A DNA stretch of 64,000 bases from Kangiella taiwanensis (lineage in GTDB: Bacteria > Pseudomonadota > Gammaproteobacteria > Enterobacterales > Kangiellaceae). The stretch lies in NCBI RefSeq assembly GCF_020005165.1, contig NZ_JAHCLT010000003.1:1-64000 (forward strand), given 5' to 3'. Both the position numbers and the translations under genes were made by a program. The number at the start of each line of letters is the position of its first letter. The stretch's first letter is position 1. Below, in pieces: positions 1 to 64,000 of the stretch. The notes beneath the pieces are model-generated. The model was given only the letters and a program-made list of their open reading frames with translations. It had not been told where the DNA came from and made no database searches.

Positions 1-93
1 GGGTCATGTTTGTATAGCGTTATGTCAGTATGCAAATGGCCTCTATTCTCATATCTTTATCGTTATCTTTCTGTATAATTATTTGAGGATTTT

Positions 94-1716
94 ATGGGAG
101 TCTTTATGCAGCAAACAATACCAAAAGAACAAGAACTATTAAAAAAAATAAATTACTTTATCAACTCAAATCAAACGCAAGAAGCTTGGAAGCAATGCCT
201 AAAGCTTACCAAGAAAAAACCAAAGTTTGGTGATGGTTGGTTAATGCAATCAATGGTAGCTACTAGAATGAGTAATTATAAGGAAGCTCTTAGTGCTATT
301 AATAAAGCAATCGCTCTTCAGCCTAAGCAATTAAATCTATTGCTGCACAAAGTCATGATTTTGGAGCAAGGTGGGTATCGCAAGCAATCAATAACATTAG
401 CTCAAAGCCTAGATGTAGCGACTTTTAGTGATATCAGGGCAATAATGACTTTAGCTGCGTTTTATCAAAGGCATCAACTCTACCCTCAAGTAAAACAGTG
501 TTATGAAAAAGCACTAAAAATTGATCCTGGTAATCAATCCCTGCTGTTTAATCTAGCAACAATTAACCTTTTTCTCGGTCGTATTGATGATGCAGAATCT
601 TTATCTACAAAGGCTTTACAGGGAAGTGATTTAGATTTTGATATACACTTTTTTAGAAGTAATTTAAAAAAACAAAGTTCGGATAATAACCACATTAAAG
701 AACTTGAGACATTAAATAGTAAGTCATCAAACGATCCTGTAAAAAAAGCAAAAGGGCTGTATGCACTGGCCAAGGAGCTCGAAGACTGCGAGGAGTATGA
801 CAAAAGTTTTACTGTAAGAAGCAAGGCCGCTAAAACATACCGTAAAAGCTTGCGCTATAACTTTAGAGAAGATATCAATTTTCTTAAGACTATAAGAGCG
901 ACTTATACGCGTGACACCATAACTGATCTTTTAAATACTCAAAAACAAGTTAACAGTTCCGCTGAACCTATTTTTATAGCCGGGCTGCCTCGCTCTGGAA
1001 CAACACTATTGGAGCGTATTGTTGGGAGTCATAGTGATGTATATTCCTGTGGTGAACTTCCTCACTTCAGTAGGTTGATGAGCTCAGGTATAGAACAGTT
1101 GCAGTTAAGCCCCAGTTTGAGCCGTAGCCAGCTAGTTACTGAGTCGGTTAAGCTAAACTTTTCTAAGCTAGGCCAGCGTTATTTAGAGATGAGTAGGCCG
1201 GTAGAGCAACAGGCTAAACACTTTATTGACAAATTCCCTCAAAACTCTTTGCACATAGGGCCCATTCATCTTGCCTTACCGAACGCAAAGTTCCTACTAC
1301 TGGAACGGCATCCCCTTGATGTTTGTTATTCTGTTTATAAGCAATTATTTACTGAAGCATTCCAGTTTTCGTATGATTTCGATGAACTTGCTGAGTATTA
1401 TTTCGAACATCAGAAGCTTGTAAAGCACTGGCAATCAATACTTTCTGAGTCAGTCAAAACCGTAAAATATGAAGACTTGGTTAGCGATTTGGAGAGTACT
1501 GCTGTTGATGTTATTCGTTTCTGCCAACTGGACTGGCAAGAAGACTGCTTGAATTTCCATAAAAATACTCAAGCGTCGACTACAGCGAGTGCAAGCCAAG
1601 TAAGGCAAAAAGTTTACTCCAGTTCAATTGGGATGTGGAAGAATTATCACAAGCAACTTGAGCCTCTAATACAAAAGCTCGAGTCACTAGGCTGCTTAGA
1701 AGGGTGGGAGTATTAG
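94..1716 (+). CDS. TPR-containing sulfotransferase family protein
   Basis: Predicted 540-residue cytosolic protein. The N-terminal ~250 residues are helical with TPR-like repeats (clear around 45-80 and 115-170). The C-terminal half is a sulfotransferase fold: GLPRSGTTLLE at residues 297-307 is the 5'-phosphosulfate-binding loop of PAPS-dependent enzymes, and a later RHPLDVCYS segment fits the 3'-phosphate site. The family moves sulfate from PAPS to an acceptor; the acceptor cannot be told here. GAGG at 85-88 sits 5 nt before the chosen ATG; a second ATG at 106 also has a nearby GGAG. The base composition is more AT-rich than the housekeeping genes downstream, which suggests accessory DNA. 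Confidence 0.8.
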   Translation: MGVFMQQTIPKEQELLKKINYFINSNQTQEAWKQCLKLTKKKPKFGDGWLMQSMVATRMSNYKEALSAINKAIALQPKQLNLLLHKVMILEQGGYRKQSITLAQSLDVATFSDIRAIMTLAAFYQRHQLYPQVKQCYEKALKIDPGNQSLLFNLATINLFLGRIDDAESLSTKALQGSDLDFDIHFFRSNLKKQSSDNNHIKELETLNSKSSNDPVKKAKGLYALAKELEDCEEYDKSFTVRSKAAKTYRKSLRYNFREDINFLKTIRATYTRDTITDLLNTQKQVNSSAEPIFIAGLPRSGTTLLERIVGSHSDVYSCGELPHFSRLMSSGIEQLQLSPSLSRSQLVTESVKLNFSKLGQRYLEMSRPVEQQAKHFIDKFPQNSLHIGPIHLALPNAKFLLLERHPLDVCYSVYKQLFTEAFQFSYDFDELAEYYFEHQKLVKHWQSILSESVKTVKYEDLVSDLESTAVDVIRFCQLDWQEDCLNFHKNTQASTTASASQVRQKVYSSSIGMWKNYHKQLEPLIQKLESLGCLEGWEY

Positions 1717-1810
1717 TGGCGACATTGTCCCCAAGATCTTCTTTTGTTACCAATTAGGCACTAAAAGTGGTATATAAACTTATAGCTAACACTAATAAAG
1801 GGGGAAATAT

Positions 1811-2380
1811 ATGACTATATCAATAGTTGAGCTTTGGCTACCTATTCTACTGAGTGGTTTATTTGCTTGGATAGCCAGTGCTTTGATACACATGGTAATT
1901 AAATATCACAACACAGACTATAAAAAGCTTAGAGATGAAGATGGTATTTCAAATGCGATAGAAAAATCTGGTGATGATGTTGGTTTTTACACTTTACCTC
2001 ATTGTGCAGACTTCAATGAAATGAATGACCCAGCGGTTCAAGCCCGCTTCAAAAAGGGCCCAATTGCTATTGTGACTATTATGGAGAAAGGGCTGCCCCC
2101 GATGGGCAAGTTGCTTTCACAACAGCTCCTATTTTTCATATTAGGTAGCCTTTTAGTTGCTGTTGTGGGTTGCCTGAGCCTAACAAAGGGTGCTCAAGGA
2201 TTGGAAGTCTTTCAGTTACTATTCATTACCGGTTTCTTTGGCTTTGGCTGGGCTTCTATACCCTACAGCATTTGGTTTGGTCACCCTTGGCTTGTTACAG
2301 TGAAGTACTTAATTGATGCGGTCATTTATAGTGCCGTCATCGCAGCAACCTTCACATGGTTATGGCCTGCCGCCGTATAA
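1811..2380 (+). CDS. conserved hypothetical inner-membrane protein
   Basis: I do not recognise this 189-residue protein. Four hydrophobic spans are visible, near residues 8-30, 101-124, 130-155 and 160-186. A hydrophilic segment of about 70 residues between the first two is rich in acidic residues and carries a KKGP motif. A GGGG-type ribosome site at 1800-1804 precedes the ATG by 6 nt. It is followed by a strong intrinsic terminator and so is probably monocistronic. An inner-membrane location is inferred from hydropathy only. Confidence 0.7.
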   Translation: MTISIVELWLPILLSGLFAWIASALIHMVIKYHNTDYKKLRDEDGISNAIEKSGDDVGFYTLPHCADFNEMNDPAVQARFKKGPIAIVTIMEKGLPPMGKLLSQQLLFFILGSLLVAVVGCLSLTKGAQGLEVFQLLFITGFFGFGWASIPYSIWFGHPWLVTVKYLIDAVIYSAVIAATFTWLWPAAV

Positions 2381-2406
2381 GTCTATTTTCTTATAATTAA
2401 GACTTT

Positions 2407-2436
2407 AAGCCCCTGATTTCAGGGGCTTTTTCTTTT
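2407..2436 (+). terminator. intrinsic terminator
   Basis: A perfect 10-bp stem (AAGCCCCTGA / TCAGGGGCTT, 2407-2416 with 2419-2428) is followed by a T-rich tract. It closes the membrane-protein transcript. Confidence 0.85.
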
Positions 2437-2506
2437 GTAATGGATAGACTTTCCGTTTGACACTAGCTAGTATGTTTGTGAGTTACTTCTCAAAAAAGGG
2501 GGCTGT

Positions 2507-3091
2507 ATGGCCAAGACGTTGTTGATTTGTTGTTTATGTTTACTGACATTTGGATGCTCAGACGCATTCTTACGCGCAATGGATGAGTTCAATGCAGGTA
2601 TGGGGGGGCAGCGTACTTGTCTGACTGAAGCTGAGTATGAGGTGGATTCATTTGACGGCTTCTCTTACAAAACTGGTGGGTTATGTAATGATTGGCAAGG
2701 ACAAATACGCAACTATAGTGATTACACCATTCGTTGCGCCAATACCATTAATGGAAGCAAAGCGAACACTGTTTATGCAAATCCGATGGAAACTACAGAG
2801 TTACAGTATATTGGCAGGATGTCTGGTTCATTGAAGTACAATTGTAAAAAGTGGGCGAAGAGAGCTGAGGTCTGGAAAGATTATGGAGATCAGTTCTATC
2901 AGGTACTTCTGAAAGTAGATTCAGGTAAGCATTACATCAGTGTAAAAAACTTAACAACATACAGTAGAAAGTGCTTCATTAAGGACAAGAATAAAAAAGT
3001 TCTCGTTCAGAGCGTTATAGGAACTGATCAAAACTTGCGCTGGGTTAAGGCCCCATCAGGTGACTTTTATACAAACTGTGTAATGACGTAG
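2507..3091 (+). CDS. putative lipoprotein of unknown function
   Basis: A 194-residue protein I do not recognise. It opens with a short hydrophobic signal ending in LTFGC (residues 13-17), a plausible type II signal peptidase site, so the mature protein would be lipid-anchored at Cys17. The rest is hydrophilic and contains several further cysteines, suggesting an extracytoplasmic fold with disulfides. An AAGGGGG ribosome site precedes the ATG by a few bases. It lies just upstream of the sigma-factor operon but is separated by about 70 nt, so shared regulation is only possible. Confidence 0.65.
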   Translation: MAKTLLICCLCLLTFGCSDAFLRAMDEFNAGMGGQRTCLTEAEYEVDSFDGFSYKTGGLCNDWQGQIRNYSDYTIRCANTINGSKANTVYANPMETTELQYIGRMSGSLKYNCKKWAKRAEVWKDYGDQFYQVLLKVDSGKHYISVKNLTTYSRKCFIKDKNKKVLVQSVIGTDQNLRWVKAPSGDFYTNCVMT

Positions 3092-3160
3092 CGTTATATA
3101 CTTTTGTCACACTTTTCGTTCTGGTCACGTCTTTAATTCAAATGGTTAAGTGGAAATACT

Positions 3161-3733
3161 TTGTCTTTTCATCAGAAGTGTCCAAAGAAGGTCATTCTTA
3201 AAGCTCAGAAAGGAGATAAGTTTGCTCTGACGCAGATTTATGAGCTTTATAAAGCACCTATTTTTCACTTAGCTTATCACATGTTAAGAGATGAACATCG
3301 TGCGAATGATGTGCTGCAAACAGTTATGGTTAAGGTTCTTAACTCAATTAATGAGCTCAGTAATACTAAAAAGTTTAATGGTTGGTTAAAGCGAATAACT
3401 CACAATACGGTTATAGACGTCATTCGCTCAAATAAAAAACTTATCGATGTTTCCGATGAGTCAGAGTTTGAGTACTCGCCTGAAGAAATTGTAAAACATA
3501 TCGATAATCCACAGTGGGACTTGGAGCAGTTTTTTGCAGTCTTAGATGAGCGCGAACGTATTGTAGTGTGGCTCTATGCCATTGAGGGTTTGAGCCATGC
3601 CGAAGTCGGCAAGAGAATTGAAGTGAGTGAGCAGAATTCACGTATCATTTACAGTCGAGCGATGAAAACTTTAAAATCCCTAGCTTCCGACCCTCGGTAC
3701 AGTGGGAAGACGTCAGGAGGTAAGTATGAATGA
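3161..3733 (+). CDS. ECF-type sigma-70 family RNA polymerase sigma factor
   Basis: A 190-residue sigma factor with only regions 2 and 4. Region 2 spans about residues 20-90 (LYKAPIFHLAYHMLRDEHRANDV is interrupted by the usual conserved D/V positions). Region 4 spans about 125-175 and contains an HTH (GLSHAEVGKRIEVSEQ). It should direct RNA polymerase to a small stress or envelope regulon. No ATG lies upstream of region 2, so a TTG start is used with AAGTGGA just before it. The 3' end overlaps the next gene by 8 nt, the usual arrangement of a sigma factor with its anti-sigma factor. Confidence 0.85.
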   Translation: MSFHQKCPKKVILKAQKGDKFALTQIYELYKAPIFHLAYHMLRDEHRANDVLQTVMVKVLNSINELSNTKKFNGWLKRITHNTVIDVIRSNKKLIDVSDESEFEYSPEEIVKHIDNPQWDLEQFFAVLDERERIVVWLYAIEGLSHAEVGKRIEVSEQNSRIIYSRAMKTLKSLASDPRYSGKTSGGKYE

Positions 3734-4244
3734 CATCAATGATTCTTTAGTGAAGGCAAAACTCAAGAACTCCGTTGAAAGGTTGGAACAAAAAGTTCCG
3801 GCTCCTGAACAGGACCACGTTTTCCAAGAGAATCTGAATAAGCATTTGCAACATCAAGAGCGCAAAATTTTTCCAAACTTATACAAATGGACTGTTGCTG
3901 CGGTACTGCTTTTGTCCATCAGTCTTATGACAGTTTACATTCAAAGTCCTTTCGAGGAAGGGGTAGAAAGTCATAAACTATCCGAGCTCATAGAGTCTTC
4001 AAGTCAGATCGAACAACAGCTTTCTGCTTATAATGACCAAAGTCTAAACGCAGAGCAATATGCGGAACACATAAGGTTGCGGTTAGAGATAGAGCAGATT
4101 GATCAACAGCTCAACGATTTTTATCTGAGTGGAAAAACAACACAGTCAAAGCCTGAGATTTATCAGCTATGGAAACAACGGATTAATGCTGCTAAAAGTC
4201 TAAAGTCAGTTTATCAAGCAGACTCTCTTGTAGCTAGGATATAA
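3726..4244 (+). CDS. putative membrane-bound anti-sigma factor
   Basis: A 172-residue protein counted from the ATG at 3726, which follows AGGAGGT (3715-3721). A longer frame opens at GTG 3702 but lacks such a site. It has a ~50-residue charged N-terminal cytoplasmic part, one membrane span (about 52-72, WTVAAVLLLSISLMTVYI), and a glutamine-rich, probably coiled-coil periplasmic part. No zinc-binding anti-sigma (HxxxCxxC) motif is present, and I cannot assign it to a named anti-sigma family. The role is inferred from the 8-nt overlap with the ECF sigma gene and the single-span topology. Confidence 0.6.
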   Translation: MNDINDSLVKAKLKNSVERLEQKVPAPEQDHVFQENLNKHLQHQERKIFPNLYKWTVAAVLLLSISLMTVYIQSPFEEGVESHKLSELIESSSQIEQQLSAYNDQSLNAEQYAEHIRLRLEIEQIDQQLNDFYLSGKTTQSKPEIYQLWKQRINAAKSLKSVYQADSLVARI

Positions 4245-4247
4245 ATT

Positions 4248-5549
4248 ATGAAGACATTCTTTAAACACCTTTTTTCAATATTTATCCTGGCGGTAGTCTT
4301 CAGTAGCCAAGCTGATCAACTAGAGACGGAAAAAGGAAAGTTACTTTTAGATAATATACGAGAGGATATTTCATCTACATTAAGCCTAGTTGCCGATATT
4401 GAATCAGATCAAGACTGGACCGTGTATTTGTCACAAACAAATGGACGGCTGGTTAGAGTAGGGCTTGTGGTTGAGCCTTCGACTCGCACTGTGTTATCTG
4501 TTGCTGCGGACAGCACAGCAAAGAGTTTAGGTTTACTTACGGGTGATATTATTCAAAGTGTAAAGCTGAATGGAAAAGACTTTTCAGAAAGCCTTTCATC
4601 GTCAGAGTTTGAGCACGGTGATGAATTAGCTGTGACTATCTTACGTAACACAAAAACAATAACGCTCAAGCACCGCGTGGAATCGAGCCTTGTTCCTAGT
4701 TGGCAACTTTATTCATCATCCACTAACAGCTTAGGTAAGACACTTAAAACTGCTAATGTTGAAGAGCTGTCTATGAACCTTCAGTCCGAGAAGTCATTAC
4801 AATTATTGAGTAAGCTAGAAGCAAGAATAAATTACACTCTGAGCAAAATATACCATGTTGAGTCAAAAGAAAGCCAAAAGCTGGACTTGTATTTAAGTAA
4901 AGTAGCCAGAGTTAGTACAGATTTAGGCGTATCGCTCGATCAAAGTTTTAAAGTGTTAAGTATTAAACCTGACAGTAATGCTGATCGAATTGGACTACAG
5001 GTTGGTGACGTTATTAGAAGCTATCGCTTCCAAGAAAACCAAGCGTTTAATACAAGCGTCCCTTCTCTGGTACTTAAACCTAATGCAAGCTTTACTTTAC
5101 AAGTACAGAGAAAAGGCAATGTTCTTGTTCTTACTGGAGTAGCAAAGCCTACGGTAAATCCAAGCTGGAGTATGAAGATCAGTAAACCCTCAGGTGACGA
5201 AAGTAAGGCCTGCGGAGTAATAACCGTATTTTTTGATCCGCCTTTCACAAAAGATATCTATAAAGCTCAAATCACAGAGGCTAACGGCAATCTTTTGCCT
5301 AAACTTGTTCGCAATGACTCTTTAGTCTTACCTGCTGGGCGTCATGAAATATTGATTCATGCCAATGTGCCTGATAATACAAGCCGTAGTCGTTCGCTTG
5401 GAAAACTCGTTGAGTTTATGGTCGTCCCCGATAAACGCTATTTCTTAGGCGTTAAGTATGATCGTTCTAAACGCTTCTCAGCACGTGGTGACTCTTGGGA
5501 GCCGTATGTTTGGAAGGTTGAAGATTATGAGTGCTCTTTGGATGATTAG
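4248..5549 (+). CDS. exported double-PDZ-domain protein
   Basis: A 433-residue protein with an N-terminal signal peptide (residues 1-22, cleavage after SSQA). Two PDZ domains are recognisable by the L-GL-x-GD-I/V-I signature: SLGLLTGDIIQSV (about 93-105, domain 71-143) and RIGLQVGDVIRSY (about 247-259, domain 226-298). Each is followed by a PSW motif, so the PDZ plus linker looks like an internal duplication. A C-terminal domain of ~120 residues (310-433) is unassigned. No protease catalytic triad is visible. It starts 3 nt after the putative anti-sigma gene, so it is translationally linked and probably acts in envelope sensing. Confidence 0.7.
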   Translation: MKTFFKHLFSIFILAVVFSSQADQLETEKGKLLLDNIREDISSTLSLVADIESDQDWTVYLSQTNGRLVRVGLVVEPSTRTVLSVAADSTAKSLGLLTGDIIQSVKLNGKDFSESLSSSEFEHGDELAVTILRNTKTITLKHRVESSLVPSWQLYSSSTNSLGKTLKTANVEELSMNLQSEKSLQLLSKLEARINYTLSKIYHVESKESQKLDLYLSKVARVSTDLGVSLDQSFKVLSIKPDSNADRIGLQVGDVIRSYRFQENQAFNTSVPSLVLKPNASFTLQVQRKGNVLVLTGVAKPTVNPSWSMKISKPSGDESKACGVITVFFDPPFTKDIYKAQITEANGNLLPKLVRNDSLVLPAGRHEILIHANVPDNTSRSRSLGKLVEFMVVPDKRYFLGVKYDRSKRFSARGDSWEPYVWKVEDYECSLDD

Positions 5550-5568
5550 AGCACTCTGTCACGAGCGA

Positions 5569-6183
5569 CTAAGCCAGAAAAGCTTTAGCTGTGTCGACGA
5601 TCTTAGCTTTTGAAAAAAGAAAGTGACGCTTTTTTCCACCAACTTGATTCCACAATACTGCACTACGTATAGCGGATAACAATAATGCGCGTATTTTTGA
5701 CTGGTTAGCAGGCTGTTGTAGATACTGGCTATTGCCAGACACTTGGATTTTTGTAGGGTAGGACGAAATCGTATCTTTGTAGATATGAGCTAGTTGCTCG
5801 ACCAGATCTTGATCAATTTTTTCTTGATACTCATGTAGCCGTTTAGCCTGAGCAACACGAGAGCTCATGACTTGTTGCATGTTGCTATCGCTCATAAAGC
5901 GTTTTTGTAGGCTCAAAACACTCACCAAGTAGCGACTTAAATCTGCATCGGTTCTTGGCCCTGTTAATAAGTCGATTAAGACTTTAAAGCCAGTGGCTAG
6001 GTATTGATGACTATTGAAAATGGCTTCTGTACTATCTGACTCAGTCTTGAGAATACTTTCAAGCATAATATCCATATCGACCTGATCAGTTTGCCCTTTT
6101 TGTGAAATGTCTTTTACGCAACTAATCGCCTGGCAAATACCAGCTAACGCGATTACAGAGTCTGAAAAATTGTATTGGGTCAT
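5569..6183 (-). CDS. hflD: high-frequency lysogenization protein HflD homolog
   Basis: A 204-residue, mostly helical protein of the HflD family, peripheral to the inner membrane. In E. coli it helps control phage lambda lysogeny by interacting with CII; its host role is poorly known. The assignment rests on length, the N-terminal DSVIALAGICQA type segment, and its conserved position directly downstream of mnmA, from which it is separated by 1 nt. No phage lies nearby, so the presence reflects the conserved mnmA-hflD pair. Confidence 0.88.
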   Translation of the reverse strand: MTQYNFSDSVIALAGICQAISCVKDISQKGQTDQVDMDIMLESILKTESDSTEAIFNSHQYLATGFKVLIDLLTGPRTDADLSRYLVSVLSLQKRFMSDSNMQQVMSSRVAQAKRLHEYQEKIDQDLVEQLAHIYKDTISSYPTKIQVSGNSQYLQQPANQSKIRALLLSAIRSAVLWNQVGGKKRHFLFSKAKIVDTAKAFLA

Positions 6184-6184
6184 A

Positions 6185-7291
6185 TCAATGTTGTGTGCTT
6201 TCTATGATTCCGCCACCTAGGCAAACCTCTCCGTCGTAGAAAACGACGGACTGACCCGGTGTTACGGCTCTTTGTTGTTCATCGAATTCTACCAGCCAGT
6301 CGTCATCGTTCAAACGACTCACGGTGCAACTTACATCCGCTTGGCGATAGCGCGTTTTTGCAGTGCAACTGAACTTTTCAGCAGGTGCTTCGCTTGCGAC
6401 CCAATCCATTTGTTTCGCACGAAGAGATTTACTCATAAGGAGAGGGTGCTGATGGCCTTGTACAGCAATTAGTACATTTCTCTCTAGGTCCTTCTTCGCA
6501 GCAAACCAAGGCTCTTCTGGCGCATCTTTCAATCCACCGACACCAAGTCCTTTGCGTTGTCCCAGTGTGTGATACATCAAACCATTATGCTGGCCAATAA
6601 CATCGCCTTCGGGGCTTTCAATGTCACCCGGCTGAGCTGGTAGGTATTGTTGCAGAAAATCTGTGAACTTACGTTCGCCTATGAAGCATATGCCTGTGCT
6701 GTCTTTTTTCTCTGCAGTCACAAAACCTTGCTCTTCGGCTATTTGCCTGACTTCTGGCTTTTCGAGCTCGCCAACAGGGAATAGTGTTTTGGCAATCTGT
6801 TCATGACCCACGGCATAGAGGAAGTATGACTGATCTTTATTGTTATCCAGTCCGCGTAAAAGAGCGGCTTTGCCATTATGCTCGCCACGACGTACATAAT
6901 GTCCTGTAGCAATATAGTCTGCACCGAGTAATTTGGCGTAATCTAGAAATGCTTTAAATTTGATTTCTTTGTTACACATAATATCCGGGTTTGGCGTGCG
7001 GCCCGCTTTGTATTCAGCGAGGAAGTGCTCAAACACGTTATCCCAATACTCAGCTGCAAAGTTGATAGTGCGAAGTTTGATACCAATTTTATCGCAAACG
7101 GCTTGTGCATCAGCTAAATCTTCAGCCGCTGAGCAATACTCTGTATCGTCATCTTCTTCCCAGTTCTTCATGAACAGGCCTTCGACCTGATAACCTTGTT
7201 GCTGAAGAAGGTAGGCTGAAACCGAAGAATCGACGCCGCCTGACATGCCGACAATAACCTTGGTGTCTTGTGGATCTTTGAGTGTGGTCAT
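6185..7291 (-). CDS. mnmA: tRNA-specific 2-thiouridylase MnmA
   Basis: A 368-residue cytosolic enzyme that adds sulfur to position 2 of wobble uridine 34 in tRNA-Lys, -Glu and -Gln, using ATP and sulfur relayed by the Tus proteins. The PP-loop SGGVDSS is at residues 17-23. The catalytic pair are Cys106 (in MCNKEIKF) and Cys202 (in [10 protein letters not shown]). Length matches the family. It lies between nudJ (6 nt upstream) and hflD (1 nt downstream), almost certainly one transcript, the usual gammaproteobacterial order. Confidence 0.97.
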
Positions 7292-7297
7292 AATACG

Positions 7298-7795
7298 TTA
7301 TAGCTGATCGTGCAGAAAGTTTAGGCTCTGCTGCTGTAATAAATCTTCGTCACCACTGTAATGAAGAACATCAAGCGGAAAACGATAACCATTCATATAG
7401 TCTTGTAAACATTTCACAATTAGCCCACTTCGATGGGCATTTAAGCACTCTAGAATTTCTTCGAGGGTCATCCAGTGTGCAGCTATAATATCGGGATCCT
7501 GTGGAGATGTTTCAAGGTTGCCATGAACGGAACCTGTAAAACAGAATCGCTGGTAATAATTACCGTTCCCTGCAGGGTTTAGGGTATAGACACCGACTAA
7601 AGCTTCTGGCTCGAAATCTAGCCCTGTTTCTTCCTGGACTTCGCGAATTACAGCCTGTTCAATACTTTCATCTGGGTCAAGGTGCCCCGCAGGTTGGTTG
7701 TAAGCAATACCACCATTAGAGGTATGCTCTTCAACCATTAAAAATCTGCCATTAGACTCGATAACAGCAGCAACCGTTACATGAATGGGTAACAT
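7298..7795 (-). CDS. nudJ: Nudix phosphatase NudJ
   Basis: A 165-residue Nudix hydrolase. The Nudix box runs from Gly37 through RE51-52 and EE55-56 to about residue 60 (GHLDPDE followed by REVQEETGL). NudJ-type enzymes hydrolyse the thiamine precursor HMP-PP and nucleoside tri- and diphosphates. The assignment to NudJ rather than another Nudix subgroup comes from position: first gene of the nudJ-mnmA-hflD set, 6 nt before mnmA. Confidence 0.9.
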   Translation of the reverse strand: MLPIHVTVAAVIESNGRFLMVEEHTSNGGIAYNQPAGHLDPDESIEQAVIREVQEETGLDFEPEALVGVYTLNPAGNGNYYQRFCFTGSVHGNLETSPQDPDIIAAHWMTLEEILECLNAHRSGLIVKCLQDYMNGYRFPLDVLHYSGDEDLLQQQSLNFLHDQL

Positions 7796-7831
7796 ACAAG
7801 ATACCTAGCGTAATCAAGCGCGTATCATAGC

Positions 7832-8440
7832 TTATTTACGGCTTTTACTGAACCTTTTACGTGTATTATGTGGAGCTTCGCGGTTCGGGTTCTTGGGCGG
7901 TTCGACCTCGATTACTTGATACTCACCAGGGGCCAAGTCCGATAGAGACCATGGGCCTATCTTTGCTCTAATAAGTCTTAGAGTAGGGAAGCCAATAGCA
8001 GCCGTCATGCGTCGAACTTGACGGTTTTTGCCTTCCTTTATCGTTAATTCAAGCCAGCTATCCGAGACATTCTTACGTTCCCTGATTGGGGGATTTCTTG
8101 GCCAAATTTGGGGGGCTGAGATAATTTCCACTTTGGCTGGCTTAGTAGTGTATTTTTGAATAGTAATCCCTTGTCTTAAAGGCTCGAGATCGTCGTTGGT
8201 CGGCGAACCTTCTACTTGAACCCAGTAGGTTTTAGCCATTTTTTTCTTAGGATTGGCGATTTGGTGTTGTAGCTGCCCATCATCCGTTAGCAGCATCAGC
8301 CCCTCAGAATCTTTATCTAAACGACCTGCAGGATATACCTTTTTGATTGGTATGAAGTCAGACAGGGTAGAATCCCCCGGTTCACCAGTGAACTGGCAAA
8401 GCGTATTAAACGGTTTGTTAAAGAGGACCAGTTGGCTCAT
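7832..8440 (-). CDS. rluE: 23S rRNA pseudouridine synthase, RluE type
   Basis: A 202-residue RsuA-family pseudouridine synthase without an S4 domain, as for RluE, which modifies U2457 of 23S rRNA. The catalytic motif GRLDKDSEGLMLLTDDG places the nucleophilic aspartate near residue 42. A later KEGKNRQVRRM segment is also typical. I chose the ATG at 8440 because the alternative upstream start is a TTG adding 12 atypical residues. The C-terminus is basic (KRFSKSRK), fitting RNA binding. Confidence 0.9.
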   Translation of the reverse strand: MSQLVLFNKPFNTLCQFTGEPGDSTLSDFIPIKKVYPAGRLDKDSEGLMLLTDDGQLQHQIANPKKKMAKTYWVQVEGSPTNDDLEPLRQGITIQKYTTKPAKVEIISAPQIWPRNPPIRERKNVSDSWLELTIKEGKNRQVRRMTAAIGFPTLRLIRAKIGPWSLSDLAPGEYQVIEVEPPKNPNREAPHNTRKRFSKSRK

Positions 8441-8577
8441 GTTGTAGGTTACGCGACTTGGTTGAAAAATAAACAACTAAAGAATTGTTAGGTATTGTAA
8501 CGACTTATGGTACGAGTTTCATTTCAATTGTGAATAAAGTTTAGTCTATTGAGCATGCAGGATTTTTTCTTTTCGCG

Positions 8578-8583
8578 TATAAT
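8578..8583 (+). promoter_or_regulatory. -10 element of icd promoter
   Basis: A consensus TATAAT lies 90 nt upstream of the icd ATG, inside a GC-flanked segment (TCGCG before, GTCGCGC after). No good -35 element is seen at the expected distance, which suggests dependence on an activator. Confidence 0.5.
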
Positions 8584-8603
8584 GTCGCGCACTTCATTCA
8601 TAA

Positions 8604-10898
<2,295 letters not shown>

Positions 10899-10918
10899 CA
10901 CGTTTGGCTTTTAAAGAA

Positions 10919-10943
10919 AGGGCGCCCTCGGGCGCCTTTTTTG
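10919..10943 (+). terminator. intrinsic terminator of icd
   Basis: GC-rich hairpin GGCGCC / GGCGCC (10921-10926 with 10931-10936) followed directly by six T residues. Confidence 0.9.
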
Positions 10944-11028
10944 TTTATATGCAAATAGTTTTATATTATTGCAAATGCACAAATAAATGGTAGTATGCAA
11001 TTCATGTCGACTATCAAGAGAATAAGCA

Positions 11029-11706
11029 ATGCAGGAACATGACAATATTATCCTACCTGATTATAAGGAATATCCAGTGGAAGAAATGACTTCGCGCTCA
11101 AAGATGTTCTATGAGGAGATTAAGCGTCGTCATACGGTAAGAGAGTTCTCAGACAGACCTGTACCTAGAGAAATTATCGAGAATTGCTTAAAAGCCGCTG
11201 GAACTGCGCCTAGCGGTGCCAATCATCAACCATGGTTTTTTAGCGTGATCGGTAGTCCCGAAGCTAAAAAGCAAGTTCGTATTCATGCTGAAAAAGAAGA
11301 GCGAGCTTTTTATGAGGAAAAGAAAGCGGGTGAGGTTTGGCTGGATGCACTAAAACCACTTGGTACAGATTCTCATAAACCCTATTTAGAAACAGCACCT
11401 TGGTTGATTTCAATTTTTGGTCAACGACGTGGTGGTATGCACGCCGGTGAACATAAAAAGAATTATTATGTTCCAGAGTCAGTGGGTATTGCGACGGGCT
11501 TTTTAATCAATGCATTGCATTCCAGTGGTTTGGTAACGTTAACGCATACACCTAAACCTATGGGGTTTTTGAATGAAATTTGTGATCGTCCTAAAACTGA
11601 AAGACCTTATATTCTTTTAGTCACAGGCTATCCAGCTGAAGGTGCGACGATACCAGTACATGCAACCGTTAAGAAACCACTGAATGATATCGCCGAGTTT
11701 ATTTAA
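11029..11706 (+). CDS. nitroreductase-family flavoprotein, iodotyrosine-deiodinase-like
   Basis: A 225-residue FMN-dependent oxidoreductase of the nitroreductase fold. The FMN phosphate-binding segment [14 protein letters not shown] starts near residue 33, followed by [14 protein letters not shown]. This pattern, with a central lid segment (about 85-110, rich in E/K) and the ending TVKKPLNDI, resembles bacterial iodotyrosine deiodinase homologs more than NfsA/NfsB. The true substrate is not predictable; reductive dehalogenation of halotyrosines is the family's known activity. It faces a convergent MarR regulator, with a hairpin shared between them. Confidence 0.82.
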
Positions 11707-11722
11707 TGTAGGGTTTATAGTG

Positions 11723-11754
11723 AATGGATTAGATTAACGCTCTAGTCCATTTTA
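11723..11754. terminator. probable bidirectional terminator
   Basis: Eleven-pair hairpin (AATGGATTAGA at 11723-11733 with TCTAGTCCATT at 11741-11751, one G-T pair) between convergent genes, followed by TTTATT on the plus strand. It overlaps the stop codon of the marR-type gene. Confidence 0.55.
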
Positions 11755-12299
11755 TTAAACCATCTGATAATCTCTTTTTGATCGCCTGATAGCTCATGGC
11801 CTGCATCCTGCTCTTTTAGAGCATGTTGAGCTAATAATTCTACCGCTTGTTGTTCAAGTTTTTGTAGGTTCTTGATAAGTGACTGTCGCTGTTTTTCTGT
11901 GAGGAATGAAGCAAACTGTTCATCGCGTCGTTTGAGGCTTTCTGTGACTTGGTCGTATAAGGCCTTTCCTTTTCTTGTTAAATATAAGAGCTTTTCTTTT
12001 TTGTTATTTGGCAAAGAGCGCTTTTCTATGAGCTCTTGATTGAGTAGCGTTTTAACGCCCCGACTGACAGTGTAGCTGTCTAGTTTGGTTTGGAAAGCAA
12101 TTTGAGCTGCTGAGACAGGAGAGTAGGTACCAATGTTAAGTAAGACACGTAATTCTCTTGAACCAAGATCGGTGATTTTCCTAATTTCGATATCCCTCCC
12201 TAGCTGTAAAATGTTACTAATTACCGCAATGCGGTAGGGGAGGTGGTCATCCAGCTCATAAGGTTTGTTGTTTTCAGTATTGCTCGGTGTTGTTGTCAT
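11742..12299 (-). CDS. MarR family transcriptional regulator
   Basis: A 185-residue winged-helix regulator. The HTH is around residues 55-80 (SAAQIAFQTKLDSYTVSRGVKTL, broken here only by the recognition helix), followed by the wing (EKRSLPNNKKEKLLYLTRKG), the typical MarR layout. The N-terminal 20 residues are hydrophilic and dispensable-looking. It probably acts as a dimeric repressor responding to a small ligand. Targets are unknown; the convergent nitroreductase is a neighbour but not a demonstrated target. The 216-nt gap to ltaE may hold its own promoter. Confidence 0.88.
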   Translation of the reverse strand: MTTTPSNTENNKPYELDDHLPYRIAVISNILQLGRDIEIRKITDLGSRELRVLLNIGTYSPVSAAQIAFQTKLDSYTVSRGVKTLLNQELIEKRSLPNNKKEKLLYLTRKGKALYDQVTESLKRRDEQFASFLTEKQRQSLIKNLQKLEQQAVELLAQHALKEQDAGHELSGDQKEIIRWFNKMD

Positions 12300-12515
12300 T
12301 ATCCATTCACTTCTTGTTGTGTGGGGTTCTTCTTAAGCAATTACGTATATTAGTATAGCGCGCAATTATTTATGTTCAAAGTCGCGTGGTTTGAAAGTGA
12401 GCTGTGGTGTCACAAGTATTTTGTTTAGCAACAAATAGTTATGGTGCTTCATCTTAAAACGTTTTTATGCATAATGGCTAGTTCAGGTTCGAACAAGCGA
12501 TAAACACAAGAGGCG

Positions 12516-13532
12516 ATGATGATTGATCTACGAAGCGATACAGTGACTCAACCGACTGAAGCAATGCGTAAAGCAATGGCTAAAGCCGCGGTTGGGGATG
12601 ATGTTTTTCATGATGATCCAACGGTCAATCGCCTAGAAGAAGTTATGGCTGAAATGTCTGGTAAAGCAGATGCTTTGTTCGTTCCTTCGGGAACCATGTC
12701 AAACCTTGTCGGGCTTTTGGCCCACTGCCAGCGAGGAGAAGAGTACATCGTTGGACAAGATTACCATACCTATTTATACGAAGCTGGTGGTGCGCCAGTT
12801 TTAGGTAGTATCGTGCCACAGCCAGTTCCAGTTGAGGCTGATGGTACCTTAGACTTGAATAAGGTTGTAGGAGTAATCAAAAAAGATGATTACCACTTTG
12901 CTCGCACGAAACTGCTGTGTCTGGAAAACACTCATAACGGTAAAGTCATCTCGCTCGACTACATGAAGCAAGCTTACGAGTTTGCGCAATCTAGGGGCTT
13001 AGGCTTACACCTTGATGGCGCTAGAGCTTTTAATGCCACCGTTGCATTAGGCTGTAATTTAAACGACATGGCTCAATATGCTGACTCAGTATCTATTTGC
13101 TTATCAAAGGGGCTTGGAGCTCCCGTTGGATCGGTGTTGTGTGGTGACAAAGATATCATCAAATGGGCACGTCGTTGGCGTAAAATGGTCGGTGGCGGGA
13201 TGCGTCAAGCTGGTGTGCTGGCGGCAGCTGGTATTTATGCGCTGGAACATCATATTGAACGTTTAGCTAAAGATCATGCCAAAGCTAAAATTCTAGCTGA
13301 GCGTTTGTCGCAATTTGAGATGTTGAGTGTGAAGCCTGAGCTTGTCCAAACCAATATGGTGTTTGTTAAAGCTGAGCTAGAAACCGCGCAACAACTGGCT
13401 CAATTCTTAGAATCTAAGGGTATTAGAATCATTGCTGGTGAGACCATGAGGTGGGTCATGCACCTTGATGTGACGAGTGAGCAGTTGGACTACGTGTGCC
13501 AGCAGGTTGAAGCTTTTTTTAGCTCGCTTTAA
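12516..13532 (+). CDS. ltaE: low-specificity L-threonine aldolase
   Basis: A 338-residue PLP enzyme of fold type I that cleaves L-threonine and L-allo-threonine to glycine and acetaldehyde. It starts with the family hallmark [12 protein letters not shown]. The PLP lysine is Lys198 in [14 protein letters not shown], and LHLDGAR (about 165-170) supplies the aspartate that contacts the pyridine nitrogen. Two ATGs are adjacent; AAGAGG at 12508-12513 is better spaced for the second (12519). The 3' end overlaps the convergent fabR gene by 14 nt. Confidence 0.94.
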
Positions 13533-14154
13533 TGCTAACGTTCAGAGCGTCATCTAGGTGACAAGCCTTGGCTCCAAACGTTAGATAACGTAACTGCATA
13601 ATGGTGCGCTCTTTGAGCGCATCTCTTTTATCAGCTGCTAAATCCAAGGCTTCAGCGCCTGCGTTGAATACTAAAGTAACCAACCCTTCAGCTAGTGTAA
13701 ATGCTTGATCAGGAGTGTAATCCGACTCTTGGGCAAGGTAGTCGCTCAGTTCTTCTTTAAAATGTTGGATTTCGCGAGCCACAGCATCTCGAAAAGCAGG
13801 GGATATTCCCGTTCTTTCACGAAGTAGTAACCTAAAAATGTTAGGGTTCTTCTCAACGAACTCCATAAAAGTATCGACAGAGGTTTGGATGACGCTACCT
13901 TTACGCTCAATGCGGCTTCTAGCTTTACGCATTAAGCTGCGAAGGGTGACGCCTGATTCATCGACAAGAGTTAAACCGAGTGCTTCCATGTCGTCAAAGT
14001 GGCGATAAAAGGAGGTCGGTGCGATGCCAGCTTCACGCGCAACTTCACGCAAACTCATGCTGGAGAAGCTGTGATCCGCGGATAGATGAGCCAAGGCCGC
14101 CTGAATAATGGCTTGCCGAGTTTTCTCTTTCTGTAGTGCGCGAGTGCCTGACAT
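13519..14154 (-). CDS. fabR: HTH-type transcriptional repressor FabR
   Basis: A 211-residue TetR-family regulator of unsaturated fatty acid synthesis. The opening [20 protein letters not shown] and the [23 protein letters not shown] are those of FabR, which senses the ratio of unsaturated to saturated acyl chains. The ATG at 14154 gives the usual FabR N-terminus; an upstream in-frame start would add 15 unusual residues. It is divergent from an acyl-lipid desaturase, and two FabR-type palindromes lie between the genes, one covering its own -35. It should repress both itself and the desaturase. Confidence 0.93.
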
Positions 14155-14185
14155 GATGTAGTATTTATAGGTGCAGAGTATGCCT

Positions 14186-14214
14186 AGTATAGAAAACAAT
14201 GGCTTAAGTGTACA
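14186..14214 (-). promoter_or_regulatory. fabR promoter
   Basis: On the minus strand TGTACA (14214-14209) and TATACT (14191-14186) are spaced by 17 bp. The -35 lies inside the FabR operator, implying autorepression. Confidence 0.6.
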
Positions 14215-14224
14215 GCTGTACGCT
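14207..14224. promoter_or_regulatory. FabR operator, fabR-proximal
   Basis: AGTGTACAGCTGTACGCT, an 18-bp palindrome with 8-bp arms and one mismatch. It is nearly identical to the site at 14270 and to the known FabR consensus (AGCGTACA...). It overlaps the -35 of fabR. Confidence 0.85.
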
Positions 14225-14227
14225 GGA

Positions 14228-14256
14228 TTGCAAAAGCTCCGATCTATCGTTATACT
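14228..14256 (+). promoter_or_regulatory. desaturase promoter
   Basis: TTGCAA (14228-14233) and TATACT (14251-14256) are separated by 17 bp. The predicted start is near 14263, just before the second FabR operator. Confidence 0.7.
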
Positions 14257-14269
14257 GTGCTCAGTTTCT

Positions 14270-14287
14270 AGCGTACAAGTGTACGCT
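14270..14287. promoter_or_regulatory. FabR operator, desaturase-proximal
   Basis: AGCGTACAAGTGTACGCT, a perfect palindrome of 8-bp arms around AG. It lies about +7 to +24 from the predicted desaturase transcription start, a position that would block initiation or elongation. It is 63 bp from the other site, six helical turns. Confidence 0.88.
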
Positions 14288-14306
14288 GTAATATAGAGGT
14301 AAGTAA

Positions 14307-15482
14307 ATGTCCGTATCGCAATCGGTATCTAAGCAAAAACCGAATCAGCAACCTTCACAAGAAGGCCGTCCTATTTGGGCGAATATTATTTTCTTTGGTC
14401 TAAGCTTCTTGATCGCAGTCACCGTCGTACCTTGGTATGGGTTCGAGTATGGTTTCCACTGGTCAACATGGCTTTGGGCAACAGGGCTTTGGCTCTTTTC
14501 AAGTACTTCAATTTCAATGGGTTACCATAGACTATGGTCTCACAGAGCGTATGAAGCGAATGGTTTATTACGTGGAATCTTAGCTTTTGGTGGCTGTCTC
14601 GCGTTACAAAACAGTGCATTACACTGGTCTTCTGATCACCGTATTCACCATAAGCATGTTGATCATGATGAGAAAGATCCCTACTCAGCGAGCTTAGGCT
14701 TCTGGCACTCGCATATTGGTTGGATCCTGAAACGTCGCAACGAGACGCGTTATGATGAACAATATGATCGCTGCCCAGACTTGAAGCGTGATCCTATTGT
14801 GATGTTCCAGCACAAATATTACTGGATACTGAGTATCGGGGCTAATGTGATGATCCCTGCGTTACTAGGCCTAGCATACGGCTTATTCTGGGAAATGATG
14901 TTAGTGGCTGGTGTGTTCCGTTTAGTGTGGTCACATCACTTAACCTTCTTCATTAACTCGCTGGCACACATCTGGGGCTCTCGCCCTTACACTGAGGAAA
15001 ACTCAGCTCGCGATAACTTTATCTTAGCAGTGTTAACCGGTGGTGAAGGCTACCATAACTATCACCACAAATTTCAGTACGACTATCGCAATGGCATCAG
15101 CTGGTGGCATTTCGATCCATCAAAGTGGTGGATTAAAGCGTTCAGCTGGTTCGGTATGACAAAGAACCTGAAGGTAGTGCCGAAAGATAAGATCGAGCGT
15201 GCAAAAGCTCAGACTTTATTATTAAAAGCGAAAGAAAAGACGGCCCATTTACCAAATGCAGAAGAAATTATGCAAAAGCTTCATCATGAGTATGATCAGT
15301 TAGTGCTGAATATGACTGAGTTCTACGAGGCAAAGAAAGCTTGGTTGGAGTCTAAAAAAGCTGATATTGCTCATGAGATCGCAGAAGAGAAGAAGCATCT
15401 CATCGAAAACTATGAGCAGTTCAAATTAAAGTTAGAAGAACAAAAACTTAACTGGATGAAACTCGCCAAGCAATATGCTTAA
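14307..15482 (+). CDS. acyl-CoA / acyl-lipid delta-9 fatty acid desaturase
   Basis: A 391-residue integral-membrane di-iron desaturase that should introduce a cis double bond into saturated acyl chains with O2. The three histidine boxes are HRLWSH (74-79), HRIHH (111-115) and HNYHH (about 252-256). Hydrophobic spans lie near residues 25-45, 52-72 and 170-205. The last ~90 residues form a charged, probably coiled-coil tail (lysine and glutamate rich), longer than in many homologs. It is divergent from fabR with a FabR operator just downstream of its promoter, so membrane fluidity control by FabR is the likely logic. Confidence 0.93.
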
Positions 15483-15504
15483 TTGTTAGTTTTATTTAAG
15501 TCAC

Positions 15505-15536
15505 AAAAAAGCCCAGCGTTTGCTGGGCTTTTTTTG
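15505..15536. terminator. bidirectional intrinsic terminator
   Basis: A perfect 9-bp stem AAGCCCAGC / GCTGGGCTT (15509-15517 with 15522-15530), with A residues before and T residues after. It serves the desaturase and the convergent trxB. Confidence 0.9.
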
Positions 15537-15556
15537 TATTGATAGCTTGAGAAACT

Positions 15557-16510
<954 letters not shown>

Positions 16511-16735
16511 TTATCTCCGAAGTTCTTTAGTAATTCTAACAATTTGGGCTAAATTGTAGGTATTTGTTAACAATAAATAAACCTTTAATTCATTACCTTA
16601 TTCTATGGAGTCATAGACAATGGAGTTCAAGGGCAGTTTAAAAGGGTCACCTAGATTGTAAATTAATGCATATTTGCATTGCTCTTGATGCAAATTGTAG
16701 TTATTCTAAATCTACATCAGATATTTGTATGAATT

Positions 16736-16915
16736 ATGAACACAGACACTTTTGAAAACGGCCTAGAGCAGGATAAAGACATCGATAAAGTGATTCAGCA
16801 GGTCGCTAACGATGCTTCATTGTACGGTTTAGATGCTGAAAAAGTTAAAGAGATTTGGCTAGACGCTTTACTTCGCCAAGTCGCGGATAACGAGTTAGAA
16901 CGACAAGCTCATTAA
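16736..16915 (+). CDS. small hypothetical protein (59 residues)
   Basis: An intact 60-codon frame opening with ATG and encoding an acidic, helical peptide (starts MNTDTFENG, ends ERQAH). Codon use resembles neighbouring genes, and the amphipathic second half (EKVKEIWLDALLRQVAD) looks like a real helix. No convincing Shine-Dalgarno sequence precedes it. I do not recognise the family. It lies between trxB and a DUF1801 gene that are both on the other strand, so it would need its own promoter. Confidence 0.45.
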   Translation: MNTDTFENGLEQDKDIDKVIQQVANDASLYGLDAEKVKEIWLDALLRQVADNELERQAH

Positions 16916-16933
16916 GGCACTAAACCTTGGTTT

Positions 16934-17362
16934 CTAGCATCCTGATTGGTGCTCTGCAGTATACTCTGCTGAGCTCTTAATAATCTCTTCCAGTACTTCA
17001 GTATCAACATCTGATAACTTATTGATATATAAGCAAGCTTTGCTCGTTTTATGCTTTCCAAGCCGTTCTAGCAACTCTGGATGTTGATTGATTCCAGCCA
17101 TTACGTATAACGTGAGATTTTGCTTTCTAGGAGAAAAGCCAACCAGAAAAATATCACCCTCGTGCCCACTAGCATATTTATAGTGAAACTCTCCAAATCC
17201 AATCATACTATCGCCCCACATTTTAGGCTCTAAGCCAGTTTGCGCCTTCATCATTTCTAGAATAGCGAAGCTGTCAGCACGCTTTTGTTCGTTCTCCACT
17301 TTGTTTAAGAACTCTGTAACAGACTTGCCCGTCGGTTTTGTTTTGTTTTCCGTTTTAGCCAT
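16934..17362 (-). CDS. DUF1801 domain-containing protein
   Basis: A 142-residue protein of the DUF1801 family. The WGDSMIGFGEFHYKYASG segment (about 49-66) and the KHKTSKACLYINKLSDVD segment (about 103-120) are the conserved parts. The family is small, cytosolic and of unknown function. It begins 3 nt after the DsbA-family gene ends, so the two are co-transcribed. Confidence 0.82.
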   Translation of the reverse strand: MAKTENKTKPTGKSVTEFLNKVENEQKRADSFAILEMMKAQTGLEPKMWGDSMIGFGEFHYKYASGHEGDIFLVGFSPRKQNLTLYVMAGINQHPELLERLGKHKTSKACLYINKLSDVDTEVLEEIIKSSAEYTAEHQSGC

Positions 17363-17365
17363 AAC

Positions 17366-18001
17366 TTACTGAAGCTTTTCTTTTAAGGTATTTTTTATCA
17401 TAGCAAACATCGTTTCATCACGCTTGTAATCTATCGCTATAGGAATAAGCTCAGAATCCAAGGCTAGAACTAAAGAGGGAAAACCGTTTGCTGATAATGT
17501 CCTATACTGCCCAATTTGCTCCATAAGTAATTGCTCGGTCTCTGGTGAGCGTAAGTCTTGTGCGAATTGCTCTTTTTTAAGTTCTAGTTCACTGGCTAAT
17601 TGCTCAAGCGTAGCGGTATCAGAAGGATTCATAGCGCGGAGATAATAGGCTTCCTGGATTGCCCTAATCATGTGTTTTTCATGATTTTGCTTTGCCGCTG
17701 CAATAACCGCGCGACAAGCAGGGTAGGTTGAACGTCTAGGCTGACATTGATCCCAGAAATCGTAATTAAACTGAGTCCCTAGTAAGCTTTCAATTCTACG
17801 CCAATAGCCTTGTAGTGTGTTTTGCATTTCCTCGGGCATTGGCTGATCATTGTCAGGTGCTAATCCTCCGAGAACGTACTCAATCGAAAGTTGATCTCCA
17901 AGTTCATCGTACAGACGGCTCTGAAGTTGGGTCCAAGTTGGTGCAAAACCCCAGCACCAGCTACACATAGGATCATGAAAATAAAAGAGTTTTACAGACA
18001 T
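17366..18001 (-). CDS. DsbA family thioredoxin-fold protein
   Basis: A 211-residue protein with a thioredoxin fold interrupted by a helical insertion. The redox motif CSWCW (Cys13, Cys16) sits right after the first strand (KLFYFHDPM), and a cis-Pro segment occurs late (NGFPSLVLA, around 170). No signal peptide is present, so it is probably a cytosolic relative of DsbA/FrnE that reduces or isomerises disulfides. It is first in a two-gene operon with the DUF1801 gene. Confidence 0.85.
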   Translation of the reverse strand: MSVKLFYFHDPMCSWCWGFAPTWTQLQSRLYDELGDQLSIEYVLGGLAPDNDQPMPEEMQNTLQGYWRRIESLLGTQFNYDFWDQCQPRRSTYPACRAVIAAAKQNHEKHMIRAIQEAYYLRAMNPSDTATLEQLASELELKKEQFAQDLRSPETEQLLMEQIGQYRTLSANGFPSLVLALDSELIPIAIDYKRDETMFAMIKNTLKEKLQ

Positions 18002-18287
18002 ATGAAAAGCGTGACAGTTACATGAATGTACAAAATAATACTTTACTTCCCCTGTGTATATAGTATTCTACTCACGCTGGTTAAAATAACAGCTAACACG
18101 AAAGATACATATGTTCGATGCTACACCCAAGTGATGAAAAGTACCAACTTTGAACACTTACTGTCGTACCACCGCTATTTGTTATCTAAGTTAATGCCGT
18201 TTTTATCTCAGTAACACCCGCGTTAACGTCCATAGGGGACAAAGAACGCAAACATTAATTTTAAGCAATTAGCTTTGGAGAAATAAG
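18002..18287 (+). other. intergenic region with long cold-shock gene leader
   Basis: No convincing gene is seen in these 286 bases. The stretch from about 18200 to 18287 is the probable long 5' untranslated leader of the cold-shock gene. A GGAG ribosome site lies at 18275-18278. Confidence 0.4.
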
Positions 18288-18494
18288 ATGTCAAAAGTAA
18301 CTGGTACAGTTAAGTGGTTCAACGAGTCTAAAGGTTTTGGTTTCATCGAACAGCAAGCTGGCGAAGACGTATTCGTACACTTCCGCGCTATTCAAGGTGA
18401 CGGTTTCAAAACTTTAGCAGAAGGCCAACAGGTTGAGTTCGAAATCGAGCAAGGCCCAAAAGGCGCTCAAGCTGCTAACGTTACTAAAGTATAA
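18288..18494 (+). CDS. cold-shock protein, CspA family
   Basis: A 68-residue single cold-shock domain that binds single-stranded RNA and DNA. Both nucleic-acid-binding motifs are intact: KGFGFI (RNP1, about 16-21) and VFVHF (RNP2, about 28-32). It probably acts as an RNA chaperone. The distance from the upstream gene is consistent with the long regulatory leader of cold-inducible csp genes. Which paralog (CspA, C, D or E) it corresponds to cannot be decided from the sequence. Confidence 0.93.
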
Positions 18495-18514
18495 TTGATA
18501 CTTTAAACGTTTCA

Positions 18515-18548
18515 AAAAAAAATGCCGCTCAATTGAGCGGCTTTTTTA
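18515..18548. terminator. bidirectional intrinsic terminator
   Basis: Perfect palindrome GCCGCTCAATTGAGCGGC (18524-18541) flanked by nine A residues and by T residues. It separates the cold-shock gene from the convergent ald. Confidence 0.92.
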
Positions 18549-18562
18549 TTGGTTGATACTTT

Positions 18563-19696
18563 TTACAGGGTATCGTAACTGATTTCTAACGCATCTTTCG
18601 GATCAACGTACTCAAAGCCTAGGTTCTCTGCTACTGATTTTTCAGTAACTTTCCCTTTGTAGACATTCAGACCATTCAACAAGTGCGGATCACGAGCTAG
18701 CGCTTCGTGGTAGCCTTTATTCGCGATGGTGATAATGTATGGCAGGGTTACGTTATTCAATGCGAAGGTTGATGTGCGCGGTACAGCGCCAGGCATGTTG
18801 GCAACACAATAGTGAACAACATCATGCATGATATAAGTAGGCTCTGCGTGAGTTGTTGCCTTAGAGGTTGCGAAACAACCGCCTTGGTCAATAGCTACGT
18901 CCACTAATACAGAGCCAGGTTTCATGTTTTTGACCATGTCTTCTGTAACCAGCTTTGGAGCTGCTGCACCTGGAATTAATACGCCGCCGATAACCAAATC
19001 TGCTGTAGTTACTTCTTGCTCAAGCGATTCTTGGCTTGAGAATACCGTTTCAACGCGAGAACCAAATTCTGCTGTGACACGACGTAGGGCGTCAACGTTG
19101 CGATCGAGAACAACGACTCGAGCGCCAAGACCAACGGCCATGCGGATAGCGTTACTACCAACAACACCAGCCCCAATAACAACACACTTAGCTGGAGATA
19201 CGCCCGGAACACCGCCTAATAGCATACCTAGACCACCGCGAGACTTCTCAAGGCATTGAGCGCCTGCTTGGATAGACATACGGCCAGCAACTTCAGACAT
19301 CGGTGCTAATAGTGGTAAACCACCTGTACGGCCAGTAACTGTTTCATACGCAATACAAATAGCGCCTGAATCAACCAAATCTTGAGTTTGTGGCATATCT
19401 GGAGCAAGGTGCAGGTATGTAAATAGAATTTGGTCTTTACGTAAACGTTTACGCTCTTCAGCCAAAGGTTCTTTGACCTTGACGATCATTTCAGCTTTCG
19501 CGAATACCTCTTCTGCAGTATCCACAACAGTAGCGCCAGCTGCGACATAATCGTCGTCAGTAAAGCCGATGCCAGCACCAGCATTAGTCTCGACGATAAC
19601 CTCGTGACCATGCGCGATAACTTCACGAACACTGCCCGGTACCATACCTGCGCGGTACTCGTGATTTTTGATTTCTTTAGGTACACCGATCAACAT
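18563..19696 (-). CDS. ald: alanine dehydrogenase
   Basis: A 377-residue NAD-dependent enzyme that interconverts L-alanine with pyruvate and ammonia. Catalytic residues are present: Lys75 in VKVKEP and His96 in YLHLAPD. The Rossmann motif GAGVVGSNA follows near 174. Length is normal for the family. It is divergent from an lrp gene across a 150-bp AT-rich gap. Lrp-type control of alanine dehydrogenase is common, so Lrp is the likely regulator. It fits a metabolism built on amino acids. Confidence 0.96.
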
Positions 19697-19846
19697 AATA
19701 TTGCTCCAAATTGACGGTTGAATTAAGCCCTTTGAGGGGTAGTAAAAATCGCTATTATAATGCTGTTTATCCAGTTTTATTTGCTAATGTTTGGCTTTTT
19801 GTAGTATAAATATCTGTATTAGTTAAAAAAACAGTGTTTTTATTCT

Positions 19847-20350
19847 GTGAAAGTTAAAAGTTCAAACAAGCAAATTCTTGACCGTATTGACCGCCGAATT
19901 CTTCGTGAATTACAGGCTAATGGTCGGATCTCTAATGTAGAGTTGGCTAAATTGGTTGGCTTAAGTGCAACGCCTTGTTTGGAGCGTGTGAAAAGGCTTG
20001 AGCAGGATGGTTTTATTGAAGGTTATTCGGCGAAATTAAATCCAAAGAAACTGTCAGCATCATTGCTGGTATTTGCTGAAATTAGATTGATGCACACTTC
20101 GCCACACATGTTTACTGAGTTCAATAATGCGGTGGCCAATATTCCAGAAATATTAGAGTGCCATTTGGTGTCTGGCGATTTCGACTATTTGGTTAAAGCG
20201 CGCGTTGGGGACATGCAGGCATATCGTAAATTGTTGGGCGAAACCTTGTTGAAGTTGCCGGGTGTCAGGGCTTCACGCTCATATATGGTGATGGAAGAGG
20301 TCAAAGAAACCAGTTTGTTGCCAATTTCTGACCAAAAATCAAATGATTAA
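19847..20350 (+). CDS. lrp: leucine-responsive regulatory protein
   Basis: A 167-residue Lrp/AsnC regulator: N-terminal HTH (DRIDRRILRELQANGRISNVELA then LVGLSATPCLERVKRL) and a C-terminal RAM ligand-binding domain with the ECHLVSGDFDYL segment. Similarity to E. coli Lrp is very high along the whole length, and it sits just upstream of ftsK as in enterobacteria, so it is the global Lrp rather than a local AsnC type. A GTG start is used. It is divergent from ald, a likely target. Confidence 0.92.
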   Translation: MKVKSSNKQILDRIDRRILRELQANGRISNVELAKLVGLSATPCLERVKRLEQDGFIEGYSAKLNPKKLSASLLVFAEIRLMHTSPHMFTEFNNAVANIPEILECHLVSGDFDYLVKARVGDMQAYRKLLGETLLKLPGVRASRSYMVMEEVKETSLLPISDQKSND

Positions 20351-20458
20351 TGTCAACTTTATGCGCAATTATGCTTCGTTAGCGTTTTTGCATTATGGTG
20401 CTTGAGATAGCTGTAACTTCGATTAGAATGGGTAGTAGGTAGCGATTAGGATAATATT

Positions 20459-22822
20459 TTGAGTAAAATTAAAACAAAACAAGCTGCAACGAAGAAAAAA
20501 GATACTCAGTTAGATTCAAAGGCAATACTCCGTAAAAGACTTAGCGAAGGCGGGATGATCATCCTGGTTACGATTGCTTTGTTTTTGCTGTTGGCTTTGC
20601 TGAGCTATAACCCGAATGATCCCGGTTCTTTTACCAACGGTAGCGGTGCGCCTGTGCAAAACGCGGCAGGTAAGGGTGGAGCATGGTTCGCAGACTTTTT
20701 CCTACATCTGTTCGGTTATCTGGCTTACTTGATTCCATTGGTCGTTGCTTACTTTGGCTACCTTGTCTATAGCGAACGCAAAGAAGATGTTTCTCACCCT
20801 AAAAGCTTTTGGCTCATTAAAAGTGTTGGCTTGGTAATCGCTATCATTGCAGGTGCGGGCTTGCTCTATCAGCATTTTGGCGATCGTTGTGTTGCAGGCA
20901 TGGAAGTGTGTCAGCAACAAACGGACATTGTATATTTCTCGGGAGGAATTTTAGGTAAAGCCATTGTGGGCCTTATTATTGGTTCTTTGGGGCTTTACGG
21001 TACTACTTTGATCTTGCTGGCGCTATTCCTGTCAGGTGTCACTCTCTTCACAGGGATTTCATGGCTTAAAATCATGGACGCTGTGGGCAGCTGGACTATC
21101 AATAGTTTCAACAATTTCAGAGCTTGGTATGCGTCGTTTAAGGAAAAGAAACAAGAAGCCAAAGAAGTGAAACAGGTGGTGGTGAAGCGAAAAGAAGCCA
21201 TCAAGCAAGAAAAAACCAAAAGAGAAACACGAAAGCCGGTCAAAATTGAACCGAAAGTTGCCTCGGTTCCTCCAAGCGCGACAGTGGAAAAGAAAACACG
21301 GCAGAAGCCATTATTCGAAGGTGCAGGCGAAGGCCCTTTGCCCAGAATGGAGCTGTTGGACGAGCCTGAACCGCCAAAGAATCATTATTCGGAAGAAGCG
21401 CTTGAGGCGATGTCTCGCCTAGTCGAATTGAAGCTCAAAGACTTTAATGTTGATGCCGAAGTGATGGAAGTTCACCCTGGTCCTGTGATCACTCGGTTCG
21501 AACTCGAGCTAGCACCAGGCGTTAAGGTCAGTAAGATTTCGAATCTGGCGAAAGACTTAGCTCGTTCATTATCGACTATCTCTGTGCGAGTGGTTGAAGT
21601 CATTCCTGGGAAAACTTACATCGGTATTGAGATACCTAATGAAAGCCGTGAGATTGTTCGACTTCGTGAAGTTCTTGCGTGTGATGAATTTGAAAAGTCT
21701 AAATCACCATTGAGTATGGCGCTGGGTAAGGATATCGCTGGTAATCCTGTGGTGGTTAATATGGCTAAGATGCCGCATTTACTGGTTGCTGGTACAACGG
21801 GCTCAGGTAAATCCGTCGGTGTGAACGCCATGATCATCAGTATGCTCTATAAGTCATCGCCTGAAGATTTACGCATGATCATGATTGACCCTAAGATGCT
21901 TGAGTTGAGTGTTTATGAAGGGATCCCGCACCTATTGTGTGAAGTGGTCACGGATATGAAGGACGCGGCGAATGCATTACGTTGGTCTGTTGGTGAAATG
22001 GAGCGTCGTTATCGTTTAATGTCGGCGTTAGGTGTGCGTAATCTTGCGGGCTTCAATAAGAAAGTTAAAGATGCTATCAAGGCTGGCGAGCCAATTAAAG
22101 ATCCATTATGGCAACCGACGGATGATTTAGAAGAAGCGCCGCCAACATTGGATAAGTTACCGTCAATAGTGATTGTGATTGATGAGCTAGCTGACATGAT
22201 GATGATTGTCGGCAAAAAAGTTGAAGAATTAATCGCGCGTATTGCACAAAAAGCGCGTGCTGCAGGTATCCACTTGATACTGGCGACACAGCGTCCATCG
22301 GTAGATGTTATCACCGGCTTGATTAAAGCGAATATCCCGTCTCGTATCGGTTTCCAGGTATCCTCAAAGATTGATTCACGAACCGTGCTTGATCAGACAG
22401 GTGCCGAGCAACTTCTCGGCATGGGTGACATGCTGTACTTACCGGGTGGTAGCAATATTCCGACCCGTGTTCATGGTGCCTTTGTTGATGATGATGAAGT
22501 ACATCGAGTAGTCGAAGATTGGAAACAACGCGGTGAGCCAGACTATATCGAAGAGGTGATCAGCGGGACTTCCGAAGTGCCAGTGCCAGGCATGCCGGGA
22601 ATGGACGGTGGTGATAGCGAGCAAGATGAATTGTTTGACCAAGCGGTTGCCATTGTGACAGAAAGTCGTCGTGCCTCAATTTCAGGTATCCAGCGTCGCT
22701 TAAAGATTGGCTATAACCGAGCCGCGCGTATGGTTGAGGCTATGGAGGCTGCGGGTATTGTGTCGGAGATGGGCAGTAACGGGGCGAGGGAGGTGTTAGC
22801 GCCGCCACCGCCTAAAGACTAA
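20459..22822 (+). CDS. ftsK: DNA translocase FtsK
   Basis: A 787-residue septum-anchored ATPase that pumps chromosome ends through the closing septum and activates XerCD recombination. Four membrane spans lie in residues ~30-200, followed by a short linker (~230-310, lysine and proline rich). The motor has Walker [13 protein letters not shown] near 445-456 and Walker [12 protein letters not shown]. The C-terminal winged-helix gamma domain ([20 protein letters not shown] onward) reads KOPS sites. The linker is much shorter than in E. coli FtsK, as in many bacteria. TTG start with AGGAT upstream. Confidence 0.96.
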
Positions 22823-22852
22823 TTCAGCTAGTTTGTTTGGCAATACTTTGTT

Positions 22853-22912
22853 GTAACTTATTTTTTGCTTCGTCATTTACTGCATGTAAACTCCTAGCAA
22901 AAAATAAGTTAC
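22853..22912. repeat. long perfect inverted repeat after ftsK
   Basis: GTAACTTATTTTTTGCT (22853-22869) is perfectly complementary to 22896-22912. The 26-nt loop holds an inner pair TTTAC / GTAAA. No T tract follows, so it is not a standard terminator, though it could protect the 3' end of the ftsK mRNA. Confidence 0.85.
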
Positions 22913-22929
22913 GCCGCGTCTTGCCAGCA

Positions 22930-23034
22930 CCACTAACGCTGAATCTGTACTAAACTGTTTTCGTTAACGCTCAAAACCAAATGTGCAGTTTTAGGCCACT
23001 AACGCTGAATCTGCACTGGGCTGTTTCGTTAATG
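22930..23034. repeat. two direct repeats, ~39 bp, 66-bp period
   Basis: Copies at 22930-22969 and 22996-23034 share CCACTAACGCTGAATCTG, then TGTTT and CGTTAA. They differ at a handful of positions and by one T. The origin is unknown. Confidence 0.8.
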
Positions 23035-23147
23035 ATTCTAAGCTCCATAACTGGCTCTATGCCTCTAAACAACAAAATTGTTAAGTCAAAATTCAGCCTT
23101 GGGGCTGTATAACAGTAAACAATAAATAAAAGCTTTTAAGGTTTTAT

Positions 23148-23822
23148 ATGAAAACGTTATTTGAACAAGCCGTTAGAATTTTAACGCTGGGAATCAGTTT
23201 ATTAGTTGCTAGTTTGAATGTTCAAGCTGATGCAGCTCACAAGCTGCAAGAAAAGCTACAGAATATCAATACGTACAAAGCGGCTTTCACCCAAGAAATT
23301 CGTGATGAGTTTAATACGGTGCTAGATCGTTCGTCGGGCTCTTTCGAACTGCAACGTCCTAAACAGTTTCGCTGGGTTGTGTCAGATCCCTACGAGCAAG
23401 AAATTGTCGCGGATGGAGAGAGCTTGTGGCAGTTTGACCGTGATATTGAACAAATCAATGTATCGGGGCTTGATGAAAGCTTAGAAACGACACCTGCCGC
23501 TATCCTGACCAAAGAGCAGGTTGATATCGTTGATAATTATAATGTTGCCGAAATAGCGTCTGAAACGGAAGATTCTTTGTTGTTCCAGTTGAGTTCTAAA
23601 GCTGATGACGCTTTATTTGAGCGCTTGCTTATTGAGTTTAAAGGGGATGATCTGGTGGCCTTACAGGTTAATGACAACCTTGGTCAGAGCACCCTAATTG
23701 AATTCTCTGAAGTTAACCTTGAACCAGAATTCGAAGAAGGGCATTTTAGCTTTGAAATCCCTGAAGGTGTTGATGTTATTGATAATCGTGAAAAAGTCGC
23801 GGACAATGCTGATAAACCTTAG
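23148..23822 (+). CDS. lolA: outer-membrane lipoprotein carrier protein LolA
   Basis: A 224-residue periplasmic chaperone that carries lipoproteins from the LolCDE complex to LolB at the outer membrane. A signal peptide covers residues 1-27 (cleavage after VQA). The mature part begins DAAHKLQEKLQNINTYKAAF, and RPKQFRWVVSDPYEQEIVAD is the conserved beta-sheet core with the arginine and tryptophan typical of LolA. The C-terminal 25 residues are acidic. It lies between ftsK and rarA as in other gammaproteobacteria. Confidence 0.94.
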   Translation: MKTLFEQAVRILTLGISLLVASLNVQADAAHKLQEKLQNINTYKAAFTQEIRDEFNTVLDRSSGSFELQRPKQFRWVVSDPYEQEIVADGESLWQFDRDIEQINVSGLDESLETTPAAILTKEQVDIVDNYNVAEIASETEDSLLFQLSSKADDALFERLLIEFKGDDLVALQVNDNLGQSTLIEFSEVNLEPEFEEGHFSFEIPEGVDVIDNREKVADNADKP

Positions 23823-23839
23823 CGATTTATGCGACTTAC

Positions 23840-25180
23840 ATGAGTCAACAGGACCAATTATTTAACGACTCACATGTTTATGTCCCCTTGGCCGACCGTA
23901 TGCGCCCTCAGAATATTGAGGACTATGTTGGTCAAGAGCATTTACTGGCGCCTGGAAAACCTCTTTTTCAGGCCATAGAAGCCCAAAAACCTTTCTCGAT
24001 GATTTTCTGGGGCCCTCCCGGCACTGGGAAAACCACCTTAGCTCGATTAATCGCCAATACTTCAAACGCACACTTTATTACTATCTCAGCAGTGTTAGCT
24101 GGCGTAAAAGATATTCGAGCAGCAGTTGAGGAAGCGAAACAATACCAAGCGCAGGGCAAGCAAACCTTACTGTTTGTTGATGAGGTTCATCGTTTCAATA
24201 AAGCGCAGCAAGATGCTTTTTTACCTTATGTGGAAAATGGCACCGTGACTTTTATTGGGGCCACCACTGAAAATCCGTCGTTCGAGCTAAACAATGCATT
24301 GTTATCGCGAGCAAGAGTCTTTGTTCTCAAAGACTTATCCAGCTCGGCGCTACGAAAACTACTAGATCGTGCGCTTAAAGATGAAAAACAAGGCCTTGGC
24401 GCCACTGGGCTGAATGTCGAAGAGGATGCAGCTGAAATACTCATCCAGGCTGCTGATGGTGACGGTCGCAGACTGTTAAATTTTCTTGAGTTAGCCTCCG
24501 AATTAGCGCAGGCTGATAATGACGAAGCGCCATTGATCAACCAAAAAATCCTTGAGGAAACTTTAACTCAGTCCCTGAGGCGTTTTGACAAAGGTGGTGA
24601 GCACTTTTATGACCAAATTTCAGCGCTTCATAAGTCTGTTCGTGGCAGTGACCCTAACGCCGCTTTGTATTGGTACTGCCGAATGCTAGATGGGGGCTGT
24701 GATCCGCTGTATGTGGCTCGCCGTGTGGTCAGGATGGCCAGTGAAGATATTGGAAACGCTGACCCTCGTGGTTTAACCCTGGCGCTTAATGCTTGGGATG
24801 TACAAGAGCGTCTTGGGAGTCCAGAGGGAGAATTGACGATTGCACAAGCGATCTTGTACTTAGCCTGCGCACCCAAAAGTAATGCTGTGTATAACGCTTA
24901 CAATCAAGCGCGCAAAGATGTCAGTAATGAGCCAACTTATGAAGTGCCGATGCATATTCGAAACGCTCCAACCAGTCTGATGAAAGACTTGGAGTATGGT
25001 AAAGGGTATCGTTACGATCATAATGAACCAGATGCATTTTCGGCAGGACAGGAGTATTTTCCGGAAGAAAAAATGCCAGCTGAGTACTATCAGCCTGTGC
25101 CGCGTGGTTTGGAAAAGAAAATTGCTGAAAAAATGGCGTGGCTACAACAACGAACAGAAGAAGCACTTAAGAGGAGTTAG
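23840..25180 (+). CDS. rarA: replication-associated recombination protein A (MgsA/WRNIP1 family)
   Basis: A 446-residue AAA+ ATPase related to clamp loaders that acts at stalled replication forks. Walker [10 protein letters not shown] is at 58-66, Walker [13 protein letters not shown] near 111-122, then sensor GATTENPSF. The C-terminal tetramerisation region includes [19 protein letters not shown]. It begins 17 nt after lolA and is followed 7 nt later by crcB, so the genes are probably one operon. Confidence 0.95.
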
Positions 25181-25187
25181 CTAAGGT

Positions 25188-25571
25188 ATGAACTGGGCAG
25201 TTATAGTAGCTATAGGTCTGGGCGGTGCTTTCGGTGCTATTACGCGCTTCAAAATTCGTGATTTTTCACAGTGGTTATTCGGTGAGCAGTTTCTATACGG
25301 TACCTTGATTGCAAATGTTGTGGGCTGCTTCGTTGCTGGTTTTTTGCTCAGTTATTGGCAGAATGCTCAGGTTTCGATGACCCTTAAAGAGGGCATTATG
25401 ATTGGCTTCTTGGGAGCCCTAACCACCTTTTCGACATTCTCACTAGAAACGATGTACCTGTTGCAACAACAAGTTTGGCTAAAAGCCGGCATGAATATTC
25501 TTGGAAATTTAGTACTTTGCCTGCTTTTCGTGTTTGTTGGCGCTTGGCTTGGTGGTAGAATGTCGGGCTAA
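25188..25571 (+). CDS. crcB: fluoride ion channel CrcB/Fluc
   Basis: A 127-residue inner-membrane protein with four hydrophobic spans, which dimerises to export fluoride. Signature segments are GGAFGAITRF (about 12-21), the pore asparagine in LIANVVGCF and GFLGALTTFSTFSLET (about 71-86). It starts 7 nt after rarA and ends 25 nt before serS. No fluoride riboswitch is seen; it appears to be carried as part of the rarA transcript. Confidence 0.95.
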   Translation: MNWAVIVAIGLGGAFGAITRFKIRDFSQWLFGEQFLYGTLIANVVGCFVAGFLLSYWQNAQVSMTLKEGIMIGFLGALTTFSTFSLETMYLLQQQVWLKAGMNILGNLVLCLLFVFVGAWLGGRMSG

Positions 25572-25590
25572 TAATTCATAGGACTATTAA

Positions 25591-26865
<1,275 letters not shown>

Positions 26866-26870
26866 AAGAA

Positions 26871-26896
26871 AAAGCTGCCTTGTGCAGCTTTTTTTA
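26871..26896 (+). terminator. intrinsic terminator of serS
   Basis: Stem AAAGCTGC / GCAGCTTT (26871-26878 with 26884-26891), followed by T residues. Confidence 0.88.
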
Positions 26897-27047
26897 TGTA
26901 TGCCCAAAAACTGGGCAGTAAAACATAAGAAGCTAGCTTGATTTTACAAAAAACTCCTTATGATAGAATAATTTAGCGACGTAAAGTGATACACTGATTA
27001 TCAATATTGAAGCAATACATGACTTTTAAGGAACTAAAATACTTTTG

Positions 27048-29303
27048 ATGAAACGCTACTTTGGCCTAATACTGTTACTGTTTATACTAGGCATATCAGT
27101 GCCTCCTGCCTCTCTTTATGCTGCCTCTAATCAAGACCCTCTCAATTTACTCAATGACAAACAAGACTCGGCAGATAAAACTCCCAATATTCGAGATTTA
27201 AGTAGTCGTTGGTGGAATCAGTATAAAGAATTAGAAGAAGCTAAAACGTTCGAAGACCAGTTCCAAAAATTCATAAAAAAACTAGAGTCTGCTGTTAATG
27301 AGGTAGAAGGGGAGCAACGAGGTGAATTATTAGAGCGAATAGCGATTATTCGGAACCTTGCACAAGAGTACAAAAAGCTTAAATACTCCAAGAAAAATGA
27401 CCTCGATATACCCAAAGCGTTAATTCTCAAAGAGACCTACAGTGTTAAAGACTATTTAGAAGTAAACCAACTTCGACTGCAGGTAGACTTTTTGCTTAAA
27501 CAAACGCAAGAAGAGATTAGCCGAGTAACGGATAGTATTGGGCAAACATCGAACACACTGGATGTTCTCAAGGTTTCATACCTTAATAGTGATGCCGGTA
27601 GTGTTGAGCAACTATCGATAGTATTAAACTGGATTAACAGTCAACTCAGCAAAGTTATTGAAGAACAACTTTTAGCTAACCTTAAAAGTCGTGAGGATAG
27701 TTTAAACACTGAGTATGAAAGCTTGGAGAGTACTCTTGAAGAGGCTCGTCAGAGAATTTCATTTGAGCCTTACCCGCAAGAAGAAAGAGAAAAGCTTCAA
27801 CAAGAAAAAGAAGAACTGGATGAGGATCTCAAGCAGCTCAATTTAAAGTTAAGTCGTGATATCTCCGAAACGAGCATAGGATTTACTAGCTATGAAATTT
27901 TAAAGCTAGATTTGGCGCTGTCTTTACTGGCTTATCACGAAGTATTACTTAAAATTCAACGTGCTGATGATCAAGATCGGTTAGCTGCTATTAGCTTACT
28001 TGAAGAAGGAGACAAGCCCGATTTAGACGAATTGCGAAATCTTATCGCGGGCTCAGAGCGAGCGATTCAATTAGCTGAGGATGAGGTAACAAAAGCTGAG
28101 ACCTTAGCTAGGGACACATTACTGTCTTCAGACATTAACTTAAGGCAGCAAACCACGGAAGAGAAGCAAAACCTACAAAGGTTATCAGATGAGCGACGAC
28201 GTAAGGCTCAGCAGTTACTACGGGCCATGTCTGACGTCAGAATCACGATTAGCGATAACGAATTACTCTTATCCCTTTTAAAGGATATCGAAGATAAACA
28301 ACAAACGGGGCTCAACAAAACTTGGGACTCAATCAAAGAGTTTACTGAGCAGGCCTGGGATTCCGCTGTGAAGTTGGTAAACAGACCTTTATTTAGCATT
28401 AACGAACGCCCAATCACACTATTGCCGCTGATTAATCTCTGCTTCATCATTTTAATTGGTTATCTTGTTTCTAAGCTGGTCAGCTTCCTTGTTCATCGAT
28501 TTGAAAAGAAGCACAAAATTAAAAACAGCTCGTCGTTGTATTTATTACACAGACTGATTCACTACCTGATTATCTTTATTGCAGCAGTCGCCGGCTTTAG
28601 CGCACTAGGGTTAAACCTTAGCAATTTAACCTTAATTGCTGGTGCACTATCGGTTGGTATCGGCTTTGGTTTACAGAATTTAGTTAGTAACTTCGTGTCG
28701 GGTTTAACCATCATGTTCGAGAAAACGCTCAAAGTGGGCGATTATATCGAACTTGAAGACGGTACAACCGGGCAGGTTCGTGAGATTAAAACTCGTAGCA
28801 CTCGGATTAACACCAATGACAACATTGATGTAATTATTCCGAATTCATACATGGTGACGAACATTGTGACCAACTGGACGCTCAAAGAGTCAACCCGACG
28901 AGTTCGTATTCCATTTGGCGTTGCATACGGTACAGATAAAGAAATCGTTAAAAAAGCAGCGATAGAAGCGGCTAATAATGTCCAGTACACGTTAAAAAAT
29001 ATTCCTGGCAAAGAGCCTGATGTCTGGTTAACTGACTTTGGTGACAACAGTGTCAACTTTTTGTTATTGGTGTGGGTTGCGCATTATGGCGTCAGACGCC
29101 CGACGAGGATCAGCAGTATTTACATGTGGGAGCTTGATACAGCGTTTAAAAAGTACGGTATTGAAATTCCTTTCCCACAACGCGATGTGCACCTGAATAT
29201 TGTTAACGATGAAGATAAGCAGTCTTTGCCTTTACAGTCGGTTACAGGTGAGTCGCTACCTTTAAAAGATGCTAAAGAATCAAAAAAAGACGATAAGAAA
29301 TAA
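27048..29303 (+). CDS. mechanosensitive ion channel, MscS family (large)
   Basis: A ~751-residue channel. A signal peptide (1-25) is followed by ~400 residues of predicted periplasmic coiled coil, then membrane spans near 458-480 and 505-525. The pore helix ALSVGIGFGLQNLVSNFVSG precedes the cytoplasmic beta and alpha-beta domains (KVGDYIELEDGTTGQV and the ending IEIPFPQRD). The layout is that of MscK/YbiO-type large MscS channels that release solutes on osmotic downshock. ATG 27048 is chosen over TTG 27045; AAGGA lies unusually far (about 15 nt) upstream. Confidence 0.9.
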   Translation: MKRYFGLILLLFILGISVPPASLYAASNQDPLNLLNDKQDSADKTPNIRDLSSRWWNQYKELEEAKTFEDQFQKFIKKLESAVNEVEGEQRGELLERIAIIRNLAQEYKKLKYSKKNDLDIPKALILKETYSVKDYLEVNQLRLQVDFLLKQTQEEISRVTDSIGQTSNTLDVLKVSYLNSDAGSVEQLSIVLNWINSQLSKVIEEQLLANLKSREDSLNTEYESLESTLEEARQRISFEPYPQEEREKLQQEKEELDEDLKQLNLKLSRDISETSIGFTSYEILKLDLALSLLAYHEVLLKIQRADDQDRLAAISLLEEGDKPDLDELRNLIAGSERAIQLAEDEVTKAETLARDTLLSSDINLRQQTTEEKQNLQRLSDERRRKAQQLLRAMSDVRITISDNELLLSLLKDIEDKQQTGLNKTWDSIKEFTEQAWDSAVKLVNRPLFSINERPITLLPLINLCFIILIGYLVSKLVSFLVHRFEKKHKIKNSSSLYLLHRLIHYLIIFIAAVAGFSALGLNLSNLTLIAGALSVGIGFGLQNLVSNFVSGLTIMFEKTLKVGDYIELEDGTTGQVREIKTRSTRINTNDNIDVIIPNSYMVTNIVTNWTLKESTRRVRIPFGVAYGTDKEIVKKAAIEAANNVQYTLKNIPGKEPDVWLTDFGDNSVNFLLLVWVAHYGVRRPTRISSIYMWELDTAFKKYGIEIPFPQRDVHLNIVNDEDKQSLPLQSVTGESLPLKDAKESKKDDKK

Positions 29304-29318
29304 CTCAAAGAGGTGATA

Positions 29319-30713
29319 ATGAAAATTAAATATTTATTAGCAGTTATCGTTGGTTTATGGCTACCTAATGTTGCAGGCGCATCAGCTTTAAAAGCTTTTG
29401 TGGGTGGTACTCTGGTCGATGGCACGGGTGGCAATGTCATCCATGACAGTGTGATCCTAGTTAAGGACGAACGAATTGTTGCTGTTGGTACTGAGCAGAG
29501 CTTAGCCGTACCTGATGGTTATGAAACGATTTCTACAGAAGGAATGACGGTATTGCCTGGGTTGTGGGATATGCATGTCCACCTGATGATTAATGGCCAT
29601 TCAGACTACGCTTACTGGGACAAAGCTTATATCGACAAGCTTGGCAGTGAAATCATGCCCGCATCAGCTGAGCAACTCTTGTTGGCTGGGGTTACAAGTG
29701 CGCGTGATTTAGGAGCTCCGCTTGATGAGTCAAAATCGATTAAAGAACGTATTGCTTCTGGAGAACTAAGTGGACCTAGAATGTTTATGTCAGGTCCATT
29801 TCTGCAACACCAACCTTACCCTGGAACAGAAGCTTTCCGCTGGGGTGTTTCTAGCGAGCGAGATGCCAGAAAGAAAGTTCGTCAGTTAAAAGAAGCCGGA
29901 ATGGATGTTGTTAAGTTGATTGATCACGACGTCATGCCGCTGTCCCATGCCAAAGCAATTGTGGATGAAGCTCATAAGCAAAGTATGAAGGTAGTAGGCC
30001 ATTCTCACAAGCCTGATGAGATCCGTATCGGCTTAAAGATTGGTGTTGATAACTTCGAGCATACTGGATTAACTACAGCGCCAGAATATCCTGATGACAT
30101 TATGGAAATGTTGAAGGAAAGAACGGCTAAAGGGCGTATCAGTGGTGGACCACTATATTGGACACCAACCGTTGAGGGACTTTGGAACTACGAATACACA
30201 CGTAAGAATTCTGAGGAGTTGGATAATCAGTGCTGGAAACGTGGCTTAACAAAAGAGACCGTTGCCGATATTGAACAGTCGATACAACATCCAGAGCGAC
30301 TTGACTACATGCAGTTAACACCAAAACGTAAGCCAACATTAAAAACAAAGTTTAATCAATTACGCAACTCTGGTGCTATTTTATTGGTCGGTACTGATAG
30401 CGGTATACCGATGAAGTTTCATTGTCAATCCACATGGCATGAGCTACAAGTATGGGTAGATGTCTTTGATGTTCCAGTGATGGAAGCTATTCAGGCGGCT
30501 ACCTATTGGCCTGCAAAGTTCATGGGCGTTGACAAAGACATAGGAACGATTGTTCCTGGCAAGTACGCAGATATCATTGCGGTTAAAGGTGATGCTTTGA
30601 AATACATCAATCTTTTGCAACATGTCGATCTTGTTGTTAAAGGCGGCACCATTTATAAACAGAATGGTATTCCAAAGGAAGAAAATCTAACACGCCAATA
30701 TCCGCAAAGTTAA
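29319..30713 (+). CDS. exported amidohydrolase family protein
   Basis: A 464-residue metal-dependent hydrolase with a signal peptide (about 1-20, cleavage near VAGASA). Metal ligands fit the amidohydrolase pattern: HVH in DMHVHLMING, the lysine in VVKLIDHD, histidines in VVGHSHKPDE and NFEHTGL, and the aspartate in LLVGTDSGIP. It is of the imidazolonepropionase/prolidase-like type often found in peptide-degrading marine bacteria. The substrate is not known. The ATG at 29319 follows AGAGG; it starts 15 nt after the channel gene and may share its transcript. Confidence 0.88.
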   Translation: MKIKYLLAVIVGLWLPNVAGASALKAFVGGTLVDGTGGNVIHDSVILVKDERIVAVGTEQSLAVPDGYETISTEGMTVLPGLWDMHVHLMINGHSDYAYWDKAYIDKLGSEIMPASAEQLLLAGVTSARDLGAPLDESKSIKERIASGELSGPRMFMSGPFLQHQPYPGTEAFRWGVSSERDARKKVRQLKEAGMDVVKLIDHDVMPLSHAKAIVDEAHKQSMKVVGHSHKPDEIRIGLKIGVDNFEHTGLTTAPEYPDDIMEMLKERTAKGRISGGPLYWTPTVEGLWNYEYTRKNSEELDNQCWKRGLTKETVADIEQSIQHPERLDYMQLTPKRKPTLKTKFNQLRNSGAILLVGTDSGIPMKFHCQSTWHELQVWVDVFDVPVMEAIQAATYWPAKFMGVDKDIGTIVPGKYADIIAVKGDALKYINLLQHVDLVVKGGTIYKQNGIPKEENLTRQYPQS

Positions 30714-30735
30714 AAATTAATCCATGATGTAGAAT

Positions 30736-30760
30736 AGGCCGGGACTCCCGGCCTTTTTTA
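30736..30760. terminator. intrinsic terminator
   Basis: Stem AGGCCGGG / CCCGGCCT (30736-30743 with 30747-30754), followed by T residues on the plus strand. It ends the amidohydrolase gene against the convergent DAHP synthase gene. Confidence 0.9.
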
Positions 30761-31786
30761 TAGCTCTCTTAATAAACTTTCTGTGGTCTCCCAGCTGATG
30801 CAGCTATCAGTAATGGATTGTCCATAAACCATGTTGTTGGACAGTTTTTGATTGCCTTCAACGAGATGGCTTTCCAGCATGATCCCTTTAATGCTTGAGT
30901 TGCCATCTTTTATTTGCTTGATAACATCTTTAGCAACCCCCGGCTGTTTAGTGAAGTCTTTACTTGAGTTGCCATGGCTTGCGTCAATAATAATACGAGG
31001 TGTTATGTTAGCTTTTTCTAAATTCGAGATGCACTGGGTCACGCTTTGCTTATCATAGTTAGGCGTTTTACCACCGCGTAAAATGATATGTGAGTAAGGG
31101 TTTCCATTGGTATGTAAGAGTGCAGTATTCCCACCGTTATCAATACCAATAAAGGTATGTGGTGATTGTGCGCTTATAATGGCGTTGACCGCAGCAGTCA
31201 ATGAACCATCGGTACTGTTCTTGAATCCAACAGGCATCGATAATCCTGAAGCCATTTCTCGGTGTGTTTGTGACTCTGTGGTTCTAGCACCGATAGCTGA
31301 CCAGCTAATCAAATCAGCAATATATTGTGGGGTTACCGGATCTAATGCTTCAGTGGCAGTAGGCAAGCCTAACTCTGCGATCCATGCCAGTAACTCCCGT
31401 CCTTTTGTTAGACCAAGATTCATATCATTTGTGCCGTCAAGGTTTGGGTCGTTGATTAAACCCTTCCAGCCCACATTGGTTCTTGGTTTTTCAAAATAGG
31501 TGCGCATAACAATGTACAACTTGTCTGATAGTTCATCATGGAGTTTCTTTAACCGTTGTGCGTACTCTTTGGCGCTTTCCAAATCGTGAATTGAGCAAGG
31601 TCCTGCAATAATTAATGTTCGATTATCCCTACCGTCTAAAATATCTTGAATCGTGTTACGGCCTTTGATGACTGTATTAGCGGCTTTTTCAGTCAAAGGG
31701 ATTTTAATCTTGAGTGCCTCTGGAGTTAGTAACAGATCGAGGCGGTTAATATTGGTATTGTTGATAGTGTTATTTTTTGAAGACAT
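30758..31786 (-). CDS. 3-deoxy-7-phosphoheptulonate (DAHP) synthase, type I
   Basis: A 342-residue enzyme that condenses phosphoenolpyruvate and erythrose-4-phosphate, the first step of the shikimate pathway. AGPCSIHD, MRTYFEKPRT, VGFKNSTDGS and IIDASHGNSSKD are the conserved substrate and metal segments. It belongs to the AroF/G/H group; which amino acid feeds back on it cannot be read with confidence. It begins 12 nt downstream of pheA, so the pheA attenuator probably controls both genes. Confidence 0.94.
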   Translation of the reverse strand: MSSKNNTINNTNINRLDLLLTPEALKIKIPLTEKAANTVIKGRNTIQDILDGRDNRTLIIAGPCSIHDLESAKEYAQRLKKLHDELSDKLYIVMRTYFEKPRTNVGWKGLINDPNLDGTNDMNLGLTKGRELLAWIAELGLPTATEALDPVTPQYIADLISWSAIGARTTESQTHREMASGLSMPVGFKNSTDGSLTAAVNAIISAQSPHTFIGIDNGGNTALLHTNGNPYSHIILRGGKTPNYDKQSVTQCISNLEKANITPRIIIDASHGNSSKDFTKQPGVAKDVIKQIKDGNSSIKGIMLESHLVEGNQKLSNNMVYGQSITDSCISWETTESLLREL

Positions 31787-31797
31787 GGTAGTAACCC

Positions 31798-33015
31798 TTA
31801 AAGTGCATTGAATTGATTGCTTAACGCATGACGATCAAGTTTAGTCGCCAAAATATCATGCATTGGATAGCTGCCCAGTACCGTTACTTCTGAAGCCAAG
31901 TGCTTAAGTTCGCTGATGGCCTTTTCAATAATCAGATCGGAAGCATTACCTTCAAAATCAATATAGAACAGTTCCTGCCATGGTTTCGTTGGGATAGGGC
32001 GAGACTCAAGTTTAGTCATATTGATACCGTGATTTTTAAATACCTGCAAACAATCGAGAAGGGCGCCCGGCTTTTGTGGTGTTTGCAACGTTATAGTGGT
32101 TTTCGCCGGAATGGCGCTAGGCACATCAATATCTTTTTTAGCAACAAATAGGAACCGAGTGTAATTTTCTTGGTAGTTATTGATACCGTAGCTGAGTACT
32201 TCGAGTCCTGAGTTTTCTGCTGCTTGTTCGCTAGCGATAGCTGCAATGCTTGGATTTTGGTATTCAGCAACGAGCTTTAGCGCAGAGCTGGTGCTACTAC
32301 GAAAGTGACTATTAATTGTGGGGTGCTGGTTAAAGAAGCTTTTACACTGAGCGATAGCTTGTGGGTGTGAGTACACATCTTTTATATCACTGATGGTTGC
32401 GCCTTTGGTCGCTACAAGACAATGTTTGACCTTGAGCTTTTCTTCTCCAACGATTTTAAGCTGATACTGTAGTAGCAGATCATAAACTTCTGTGATGTTG
32501 CCTGCCGTGGTATTTTCGATAGGGACGATACCCAAGTCAGCATCTCCAGATTCGATTGCCTTGAAAATAGATAGGAAGCTTGGGCAATGCTCAGGATTAA
32601 ACCGACGTTTCTTGGTAGAGAAGTGCTGTTGGGCTGCAATATGGCTATAGGAATCTGGCTCACCAAGCACAGCCAATTTTAAGGGGGCTAAATCCTCAGG
32701 GTTAGTGTTTTCTAAGAAAAAATCATACTGGCTACGAACAGAGTCCTCGATAATATTATGAAATAAGCTAAGGGTGACACAGGGATCGATACCAAGATCT
32801 TTACCTTTCGCAGTTAAGTTGCTCAGTAGGTTTTTTTCCTGGGCTTGATCTCTTACTTTTCGATTCGCTGCCAGTTTGTTGGCGGCGACGGCTAGACTGA
32901 GTTTACGGCGCTCAGCAAAGACTTTTAGCAACTCTTCGTCAAGTCGGCCTATTGACTGACGAAGGTTATCCAGTCCTTGTGCGCCTTCTGTAGCTATAGT
33001 GTGTTGTTCAATCAT
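31798..33015 (-). CDS. pheA: bifunctional chorismate mutase / prephenate dehydratase
   Basis: A 405-residue P-protein that makes phenylpyruvate from chorismate. The chorismate mutase domain covers about residues 10-95 (LDNLRQSIGRLDEELLKVFAERRKL). The prephenate dehydratase domain follows from ~110 and includes the ENYTRFLFV catalytic segment. A C-terminal ACT domain has GALLDCLQVF and the ESRP motif for phenylalanine feedback. The ATG at 33015 follows GGGATAG; a TTG 21 nt upstream is less likely. The gene is preceded by a leader peptide and terminator hairpin, giving attenuation control. Confidence 0.95.
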   Translation of the reverse strand: MIEQHTIATEGAQGLDNLRQSIGRLDEELLKVFAERRKLSLAVAANKLAANRKVRDQAQEKNLLSNLTAKGKDLGIDPCVTLSLFHNIIEDSVRSQYDFFLENTNPEDLAPLKLAVLGEPDSYSHIAAQQHFSTKKRRFNPEHCPSFLSIFKAIESGDADLGIVPIENTTAGNITEVYDLLLQYQLKIVGEEKLKVKHCLVATKGATISDIKDVYSHPQAIAQCKSFFNQHPTINSHFRSSTSSALKLVAEYQNPSIAAIASEQAAENSGLEVLSYGINNYQENYTRFLFVAKKDIDVPSAIPAKTTITLQTPQKPGALLDCLQVFKNHGINMTKLESRPIPTKPWQELFYIDFEGNASDLIIEKAISELKHLASEVTVLGSYPMHDILATKLDRHALSNQFNAL

Positions 33016-33050
33016 TGTTCTATCCCGTTGATTCAAAAATAATTTTAGGC

Positions 33051-33080
33051 AAAAAAAAACCTCCCAGTGGGGAGGTTTTT
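33051..33080 (-). terminator. pheA attenuator terminator
   Basis: Read on the minus strand: an A-run, ACCTCCCC, a short loop, GGGAGGT and nine T residues (stem 33055-33065 with 33070-33080). It lies between the leader peptide stop and the pheA start, so it must be bypassed for pheA expression. Confidence 0.88.
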
Positions 33081-33090
33081 GTGTTGTTCG

Positions 33091-33150
33091 TTTTACTTTT
33101 TTCTAGGCAAACACAGCTCCTCCCGGTGACTTTGGAGTAAAAAAGTAAAA
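33091..33150 (-). promoter_or_regulatory. pheA leader pause / antiterminator region
   Basis: TTTTACTTTTTT (33091-33102) is perfectly complementary to 33139-33150, which is the minus-strand run of Phe/Tyr codons. This gives a 12-bp pause hairpin. The GGGAGG near 33119-33127 could pair with the CCTCCC of the terminator's 5' arm as an antiterminator when the ribosome stalls on the Phe codons. The alternative pairing is inferred, not tested. Confidence 0.6.
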
Positions 33151-33177
33151 ATAATATTGCTGTGCTTGAATGTTCAT
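33103..33177 (-). CDS. pheL: pheA leader peptide
   Basis: A 24-residue open frame on the minus strand starting MNIQAQQ, with a run of consecutive aromatic codons (YYFYFF, residues 8-13) and ending GGAVFA. It is directly followed by a hairpin and T-run and then pheA. The layout matches the E. coli pheL attenuator (a Phe-rich peptide before pheA), though the sequence differs and tyrosines are mixed in. Scarce charged tRNA-Phe (or tRNA-Tyr) would stall the ribosome at the aromatic run and favour readthrough. Only a weak AGAGA lies before the ATG. Confidence 0.85.
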   Translation of the reverse strand: MNIQAQQYYFYFFTPKSPGGAVFA

Positions 33178-33184
33178 GTCTCTG

Positions 33185-33214
33185 ATAATAGCGTTATTGT
33201 TAAAAATAAGTCAA
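33185..33214 (-). promoter_or_regulatory. pheA operon promoter
   Basis: TTGACT (33214-33209) and TATTAT (33190-33185) are spaced by 18 bp on the minus strand. The predicted start falls at or within 1-2 nt of the leader ATG, so the leader would be translated leaderless unless another promoter exists upstream. Confidence 0.6.
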
Positions 33215-33334
33215 TGTCTATTTGGTTATATCAAACCTATGAACAGATGCCAACATCTAGGTGCTGTAAAAGTGTTTTGAATAACTGTATCCTAACGACA
33301 TCTGATGACATCAATCAAATCCTAGAGTGGATAC

Positions 33335-33814
33335 ATGATAATCTTTTACTACGTAGCATCTTTAATAACACTTGTTCTCATCATATATGCAGGTTATTTA
33401 CTATTAAAGCTGAGAAAGCAGAAAGCCCAACAAAAAATTGCACATGCGGCGTTAGCTAAGAAACGGCAGGACCAGATGATTTCGGTCGTTGAGAGTATTG
33501 TGGATATATCAAAAGCCATGCAGCAAGAACAGTGCCCAACTATTGAAGGATGTGTTCGTTTAAAAGTTTTGATTGATCAGTTGCGTTTAAGCGAAGAAGA
33601 AAGGAAACCATTCGAGGTTTATTACACTGTTTACGATAAAACCGCTCATATCCCGACTCATCAAGCTTGGACTGATTTAGAGAAGCGACAGCAAATGAAG
33701 TTCACTAGAGATATGATGCTGATCGAGCAGGAGTATCAGGCCGAAATAAAGGCTGTTGTTGATAATACAGTTGAGCACTTTAAGGCTAAGTCTGAGCTAC
33801 TTAAGTCTCAGTAA
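33335..33814 (+). CDS. DUF2489 domain-containing membrane protein
   Basis: A 159-residue protein with one N-terminal membrane span (about 3-25) and a cytoplasmic helical part rich in K, Q and E. The segment QEQCPTIEGCVRLKVLIDQL, with two cysteines, is the conserved part of the DUF2489 family. Function is unknown. It lies just downstream of the divergent pheA leader and immediately before a tRNA gene on the other strand. No ribosome site better than TGG/GAT is visible before the ATG. Confidence 0.75.
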   Translation: MIIFYYVASLITLVLIIYAGYLLLKLRKQKAQQKIAHAALAKKRQDQMISVVESIVDISKAMQQEQCPTIEGCVRLKVLIDQLRLSEEERKPFEVYYTVYDKTAHIPTHQAWTDLEKRQQMKFTRDMMLIEQEYQAEIKAVVDNTVEHFKAKSELLKSQ

Positions 33815-33815
33815 A

Positions 33816-33892
33816 TGGCGCACCCGGCAGGAGTCGAACCTGCGGCCTTCGCCTCCGGAGGGCGACGCTCTATCCAACTGAGCTACGGGTGC
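33816..33892 (-). tRNA. tRNA-Arg (CCG anticodon)
   Basis: A 77-nt cloverleaf on the minus strand. The acceptor stem pairs GCACCCG with CGGGTGC, the D-arm AGCTCAGTTGGATAGAGC and T-loop GTTCGACTC are present, the anticodon loop reads CTCCGGA, and CCA is encoded. It decodes CGG. Confidence 0.96.
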
Positions 33893-34114
33893 ATATTTTT
33901 TTCAGTGTTCACCAGTAAGTTCACTCATAACCGATGATCCTTGTTGGAGCTTCGCTCCAAACCCAACTGTACCCTTGCTTTCTTCGAAAGCGGGGCCAGC
34001 TACGGGTGCATATTATATTCAGTGCTCACCAGTAAGTTCACTCTTAACCGATGAACCTTGTTGGAGCTTCGCTCCAAATCCAACTGTACCCTTGCTTTCT
34101 TTGAAAGCGGGGCA
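33881..34114. repeat. two tandem ~117-bp repeats including the tRNA-Arg 5' end
   Basis: Unit one (33881-33997) starts with AGCTACGGGTGCATAT, the first 12 nt of the tRNA plus flank. Unit two (33998-34114) repeats this with about 90% identity by eye. Each unit carries two hairpins: TTGGAGC-TTC-GCTCCAA and GCTTTC-TTC/TTT-GAAAGC. A third degenerate tRNA-like piece (AACTACGGATGACCAAC) follows near 34120. All lie upstream of the tRNA in its transcription direction. Confidence 0.85.
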
Positions 34115-34178
34115 GACCCAACTACGGATGACCAACTAAGTCGGCGGTATTCTGACAAGTCTTGGTTTTTTAATCAAG

Positions 34179-34853
34179 TTAAAAAGCGCAAGGCGCTTGA
34201 GCTGTAACAAGCTTTCCTGTCTTTGGATCTTTGATTGTAAGCGACTCGGCGTGTAATAAGAGTCGAGAGGCTTTGTGTTCTGAGCCGTTTTTGGAGTATA
34301 AATTACAGCCTAAAATAGGGTGGCCGAGCTCTAAGCAGTGTAGTCTGAGTTGGTGGCTGCGCCCAGTGACTGGTGTTAGCTTCAGTCGCGTTCGCTTGTT
34401 GCTGGTATCTCTGTCAAGGACATGCCACTCGGTGATCGCTTTTTTACCGTCTTCAAAGTCAATTTTTTGTTTTGGGCGATTTGGCCAGTCTGCAATCATA
34501 GGTAAGTCGATAACGCCATTATCGTCTTCTACGATACCGTCTACCACGGCAATGTAATGTTTATGTGTTTCACGGTGTTCGAATTGTCGGCTGATTTCTC
34601 GGTGAGCCATTTTGCTTAGCGCGATAATCATGATGCCTGATGTGGCCATATCCAAGCGGTGGACGACAGTGGCAGTTTGCGATTTTGGATGTTGCTGTAA
34701 GCGTGTGATGAGACAGTCTTTATTTTCTTCATGACGACCTGGGATGGTTAATAATCCAGCAGGCTTCGCCACAAACAAGAAATGCTTGTTTGGTTTTATA
34801 ATTCTGACTGGTGCAGGACAGAATGGGACAACGTGGTAATCTTTGTGGCTCAT
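34179..34853 (-). CDS. RluA-family pseudouridine synthase
   Basis: A 224-residue pseudouridine synthase of the RluA family without an S4 domain. The catalytic motif VVHRLDMATSG carries the nucleophilic aspartate; KPAGLLTIPGR before it and VTGRSHQLRLHC after it are also typical. The target may be tRNA U32 and 23S rRNA U746 (RluA) or tRNA U65 (TruC); the sequence alone does not decide. I use the ATG at 34853, 5 nt after cmoB; an upstream in-frame TTG would overlap cmoB. Confidence 0.9.
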   Translation of the reverse strand: MSHKDYHVVPFCPAPVRIIKPNKHFLFVAKPAGLLTIPGRHEENKDCLITRLQQHPKSQTATVVHRLDMATSGIMIIALSKMAHREISRQFEHRETHKHYIAVVDGIVEDDNGVIDLPMIADWPNRPKQKIDFEDGKKAITEWHVLDRDTSNKRTRLKLTPVTGRSHQLRLHCLELGHPILGCNLYSKNGSEHKASRLLLHAESLTIKDPKTGKLVTAQAPCAF

Positions 34854-34857
34854 CGTG

Positions 34858-35853
34858 TTATGTCTTGTTTTTGTGGAGCGGTTTCTGCGCAATCATGAAG
34901 GCGCGTTTAGGCGCTGGGTAGCCTTCAATGGTTAGGCTTTTATCCTGAGGATCTAAGTAATCTTCTAAAGATTGAAAGGTCATCCAGTCGGTTGCTCTTT
35001 GTTCTTCGGTGCTGGTTGTAGATACATTTGCGATTTGCACATCTTCTAATCCACACTTGCGCATCCAGTTTTTCAGCATGCCCGTTGTTGGTAAGAACCA
35101 AACGTTATTCATTTGTGCGTAACGATCTTTAGGAATAAGGCACTGATCATCATCGCCATCAATCACCAGGGTTTCTAACACCAGCTCTCCGCCAGGTTTT
35201 AGTAAATTCCTAAGGTGAATAATATGATCAATAGGAGAACGACGGTGGTAAAGAACGCCCATCGAAAAAATAGTGTCAAAACCCTGTTTACCCATATTCT
35301 GAGGCAGATATTCAAGCCCGACGGGTAGATAGTGTACGGGATAGTCTGATAAATATTTTTGCATGATAGCAAATTGCATTAAAAATAATTGCGAGGGGTC
35401 GATACCTAACACTAACTTAGGGTTTTGAGCGGCCATGCGCCAACAGTGATAACCATTGCCACAACCTACATCAAGAACAATTCGGTCTTCCAATGGGCTG
35501 ATATGATTTTTTATACGGTCCCACTTCCAGTCTGAACGCCACTCTGTATCAATATGTTGACCAAACAGATGATAGGGCCCTTTACGCCAAGGGTGAAACT
35601 GTTTTAATAGTTGCTCTAATTTGGAAAACTCACCATCGCTAAGTTGGCCCCGACTGCCGATTGATACCTTATCAGTGATATTAATCTCATCGGGTGTAAT
35701 CTCTGGCAAATCTTTCAGTAGTTGGACCCATTGAGAAATATTACCGTGGGTGTAGTCGGCCATACGTTTATGCACAGCATCTTTAAATTGCTCAACCCAA
35801 GGATGTAGTCGAGTATTATTTAAAGCATTGTAAGTATCGTTGAAACTAAACAT
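34858..35853 (-). CDS. cmoB: tRNA U34 carboxymethyltransferase CmoB
   Basis: A 331-residue methyltransferase-fold enzyme that transfers the carboxymethyl group of carboxy-SAM to 5-hydroxyuridine-34, giving cmo5U in tRNAs that read all four codons of a box. The SAM-binding loop is VLDVGCGNGYHCWRM (about 125-139), and SMGVLYHRRSPIDH is another family segment. It follows cmoA by 11 nt and precedes the pseudouridine synthase by 4 nt, making a three-gene RNA-modification operon. Confidence 0.96.
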   Translation of the reverse strand: MFSFNDTYNALNNTRLHPWVEQFKDAVHKRMADYTHGNISQWVQLLKDLPEITPDEINITDKVSIGSRGQLSDGEFSKLEQLLKQFHPWRKGPYHLFGQHIDTEWRSDWKWDRIKNHISPLEDRIVLDVGCGNGYHCWRMAAQNPKLVLGIDPSQLFLMQFAIMQKYLSDYPVHYLPVGLEYLPQNMGKQGFDTIFSMGVLYHRRSPIDHIIHLRNLLKPGGELVLETLVIDGDDDQCLIPKDRYAQMNNVWFLPTTGMLKNWMRKCGLEDVQIANVSTTSTEEQRATDWMTFQSLEDYLDPQDKSLTIEGYPAPKRAFMIAQKPLHKNKT

Positions 35854-35864
35854 AGTAAATCTGC

Positions 35865-36593
35865 TTATTTAACGGCGATGAATGATGCGAAATTGTAGTG
35901 TTGGAACCAAGTGTCGAACTGAGTAAAGCCAGCCTCTTTAAAACGCTGATAATGTTGCTCACGGGTATCAGGTATCAACACGTTTTCTAACGCCGCACGT
36001 TTTTGTGCGATTTCCATGTCGCTGTATCCATTGAGTTTTTTAAAGTCATGATGCACATCAATGATATTTGCGTCGAGTTGCTCCGAACCCATGGTTAGCT
36101 TTTCAGACAGCACTAATGCGCCGCCAGTATTGAGACCTTGGTAGATTTTATTGATCAGCTGCTGCCGCTGGCCTCTTGGTAGAAACTGTAAAGTAAAGTT
36201 AAGGACCACAAAGCTGGCGTTTTCAAATTCGATATCATTAATATCAGCCTCAATAACATCTACTGGCATATCAAAGTTATAACCTGACTGAATCAAGCGG
36301 CACCGCTCAATCATAGCTGAGGAGTTATCTATTGCTAATACCGTGCAACTCTCCTTATTCACAGCCTGTCTGATCGATAAGGTTGCAGCGCCTAAAGAGC
36401 AGCCTAAGTCATAAACATTGCTGGTAGGCTGGACATATTTCTTTGCTAATTGGCCAATACCATCAATGATTGCCGTATAACCTGGAACTGAACGCTTGAT
36501 CATGTCAGGAAAGACTTCGACAACTTTTTGGTCAAAGCTAAAGGATTCAACTTGTTCAAGTTGATTGGCGTAAATATTATCCTTTTTGCTCAT
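35865..36593 (-). CDS. cmoA: carboxy-S-adenosyl-L-methionine synthase CmoA
   Basis: A 242-residue enzyme that makes carboxy-SAM from SAM and prephenate, the donor for CmoB. The motif VYDLGCSLGAATLSIRQ (about 59-75) is the cofactor loop, and VVLNFTLQFLPRGQRQ is typical of CmoA. Its use of prephenate ties this operon chemically to the aromatic genes nearby (pheA and aroQ), although co-regulation is not shown. Confidence 0.96.
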   Translation of the reverse strand: MSKKDNIYANQLEQVESFSFDQKVVEVFPDMIKRSVPGYTAIIDGIGQLAKKYVQPTSNVYDLGCSLGAATLSIRQAVNKESCTVLAIDNSSAMIERCRLIQSGYNFDMPVDVIEADINDIEFENASFVVLNFTLQFLPRGQRQQLINKIYQGLNTGGALVLSEKLTMGSEQLDANIIDVHHDFKKLNGYSDMEIAQKRAALENVLIPDTREQHYQRFKEAGFTQFDTWFQHYNFASFIAVK

Positions 36594-36688
36594 AGGCTTG
36601 TCTTGCTCTGTAGTTGGTTTAACACGATGGGCGTAATTCTACTATAATAAGAATAGGTTACCATGATTTATTCAGCAGAAGGGTGGAT

Positions 36689-36952
36689 ATGACGTCGCTT
36701 GAAACGATTAGAGGGAGTATTGATGAGGTTGATGAGGCGCTCGTGCAGCTGATAGAAAAGAGGGCAGAGCTTGTTCAATCCTTAATGTCTTTAAAGCAAG
36801 AGCAGGGCTTGTCTGCCCGCATTCCCGAAAGAGAAGAGGCCATTATCATTGCACTTCATCAGCGTCATGGTAATCATTTTACACGGCAGGAGTTGGAGGC
36901 GATCTATCGTCCAATATTTGATGCGTGTGTAAGGATGCAGCTAAAAAAGTGA
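36689..36952 (+). CDS. chorismate mutase, monofunctional AroQ type
   Basis: An 87-residue all-helical chorismate mutase that converts chorismate to prephenate. It shows IRGSIDEVDEALVQLIEKRAEL in helix 1 (with the conserved Arg and Asp-Glu) and the PEREEAII segment. AAGGG at 36679-36683 is well spaced for the ATG at 36689; a GTG two codons upstream is the alternative. It is a second copy of the activity already present in PheA. It is divergent from cmoA, whose substrate is prephenate. Confidence 0.88.
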   Translation: MTSLETIRGSIDEVDEALVQLIEKRAELVQSLMSLKQEQGLSARIPEREEAIIIALHQRHGNHFTRQELEAIYRPIFDACVRMQLKK

Positions 36953-36970
36953 TAGGCCGTTAGTCAGATA

Positions 36971-37089
36971 TAAAAAAGCCCCCAAAAAGGGGGCTAAATA
37001 GTGCGTCTCAAAATGAGAAGGAGATATTTTGAGATGCGAACACACAGTTAGGGGGTAGTTAACCGTCGTGTTCAGGGTGTACTGTAATT
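36971..37089 (-). ncRNA. candidate small RNA with two C-rich loops
   Basis: Read on the minus strand: stem-loop 1 (37073-37038, arms GAACAC / GTGTTC with inner GGTTA / TAACT and loop ACTACCCCC); stem-loop 2 (37034-37006, perfect arms TCTCAAAAT / ATTTTGAGA, loop ATCTCCTTCTC); then a GC-rich hairpin with a T-run (36995-36972). The loop CTCCTT is complementary to a Shine-Dalgarno sequence. No minus-strand gene uses this terminator. A promoter-like TTACAA (37123-37118), 16 bp, TAGATT (37101-37096) lies upstream. I know no named family that matches. Confidence 0.5.
36972..36995 (-). terminator. minus-strand intrinsic terminator (sRNA candidate)
   Basis: AGCCCCC / GGGGGCT stem (36977-36983 with 36989-36995). 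Six A residues lie on its left, so the T-run is on the minus strand; the plus strand has no T tract after it. Confidence 0.8.
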
Positions 37090-37103
37090 CACGCAAATCT
37101 ATT

Positions 37104-37143
37104 TTGCCATATGGCAATTGTAACAGTTTGTAACATTGTAAAC
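37104..37143. promoter_or_regulatory. palindrome and helically phased direct repeats
   Basis: Perfect palindrome TTGCCATATGGCAA (37104-37117), then TTGTAACA at 37118 and again at 37128 (10 bp apart) and TTGTAAAC at 37136. It overlaps the predicted sRNA promoter and lies upstream of the S9 peptidase, so it could serve either. Confidence 0.5.
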
Positions 37144-37233
37144 CCATAAAAGTTCATCTAAGTCTCAAACCCAACTAGACCTGTTTCACATTTTTTACTA
37201 TGCTAACTTAAATCCAAAAAGCAGAGTAATTGT

Positions 37234-39303
37234 ATGAAAAAAATACTATTTTTCATGGGGTTGTCTTTGTTCGGCGCTATGGGCTCAATGCCAAGCCAAG
37301 CTGCTGAAAACAAAGGCTTAACGTTAGAAGATATCGCTAAAATTGAGTCTGTTGGCTCAGCGAAAGTGTCACCAGACGGCCAATGGGTTGCTTATACCAA
37401 GAGCAATAAGCGCAAGCCGTATATCGACGATGACGGCACAGCTTGGTCAGAATTGTATGTGAAACCAATTGGTGCTGAAGCTAAGCCTTTTATTACTGGT
37501 AAAGTCAATATAGGCTCCATTCGATGGTCAAAAGACAGCAAGCATATTTATTACATAGCAATGCGCAATGACGACACATTCGCCGGTGTTTACAGCATTC
37601 CTGTAGATGGTGGTGAGTCGCAAAAAGTTGTTAGCACTAATAATAATATCCTAAGTTACAGTCTGAATAGTGCTGGTGATAAGTTAGTATTTATCGCTAA
37701 AGAAGGCGCTCCAGAACATAAAGAAGCTTTAGTTCAAAAAGGCTTTCAAGCCAATGTCTACGAAGAAGACATCAAGAATGTTCAAGCATGGCTTTATGAC
37801 TTAAACGACGAGGAAGCCAAGCCACAGGCTATTGATATCGAAGGTAGCGTGATCAGCGCTAAATTCAGTCCGGTTAGCGATCAGCTTCTAGTGCAAGTAT
37901 CGCCAACGCCATTGATTGATGACATCTACATGAAGAAAACTCTTCAAGTCATTGATTTAGATGGTGATGTTGTTGCTAAGTTTAAAACTGAAGGCAAGCA
38001 AGGCAAAGCTGTTTGGTCAACCGATGGTGAGAACATCGCGTTTATCGGTGCGAATGATTATAACGACCCAACGGCTGGTGCTTTGTATATCGCGAACGTC
38101 GATGACGAAACCGTTTCTAAGCGTGTGACTAACGATAACAGCCATGTCATGGATGTTGAGTGGCACAATGATGACTTGATTTATATTGAGCACAAAGGCT
38201 TAGAAAGTCGTGTTGTCAAAGCTGCCGTTAAGCGTCGTATCGCTGCAATGCCTTTGGTTGATTATGGTAATGGCATTCAGCGTAGCCTTTCAGTAGCTGA
38301 CAATGGTGCTGTTTATGTTCTTGCGGATACAGCGAAGCATCCACGAGAGTTGTTTGCCGTTACTGGCGCAGGCATGCAGCGTCTAACCAACTCTAACCCT
38401 TGGTTAGACGATGTTGCATTAGCCAAGCAAGAAGGTTTCGAATATGAAGCGCGTGATGGGCTGAAAATTCAAGGCGTTCTTGTTTATCCGCTGAATTACA
38501 AAAAGGGCAAGCGCTACCCAATGATTGCGTTTATTCACGGTGGCCCAGAAGCTCATCGCTCAAATGGCTGGAATACGCGTTATGCCGATCCGATTCAAGC
38601 GGTTGCAGCCAAAGGCTACTTCGCCTTTATTCCAAACTACCGTGGTAGCACAGGACGTGGTGATGAATTTGCACGTTTAGACCAGCATGCTTACGCTGAT
38701 CCTGAGTTTACCGATATTCTTGATGGTAAATTGGCTCTAGTCGAAAAAGGTATGGTCGATAGTGGTAAAGTTGGTATCACCGGCGGCTCATATGGCGGTT
38801 ACGCTACAGCTTGGTCAGCAACAAAACTGTCTGAGCATTATGCTGCAGCGGTTATGTTTGTGGGTATTTCGAATCAGCTGTCTAAGTTCGGTACAACGGA
38901 CATTCCTAACGAAATGCACGCGGTACACGCTAGAGCTTGGCCTTGGGACGACTATCAGTGGATGCTCGAAACAAGTCCGATTTATCATGTGAAAAATGCT
39001 AGAACCCCTTTATTGATCATGCACGGTGACTCCGATACGCGTGTGCACCCATCACAATCGATGGAGTTGTACCGCTATGTGAAAACCCTAGGACAAGCTC
39101 CTGTGCGTTTGGTCTTGTATCCAGGTGAAGGTCACGGTAACCGTAAAGCTGCAGGACAGTATGATTATTCATTGCGTCTTGTGCGTTGGATGGATCACTA
39201 CTTGAAAGGTGATGGCGGCGAGCCACCAGCTTACGACCTAGAGCATGAGAAAACATTGGAAAAAATCAATTCAGATAAAAAGTCTGAAGAAAAAGACGAC
39301 TAA
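37234..39303 (+). CDS. exported S9 family peptidase (prolyl oligopeptidase type)
   Basis: A 689-residue serine peptidase with a signal peptide (1-23, cleavage near SQA). The N-terminal ~400 residues form a beta-propeller; the C-terminal ~250 form an alpha/beta-hydrolase. The nucleophile is Ser519 in GGSYGGY; Asp in HGDSDTRVH (near 602) and His in GEGHGNR (near 636) complete the triad. It is of the dipeptidyl-peptidase/acylaminoacyl-peptidase group and should trim oligopeptides in the periplasm, fitting growth on protein. A long-stem terminator follows. Confidence 0.94.
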   Translation: MKKILFFMGLSLFGAMGSMPSQAAENKGLTLEDIAKIESVGSAKVSPDGQWVAYTKSNKRKPYIDDDGTAWSELYVKPIGAEAKPFITGKVNIGSIRWSKDSKHIYYIAMRNDDTFAGVYSIPVDGGESQKVVSTNNNILSYSLNSAGDKLVFIAKEGAPEHKEALVQKGFQANVYEEDIKNVQAWLYDLNDEEAKPQAIDIEGSVISAKFSPVSDQLLVQVSPTPLIDDIYMKKTLQVIDLDGDVVAKFKTEGKQGKAVWSTDGENIAFIGANDYNDPTAGALYIANVDDETVSKRVTNDNSHVMDVEWHNDDLIYIEHKGLESRVVKAAVKRRIAAMPLVDYGNGIQRSLSVADNGAVYVLADTAKHPRELFAVTGAGMQRLTNSNPWLDDVALAKQEGFEYEARDGLKIQGVLVYPLNYKKGKRYPMIAFIHGGPEAHRSNGWNTRYADPIQAVAAKGYFAFIPNYRGSTGRGDEFARLDQHAYADPEFTDILDGKLALVEKGMVDSGKVGITGGSYGGYATAWSATKLSEHYAAAVMFVGISNQLSKFGTTDIPNEMHAVHARAWPWDDYQWMLETSPIYHVKNARTPLLIMHGDSDTRVHPSQSMELYRYVKTLGQAPVRLVLYPGEGHGNRKAAGQYDYSLRLVRWMDHYLKGDGGEPPAYDLEHEKTLEKINSDKKSEEKDD

Positions 39304-39325
39304 CGGCAACGGTAGTCTCTAAGTT

Positions 39326-39370
39326 AAGCCCTGCAATCTAGCCTACTGAGGTATGATTGTGGGGCTTTTT
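39326..39370 (+). terminator. intrinsic terminator of the S9 peptidase gene
   Basis: Thirteen paired bases (AAGCCCTGCAATC at 39326-39338 with 39355-39367, two G-T pairs), a 16-nt loop, then T residues. Confidence 0.75.
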
Positions 39371-39393
39371 CATTTCAGGGTTGATGGAGTCGT

Positions 39394-39786
39394 ATGGCAA
39401 TCAAGAATCTCAATAAACTGTTATCAGATCTTAATCCCGAATTACTAGACGATGACTATGTATTCTGCAGTGTGCAAGAGTTGCCCTTAGATATAGAGGT
39501 ATTGTCGATTTTTCAAGAAGAAGAAGGGCTTAGCCTGATATGCACGAGACAGCAGGCTGAACTCTTTGAGTTAGCTTACGAAGGGCATTTTCGTTGTATA
39601 ACGTTAAATGTGCTTTCGAGTCTTGAGGCTGTGGGGTTAACGGCTGCTGTATCTGAGGTGCTGACGAAAGCTAATATTAGCGCAAATGTCGTTGCAGCCT
39701 ATCATCACGATCATGTTTTTGTGCCGTCTAAAGATGCATTGAAAGCTCTAGCCGCAATACGTGAGTTAAGTAAATCATCGCGCTAG
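39394..39786 (+). CDS. ACT domain-containing protein (DUF2241 type)
   Basis: A 130-residue cytosolic protein of two small ACT-like units. The N-terminal half is DUF2241-like (EEEGLSLICTRQQAE), and the second half (LEAVGLTAAVSEVLTKANIS followed by AAYHHDHVFVP) matches ACT_7. ACT domains usually bind amino acids, but this stand-alone family has no assigned role. It overlaps the convergent hydrolase gene by 4 nt. Confidence 0.8.
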   Translation: MAIKNLNKLLSDLNPELLDDDYVFCSVQELPLDIEVLSIFQEEEGLSLICTRQQAELFELAYEGHFRCITLNVLSSLEAVGLTAAVSEVLTKANISANVVAAYHHDHVFVPSKDALKALAAIRELSKSSR

Positions 39787-40466
39787 TTCTCTAGGTCATA
39801 CAGGTGTTTTCGTTGTTGAGAGCGGTAAAAGTCGCCGTGCGCAAGAAAGTTGACGATATGACGTTTCACTTTACGCTTGTTCATGATGAATGTGTGACCA
39901 TGGTCGACAGTAATTAAATCCTTCATTTCAGATAACTTAGTGTCATTTACAGAAACCTTACCATCGTGCTCTCCTTTGAAAACGTGGTTAAACCAAGGGT
40001 CAGACGAGCGTGTACCTGCAATAACGCCAACTTCAGCTTCAAGAGGTCTAAGCTTATTCAGTAAGGGGTTATCATTTTTATGCAACTGCTGGCCGGGAGC
40101 GCCAGTCATCCAGCGATACCAAAAGTGATCTCTATAACGTTCGGCAACCTCTGAACCATTATTTGGGGGCGCTAACATGACGATACGACCCACCTGTTTA
40201 ATCTTATGGTGTGTCAGGTAGTAACGAACCAACAAACCACCAAGGCTGTGGGTAACAAAGTGAATTTTAGAAATTTCATCACGGGAAATATTGGCTAGCG
40301 CTGAATTGATATAGTGGACCGCTGAGCGCTCGACATTAGCTACTGTAGAAGGGTAGCTACGATTATAAGTGACGTACCCTTTATGCCTTAAGTAACGCTC
40401 TAATTTTTTCATTGAGCGACGACTTCGCCCCATTCCATGAATCAGTATAACTGCTTCTTTTTTCAA
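39783..40466 (-). CDS. alpha/beta-fold hydrolase (lipase/PGAP1-like)
   Basis: A 227-residue hydrolase. The oxyanion segment VILIHGMGRS is near the start; the nucleophile elbow THSLGG is near residue 92; a C-terminal DHGHTFIM supplies the likely catalytic histidine. No signal peptide is present. It resembles short esterase/lipase-like proteins of unknown substrate. It is convergent with the ACT-domain gene. Confidence 0.82.
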   Translation of the reverse strand: MKKEAVILIHGMGRSRRSMKKLERYLRHKGYVTYNRSYPSTVANVERSAVHYINSALANISRDEISKIHFVTHSLGGLLVRYYLTHHKIKQVGRIVMLAPPNNGSEVAERYRDHFWYRWMTGAPGQQLHKNDNPLLNKLRPLEAEVGVIAGTRSSDPWFNHVFKGEHDGKVSVNDTKLSEMKDLITVDHGHTFIMNKRKVKRHIVNFLAHGDFYRSQQRKHLYDLEN

Positions 40467-40522
40467 TGTTTTCTGTGATACTCAATTGCTATCTGGTCAG
40501 ACTTCAGTGTATCAGCTTGATT

Positions 40523-40575
40523 ATATTCGTCAAAGATAGCAGAAATTGATTGCCTGTCGAATAATATTCGTCAAA
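40523..40575. promoter_or_regulatory. paired ATATTCGTCAAA boxes upstream of Lrp-like gene
   Basis: ATATTCGTCAAA occurs at 40523-40534 and 40564-40575, 41 bp apart (about four helical turns). The second copy is part of the palindrome CGAATAATATTCG. It is a plausible operator for the adjacent Lrp-type regulator. Confidence 0.45.
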
Positions 40576-40648
40576 AGATTGTTTTTATGATTGAATATAT
40601 TTATTTTGCTTTAATTGGGTTAACTATATTCAGCCAAAGGAGGTTTGG

Positions 40649-41131
40649 GTGGTAGAATCGTCATCAGTAAAGCTAGATGCTTTGGATCGGAAGATACTCA
40701 ATGTTTTACAAACTGAAGGTCGCTTGAGTAATGCCGAATTAGCTAAAAGGGTAAATTTATCTCCTCCAGCGACGCACGCAAGGGTTAAGCGGCTAGAGCA
40801 AGAAGGCATCATTCGACAATACGCTGCGCTGGTCGATCGGCATCGACTCGGTTTTGACAACTTATGCTTTGTCGAATTTAACCTCCAGCTTCACAGTGTA
40901 GAACAAATCCAAAGTATTTTAGCGACTGTAAATTCATGGCCTGAAGTATTGGAGTGTCATAACGTCACTGGCGAATATGATTATCTATTGAAAGTGGCGG
41001 TACGAAATACTCAGGCACTAGAAAGTTTTATTTCTCAGAAAATGATACCGCTAGATGGTATTGCTCGGATTCACACCAGTTTGGTTGTGAAAGAGGTTAA
41101 GACCACAACGGCCATAAAACTGGAGGAATAA
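40649..41131 (+). CDS. Lrp/AsnC family regulator
   Basis: A 160-residue regulator with an N-terminal HTH (LDALDRKILNVLQTEGRLSN and VNLSPPATHARVKRL) and a RAM domain (ECHNVTGEYDYLLKV). It is distinct from the lrp at 19.8 kb and lacks its close match to E. coli Lrp. A near-perfect AAAGGAGGT (40636-40644) precedes the GTG start by 4 nt. It lies 30 nt upstream of methionine gamma-lyase on the same strand and probably controls that gene in response to methionine or a related amino acid. Confidence 0.88.
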   Translation: MVESSSVKLDALDRKILNVLQTEGRLSNAELAKRVNLSPPATHARVKRLEQEGIIRQYAALVDRHRLGFDNLCFVEFNLQLHSVEQIQSILATVNSWPEVLECHNVTGEYDYLLKVAVRNTQALESFISQKMIPLDGIARIHTSLVVKEVKTTTAIKLEE

Positions 41132-41161
41132 CTTTCTACAATAACCCTAGGTAGTGAAGTT

Positions 41162-42376
41162 ATGAAGTCGTCCAACAAACCACAGCATTTTAATCATCTT
41201 GAAACGCGAGCGATTCACGCGGGTCGCATTGGAGACCCGAGTTTTGGCTCATTAGCAACCCCGATCCATCAAACCTCAACGTTTATTTTTGACGATGTCC
41301 AGCAAGGCTCTAATCGCTTTGCGGGCGAAGAGCAGGGCTACATCTATAGTCGTTTAGGTAACCCAACGGTGCGTGAACTTGAGCAAAAGATGGCAGCGCT
41401 TGAGAATACTGAAGATGCGGCAGCGTTTGGCTCTGGTATGGGGGCGGTGTCAGCCACATTACTGGCTAACTTAAAGCAAGGCGATCATTTGGTCGCTTCA
41501 TCTGCACTATACGGTTGTAGTTTTGCGCTAATTAATCATAAGTTTGCTGATTTCGGTATTGAGGTGACGTTTGTTGATATTACTGATGAAAAAGAAGTTG
41601 AAGAAGCAATCAAAGACAACACGAAACTGATCTACTTTGAAACGCCGATCAACCCGAATTTGGTCTGTGTCGATATGGAGATGATTGGTACTATTGCAAA
41701 AAAACACAGCTTGTTGACGATTATGGATAACACTTTCATGTCGCCAGTCCTACAGCAGCCTAGCGATTACGGAATGGATTTGATCATCCATAGCGCTACG
41801 AAATACTTAAATGGTCATGGCGACGTCATTGGCGGTATTGTGTGTGGTTCTGCAGAGCAGATTGGTCATATCAAAATGACCACCCAGAAAGATATGGGCG
41901 CCACAATGAGCCCGAATGATGCGTGGCTGATCACTCGCGGTTTAAAGACTTTATCGGTCCGAGTTGAGCGTCACTGTGATAACGCAGAAAAGGTCGCTGA
42001 TTATTTAGAAGGTCATGGTGACATCGAACAGGTGTATTACCCTGGGTTAAAAAACCATCCCGCGAATCACTTAATTGGTACACAGATGAAGCGTGCAGGA
42101 GGCATCATTGCGTTTGAGGCTGCTGGCGGATTTGATGATGCTGTTCGTTTTATGAATCATCTAGAACTTTGTCACATTGCAGTGAGTCTTGGCGATGCTG
42201 AAACTTTGATTCAACACCCAGCATCAATGACGCATTCAACGTACACGCCAGAAGAGCGTAGTGAAGCAGGTATCAGCGAAACATTAATTCGAATTTCTGT
42301 AGGATTAGAGCATCCTGAAGACATCATTGCAGATTTAGACCAAGCACTGCAAAAGATGAAGATTAGAGTTGCTTAA
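41162..42376 (+). CDS. methionine gamma-lyase
   Basis: A 404-residue PLP enzyme of the Cys/Met metabolism family. The PLP lysine is Lys214 in HSATKYLNGHGD. Cys119 in SALYGCSF corresponds to the active-site cysteine characteristic of methionine gamma-lyase, where cystathionine lyases lack it. It splits L-methionine into methanethiol, 2-oxobutyrate and ammonia. Position after an Lrp-type regulator suggests amino-acid-induced catabolism. Some O-acetylhomoserine or cystathionine activity cannot be excluded. Confidence 0.9.
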   Translation: MKSSNKPQHFNHLETRAIHAGRIGDPSFGSLATPIHQTSTFIFDDVQQGSNRFAGEEQGYIYSRLGNPTVRELEQKMAALENTEDAAAFGSGMGAVSATLLANLKQGDHLVASSALYGCSFALINHKFADFGIEVTFVDITDEKEVEEAIKDNTKLIYFETPINPNLVCVDMEMIGTIAKKHSLLTIMDNTFMSPVLQQPSDYGMDLIIHSATKYLNGHGDVIGGIVCGSAEQIGHIKMTTQKDMGATMSPNDAWLITRGLKTLSVRVERHCDNAEKVADYLEGHGDIEQVYYPGLKNHPANHLIGTQMKRAGGIIAFEAAGGFDDAVRFMNHLELCHIAVSLGDAETLIQHPASMTHSTYTPEERSEAGISETLIRISVGLEHPEDIIADLDQALQKMKIRVA

Positions 42377-42413
42377 TTATTTAAGCCCTTAGTCAAACAA
42401 TTTAACAGCCTAA

Positions 42414-42446
42414 AAGAAAAGCCCAGCGGATGCTGGGCTTTTTTAC
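42414..42446. terminator. bidirectional intrinsic terminator
   Basis: AAAAGCCCAGC / GCTGGGCTTTT stem around GGAT (stem core 42420-42427 with 42432-42439). It serves methionine gamma-lyase and the convergent gene. Confidence 0.9.
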
Positions 42447-42464
42447 GGTTGGTATAAAGCTGTA

Positions 42465-44228
42465 TTACTTTGCTTGATACGAGCTGTCCGTAACAATGCC
42501 TTGGTCTGTGATATCAAAGCTACCTTTGATAAGACCATCAGCTTTTTTCAACTCAGAGAACACTTCTTTTTGTTCTTCAAGCATTTCTTTCTCGCTACCA
42601 TAAGCGTTAGCCGATGCAGATTCCATCGTTGCTTCAAGTAAGCTCATGTACTTTTTAAAGTCCATTGAGAAAGTGATTAGGCCGTTTTTGTCTAAGCTGT
42701 TATTGCTTTCAACTTTACTGATTAAGTTATCAGTTTGACCCATCATCAATACTAAGTCGTGGCCGCGAAGTGCGATTTTAGTTTCTGCACCAACGCCTGC
42801 AGGAAGCACTTGAGGCTCGCCGCCATCTTCAAGCTTCATTTGAGCAAGTTCTGGAGCGTACATGCCTAATGATTGAAGAAGGTTTTGTGGCTTCTCAGCG
42901 GTTACAGTGATTAACAATTGGCTGTCTTGCATGAAGGCCATTGGGTTGCGTTCCATGTTTGCAAGCGCGTTCTCGTTCATTTCTACAACGCTAAAGCCAA
43001 CACCTTTAATACCCGCAACCATGCCAGACATCATGCCAAGCATCATTGGGTTTGATTGACGAAGGCCGTCTTGCATCTCAACTAGAGGAGGGCAAGAGAA
43101 GTCTTCTTTGGTCAAACTTTCCCAAACAGTGGTAATAACAGGAACTACTTGATCCATATCGAAACCAAGACCAAAGCTCATGACATAGTCATCGTTAGAG
43201 ACGTTGTCTGAAATGTGGCCACGAAGTTTGCCTAAAGTTTCTAGTAGGTCAGCATTACCGCCTTTAAGAACCATTTTGTAGCTAGCATTGCTGTCATCAA
43301 ACTCAGTGTAACCTGCTGAAAGCATAGGCCAGTTCTTAGTTAGGCCGGTTAGTTCAGTGTTACATGCTGGTGTTTGAATATCCTGCATTTCGTTACCGGC
43401 GCCATAAGCCGTCATCAGCTCTTGTAAGCTTTTACCAAATGCATTTGCGCTTGGCTTTGTAATACCGTCAACAATCGCAAGATTATCTAGTAAGAAGATT
43501 GAGTAACCTAAGTAACCGTTATCAGACGCCAGCTCGTTTAGAACGCCGCCATCAAGAATGTTAGTTGTTGGTTTTTCAGACAAAGTACGTTGTAAGTCTT
43601 TAGCGTCATCCAACTCAGTATTGATAGTAACAACCGCTTGGTTATCATGAGTAGCAATAACAAGAGTCATTGGAACTTCATCATAACCATCGTCCAAGCT
43701 GTACTCGCGATATTCAACACCGTTTACAGTATTAACAGTAGCTGTTACGCCTTGATCAGCTTCGATCTTAGCAATAGCATTTGAGAAAGCGTCAGTACCG
43801 TCTAGCTCTATACGGATAACTGGCAATGCGCCAACCGTATAAACAGCCATGTTAAGTTCACTGCGTAAACCTAGCTCTTTAACCGATTTCTTGTTAACAG
43901 CTTTTAAATAGTCACCATAAATGCTAACTAATACTTTCGCAGCGTCGGGAGCATCGCCTAAATCAGATTTTAGGTCATCAAAACCAGCGCTCATCATTGC
44001 TGAGTAATCGAAGCCCATTTTACTGCTCATTTCTAGAGTTTTAGCAAAATCTAAAGGTTCGACGCTTCCCGCAAAGAAGACTGTGTCTGCTGGAACGTAT
44101 TCAAGAACAGGATTATCTGAAGGTAATGAGCTACCAATGCTCAGCCCGCCAACTTTCCCTCCCTTAAAGAAGTAAATCCCTGCCGCAATAGCAATTGCTA
44201 TCACAATAACAATGAGTAATTTTTTCAT
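42465..44228 (-). CDS. hypothetical exported, membrane-anchored protein
   Basis: A 587-residue protein with an N-terminal hydrophobic anchor or uncleaved signal (about 3-20), so mostly periplasmic. The opening PVLEYVPADTVFFAGSVEP after the anchor resembles the start of DUF3352-type proteins, but I am not certain of the family. The body has alternating strand-forming segments, a pair of cysteines near CNTELTG and SCPPLVEM, and a methionine-rich stretch. There are no catalytic motifs I recognise. It is monocistronic, closed by a shared terminator. Confidence 0.7.
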   Translation of the reverse strand: MKKLLIVIVIAIAIAAGIYFFKGGKVGGLSIGSSLPSDNPVLEYVPADTVFFAGSVEPLDFAKTLEMSSKMGFDYSAMMSAGFDDLKSDLGDAPDAAKVLVSIYGDYLKAVNKKSVKELGLRSELNMAVYTVGALPVIRIELDGTDAFSNAIAKIEADQGVTATVNTVNGVEYREYSLDDGYDEVPMTLVIATHDNQAVVTINTELDDAKDLQRTLSEKPTTNILDGGVLNELASDNGYLGYSIFLLDNLAIVDGITKPSANAFGKSLQELMTAYGAGNEMQDIQTPACNTELTGLTKNWPMLSAGYTEFDDSNASYKMVLKGGNADLLETLGKLRGHISDNVSNDDYVMSFGLGFDMDQVVPVITTVWESLTKEDFSCPPLVEMQDGLRQSNPMMLGMMSGMVAGIKGVGFSVVEMNENALANMERNPMAFMQDSQLLITVTAEKPQNLLQSLGMYAPELAQMKLEDGGEPQVLPAGVGAETKIALRGHDLVLMMGQTDNLISKVESNNSLDKNGLITFSMDFKKYMSLLEATMESASANAYGSEKEMLEEQKEVFSELKKADGLIKGSFDITDQGIVTDSSYQAK

Positions 44229-44313
44229 AATAGTCCTTCTGTATCGTTGTGTTATCGGATCTACTGACCCGTGGGAAATTATATGTCATGATACTGTTTA
44301 GACCAATGAAATT

Positions 44314-44330
44314 TATGTGTCTATCACATA
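44314..44330. promoter_or_regulatory. inverted repeat upstream of DUF4404 gene
   Basis: TATGTG-TCTAT-CACATA. The half-site spacing differs from a CRP site, so the bound factor, if any, is unknown. Confidence 0.3.
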
Positions 44331-44364
44331 GAATGGGTAAAAAAATGTTTCAGAGGTAATAAAT

Positions 44365-44649
44365 ATGAGTCATTCAGATATAGAGAACTCTAAACTTAAG
44401 GCCCTTGCAGAGCAGTTAATAACTGAGCTAGATGGCCGAGAAACACTGAGCAAAGAGGATACTTTGGCTCTAGCGAAGTTGGAGCTAATCATCGAGTCGA
44501 AATTGTTTCAACAAGACGCTGAAGAGAACCCAGAAGAGTACTTGATCGAGCGTTTTCAAGAGCGTTTATACAACTTTGAACGTGAATATCCATCGCTAAG
44601 CAGCTTTATTCGACGTATTTCGAACAGTTTAAGCAACATTGGTATCTAG
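44365..44649 (+). CDS. DUF4404 family protein
   Basis: A 94-residue acidic, helical cytosolic protein. The conserved ending (FEREYPSLSSFIRRISNSLSNIGI) fits the DUF4404 family, in which a motif like FE-x-HP-x-L-x(n)-GI closes the protein. Function is unknown. AGAGGTAA lies just before the ATG. It is divergent from the 587-residue exported protein. Confidence 0.7.
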   Translation: MSHSDIENSKLKALAEQLITELDGRETLSKEDTLALAKLELIIESKLFQQDAEENPEEYLIERFQERLYNFEREYPSLSSFIRRISNSLSNIGI

Positions 44650-44823
44650 CTGAAAAATAGAACATTTCCTTCCAAAAAGTACTAGACTGTTTACATTTTG
44701 TTACCCTAAACAGCCTTTTCGAACATTAATTTGCTAAACCTTTTGATGTAAATCCTTAATCTAAAAGTATGTGCACAGCACAGCTGTTGCCAATTAAAAC
44801 GATTATGACTTAAGGAGAACACT

Positions 44824-45597
44824 ATGTTAGCACCCATTAAATCGATTACTCTCGCTGTTGCGTTATCGCTATCAGCTGCATCCGTATCTGCACATGATAA
44901 CGATATGACCTGTGATGCAGATTTTGCCTACAATATTGAGATACAAGACAAAGGTTTAAGTTTTACAAGCAAAGACCAAGAAAAAGTCCTCATCACTTCT
45001 TCATCAGAGCTTTTTCTTGATGGTCAAAAGCAACTGTTATCACCAGACCAGTTAGAATTGTTAGAAGAATACAACCAGAAGGTTCGCGAACTGTTGCCGT
45101 TAGCATCAGGCGTAGCCGAAGAGGCAAGCGCGATAGCGATAGAGGCTGTGGGTAGCGTTACCGCTGCATTACTTCATGATAACCCTGATAAAGCCGAAGA
45201 GTTCGTGGCTCGTGTTGAGACGATTTCAGCAGAGTTGAAGCAACATATTAGTAACACACACCTTCGTCCTGAAGCGGTGGTTGATTATGTCGAAAGCTCG
45301 GACTTCGAGGCTGAGTTTGAATCCTTGATTGAAACTGCCGTTACCGAGTTTATGGAAAACAATGTTGGCGAGATGATTGCTGCTGCGATGAGTGGTAACG
45401 AAGAAAAGGTTAAAGCTTTTGAAAAGCGCATGGAAACTTTCGGTAAAGACCTTGAAGAGAAGATGGAGCGTCGCGCGGAGCAGTTAGAGTTACAGGCCGA
45501 AAAGCTGTGCGACCTCGTCGAGCGGATTGATCATACGGAAACACAACTGGTTAAAGCATTTGATAAATTTGATTCTTATCAATTGATTACCAAGTAA
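44824..45597 (+). CDS. YggN family (DUF2884) periplasmic protein
   Basis: A 257-residue protein with a signal peptide (1-23, cleavage after VSA). The mature N-terminus carries a beta segment (DMTCDADFAYNIEIQDKG), followed by ELFLDGQKQLLSPDQ and long amphipathic helices. The length, order and helix-rich tail match E. coli YggN/DUF2884, whose function is unknown. TAAGGAGA precedes the ATG by a few bases. It is a single gene with a hairpin terminator. Confidence 0.82.
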   Translation: MLAPIKSITLAVALSLSAASVSAHDNDMTCDADFAYNIEIQDKGLSFTSKDQEKVLITSSSELFLDGQKQLLSPDQLELLEEYNQKVRELLPLASGVAEEASAIAIEAVGSVTAALLHDNPDKAEEFVARVETISAELKQHISNTHLRPEAVVDYVESSDFEAEFESLIETAVTEFMENNVGEMIAAAMSGNEEKVKAFEKRMETFGKDLEEKMERRAEQLELQAEKLCDLVERIDHTETQLVKAFDKFDSYQLITK

Positions 45598-45617
45598 TCT
45601 TTTCAACGACAAGGTTA

Positions 45618-45650
45618 ACCAGCCGTGCTTGTTCATGGCTGGTCTTTTAT
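45618..45650 (+). terminator. intrinsic terminator after yggN-like gene
   Basis: ACCAGCCGTG / CATGGCTGGT stem (45618-45627 with 45634-45643, one G-T pair), then CTTTTATT. Confidence 0.8.
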
Positions 45651-45743
45651 TGATAACCGGTCACTTATTTTAATAAGCAGGCTATAGACAGCTGAAAGGA
45701 GTGGTTATAAGCTGTACTGCAAATAAAACGCAAGGGAACGATT

Positions 45744-47897
45744 ATGTCATTAAAGCAATTAAGTCTATCTGCTATTGCGCTTAGCATATCTTTAGCCATT
45801 ACGGGCTGTGACTCGAGTGAACAAAAAAGTTCAGAAGAGGGCTCAGCAAAAGCGGCAGTAGAGTCGGTGAATCAAACGGCTGCATCACAAAGCACCCAAC
45901 CTAAAGTTAACAAGGACTCCAGTAGCCAAGAGAAAAAGCCAGTTGAGCCTCCGATGGTCTTTAATATCTACAATAAAGAAGACACCGCGGGTAAAGTGAC
46001 CATTGAGCAAGAAGGAAATGTGGTCAAATCAAATCTTGAGTTAGGTTGGAATAATCGTCGGGTTAATATTGATGAGACAATAGTCTTAGGTGAAGATGGT
46101 TATGTGATCAGTCAAGAAGTCTCGGGTACTTCAGCATTCGGCGCTCCAATCAAAGAATCATTCAGCATGAGTGACGGCAAAGCCGAGTGGAAAAGCTTGA
46201 ATGAACAGGGCAATGCGAGCGCGGAACAAAGCAAGTTTTATATCCCTAGCGACAGTACCGGCGTCTCATCGAACTATCTTGTAAAAGCTTTGTTAGAAGA
46301 TGACGATAATAGCATTGAGTTGCTACCCAGCGGTAATGCGTCGCTAATTGAGCTTGATAGCGTTACACTGACTAAAGGCGAAGAACAGAAAACGGTTCGC
46401 TTGCTCGGTGTTGTGGGCTTAGGCTTTACACCGGACTTTAGTTGGTATGACGAAGACAACAATTTCTTTGCTTCGGATAGCGGCGGCTGGTTTGGCGTTA
46501 TCGCTGATGGCTGGGGTCGTGACAACCTAGAAAAATTACAGGCCATACAAAAAGAAGCGGATAACCAATATCTAGAAGACCTGTCGAAAAAACTGACCTA
46601 TGTTTCTGAAAAACCAATCTTGGTGATTAACGCGAACTACGTAGATGTAGAAGCTGGGCAACTGGTTGAAGGCAAAACTCTTGTCGTGGTTGATGGCAAA
46701 ATTAATAAAATTGTCGACGCGGGTACAGTTGAGGCTTCTGATGAGTACACGGTGGTTGATGCAAAAGGTAAAACGCTGATTCCAGGTTTGTGGGATATGC
46801 ATGGTCACTTATCAAAATCAGACGGTCTGCTGAATATTCCTGCGGGTGTCACCAACGTTCGTGACATGGGCAATACGCATGACAATATTGTTGCCGTTGA
46901 ACGACTGGCTGAAGACGCAGAAATCATCGGTGGCGATGTCTATCGAGCAGGCTTTATGGATCGTGAAAGTCCTTACGCCATGAAAATGGGACAAACGGTC
47001 GATTCGTTAGAAGATGCTAAGAATGGCGTCGACTGGTATGCAGAGCGTGGTTATATCCAGATTAAAACATACAGCTCAATGGAACCTGAATGGGTTAAGC
47101 CTTTGGCCGAGCACGTTCACAGCAAAGGTCTACGCCTAAGTGGCCATATTCCTGCCTTCATGACCGCTGAAGAGGCCGTTGACGCAGGGTTTGATGAAAT
47201 TCAACACATTAATATGATCTTCCTAAACTTCTTAGGAAAGAACATTGATACTCGTAAACGTTTACGTTTTTCGATTGTGGGTGAGAAAGCTCACGAGCTT
47301 GATCTAAACAGCAAGGAGGTCAATGACTTTGTAGCTAAACTTGCCGAGAAGGGCATTGAAGTTGATCCAACGGTTTCAACATTTAACAGCTTGTTCCGTA
47401 AAGGCGGTGTGATTGATCCTGAAATTAAACCTATTTACGACCACTTGCCCATCAATGTGTCGAGAGGGTACGTCAGGCCAGTCATGGACATTACGCCAGA
47501 ACTACGCGATGACTATGACAAGTCGATTAAAGCGATGTCAGCCATGGTTAAGAAGCTGCATGAAAACGGTGTGCCGATTGTGCCAGGTACGGACGCCATT
47601 GCTGGTTTTACCTTGCATCGTGAATTAGAACTGTATGCTGACGCGGGAATCTACAATGCTGATGTATTGAAGCTTGCGACTATTGGTTCAGCAGACGTTG
47701 TCGGTAACGCAGAGAACGTTGGTTCTATCAGCGAAGGGAAGCAAGCTGATTTGGTTTTTGTCGATGGCAACCCGCTTGAAGATATTAGCCACTTACGTCA
47801 AATTGCTCTGGTGATCAAAGAGCAACGCATCTATAAGCCAGATGAGATTTATCAAACAATTGGTGTTAAGCCGTTCACCCAGTCTATCGATTTTTAA
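45744..47897 (+). CDS. amidohydrolase-family lipoprotein with extra N-terminal domain
   Basis: A 717-residue protein. A lipobox AITGC places the lipid anchor at Cys22, followed by a low-complexity Ser/Glu/Lys linker to ~residue 70. Residues ~70-290 form an extra domain I cannot name (beta-rich). The catalytic part starts near 300: HGH in DMHGHLSKSD, the lysine in IQIKTYSSM, histidines in LSGHIPAF and EIQHINMI, aspartate in VPGTDAIAG. The metal set is complete, so it should be active on an unknown C-N substrate at the outer or inner membrane. Confidence 0.85.
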   Translation: MSLKQLSLSAIALSISLAITGCDSSEQKSSEEGSAKAAVESVNQTAASQSTQPKVNKDSSSQEKKPVEPPMVFNIYNKEDTAGKVTIEQEGNVVKSNLELGWNNRRVNIDETIVLGEDGYVISQEVSGTSAFGAPIKESFSMSDGKAEWKSLNEQGNASAEQSKFYIPSDSTGVSSNYLVKALLEDDDNSIELLPSGNASLIELDSVTLTKGEEQKTVRLLGVVGLGFTPDFSWYDEDNNFFASDSGGWFGVIADGWGRDNLEKLQAIQKEADNQYLEDLSKKLTYVSEKPILVINANYVDVEAGQLVEGKTLVVVDGKINKIVDAGTVEASDEYTVVDAKGKTLIPGLWDMHGHLSKSDGLLNIPAGVTNVRDMGNTHDNIVAVERLAEDAEIIGGDVYRAGFMDRESPYAMKMGQTVDSLEDAKNGVDWYAERGYIQIKTYSSMEPEWVKPLAEHVHSKGLRLSGHIPAFMTAEEAVDAGFDEIQHINMIFLNFLGKNIDTRKRLRFSIVGEKAHELDLNSKEVNDFVAKLAEKGIEVDPTVSTFNSLFRKGGVIDPEIKPIYDHLPINVSRGYVRPVMDITPELRDDYDKSIKAMSAMVKKLHENGVPIVPGTDAIAGFTLHRELELYADAGIYNADVLKLATIGSADVVGNAENVGSISEGKQADLVFVDGNPLEDISHLRQIALVIKEQRIYKPDEIYQTIGVKPFTQSIDF

Positions 47898-47916
47898 TCA
47901 CTAAACACCACTTAAA

Positions 47917-47948
47917 ACCTGCAGGCACTATAGTCTGCGGGTTTTTTA
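47917..47948 (+). terminator. intrinsic terminator
   Basis: AACCTGCAG / CTGCGGGTT stem with one G-T pair, followed by six T residues. Confidence 0.85.
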
Positions 47949-48014
47949 TTTGATCCAGCCGTTACCATTTTTCCTTAATAAGCAAGTATGGAGTCCAATA
48001 GGGTTTACATCATC

Positions 48015-48049
48015 TTCAATTTAATATATGGTTATGCGTATATTCGCAT
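48015..48049 (+). promoter_or_regulatory. arsR promoter and ArsR operator
   Basis: Palindrome ATGCGTATATTCGCAT (48034-48049, arms ATGCG / CGCAT). A -10 TATATT (48039-48044) lies inside it, 18 bp after TTCAAT (48015-48020). ArsR binding would cover the -10, a standard repression layout. Confidence 0.65.
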
Positions 48050-48090
48050 GATGTTATCGATTGCTGCTAAACGAGCTCAGGGAGACGAAG

Positions 48091-48429
48091 ATGATCAACC
48101 CAAACCAGTTTTTTAAATGCCTTAGCGACGAAACAAGGCTTAAGACTATTTTATTGATCCTGCACGAAAAAGAACTTTGCGTGTGCGAATTGACTGAAGC
48201 TATAGATGAGTCACAACCGAAAGTCTCTCGACATTTGGCACAGCTAAAGAATATGTCAGTGTTAAATACACGTAGGCAAAGCCAGTGGGTGTACTATCGG
48301 TTAAACGAAGATTTGCCTGAGTGGTCGATGAAGGTGCTCAAAACGACGCTTGATGCACAAAAAGATGCCATTCAGCCGTATTTACAAAATTTATCAGCCA
48401 TGTGTGATCGTCCGAATTGTTGCGACTGA
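48091..48429 (+). CDS. arsR: ArsR/SmtB family arsenic-responsive repressor
   Basis: A 112-residue winged-helix repressor from the ATG at 48091, which follows AGGGAGA by 5 nt. A TTG 30 nt upstream lacks such a site. The ELCVCEL motif in helix 3 (Cys30, Cys32) is the arsenite-binding site of classic ArsR; the HTH reads ESQPKVSRHLAQLK. Extra cysteines close the protein (CDRPNCCD). It heads arsR-gapdh-arsJ and should repress it until arsenical binds. Confidence 0.92.
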   Translation: MINPNQFFKCLSDETRLKTILLILHEKELCVCELTEAIDESQPKVSRHLAQLKNMSVLNTRRQSQWVYYRLNEDLPEWSMKVLKTTLDAQKDAIQPYLQNLSAMCDRPNCCD

Positions 48430-48463
48430 TCACCTTAAAACTTTATTTAATTGGAGATGAATA

Positions 48464-49483
48464 ATGCCTATTAAAGTTGGTATTAATGGTTTTGGGCGTA
48501 TGGGAAGACTGACCATGCGCGCGCTTTATGAAGCTGGATTTGTTAATGATGCCATCAGCATATGCCATATCAACGATCCAGCAGGCGATGCTAAAACATT
48601 TGCGCACTTGCTCAACTTCGATTCTGTCCATGGTCGTTGGAAGTTTAATGCCGAAGAAAACAACGGCGCAATTGTTATTGGGGAGTCTGAAGTGTCCTTT
48701 AGTCAGAACCGCTCAATCGAAGATACTGATTGGTCGTGCTGCGATTTAGTCATTGAAGCTTCTGGCAAGTTTAAATCACAAGACACCCTAAAGGCGTATC
48801 TTGAACAGGGCGTCAAAAAAGTAGTGGTTACCGCGCCAGTAAAAGAAGAGGGCGTATTAAATGTGGTCATGGGCGTGAACCATGATTTGTACGACAAAGA
48901 GACATACCCGATCATCACGGCGGCTTCTTGCACCACAAACTGCCTAGCGCCAGCAGTTAAAGTGATTCATGAAAACTTGGGCATTAAACACGGTAGCATG
49001 ACGACGATTCATGACATTACTAATACTCAGGTTATTTTGGACTCGGCGCATAAAGATTTACGCCGCGCCAGAGCTTGCGGCATGAGTTTGATTCCGACAA
49101 CCACTGGATCGGCTACAGCGATTACGCATATTTTTCCTGAGTTGAAAGGTAAGTTGAATGGCCATGCGGTACGTGTGCCATTAGCCAACGCCTCGATTAC
49201 GGACTGTGTATTTGAGGTAGAAAAAGCAACCACAGAAGAAGAAGTGAATGCGCTGTTTAAGCAAGCAGCAGAAGGTGAGTTAAAAGATATTCTAGGTTAT
49301 GAAGAGCGTCCTCTAGTATCGATAGATTACAAAACTGACCCACGCTCATCGATTGTTGATGCCTTATCAACCATGGTCGTCAATGGAACCCAGGTTAAGT
49401 TGTACTTGTGGTATGACAATGAGTGGGGCTATGCCAACCGTACAGCCGAGTTGGCGATGATGGTGATTGACCAAGGTATCTAG
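48464..49483 (+). CDS. glyceraldehyde-3-phosphate dehydrogenase, ars-associated
   Basis: A 339-residue GAPDH. The NAD loop is [12 protein letters not shown] near the start and the catalytic cysteine is Cys156 in ASCTTNC. In ars operons this paralog uses arsenate in place of phosphate to make 1-arseno-3-phosphoglycerate, which ArsJ exports. It is probably not the glycolytic enzyme, since it lies between arsR (34 nt) and arsJ (5 nt) in one operon. Good GGAGA site before the ATG. Confidence 0.93.
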
Positions 49484-49488
49484 CCGCC

Positions 49489-50736
49489 ATGAATCAATCC
49501 TCGAACCAGCCCTCAAGCAAACTTCAAAGCCTGTCGCCAGAAGTACGTCAGTACATGATAGTGACAGGTAATTACTGGGCCTTCACGCTGACCGATGGCG
49601 CTTTGCGTATGCTGGTGGTGCTGCACTTCCACCAGCTTGGTTACAGCCCTTTGCAAATCGCCATGCTGTTTTTGTTTTACGAGTTTTTTGGTGTTGTGAC
49701 CAATCTTGTGGGTGGCTGGTTAGGTGCTCGACTTGGTCTCAACAAGACCATGAACATTGGCCTTTTGTTGCAAATCCTAGCGCTAGGAATGTTGTTAGTC
49801 CCTGCAGCTTTGTTAACAGTACCGTTAGTTATGTCGGCTCAGGCTGTGTCTGGTATCGCCAAAGATTTGAATAAGATGAGTGCCAAAAGCGCTATTAAAA
49901 GTCTGGTAGCCAAAGGTGAGGATGGAAAGCTTTACCGTTGGGTCGCGCTGTTAACCGGTTCTAAAAACACCTTAAAAGGCGTGGGCTTCTTTATGGGAGG
50001 CTTGTTGCTAGCTGTCCTTGGTTTCCAAGGTGCGATTTTATTTATGGCATTAATGCTGCTAGCTGTGTGGGTATTTAGTCTCATCAAACTCAAGCAAGAC
50101 TTAGGGCGGAGCAAAGCAAAACCTAAGTTTTCACAAATATTCTCAAAGAGCGCGGCAATTAACTATTTATCGGCAGCACGCATGTTCTTGTTTGGTGCGC
50201 GAGATGTCTGGTTTGTAGTCGCTCTGCCGGTATATTTATCCAGCCAATTCAACTGGCCGCATACTTTTGTGGGTGGATTTTTAGCCCTCTGGGTCATCGG
50301 CTATGGTTTTATCCAAACATTAGCCCCTAAAATCACAGACAGAAAATCAAGTGAAGCCCCTACAGGAAGCACTGCGTTTTCATGGGCGATGATTCTTGCC
50401 TCGGTTCCTGCTTTTATTGCCGCTGCCTTGTATTTTGATCTTTCGCCACAAGTCTCATTGCTCGTCGGACTATTAGTGTTTGGCGTAATTTTTGCCATCA
50501 ATTCTTCTTTGCACAGTTTTTTAATTGTGCACATGGCATCGGACGATGGCGTGTCGTTAGATGTGGGCTTTTACTATATGGCAAATGCCATGGGACGTTT
50601 GATCGGCACTGTGCTCTCAGGCTGGGTGTACCAAGCTTATGGACTTGCCATGTGCCTAGTGATTTCTACGGCGTTTGTTATTGCCGCAGCGGTTTTGTCA
50701 TTGTTGATCCCTAAGCCTGCTAGCCTCAAGACTTAG
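49489..50736 (+). CDS. arsJ: organoarsenical efflux MFS transporter ArsJ
   Basis: A 415-residue major-facilitator transporter with about twelve hydrophobic spans. After the start, SPEVRQYMIVTGNYWAFTLT and then DGALRMLVVLHFHQLGYSP are characteristic of ArsJ. It exports 1-arseno-3-phosphoglycerate, which breaks down outside to release arsenate. The gene directly follows the GAPDH partner at 5 nt, which strongly supports the assignment over a generic MFS. Closed by a terminator. Confidence 0.9.
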   Translation: MNQSSNQPSSKLQSLSPEVRQYMIVTGNYWAFTLTDGALRMLVVLHFHQLGYSPLQIAMLFLFYEFFGVVTNLVGGWLGARLGLNKTMNIGLLLQILALGMLLVPAALLTVPLVMSAQAVSGIAKDLNKMSAKSAIKSLVAKGEDGKLYRWVALLTGSKNTLKGVGFFMGGLLLAVLGFQGAILFMALMLLAVWVFSLIKLKQDLGRSKAKPKFSQIFSKSAAINYLSAARMFLFGARDVWFVVALPVYLSSQFNWPHTFVGGFLALWVIGYGFIQTLAPKITDRKSSEAPTGSTAFSWAMILASVPAFIAAALYFDLSPQVSLLVGLLVFGVIFAINSSLHSFLIVHMASDDGVSLDVGFYYMANAMGRLIGTVLSGWVYQAYGLAMCLVISTAFVIAAAVLSLLIPKPASLKT

Positions 50737-50754
50737 GAAAATCTGTAAATACAA

Positions 50755-50783
50755 AAAAGCCCTCTTTGTGAGGGCTTTTGTTT
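50755..50783. terminator. bidirectional intrinsic terminator
   Basis: AAAAGCCCTC / GAGGGCTTTT stem (50755-50764 with 50770-50779) between arsJ and convergent fdxA. Confidence 0.9.
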
Positions 50784-50797
50784 ATTATACGTTTGAA

Positions 50798-51121
50798 TTA
50801 TTTTTCTAAAAGCTCGAACTTGCCTTCTTTACCATCCCACTCAGCGGCGTCTGGTAGCGGATCTTTTTGTTCAGTGATATTTGGCCATTCTTCAGAAAGT
50901 TCGGCGTTAAGCTCGACAAAGTGCTCCATACCTTCTGGCACTTCGTCTTCTTCGAAAATAGCTTCGGCAGGGCACTCAGGCTCGCATAATGCGCAGTCAA
51001 TACACTCGTCTGGGTTAATTACCAGAAAGTTAGGACCTTCGTAAAAGCAGTCCACAGGACAGACTTCAACACAGTCAGTGTATTTACATTTAATGCAGTT
51101 TTCGGTTACTACGAACGCCAT
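50798..51121 (-). CDS. fdxA: ferredoxin FdxA (7Fe-8S type)
   Basis: A 107-residue electron carrier with a [3Fe-4S] and a [4Fe-4S] cluster. Cysteine motifs are [17 protein letters not shown] near the N-terminus and [12 protein letters not shown] around residues 40-51. The acidic C-terminal extension ends the protein as in Azotobacter-type FdI homologs. It lies next to mutS on the same strand, the usual gammaproteobacterial pairing. Confidence 0.95.
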
Positions 51122-51196
51122 GAATGTCTCCTAAATTGCAATTCTTTCGGCTAATTCACTATCGCTAATTTACTGGGGTGATTGCCTGTAGCAGCG

Positions 51197-53803
51197 TTAT
51201 TTTAGCGATTCTTTTAACTTATACAATAGTTCAAGCGCTTCGCGTGGCGATAAATCGTCTGGGGCGATGTCTTCAAGCAGTTGTAATGCTTCGCTTGATA
51301 CCGGCTTCTCAGTAGCCGCTTCATCAAGTAAGTCCAGCTGAGGCATAACCTCTTGAGCTTGCTCGTTGTGAGTACCATTCTTCTCAAAGTAACTCAGAAG
51401 CGCCTTGGCATTCTGAATAACGGCTTTAGGTAAGCCCGCCAGTTGTGCCACTTGAATACCGTAACTTTGGTTCGCCGGGCCTTCGGCAACCTGGTGTGAA
51501 AATACTAATTTTGTCGAGCCGGTCTTCTCAGATTCGTACTCGCTAGCGCCAAAGTGAACGTTGGCGCAGTCTTTCCACTCTTGAATTTGTTGCGTTAGCT
51601 CGAAGTAGTGAGTCGCGAATAGCGTTAAAGAATTAAGCTTTTCATGGATATAACGCATGGTTGCCGAGGCGAGGGCAAGTCCATCAAAGGTGCTGGTACC
51701 ACGACCGATTTCGTCGAGTAATACAAGACTATTGGCGGTGGCGTTGTTAAGGATATTCGCCGTTTCGGACATTTCGACCATGAAGGTTGAGCGACCACTG
51801 GCTAAATCATCAGAAGCGCCGATTCGTGTAAAAATACGATCAATAGGTCCGATGATAGACGATTCAGCTGGAACATAAGATCCTGTGTATGCCAGCAATG
51901 TAATTAACGCTGCCTGACGCATATAGGTCGACTTACCGCCCATGTTTGGGCCCGTAATAATTAAGGAGCGTCGATTGGGCGAAAGCTCTAAATCGTTTGG
52001 GATAAAAGGCTCTTTGCTGTGGTATTCGACCACAGGGTGGCGCCCAGCAGTGATATTGATACCTGCATTATCGCTAAACTCAGGGCGTGATAAGTTAAGA
52101 TTTTCTGCGCGTTCAGCGAAACACGCGAAGACATCAAGCTCTGCGATTGCAGCCGCTGTCGACTGAATATCCGCAACATGCTCTTGCAGTTGTTGCACCA
52201 GCTCATCATAAAGGCGCTTTTCTAGCGTTAAGGCGCGGGTTTTGCTGCTTAATACCTTTTCTTCGTACTCTTTAAGTTCTGGCGTGATAAAGCGCTCAGC
52301 ATTTTTCAGCGTCTGACGACGTACGTATTCCGCTGGCGCTAAATCGCTTTGCGCACGCGAAATCTCAATGTAGAAACCATGAACCTTGTTGTAACCGACT
52401 TTTAGAGTATTAATGCCAGAGCGCTCTTTTTCGCGCTGCTCAAGTTGCAACATAAAGTCGCTGGCATCGTTAGCAAGGTTACGTAGTTCATCAAGCTCAG
52501 CGTGATAGCCTTCGGCGATAACGCCACCGTCGCGAATGACCATCGGTGGCTGCTCAATAATAGCGCGCTCTAATAATTCCTGAACACTCGGTAATGCCTT
52601 AATTGATTCGAGCAGAGGCAACTGAACCTGGTGCGACGATAAATAGTTTTTAATCTCGTCAGACTTACGCAAACCTTGCTCTAAACGCTTTAAATCACGA
52701 GGACTGGCGCTCCCAAGCGCTAACCGAGTAACGATGCGTTCGATATCGGCAATCTCTTTCAGGTGCGACTGAAGATCGCTATAGACTAAATCATTCTTTA
52801 GCGCGGAAACCGCTTGCAGACGTTCTTCAACGGAGGCACGCTTGCTAAGCGGGCTGTGCAACCAACGTTTAAGTAAACGACCGCCCATCACCGTTTGTGT
52901 GCTGTTCATGACTTCAAACAACGTATTGTGCGACTGCCCTTGAATGTTTTCAGTGAGCTCTAGGTTTTTGCGTGTCGCAGGGTCGAGTACTAAATGATCC
53001 GCATCGGAAAGCCGCTGCAACATACGGATATGAGGCAGGGCATTCAGCTGAGTCTTCTTGGCGTACTCCAGAACCACGCCAGCGGTCGACACCGCCAAGC
53101 GATAATCCTCACAACCAAAAGAAGCTAAACTTTTCACCTTGAAATGATTAAGCAGCTTATCGAGGTTCTGTTCGTAATCAAACTCCCAGTCAGGTTGCCA
53201 TTGAATCGAACTTTTAACTAAGTGGCTTAAGTTTTGTTGATTATCTGCCAGCAACAACTCGGCGGGTTTAACGCGGTGAAGCTCCGCTTGAATCGCTAGC
53301 TCACTGTCGAATTCTGAAAGCCAGAAGCGGCCGCTCGCCATATCTAAGCAGGCAAGGCCGTATTGGTTGTGCTTCTTATAGACAGATGCCAGAATATTCT
53401 CAGAAAGGGCATCTAACAGGTTTTCGTCATACAGAGTTCCAGGTGTAACTATTCGGACTACTTTGCGCTCGACAGGGCCTTTACTGGTCGCAGGATCGCC
53501 CACTTGCTCACAAATCGCTACCGACTCGCCAAGTTTCACGATTCGCGCTAAATACGAGTCTACTGCATGAAACGGCACACCAGCCATCGGAATTGGCTCG
53601 CCAGCAGAAGAGCCACGCTTAGTGAGCGTAATGTCTAACAACTCCGCGGCACGTTTGGCGTCCTCATAAAACAACTCATAAAAGTCACCCATGCGATAAA
53701 ACAATAGGTAGTCTTTATGATCCTGCTTTAAACGCCAGTACTGACGCATCATCGGAGTGTGATGCTGTAAGGCTTCGTCGTTAATAATTTCAGCTTTAGA
53801 CAT
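51197..53803 (-). CDS. mutS: DNA mismatch repair protein MutS
   Basis: An 868-residue ATPase that recognises mismatches and small loops. The N-terminal [11 protein letters not shown] holds the mismatch-contacting Phe-x-Glu. Walker A is [13 protein letters not shown], followed by [16 protein letters not shown] (Walker B) and a helix-turn-helix. The C-terminal tetramerisation tail is present, ending [10 protein letters not shown]. Length agrees with E. coli MutS. It is divergent from pncC across 132 nt. Confidence 0.97.
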
Positions 53804-53935
53804 GCTTGAGTGATTCGTTCTTAGGTTGCGTTAGTGACGGTTAGCGCCTATTCTTAGTTCTAATATTGGCTAGCGTCGGCTACAAATTTATAGCCCATAG
53901 CTTAACGGATTTGAGTCAAAAGAGGTAGACGAAGA

Positions 53936-54454
53936 TTGCCCGATTTACAAAAAGAAACAGATTCTTCTGACTTAGAAAGCTTATTAAAAGAACTCTCTAA
54001 CCTATTAATTAAAAAGAACTTAATGCTGGTTACGGCAGAATCGTGCACAGGTGGCCTTATTGCTGCTACCTGTACCGAATTGCCCGGCAGCTCACAATGG
54101 TTTGATCGCGGTTTCGTCACTTATACCAATGAAGCTAAGCATGACATGCTTGGTGTTCCAGTAGACCTTATCGAACAACATGGTGCCGTTTCACAGCAAG
54201 TCGTCGAAGCAATGGCTGCTGGTGCCGTTACAAAAGCAGGCAATAAAAATCGAATCGCCATATCTGTAAGCGGTATCGCAGGCCCCGACGGCGGCACATC
54301 AGATAAACCCGTCGGCACAGTCTGGGTTGGCTATGCCGATGACAAAGGCGTAGAAAGCAAGCTACTACAGCTTGATGGCTCAAGAGCTGATATTCGTCAA
54401 GAGACGGTGGAATTTTCAGTAGGGTGTGCTTTAACTCATTTAGTGAATTACTAA
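53936..54454 (+). CDS. pncC: nicotinamide-nucleotide amidohydrolase PncC (CinA C-terminal domain)
   Basis: A 172-residue enzyme that deamidates nicotinamide mononucleotide to nicotinate mononucleotide in pyridine salvage. The TAESCTGGLIAA motif (about 32-43) carries the catalytic serine; GIAGPDGGTSDKPVGTVW (near 111-128) is the other hallmark. It is the stand-alone PncC form, not the full CinA fusion. Start is TTG; no ATG gives a suitable N-terminus. In most relatives it is directly followed by recA; here about 4 kb of other genes intervene. Confidence 0.93.
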   Translation: MPDLQKETDSSDLESLLKELSNLLIKKNLMLVTAESCTGGLIAATCTELPGSSQWFDRGFVTYTNEAKHDMLGVPVDLIEQHGAVSQQVVEAMAAGAVTKAGNKNRIAISVSGIAGPDGGTSDKPVGTVWVGYADDKGVESKLLQLDGSRADIRQETVEFSVGCALTHLVNY

Positions 54455-54504
54455 TTAATCCAAGCGTAGATTTGGAATTATGCTTTAAAAGAAAGGAGCT
54501 TAAT

Positions 54505-55236
54505 ATGTTTGAAGATATTCAGAACTGGAGGCCTAGTGTTGAACGTACAACGCAGCCTTTTGAAGCTGAAAGAAAACTACCAATATCATCAAAGAATATT
54601 GAGGCAGTTAGCGCAGCAATCAAGACCCTAAGGAGTTCTGGTCTTACAAGTAACAAATTGCTGAGTATATTTGAAGGATGGCAAAGCAAGCGAACAGTTT
54701 CTACTAGAAGGTTTTTACTGTCAGCTTGTATTTTGATTTTAGGTAGCGCTTGGGTTGGAGTGGAGCTGTCAGAAAGCTCCTTTTTGGGTATAAGACTGCA
54801 AAGTGGTAACGAATTAAAGTTCAATATACTTTTGCTTGCAATTGTGATTATTACAATAGTTTTATACTTCTTCTCATGGAAAGTCGACTACTCGATACGA
54901 AATACTCAGATAGAAAGAGCGTTAGAAGTTATTAAACCGTGTATCGCTACTCGTGATGAGCTTAATCGTGTTGCAGCTGAGACCGAAGGTTGTAATTCTG
55001 CTCAAGAGTTACTTGATGATTTCAGAAGAGGGGTAAATCCAGACTACTCTGATAGTGATGCTTTAGAAGCAATTAATCTATATAGCGAAAACTTGAGCTC
55101 ACCGCATAAAACTTTGAACTTTATTGAATGGTGTGAGGTTTGGGTAATTTTTTCATTGGGTTTTCCCACTATAGGCATTTTAGTGTATGAGGTCTATCAA
55201 AAACTAAATGAACATGGCTATATACCTTACTTTTAA
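54505..55236 (+). CDS. hypothetical membrane protein
   Basis: A 243-residue protein I do not recognise. The ATG at 54505 follows AAAGGAG by 6 nt; upstream in-frame starts lack a site. The N-terminal 65 residues are charged; two spans lie at about 69-87 and 106-124; a helical cytoplasmic segment follows; and a third span lies near 215-235. It is AT-rich relative to mutS and recA. Together with its place in the normally tight pncC-recA interval this suggests acquired DNA. Confidence 0.68.
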   Translation: MFEDIQNWRPSVERTTQPFEAERKLPISSKNIEAVSAAIKTLRSSGLTSNKLLSIFEGWQSKRTVSTRRFLLSACILILGSAWVGVELSESSFLGIRLQSGNELKFNILLLAIVIITIVLYFFSWKVDYSIRNTQIERALEVIKPCIATRDELNRVAAETEGCNSAQELLDDFRRGVNPDYSDSDALEAINLYSENLSSPHKTLNFIEWCEVWVIFSLGFPTIGILVYEVYQKLNEHGYIPYF

Positions 55237-55296
55237 TGGGTATGAATAAGTATAGTCTCAGGTCACATCTGCTTTATTGTGGCTAAAGACTGTTAA

Positions 55297-55680
55297 CTAA
55301 ACCTCAAAAGCCTTTAAAATCGCGCAGGGTTTATGCGTTCCGCTTGTTTCACACTGATGAAATAGGGTTTTGAGCCGGTCGCGGGCTTGCTGCATTTCTT
55401 CGATCTTTTCATCGAGTTCTTTAATTCTGGCGCTGGCGAGTTGTTGGGCGCGCTCATGGTCATGGCTGGTGTCTAGCGCTAACAGTTCTTTGATTTCATT
55501 GAGGGTGAAGCCTGCTTTTTGTGCTTCTTTGATGAATTTCAGTCGTCGTAGATCGTCTTGGCTGTATTTTCTGAAGCCTTCGGTTTTACTTGGAACTTTG
55601 ATTAAGCCTTTTCTTTGATAATAGCGGACGGTTTCGACGCCGATATTCACTTCTTTGGCTAACTTTCCAATGGTTAACAT
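55297..55680 (-). CDS. MerR family transcriptional regulator
   Basis: A 127-residue regulator with a MerR HTH (LTIGKLAKEVNIGVETVRYY) and a dimerisation coiled coil (about 78-108). Compared with mercury MerR, two of three ligand cysteines are kept (Cys110 and Cys119, in CETSGTHKPC) but the first is replaced by His75 (SHDHE). It therefore may sense a different metal or a redox signal. It is divergent from the glutaredoxin-MauE gene, whose promoter has the 20-bp spacer typical of MerR control. Confidence 0.88.
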   Translation of the reverse strand: MLTIGKLAKEVNIGVETVRYYQRKGLIKVPSKTEGFRKYSQDDLRRLKFIKEAQKAGFTLNEIKELLALDTSHDHERAQQLASARIKELDEKIEEMQQARDRLKTLFHQCETSGTHKPCAILKAFEV

Positions 55681-55744
55681 GATGCAGTCCTAAATTTTAC
55701 TTTAGTTTAAATTTATAGCCGGGTTAGGGTTTGATAAAGAGTGC

Positions 55745-55776
55745 TTGACTCCGTACCATGGTACAGAGTTTATAGT
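55745..55776 (+). promoter_or_regulatory. MerR-type promoter with operator
   Basis: TTGACT (55745-55750) and TATAGT (55771-55776) are separated by 20 bp, an overlong spacer. It contains the 22-bp dyad 55748-55769 (arms ACTCCGTACCA / TGGTACAGAGT, one mismatch). MerR proteins activate such promoters by untwisting the spacer. Confidence 0.85.
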
Positions 55777-55837
55777 GTGCTTATTGTTTGAATCAAGTTA
55801 TATGCACAATTCTTTTGAATGAAGGAGTATTGATTGT

Positions 55838-56587
55838 ATGAGCACTACCAATAAGAAGACGGCGCAGCTTTACCGCATGTCGACGGATAAACACACTTGT
55901 CCTTTTGGCTTAAAGTCTAAGGACTTGCTAAAGCGCGAAGGCTTTGAGGTTGAGGATAATATTTTAGCCAACCGTGAGGAAACGGATGCTTTTAAGGAAA
56001 AACATGGTGTGGAAACAACGCCACAGACGTTTGTCGATGGTGAGCGTATCGGTGGTTATGAAGATTTAAGAAGGCACCTTGGCAAGAAAGTTAAGGATCC
56101 GGACAAGAAAACGTATCGCCCAGTCATTGTGTTGTTTGTGATGGCGGCGTTGACGGCCATTGCGGCGAGCTTTTCGAGCTCAGGTGATGCGTTTACAATT
56201 AAAACAGCCGAATGGTTTGTGAGCTTCGCGATGGTGTTGTTGGCGATGCTGAAGTTGCAGGATGTCGAAAAGTTCTCCACCATGTTCTTGAACTATGACT
56301 TATTGGCTAAGCGCTGGGTGCCTTATGGCTACGTCTATCCCTTCGCCGAGGGCTTGGCTGGCGCATTGATGGTTTCGGGCGCGCTAACTTGGATTTCTGC
56401 GCCTATTGCTTTGTTTATCGGTACGGTGGGTGCCGTATCAGTCTTTAAAGCGGTGTATATCGACAAGCGCGAATTGAAGTGTGCCTGCGTCGGTGGTGGT
56501 AATAATGTGCCGCTCGGATTTATTTCCTTAACTGAGAACCTCATGATGGTTGGTATGGGGATTTATATGGGCAGTAAGTTACTCTAA
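55838..56587 (+). CDS. glutaredoxin-MauE/DoxX-like fusion membrane protein
   Basis: A 249-residue fusion. Residues 1-85 are a glutaredoxin domain: TCPFG (Cys21, a monothiol version of CPxC), the cis-Pro loop TTPQTFVDGERIGG. Residues 94-249 hold about five membrane spans of the MauE/DoxX type, with a cytosol- or periplasm-facing Cys pair in ELKCACVGGG (Cys215, Cys217). It probably moves electrons or thiols across the inner membrane. Regulation is by the divergent MerR protein. GAAGGAG precedes the ATG. Confidence 0.82.
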   Translation: MSTTNKKTAQLYRMSTDKHTCPFGLKSKDLLKREGFEVEDNILANREETDAFKEKHGVETTPQTFVDGERIGGYEDLRRHLGKKVKDPDKKTYRPVIVLFVMAALTAIAASFSSSGDAFTIKTAEWFVSFAMVLLAMLKLQDVEKFSTMFLNYDLLAKRWVPYGYVYPFAEGLAGALMVSGALTWISAPIALFIGTVGAVSVFKAVYIDKRELKCACVGGGNNVPLGFISLTENLMMVGMGIYMGSKLL

Positions 56588-56597
56588 AAGATTAGTT

Positions 56598-56628
56598 GCT
56601 GGGTTAGGTCGACAACTCCTAACCCAGC
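56598..56628. repeat. REP-like palindrome
   Basis: Perfect 11-bp inverted repeat GCTGGGTTAGG / CCTAACCCAGC around a 9-nt loop, followed by CCTACG. It lies between convergent genes. The sequence resembles dispersed palindromes common in proteobacteria; no T tract follows. Confidence 0.6.
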
Positions 56629-56661
56629 CTACGAATTGCGAAGATCTTAAAGCCACCGTAT

Positions 56662-57765
56662 TTATTTATAGTACTTATCAATAATCGGATTCATGACTTT
56701 TTTCCATAGTGGTGGCACTAAAGCTAATAACACCATGGTTGCGTAGCCTGCGGGTAACTGTGGGCTATCCTCGTGATGACGCAAGACTTGGTAGCGACGT
56801 TTAGGGAAGGCGTGATGATCCGAGTGTCGCTGCAAGTGAATCAACAGAATGTTAGTTAGGAAGAAATTAGAATTCCACGAGTGGTGGTGCGTGACGTATT
56901 CATATTTGCCATTGTCTCGTTTTTTGCGGCGCAAACCGTAGTGCTCGACGTAATTAATGATTTCGAGTAACACGAAAGCGACGATGCTCTGGCCTAAGAA
57001 GAAGGCCAAACCTAACCAGCCAAAGGCGATGAATGATACAACTGCCCATAGCGCGCTGAGTCCGTACCAAGTGAATAACTCATTATCCAAACTCCAGATA
57101 GACTTGCCTTTACGTTTTAATCGAGTCGCTTCAAGTTTCCAAGCATTGGTGATGTTGTGCCAAATAGCTCTGGGTAGGAAATGGTAAAGGGTTTGGTTGT
57201 AGTCGGCCGAAGAGGGATCTTCTGGTGTCGAGACATTAACGTGATGGCCGCGCACATGCTCAACCTTAAAACCGCCATAGCACACAAGACTCAGTAGCAA
57301 CCCTCCACAGAAGCGCTCCAACTTACTGTCTTTATGAATCAGTTCATGGGCAACATTGATTGCCAATACGCCACTGACCACGCCGATCCCGAGTAGCCAG
57401 CCAATTTGTCCAAAGACCTGTACTTCTGAACTCGCGAATTGTAGTAACCCTAACGTCAGCACTGCAAACATGACTGGAACGGTTAGAAGCGTTAATGCTT
57501 TGTAGAACCACTCGTTAGAGATATCTTTCGTCAATTCTTGTGGCGCATTGAGGCTGTCACGACCCAGTAACGCATCAAGAACTGGAATAACCCCAAAGAA
57601 GAACAGCAGGATAAGGTAGGGCGCTTGATTTAGCGAGAGTAACTGTGATTCAGCCAGAGCGAAGGCAATAAAAGGCACTGCCCCAGAAAGCATAAACATG
57701 CCATAGGCGTACTTTTTGAGTGTAAAAGCCAGTGGTGGACGACTTAAAACGTTGGTTTCGCTCAT
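56662..57765 (-). CDS. alkB: alkane 1-monooxygenase
   Basis: A 367-residue integral-membrane di-iron hydroxylase that oxidises medium-chain n-alkanes to 1-alkanols. All histidine motifs of the family are present: HELIHK (about 140), EHVRGHH (about 168), NYVEHYGL, and LQRHSDHHAF with YQVLRHH and LPAGYA. About six membrane spans are visible. No rubredoxin or rubredoxin reductase gene lies nearby, so electrons must come from elsewhere. Confidence 0.95.
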   Translation of the reverse strand: MSETNVLSRPPLAFTLKKYAYGMFMLSGAVPFIAFALAESQLLSLNQAPYLILLFFFGVIPVLDALLGRDSLNAPQELTKDISNEWFYKALTLLTVPVMFAVLTLGLLQFASSEVQVFGQIGWLLGIGVVSGVLAINVAHELIHKDSKLERFCGGLLLSLVCYGGFKVEHVRGHHVNVSTPEDPSSADYNQTLYHFLPRAIWHNITNAWKLEATRLKRKGKSIWSLDNELFTWYGLSALWAVVSFIAFGWLGLAFFLGQSIVAFVLLEIINYVEHYGLRRKKRDNGKYEYVTHHHSWNSNFFLTNILLIHLQRHSDHHAFPKRRYQVLRHHEDSPQLPAGYATMVLLALVPPLWKKVMNPIIDKYYK

Positions 57766-57908
57766 GGTGTGGTAGTCATTAAGTGATCAGACCTCTATTA
57801 ATAACGCTATTTAAATGGTTTGTAAATTGTTTCTCTAATAATCAATCACTTGCGACACTGGTGAATTGAAATTAGGATGGGCAAAGTTTTGTCGTTTGGG
57901 GATTAGTT

Positions 57909-58511
57909 ATGAATTGGGGTGATATTGCTACGGCAGCGGTAACATTGTTTTTAATTATGGATCCGTTGGGAAATGTTCCCGTGTTTAACGCGGTTCTGTC
58001 GAATGTAGAGCCGAAAAGGCGCGTTAAAGTGATGGCGCGTGAGTTGATTATCGCCTTGTTGATTCTTTTAGGCTTCTTGTTCGCGGGTAACTCAATCCTC
58101 GCATTCTTAGGATTGACTCAGTCCTCGCTGAATATTGCAGGCGGTATTCTGTTATTTATTATTTCACTTCGCATGATATTCCCTGGTCGCCGCGAGCCGG
58201 GCGATGAAGTCGAGGAAGAAGAGCCTTTTATTGTGCCTTTGGCAATGCCAATGATTGCCGGCCCTTCGACTATTGCCGTGTTGCTATTGTTAAGCTCAAA
58301 TCAACCAGGACAAATTAACGAATGGAGCATGGCTTTGTTGCTGTCTTGGCTGGTGAGCACGATCATCTTGATCATGTCGCCTAAAGTGATGGCTTTAATC
58401 GGTAAGAAGGGTGCTAGAGCTTTAGAACGTCTTATGGGCATGATTTTGATCATTCTAGCCACGCAAATGTTGCTTAACGGCATTCGTGATTTCGTTGAAA
58501 GCCTAGGCTAA
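57909..58511 (+). CDS. MarC family (UPF0056) membrane protein
   Basis: A 200-residue protein with six predicted membrane spans. MDPLGNVPVF near residue 17 and PLAMPMIAGPSTIA near 115 are the two repeated signature segments of the family. The function is unknown; the old link of MarC to multidrug resistance was not upheld. YhgN-type by length. The acidic loop EVEEEEPF lies between spans. It is divergent from alkB and upstream of recA. Confidence 0.9.
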   Translation: MNWGDIATAAVTLFLIMDPLGNVPVFNAVLSNVEPKRRVKVMARELIIALLILLGFLFAGNSILAFLGLTQSSLNIAGGILLFIISLRMIFPGRREPGDEVEEEEPFIVPLAMPMIAGPSTIAVLLLLSSNQPGQINEWSMALLLSWLVSTIILIMSPKVMALIGKKGARALERLMGMILIILATQMLLNGIRDFVESLG

Positions 58512-58701
58512 ACCGATTCCTAAATCAGAGCCATTTGTACAAATAATCAACAGCTAAGCGCAATCATCAATAGCTTACCGCTATGAGGGCGATTTTCTTA
58601 GCTTTGATCGAGAAATCACTGGTTACTTTTCAGGGCTGTTTGTGGAATAATCAGTCTAATTTTCGTAATTCTTATAACATTTCAGTCAGTAGGTAATTTT
58701 G

Positions 58702-59733
58702 ATGGATGACAACAAAAAGAAGGCGCTCGGCGCTGCTTTAGGTCAAATTGAACGTCAATTCGGTAAAGGCTCAATCATGCGCCTTGGCGACGGTTCTGCG
58801 GCTAGAGGCATTGAAGCAATCTCGACAGGTTCTTTGGGGCTGGATATTGCACTAGGTATTGGTGGCTTCCCGAAAGGTCGTATCGCAGAAGTTTATGGCC
58901 CTGAGTCTTCTGGTAAGACAACGTTAGCATTACAAGCGATTGCCAGCTGCCAGGCTGATGGCGGAACAGCAGCCTTTGTTGATGCTGAGCACGCTTTAGA
59001 TCCAGTGTACGCAGAAAAGCTAGGCGTTAATCTAGACGAGTTAATCGTTTCTCAGCCTGATACGGGTGAACAGGCATTAGAAATTACCGATATGTTAGTA
59101 CGCTCAGGTGCGGTTGATATCGTGGTCGTGGATTCGGTTGCAGCTTTGACGCCTAAAGCAGAAATTGAAGGTGAGATGGGCGATTCGCACATGGGTCTTC
59201 AGGCGCGTTTGATGTCTCAAGCGTTGCGTAAACTGACTGCGAATATCAAGCGCTCGAACACACTGTGTATCTTCATTAACCAAATCCGTATGAAGATTGG
59301 TGTCATGTTTGGTTCGCCAGAAACAACGACGGGTGGTAACGCTCTGAAGTTCTATTCGTCAGTTCGTTTGGATATTCGTCGTATTGGTCAGATTAAGCAA
59401 GGTGATGAAATCATCGGTAACGAGACGCGCGTTAAAGTTGTGAAAAACAAAGTGGCACCGCCGTTCAAACAAGCTGAGTTCCAAATCCTTTACGGTCAAG
59501 GTACTTCATTGGAAGGTGAGATCCTTGATTGGGGCGTTAAGCAAGACTTGGTTGAGAAGTCAGGCGCTTGGTACTCATACCAAGGCAACAAAATTGGTCA
59601 AGGTAAGCAGAACGTCATTCAGTTTTTGAAAGAAAATACTGAGATCAAAGAAGAGATCGAGAAGACGCTTCGTGAGCAACTTCTAGTGACCGCTAAGCCT
59701 AGCGACGAAGAAGAAGCTCCTGAGGAAGCTTAA
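58702..59733 (+). CDS. recA: recombinase RecA
   Basis: A 343-residue DNA-dependent ATPase central to homologous recombination and SOS induction. Walker [10 protein letters not shown] is near 66-74, and the C-terminus is acidic ([10 protein letters not shown]). The ATG at 58702 follows AGGT; a TTG one codon upstream is open. It is followed 18 nt later by recX. No canonical LexA box is visible in the upstream 190 bases. Confidence 0.98.
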
Positions 59734-59751
59734 TTCTTACGGGTAAGTTTT

Positions 59752-60228
59752 ATGGGCTTTAAACAGCCTCCACGCGATTATAAAATCATAGCGATGGACT
59801 TATTAGCACGCCGGGAACATTCCCGGCGTGAGCTTATTGATAAGTTAAAACTTCGAGGGTTCGAGGGTGAGGATGTTGAAGCTTATCTTGATCGTCTCGC
59901 TGAACGGGGTTTGCAAAGTGATGAGCGCTTTGTAGAAAGCTTTATCCGACAGCGTTCGCAAAATGGCTATGGCCCCTTGCGAGTTCGCCAAGAATTAAGG
60001 CAGAAAGGCATTGAAGATGCTGCCATCAGCCTCCACTTTGAATCTATGGGTATTGATTGGCATCAAATTGCGGTTGATGTCTGGCGTAAAAAATACAACC
60101 GAGCGCCAGGGCCTGATATGAAGTTAAGAGCAAAGCAAACTCGGTTTTTACAGTACCGAGGTTTTGATTTCGATATGATTAACTTCGCCTTGTCATCCGA
60201 TCCGGGTGACGATGAAGATTTTTACTGA
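59752..60228 (+). CDS. recX: RecA regulatory protein RecX
   Basis: A 158-residue all-helical protein that caps RecA filaments and inhibits RecA. RREHSRRELIDKLKLRGF and the repeat SFIRQRSQNGYGPLRVRQEL are typical. It lies 18 nt downstream of recA and should be co-transcribed. A strong hairpin in its first codons (59807-59830) may lower its level relative to RecA. Confidence 0.94.
   Translation: MGFKQPPRDYKIIAMDLLARREHSRRELIDKLKLRGFEGEDVEAYLDRLAERGLQSDERFVESFIRQRSQNGYGPLRVRQELRQKGIEDAAISLHFESMGIDWHQIAVDVWRKKYNRAPGPDMKLRAKQTRFLQYRGFDFDMINFALSSDPGDDEDFY
59807..59830 (+). promoter_or_regulatory. hairpin inside 5' end of recX
   Basis: Perfect 11-bp inverted repeat CACGCCGGGAA / TTCCCGGCGTG with only CA between. 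It begins 74 nt after the recA stop codon. Confidence 0.6.
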
Positions 60229-60307
60229 TACTCCCTTCAGAATATTGTAATGAGTATCAAAATCAATTAGATAAATATGAATAGTAAAGTAAAAGGTTAA
60301 TTTAACA

Positions 60308-62947
60308 GTGAGTACGACAGAACAAACAATGACGACTAACGAGATCCGTAAAGCCTTTTTAGAGTTCTTTGAAAGCAATGGGCACAAGATGGTGGACAGC
60401 GCGCCACTTATTCCAGCGAATGATCCAACTTTACTGTTCACCAATGCCGGGATGGTGCCATTTAAAGATTGTTTCTTAGGCACTGAGCAACGATCATATA
60501 CACGAGCAACCAGTTCGCAACGTTGTGTTCGTGCTGGTGGTAAACATAATGACCTAGAAAATGTCGGTTATACGGCCCGTCACCATACATTCTTCGAAAT
60601 GCTGGGTAATTTCAGTTTTGGCGACTATTTTAAGAAAGAAGCGATTGGTTACTGCTGGGAGCTGTTAACTGAGGTCTTTAAGCTACCAAAAGAAAAGCTT
60701 TGGGTCACGGTTTATGCTGAAGACGATGAGGCTTATGACATTTGGGCCAAAGACATCGGTTTCCCAGAAGAGCGTATCAGCCGAATTGGCGACAATAAAG
60801 GTGAGCGTTATGCCTCAGACAATTTCTGGGCGATGGGCGACACAGGTCCTTGTGGCCCTTGCTCAGAAGTCTTCTACGATCATGGCGAACACATCTGGGG
60901 TGGCCCTCCAGGAACACCTGAAGAAGATGGCGACCGCTTCATTGAAATCTGGAACTTGGTATTCATGCAGTACAACCGTCACAAAGACGGTACCATGGAG
61001 TCATTACCAAAGCCGTCTGTCGATACCGGTATGGGGCTTGAACGTATTTCTGCGATTTTACAAGGTGTTCACAGCAACTACGAAATCGACACTTTCCAAT
61101 ACTTAATTAAGCAAACCGCAGACTTATTAAAGGTTAACGATTTAGACAATAAGTCATTGCGTGTGATTGCTGATCATATTCGCTCATGCTGCTTCCTGAT
61201 TCTTGATGGTATTGTGCCAAGCAACGAAGGCCGTGGTTATGTATTGCGTCGAATCACTCGTCGAGCAATTCGTCACGGCCACCAATTGGGCGCTCAAGGT
61301 TCGTTCTTCTCAAAATTGGTACAAGCTCTTGTTGATACCATGGGCGATGCATACCCAGCATTGAAAGAACAGCAGTCGATTATCGAAGGCGTTTTGCTAA
61401 AAGAAGAAGAAGCGTTTGCGAAGACCTTAGACAAAGGCATGCAAATCCTTGAAGCCGATATCGCGGATATTAAAGACAAAACGATTTCTGGCGAGACAGT
61501 TTTCAAGCTTTACGATACTTACGGCTTCCCACAAGATTTAACTGCTGATATTGCGCGCGAAAAAGGTCTTGAGATTGATTGGGATGGCTTTGAAAAAGCG
61601 ATGGAAGCACAACGCGAGCGTGCGCGAGCTTCGAGTAACTTTGGTGTGGACTACAACGATTCGCTCAAGCTTGAAGAAGTTTCAGAGTTCACTGGTTATG
61701 ACTTTTTAAGCCAACAATCTAAAGTCGTTAAACTGATTCAAAACAGCGAAACAGTAGACAGCTTGAAAGAAGGCGAGAAGGGTATTGTTATTCTTGAGCA
61801 AACGCCTTTCTACGGTGAGTCAGGCGGTCAGGTCGGTGATAAAGGTTCGTTGTTTGGTAATGGCGTGAACTTTATTGTCGAAGACACTCAGATGATTGGT
61901 GATGCGATAGCGCATATCGGCTATGTTGATAAAGGTGAAGTGACCACGAATTCTGAGCTAAAAGCCGATGTCGATGGTGGCTTGCGTCAAAGTACGATGC
62001 GTAACCACTCTGCAACTCATTTGCTCCATGCCGCGCTTCGCGATGTATTAGGTTCGCATGTGCAGCAAAAAGGCTCGCTAAATGACCCTGAACGCCTTCG
62101 TTTCGATTTTTCTAACCCTGAAGCTGTATCGCGTGAAGATTTGGCCAAAGTCGAGCGTATGGTGAATGAAAAGATTTTTGAGAATCATCCAGTTGAGGCC
62201 GCGGTGATGTCGATGGATGAAGCCAAAGAGCACGGTGCTATGGCCTTGTTCGGAGAAAAGTATGGTGATGAAGTTCGTGTGCTCACCATGTCGCCGTTTT
62301 CTGTCGAACTTTGTGGTGGCACACACGTTAAACGCACTGGTGATATTGGTCCGTTTAAAATTGTGTCTGAAACGGGTATTGCGGCAGGCGTTCGCCGTAT
62401 TGAAGCGATTACTGGTGAGAAGGCTGTGGCTTGGATGCAACAGTCTGAAAGTCGATTCCACAGCTTGGGTAAGTTGCTGAAAAGCGATCCTGCGCAATCG
62501 GTGGAAAAAGTCGAGCAATTACTAGACAAGTCGAAACAGCTTGAAAAACAAATTCAACAATTGCAAAGCAAATTAGCGTCGAGCCAAGGGAGTGATTTGG
62601 CTTCGAATGCTGAAGATATCAACGGTGTGAAATTGCTGGTATCGAAACTTGAAGGTGTCGAGCCAAAAGCACTACGAGACATGCAAGATCAACTTAAGAA
62701 TAAACTAGGTTCAAGTATTGTCGTTCTTGGTATCGCAAGTGATGACAAAGTTAGTTTGATTGCTGGCGTCAGTAAGGATTTAACGTCAAAGGTTAAGGCT
62801 GGTGATTTGATCAAGATGGTTGCGGAACAAGTGGGCGGAAAGGGCGGCGGTCGCCCTGATATGGCTCAAGCTGGAGGCAAAGATGCATCAGCGCTGCCAG
62901 CAGCCCTTGATTCTGTGAAGCCATGGGTTTTAGACAAACTAGCTTAA
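60308..62947 (+). CDS. alaS: alanyl-tRNA synthetase
   Basis: An 879-residue class II synthetase. N-terminal catalytic domain ([26 protein letters not shown]), central editing domain with [16 protein letters not shown] and CGGTHV zinc ligands, and the C-Ala domain with a long coiled region. The length fits. Start is GTG 60308; ATG 60329 (7 residues later) is a real alternative, as neither has a strong Shine-Dalgarno. It follows recX by 79 nt, as in E. coli. Confidence 0.97.
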
Positions 62948-63142
62948 GATCCAACGATATACATTTGAAATTGAACGCGGTATTCTTGTAACAGAAAGTA
63001 TTTTTGTGACTGGATGCTCAAAAGTATAGTTTTAGAAGCGAATTGTTGATAGAATTCGCGACTTCCGACGTTAGTGTCGGCTTTCCTTACACATAATTCA
63101 CGTTGTGTAAGTTAGATTTGTAGATATGATTTGTAGATAGTG

Positions 63143-63194
63143 GAGAGCGGCTTGGATTCAGCCAGGGATGCTCTCTAGGATAGAGGAGACTGGA
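63143..63194 (+). promoter_or_regulatory. csrA leader with six GGA motifs
   Basis: GGA motifs lie at 63142, 63154, 63166, 63178, 63185 and 63192. The second sits in the apical loop of a hairpin: outer stem GAGAGC / GCTCTC (63143-63148 with 63170-63175), inner stem GGCT / AGCC. The last two flank the Shine-Dalgarno and start codon. This is the architecture of CsrA autorepression. Another hairpin (CTTACACA / TGTGTAAG, 63086-63111) lies upstream. Confidence 0.75.
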
Positions 63195-63422
63195 ATGTTA
63201 ATTTTGACAAGACGTGTCGGCGAAACGCTGATGATTGGTGATGAGATTACTGTAACGGTACTAGGTGTTAAAGGTAACCAGGTTCGTATCGGTATCAATG
63301 CACCAAAAGAGGTTGCTGTTCACCGTGAAGAAATCTATTTGCGTATCCAACATGAGAAGCAAATGGAGAATTACCAAACAAATCAACCAGGTAATAATTC
63401 AGACGACGATTATAATTATTAA
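63195..63422 (+). CDS. csrA: carbon storage regulator CsrA
   Basis: A 75-residue RNA-binding protein that controls translation and mRNA stability at GGA sites. The ATG at 63195 gives the canonical [16 protein letters not shown]; a frame extending 9 codons upstream is not used. [10 protein letters not shown] holds the arginine that contacts RNA. The C-terminus is longer than the ~61 residues of E. coli and rich in Asn, Gln and Asp ([15 protein letters not shown]). Position between alaS and tRNA-Ser matches E. coli. Confidence 0.96.
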
Positions 63423-63441
63423 AAAAAGTTGGATTGGAGTG

Positions 63442-63469
63442 TTGCATTTTATCCTGAATAAGGTAACAT
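63442..63469 (+). promoter_or_regulatory. tRNA-Ser promoter
   Basis: TTGCAT (63442-63447), 16 bp, TAACAT (63464-63469), followed by a GC-rich discriminator (CCGTCCGCG), the type used at stringently controlled stable-RNA genes. Confidence 0.6.
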
Positions 63470-63484
63470 TCCGTCCGCGTCAAC

Positions 63485-63575
63485 GGTGAGGTGGCCGAGC
63501 GGCTGAAGGCGCTCCCCTGCTAAGGGAGTATACCCTAATCCGGTATCGAGGGTTCGAATCCCTCCCTCACCGCCA
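63485..63575 (+). tRNA. tRNA-Ser (GCT anticodon)
   Basis: A 91-nt class II tRNA with a long variable arm (TACCCTAATCCGGTA). Acceptor GGTGAGG pairs with CCTCACC; anticodon loop CTGCTAA; CCA encoded. It reads AGC and AGU. Confidence 0.97.
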
Positions 63576-63663
63576 TTATTTACTTGCAGAGTAAATAGTG
63601 ACGGAGAAACTTAAAAGCGATTGATTTTTAAACGTTTTTTTAGTTTCAATAAGAAGTAAAAAA

Positions 63664-63719
63664 CTTTTAATAAATTATTTTAAAAGTTCGTTGACTTCTA
63701 AAAAACGGGTGGCATAATA
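63664..63719 (+). promoter_or_regulatory. tRNA-Arg promoter with AT-rich upstream element
   Basis: TTGACT (63691-63696), 16 bp, CATAAT (63713-63718). A 9-bp AT inverted repeat (AACTTTTAA / TTAAAAGTT) lies immediately upstream, in the position of an UP element. Confidence 0.6.
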
Positions 63720-63735
63720 CGCCCCACAAAACGAA

Positions 63736-63812
63736 GCGCGTGTAGCTCAGTTGGATAGAGTACCTGGCTACGAACCAGGCGGTCGGAGGTTCGAATCCTT
63801 CCACGCGCGCCA
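63736..63812 (+). tRNA. tRNA-Arg (ACG anticodon)
   Basis: A 77-nt cloverleaf. Acceptor GCGCGTG pairs with CACGCGC; anticodon loop CTACGAA; T-loop GTTCGAATC; CCA encoded. A34 is normally converted to inosine to read CGU, CGC and CGA. Confidence 0.97.
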
Positions 63813-63820
63813 TTATTTAA

Positions 63821-63845
63821 AACCTCGCTACGGCGGGGTTTTTTA
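63821..63845 (+). terminator. intrinsic terminator of tRNA-Arg
   Basis: AACCTCGC / GCGGGGTT stem around TACG (one G-T pair), followed by T residues. Confidence 0.85.
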
Positions 63846-64000
63846 TTGCCTAGAAAAAGTATCTATCGTAAAAACTAAACCTACGATAGAGTGGTTTGGG
63901 ATAGTCTGCTAATTTAAGTAAGATCTCAGAAAGTATAGAGTATTCTTGGCTCTGTGTTATTTTGCTAACTTAATAGTATTGCAATGAATAAAGAAATGTT

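Follow-up and report, generated by a model that had tools for sequence, protein, structure and literature searches.

The putative small RNA gene described here lies within the 64 kb stretch of Kangiella taiwanensis DNA that was analysed (below, the window), on the minus strand at positions 36972–37073, between two plus-strand genes. The divergent gene (37234–39303) encodes an S9 prolyl-oligopeptidase family protein (PF00326, 1.8e-44) with, by eye, a signal-peptide-like start, and the convergent gene (36683–36952) encodes a type II, AroQ-like chorismate mutase (PF01817, 6.9e-19), beyond which is a minus-strand gene (35865–36593) for a SAM-dependent methyltransferase (PF13649, 8.8e-13) that we take to be CmoA. 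The S9 peptidase gene adjoins the RNA in all 20 Kangiella genomes compared, and the methyltransferase gene is on its same side of the RNA at all 20 loci; the chorismate mutase gene sits between at 14 of these and is absent from the other 6, which keep the RNA. Elsewhere in the window, positions 18109–18549 (plus strand) match the Rfam cspA thermoregulator leader at 100 bits.

The initial annotation described two consecutive minus-strand hairpins with C-rich loops followed by a hairpin and T-run; all three are present, and the predicted fold is the same as the earlier one. Hairpin 1 (37038–37073), supported by paired-site changes and by enrichment of GGGGTA at the ribosome binding sites (RBSs) of S8 proteases, has the loop ACTACCCCC at 37059–37051, in which ACUACCCC is complementary to GGGGUA-type Shine-Dalgarno (SD) sequences. 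Hairpin 2 (37003–37037), which has a near-invariant core, has the anti-SD-like loop ATCTCCTTCTC at 37025–37015 that carries CUCCUUCUC. The intrinsic terminator, AGCCCCC-TTTTT-GGGGGCT-TTTTTT, occupies 36995–36972, and a terminator scan of 36900–37260 found terminators on the minus strand only. The RNA had been given a length of about 119 nt and a 5' end near 37089; the position of the -10 box TACAGT (37086–37081) moves that end to near 37073 and shortens the predicted RNA to about 102 nt. The fold of 37095–36960 has an energy of -39.4 kcal/mol (z = -5.5), and none of 200 dinucleotide shuffles was as stable. By raw energy the region is outside the 15 most stable of the 6390 110-nt segments of the 64 kb, and the locus is singled out by conservation, not by stability. 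A 68-codon minus-strand open reading frame that overlaps the RNA has no Pfam match; short reading frames are similar within a clade and, in the part scanned, none is shared by all clades. Hairpin 1 shows one-base insertions or deletions among the copies.

Our genus set comprises 20 Kangiella genomes of 1.4–2.9 Mb, including that of the window (G000), and the combination of BLAST, a covariance model and a check of each locus places the RNA in all of them, always flanked by the S9 peptidase and methyltransferase genes described above, so that the covariance search in relatives that the initial annotation had proposed comes out in favour of the structure. BLAST at an E value of 0.01 matched 19 of the 20 genomes, G012 being the exception; the G014 match was due to chance, and the true G014 copy is at C4:213393. 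The covariance model, built from 14 copies, also matched 19 of the 20 at E 0.01, and all of the 20 chosen loci at the same threshold (14 of them by construction); under tighter filtering, at E 0.05, it matched 16 genus genomes, G014 included, among 247 genomes of the order. The sole order-level match outside the genus (G263, E 0.0156) comprises, by eye, only the terminator, and in 20 genomes of other Kangiellaceae genera the model found no match at E 0.01. A 21-base hairpin 2 pattern occurs in 13 records (12 Kangiella and 1 Kangiellaceae) of a named-genome collection that may omit the window's own genome, and in no viral contig. The hairpin 2 core, TCTCAAAATA[TCA]CTCCTTCTCATTTTGAGA, is present in 18 of the 20 genomes, including the window's, with a single variable loop base, and the copies in G012 and G014 contain an additional A. 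Terminator stems of relatives include GCCCGCC/GGCGGGC and GGCTTCC/GGAAGCC. In the six clade C genomes (G009, G012, G014–G017) hairpin 1 is replaced by a sequence with a different loop; five others (G001, G003, G005, G011, G013) form clade B.

Covariation was measured on 14 sequences, 12 of them distinct. Standard pairs fill 97.4% of the pair cells, and this value drops to 34–44% in a control with slid partners. Both-sided changes occur at 8 pairs, among them 7 of the 11 pairs of hairpin 1, and the covariation score of 0.321 (0.145 when shuffled) was reached in none of 500 shuffles; the count of both-sided changes alone was not beyond shuffles (92 of 500). Hairpin 1 and the terminator thus covary, and hairpin 2 is invariant in this 14-sequence alignment, so that its stem is supported by invariance rather than by covariation.

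Upstream of the RNA the -10 box TACAGT (37081–37086, minus strand) is TAAAGT in most relatives, in the context TTAAAGT. The helically phased repeats reported earlier are TGTTACA repeats at 37135–37119 (minus strand), and they make up an OmpR-type box, TGTTACAAACTGTTACA, that resembles the E. coli OmpR repeat and whose GTTACA half-site is conserved. This half-site lies 28–29 bp before the TAAAGT or TACAGT box in all 20 copies, in a search that imposed the GTTACA core and left the spacing free. The 10-bp repeat is TGTAACGCTTTGTTACA in some relatives, and the upstream half-site is degenerate in clade B (GAAAT). Passages of PMC5438342 give the E. coli OmpR motif as KWWGTTACAT and its repeat as GTTACATTTTGTTACAT, and the window's 10-bp repeat agrees with that E. 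coli consensus. An OmpR orthologue is among the genome's gene products (scoring 441 bits, with a cut-off of 331), so both marks of an OmpR-regulated promoter, upstream GTTACA-type 10-bp repeats and the regulator itself, are present. The window site scores 20.3 bits, the best in the 864 kb scanned; OmpR-like sites above 11 bits number 12 there and 16 in one random sequence, so that as a class they are not enriched. We note that the next-best box, GTTGTAACGAGTTGTTACATGTCGA at G000:C1:371063, precedes another S9 peptidase gene by 98 bp; its score is not beyond chance, as 12 of 100 equally long random sequences reach it (P 0.12). Of the promoter-like element in the initial annotation the conserved -10 box stands, but a generic sigma-70 scan does not call a promoter for the RNA, and its -35 region is weak by eye. 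OmpR-type control of the RNA appears likely from these motifs.

An intrinsic terminator, a conserved structure and a promoter of its own, the last recognized by its conservation, are what is expected of a trans-acting small RNA. Genus-wide structure, covariation, the conserved -10 box, the activator-type repeat and the T-run all agree with the minus-strand reading first proposed, and we infer transcription in that direction; that the locus encodes a genuine minus-strand small RNA seems to us nearly certain. Conservation of the gene, its structure, the geometry of its promoter and the complementarity of its loops to the messages discussed below are evident in the sequences themselves.

Of the 2.56 Mb genome, 864 kb (800 kb of contig C1 plus the window) were scanned for targets, and 776 of the 781 predicted open reading frames there were scored by pairing positions -45 to +15 around the start codon with the loop and 3' arm of hairpin 2. 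The top duplex, at the RBS of an M4 metalloprotease gene, has 18 bp and an energy of -29.9 kcal/mol (rank 1 of 776; next gene, -21.1) and covers that gene's SD; this site was first noticed in a pattern search and ranked afterwards. None of 100 letter-shuffled queries reached -29.9, the best giving -25.4. The gene's 736 amino acid product has a signal-peptide-like start and matches Pfam PF01447, PF02868 and PPC. A search of the genome with the window RNA's hairpin 2, allowing at most 3 mismatches, found three places: the RNA itself, the M4 gene (1 mismatch) and one other (3 mismatches). Each genome's own RNA pairs with its M4 RBS at -26.7 to -31.3 kcal/mol in G000, G018, G002, G004 and G019, and at -18.7 in G007. 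Across the genus GAGAAGGAG-N-ATG marks scattered genes among the loci read, with the M4 gene recurring. Once copies of the RNA and of the M4 site are set aside, the matches listed for the other-arm complement AATGAGAAGGAGGTATT, with at most 3 mismatches, show no visible excess over those of a reversed control. As a possible second target ctaD was set aside: its -21.1 kcal/mol here is equalled by 26 of 100 shuffled queries, its values across the 20 genomes are -10.3 to -21.1, and its site by eye is within the end of the upstream gene.

In clade B pairing between loop 2 and the M4 RBS is weak (-8.2 to -11.8 kcal/mol; rank 131 of 353 in G001), and the M4 leaders there contain, some 95 nt ahead of the start codon, CACTAAGGGG, which makes ten contiguous pairs with the same genome's loop 1 (-19.0 to -20.5). 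Five clade A leaders (G000, G018, G002, G004, G019) have AGGGGGTA about 116–131 nt before the start (-12.3 to -19.8), and that of G007 has only AGGGGTAAGG at -146 (-11.9); in the window's genome the M4 leader's loop 1 site ranks only 20th of 706. A paired GCTGAAG...CTTCAGC arm lies beside AGGGGGTA in several genomes, and the leader may be structured. Nine of the 20 genomes (the six of clade C, G006, G010 and G008) have hairpin 2 but lack a full-length M4 orthologue, so the M4 gene is not the sole target; G008, a 55%-complete genome, has no M4 match whatever. Base-pairing near a target RBS, as expected of a trans-acting RNA, is thus seen at the level of sequence, and on that footing we think it likely that the M4 protease mRNA is a direct target.

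Loop 1 leads to a second class of secreted proteases, the S8 subtilases, whose genes were identified by a catalytic-site pattern. GGGGTA serves as the SD of 4 of 8 S8 genes and 6 of 717 others in the window's genome (Fisher p 1.3e-6), and of 5 of 6 S8 genes and 5 of 350 others in G001 (Fisher p 3e-8); the test arose from scans of the same stretches, and these S8 genes are clustered paralogues or orthologues, so inheritance may account for a shared RBS and the p-values overstate independence. Against 353 genes in 400 kb of G001 the loop 1 of that genome ranks its S8 genes 1, 2, 4, 6, 7 and 177. The window RNA's loop 1 ranks the eight S8 genes of its own genome from 17 to 633 of 706, none in the top 10 (rank-sum p 0.003). 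Nineteen further loci yielded a readable S8 leader in 13 (from 13 genomes), two being outside the S8 pattern, one cut by a contig end and three giving nothing; all 13 leaders bear ACTAAGGGG, TTAGGGGG or a GGGGTAG element. At the SD position are CACTAAGGGG in G006, G007, G005, G001 and G011 and ACTAAGGGG in G003; the clade C leaders have TTAGGGGG (G009, G015) or AAGGGGTAGG (G017), and those of G010, G012, G014 and G016 have GGGGTAGT about 30–38 nt before the start, separate from a TAGGAG SD. It is about an even question whether S8 protease mRNAs would be targets of the window RNA or its siblings, as this complementarity suggests.

These siblings are RNA-like loci elsewhere in the genome. In the 800 kb of contig C1 that were scanned CTACCCC occurs intergenically before a terminator four times, the highest count among 42 permutations (mean 0.52), and three of the four sites fall in two loci that share the loop 1 motif. 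One (G000:C1:428.86–429.06k, plus strand) has the stem AACTTTAGCAC/GTGTTAAAGTT and loop CATACTACCCCTTA followed by a strong terminator, the loop being complementary to S8 protease RBSs; the other (G000:C1:48.85–49.05k, minus strand) has a hairpin loop that holds CTCTCCTT and ACTACCCC and a terminator of -24.7 kcal/mol, and is divergent from a response regulator gene that we call CpxR-like by resemblance (it has an OmpR-family match). The sibling loops carry ACUACCCCUU and fit the S8 RBSs of the window's genome better than does window loop 1, which would be expected if the S8 link belonged to these two loci and the window RNA had different targets, an explanation we find rather unlikely. It is specifically the window RNA's hairpin 2 that matches the M4 RBS, and the clade B window RNA itself has a CCCCUUAGUG loop, the one that gave the S8 ranks in G001 cited above. 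A wider, tentative idea is that a set of sibling RNAs, including a two-headed member driven by OmpR, might control secreted proteases through a common ACUACCCC loop, and that the SDs or leaders of these proteases might be customised to GGGGUA(G) so that the RBS acts as a regulon tag.

Other hairpins of comparable design were seen in relatives. Six genomes (G006, G003, G005, G001, G013, G011) contain a conserved hairpin, GATATAAGAT-[CU-rich loop]-ATCTTATATC, with a terminator; its CU-rich loop is CCCTCCTAACCC or CTCCTCCTACCCC, its stem is AT-rich, and it is just 3' of a gene whose product ends ...FMQT[ST]H in those read, which makes it a possible 3'-UTR small RNA of like design. At G001:C1:62.7–62.9k (minus strand) a hairpin with loop TTAGCCCCTCAAAAA is followed by a terminator and a CCCCCTTAGTG stretch, and by eye is perhaps a similar RNA.

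Our preferred reading, which we hold to be somewhat probable from the sequence features, is that the RNA is trans-acting, controlled by OmpR~P, and lowers exoprotease synthesis through two SD-complementary loops. We infer that OmpR~P would bind the upstream box and switch on the approximately 102-nt RNA from its weak promoter; loop 2 with its 3' stem arm would pair with the secreted M4 metalloprotease message at its RBS, and loop 1 with GGGGUA-type SD or leader elements of the S8 subtilases and the M4 leader. This pairing, presumably helped by Hfq, would block 30S binding and so repress exoprotease synthesis. The RNA thus probably turns secreted protease production down while a membrane stress sensor is active. 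If this is true, a marine protein degrader uses RNA to couple its envelope sensor to its exoprotease output, and there is an explanation for the subtilases' odd GGGGUA ribosome-binding sites.

Loop 2 might instead act more generally. A real, expressed RNA whose second loop mimics the 16S tail could pair modestly with many SDs, the protease matches being the tip of a larger set or a coincidence, and this would suit the retention of loop 2 in genomes that lack the M4 gene. The clade B and C loop ACCUCCUUCUC has ACCUCCUU in common with the 16S 3' tail, and in the window's genome the shared stretch is CUCCUU. We think this explanation unlikely: the 18-bp M4 match runs well beyond any SD and is an outlier among 776 genes, and in several genomes the S8 and M4 leaders have their loop 1 complements outside the SD. 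Nor do we think it likely that CACTAAGGGGTA is a DNA operator of protease genes, or an inherited RBS, unrelated to the RNA. The S8 genes are paralogous and the exact complement of CACTAAGGGGTA is found as DNA within the RNA-like loci as well, but its position varies (at the SD, or about 30–38 or about 95 nt before the ATG), unlike that of an operator or a mere SD. A plus-strand element, either a CsrA-binding leader or a structure at the 3' end of the chorismate mutase mRNA, is hardly credible, for although that strand also folds (z = -4.3), with AAGGAG in a loop, and has the best sub-threshold Rfam match (Hrs1, 24.8 of 56.4 bits), all 20 copies have the T-run, -10 box and activator box in minus-strand orientation, the scan of 36900–37260 has no plus-strand terminator, and the chorismate mutase gene is missing from 6 of the 20 RNA-bearing loci; the CsrA role stays the weaker alternative that the initial annotation took it to be.

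The AAGGAG loop is like those of CsrB and RsmZ, but it is on the opposite strand of the Kangiella RNA; RNAs of that class carry GGA in several hairpins of the transcribed strand, and the RNA region has a single GGA, on the plus strand, with promoter and terminator facing the other way. Neither in the window nor at the 20 loci does this RNA match any Rfam model at the gathering level, which also sets aside membership of the OmrA/OmrB family, and a literature search on Kangiella small RNAs found no report of it among the papers listed. The best sub-threshold minus-strand match is to RF02278, a toxic small RNA of Betaproteobacteria (23.4 of 50 bits; no gathering-level match among the 20 loci), and membership of that family was rejected. 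RF02278, the S17 RNAs and other double-hairpin RNAs resemble the Kangiella RNA in having a short hairpin, a CU-rich unpaired UCUCCU, a terminator and an invariant pairing region, and would also share with it the blocking of RBSs at many genes; passages of PMC11722255 and PMC5688073 describe this CU-rich hairpin design and blocking of many RBSs for the S17 RNAs, and what the former relates of RF02278/S17-type RNAs pairing with many RBSs would also suit the general action of loop 2 considered above. The likeness nonetheless seems to extend no further than UCUCCU and the terminator, the bacterial class is another one, and the Kangiella RNA has an OmpR-type promoter. With OmrA and OmrB, described in part of PMC12692685 as OmpR-activated, RBS-blocking RNAs whose targets include the protease gene ompT, it would share its proposed OmpR activation, RBS blocking and a protease target; unlike them it would pair by its loops and not by its 5' end, and ompR is a weak candidate for a feedback target (-10.9 and -13.6 kcal/mol for single loops; -23.8 for the whole RNA, a value without control). 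GsrN of Caulobacter, a Sigma-T controlled RNA, is described in passages of PMC5869019 as pairing the C-rich loop of its 5' hairpin with a G-rich mRNA leader and activating katG; the Kangiella RNA likewise has a C-rich-loop hairpin at its 5' end that would pair with a G-rich mRNA leader, a likeness in design, and GsrN warns that a C-rich loop can activate as well. The Kangiella RNA would work like S17/RF02278 and OmrA/B yet by the tests run belongs to neither family; the known kind is that of trans-acting RNAs with SD-complementary loops, and to this kind the Kangiella RNA is a new addition.
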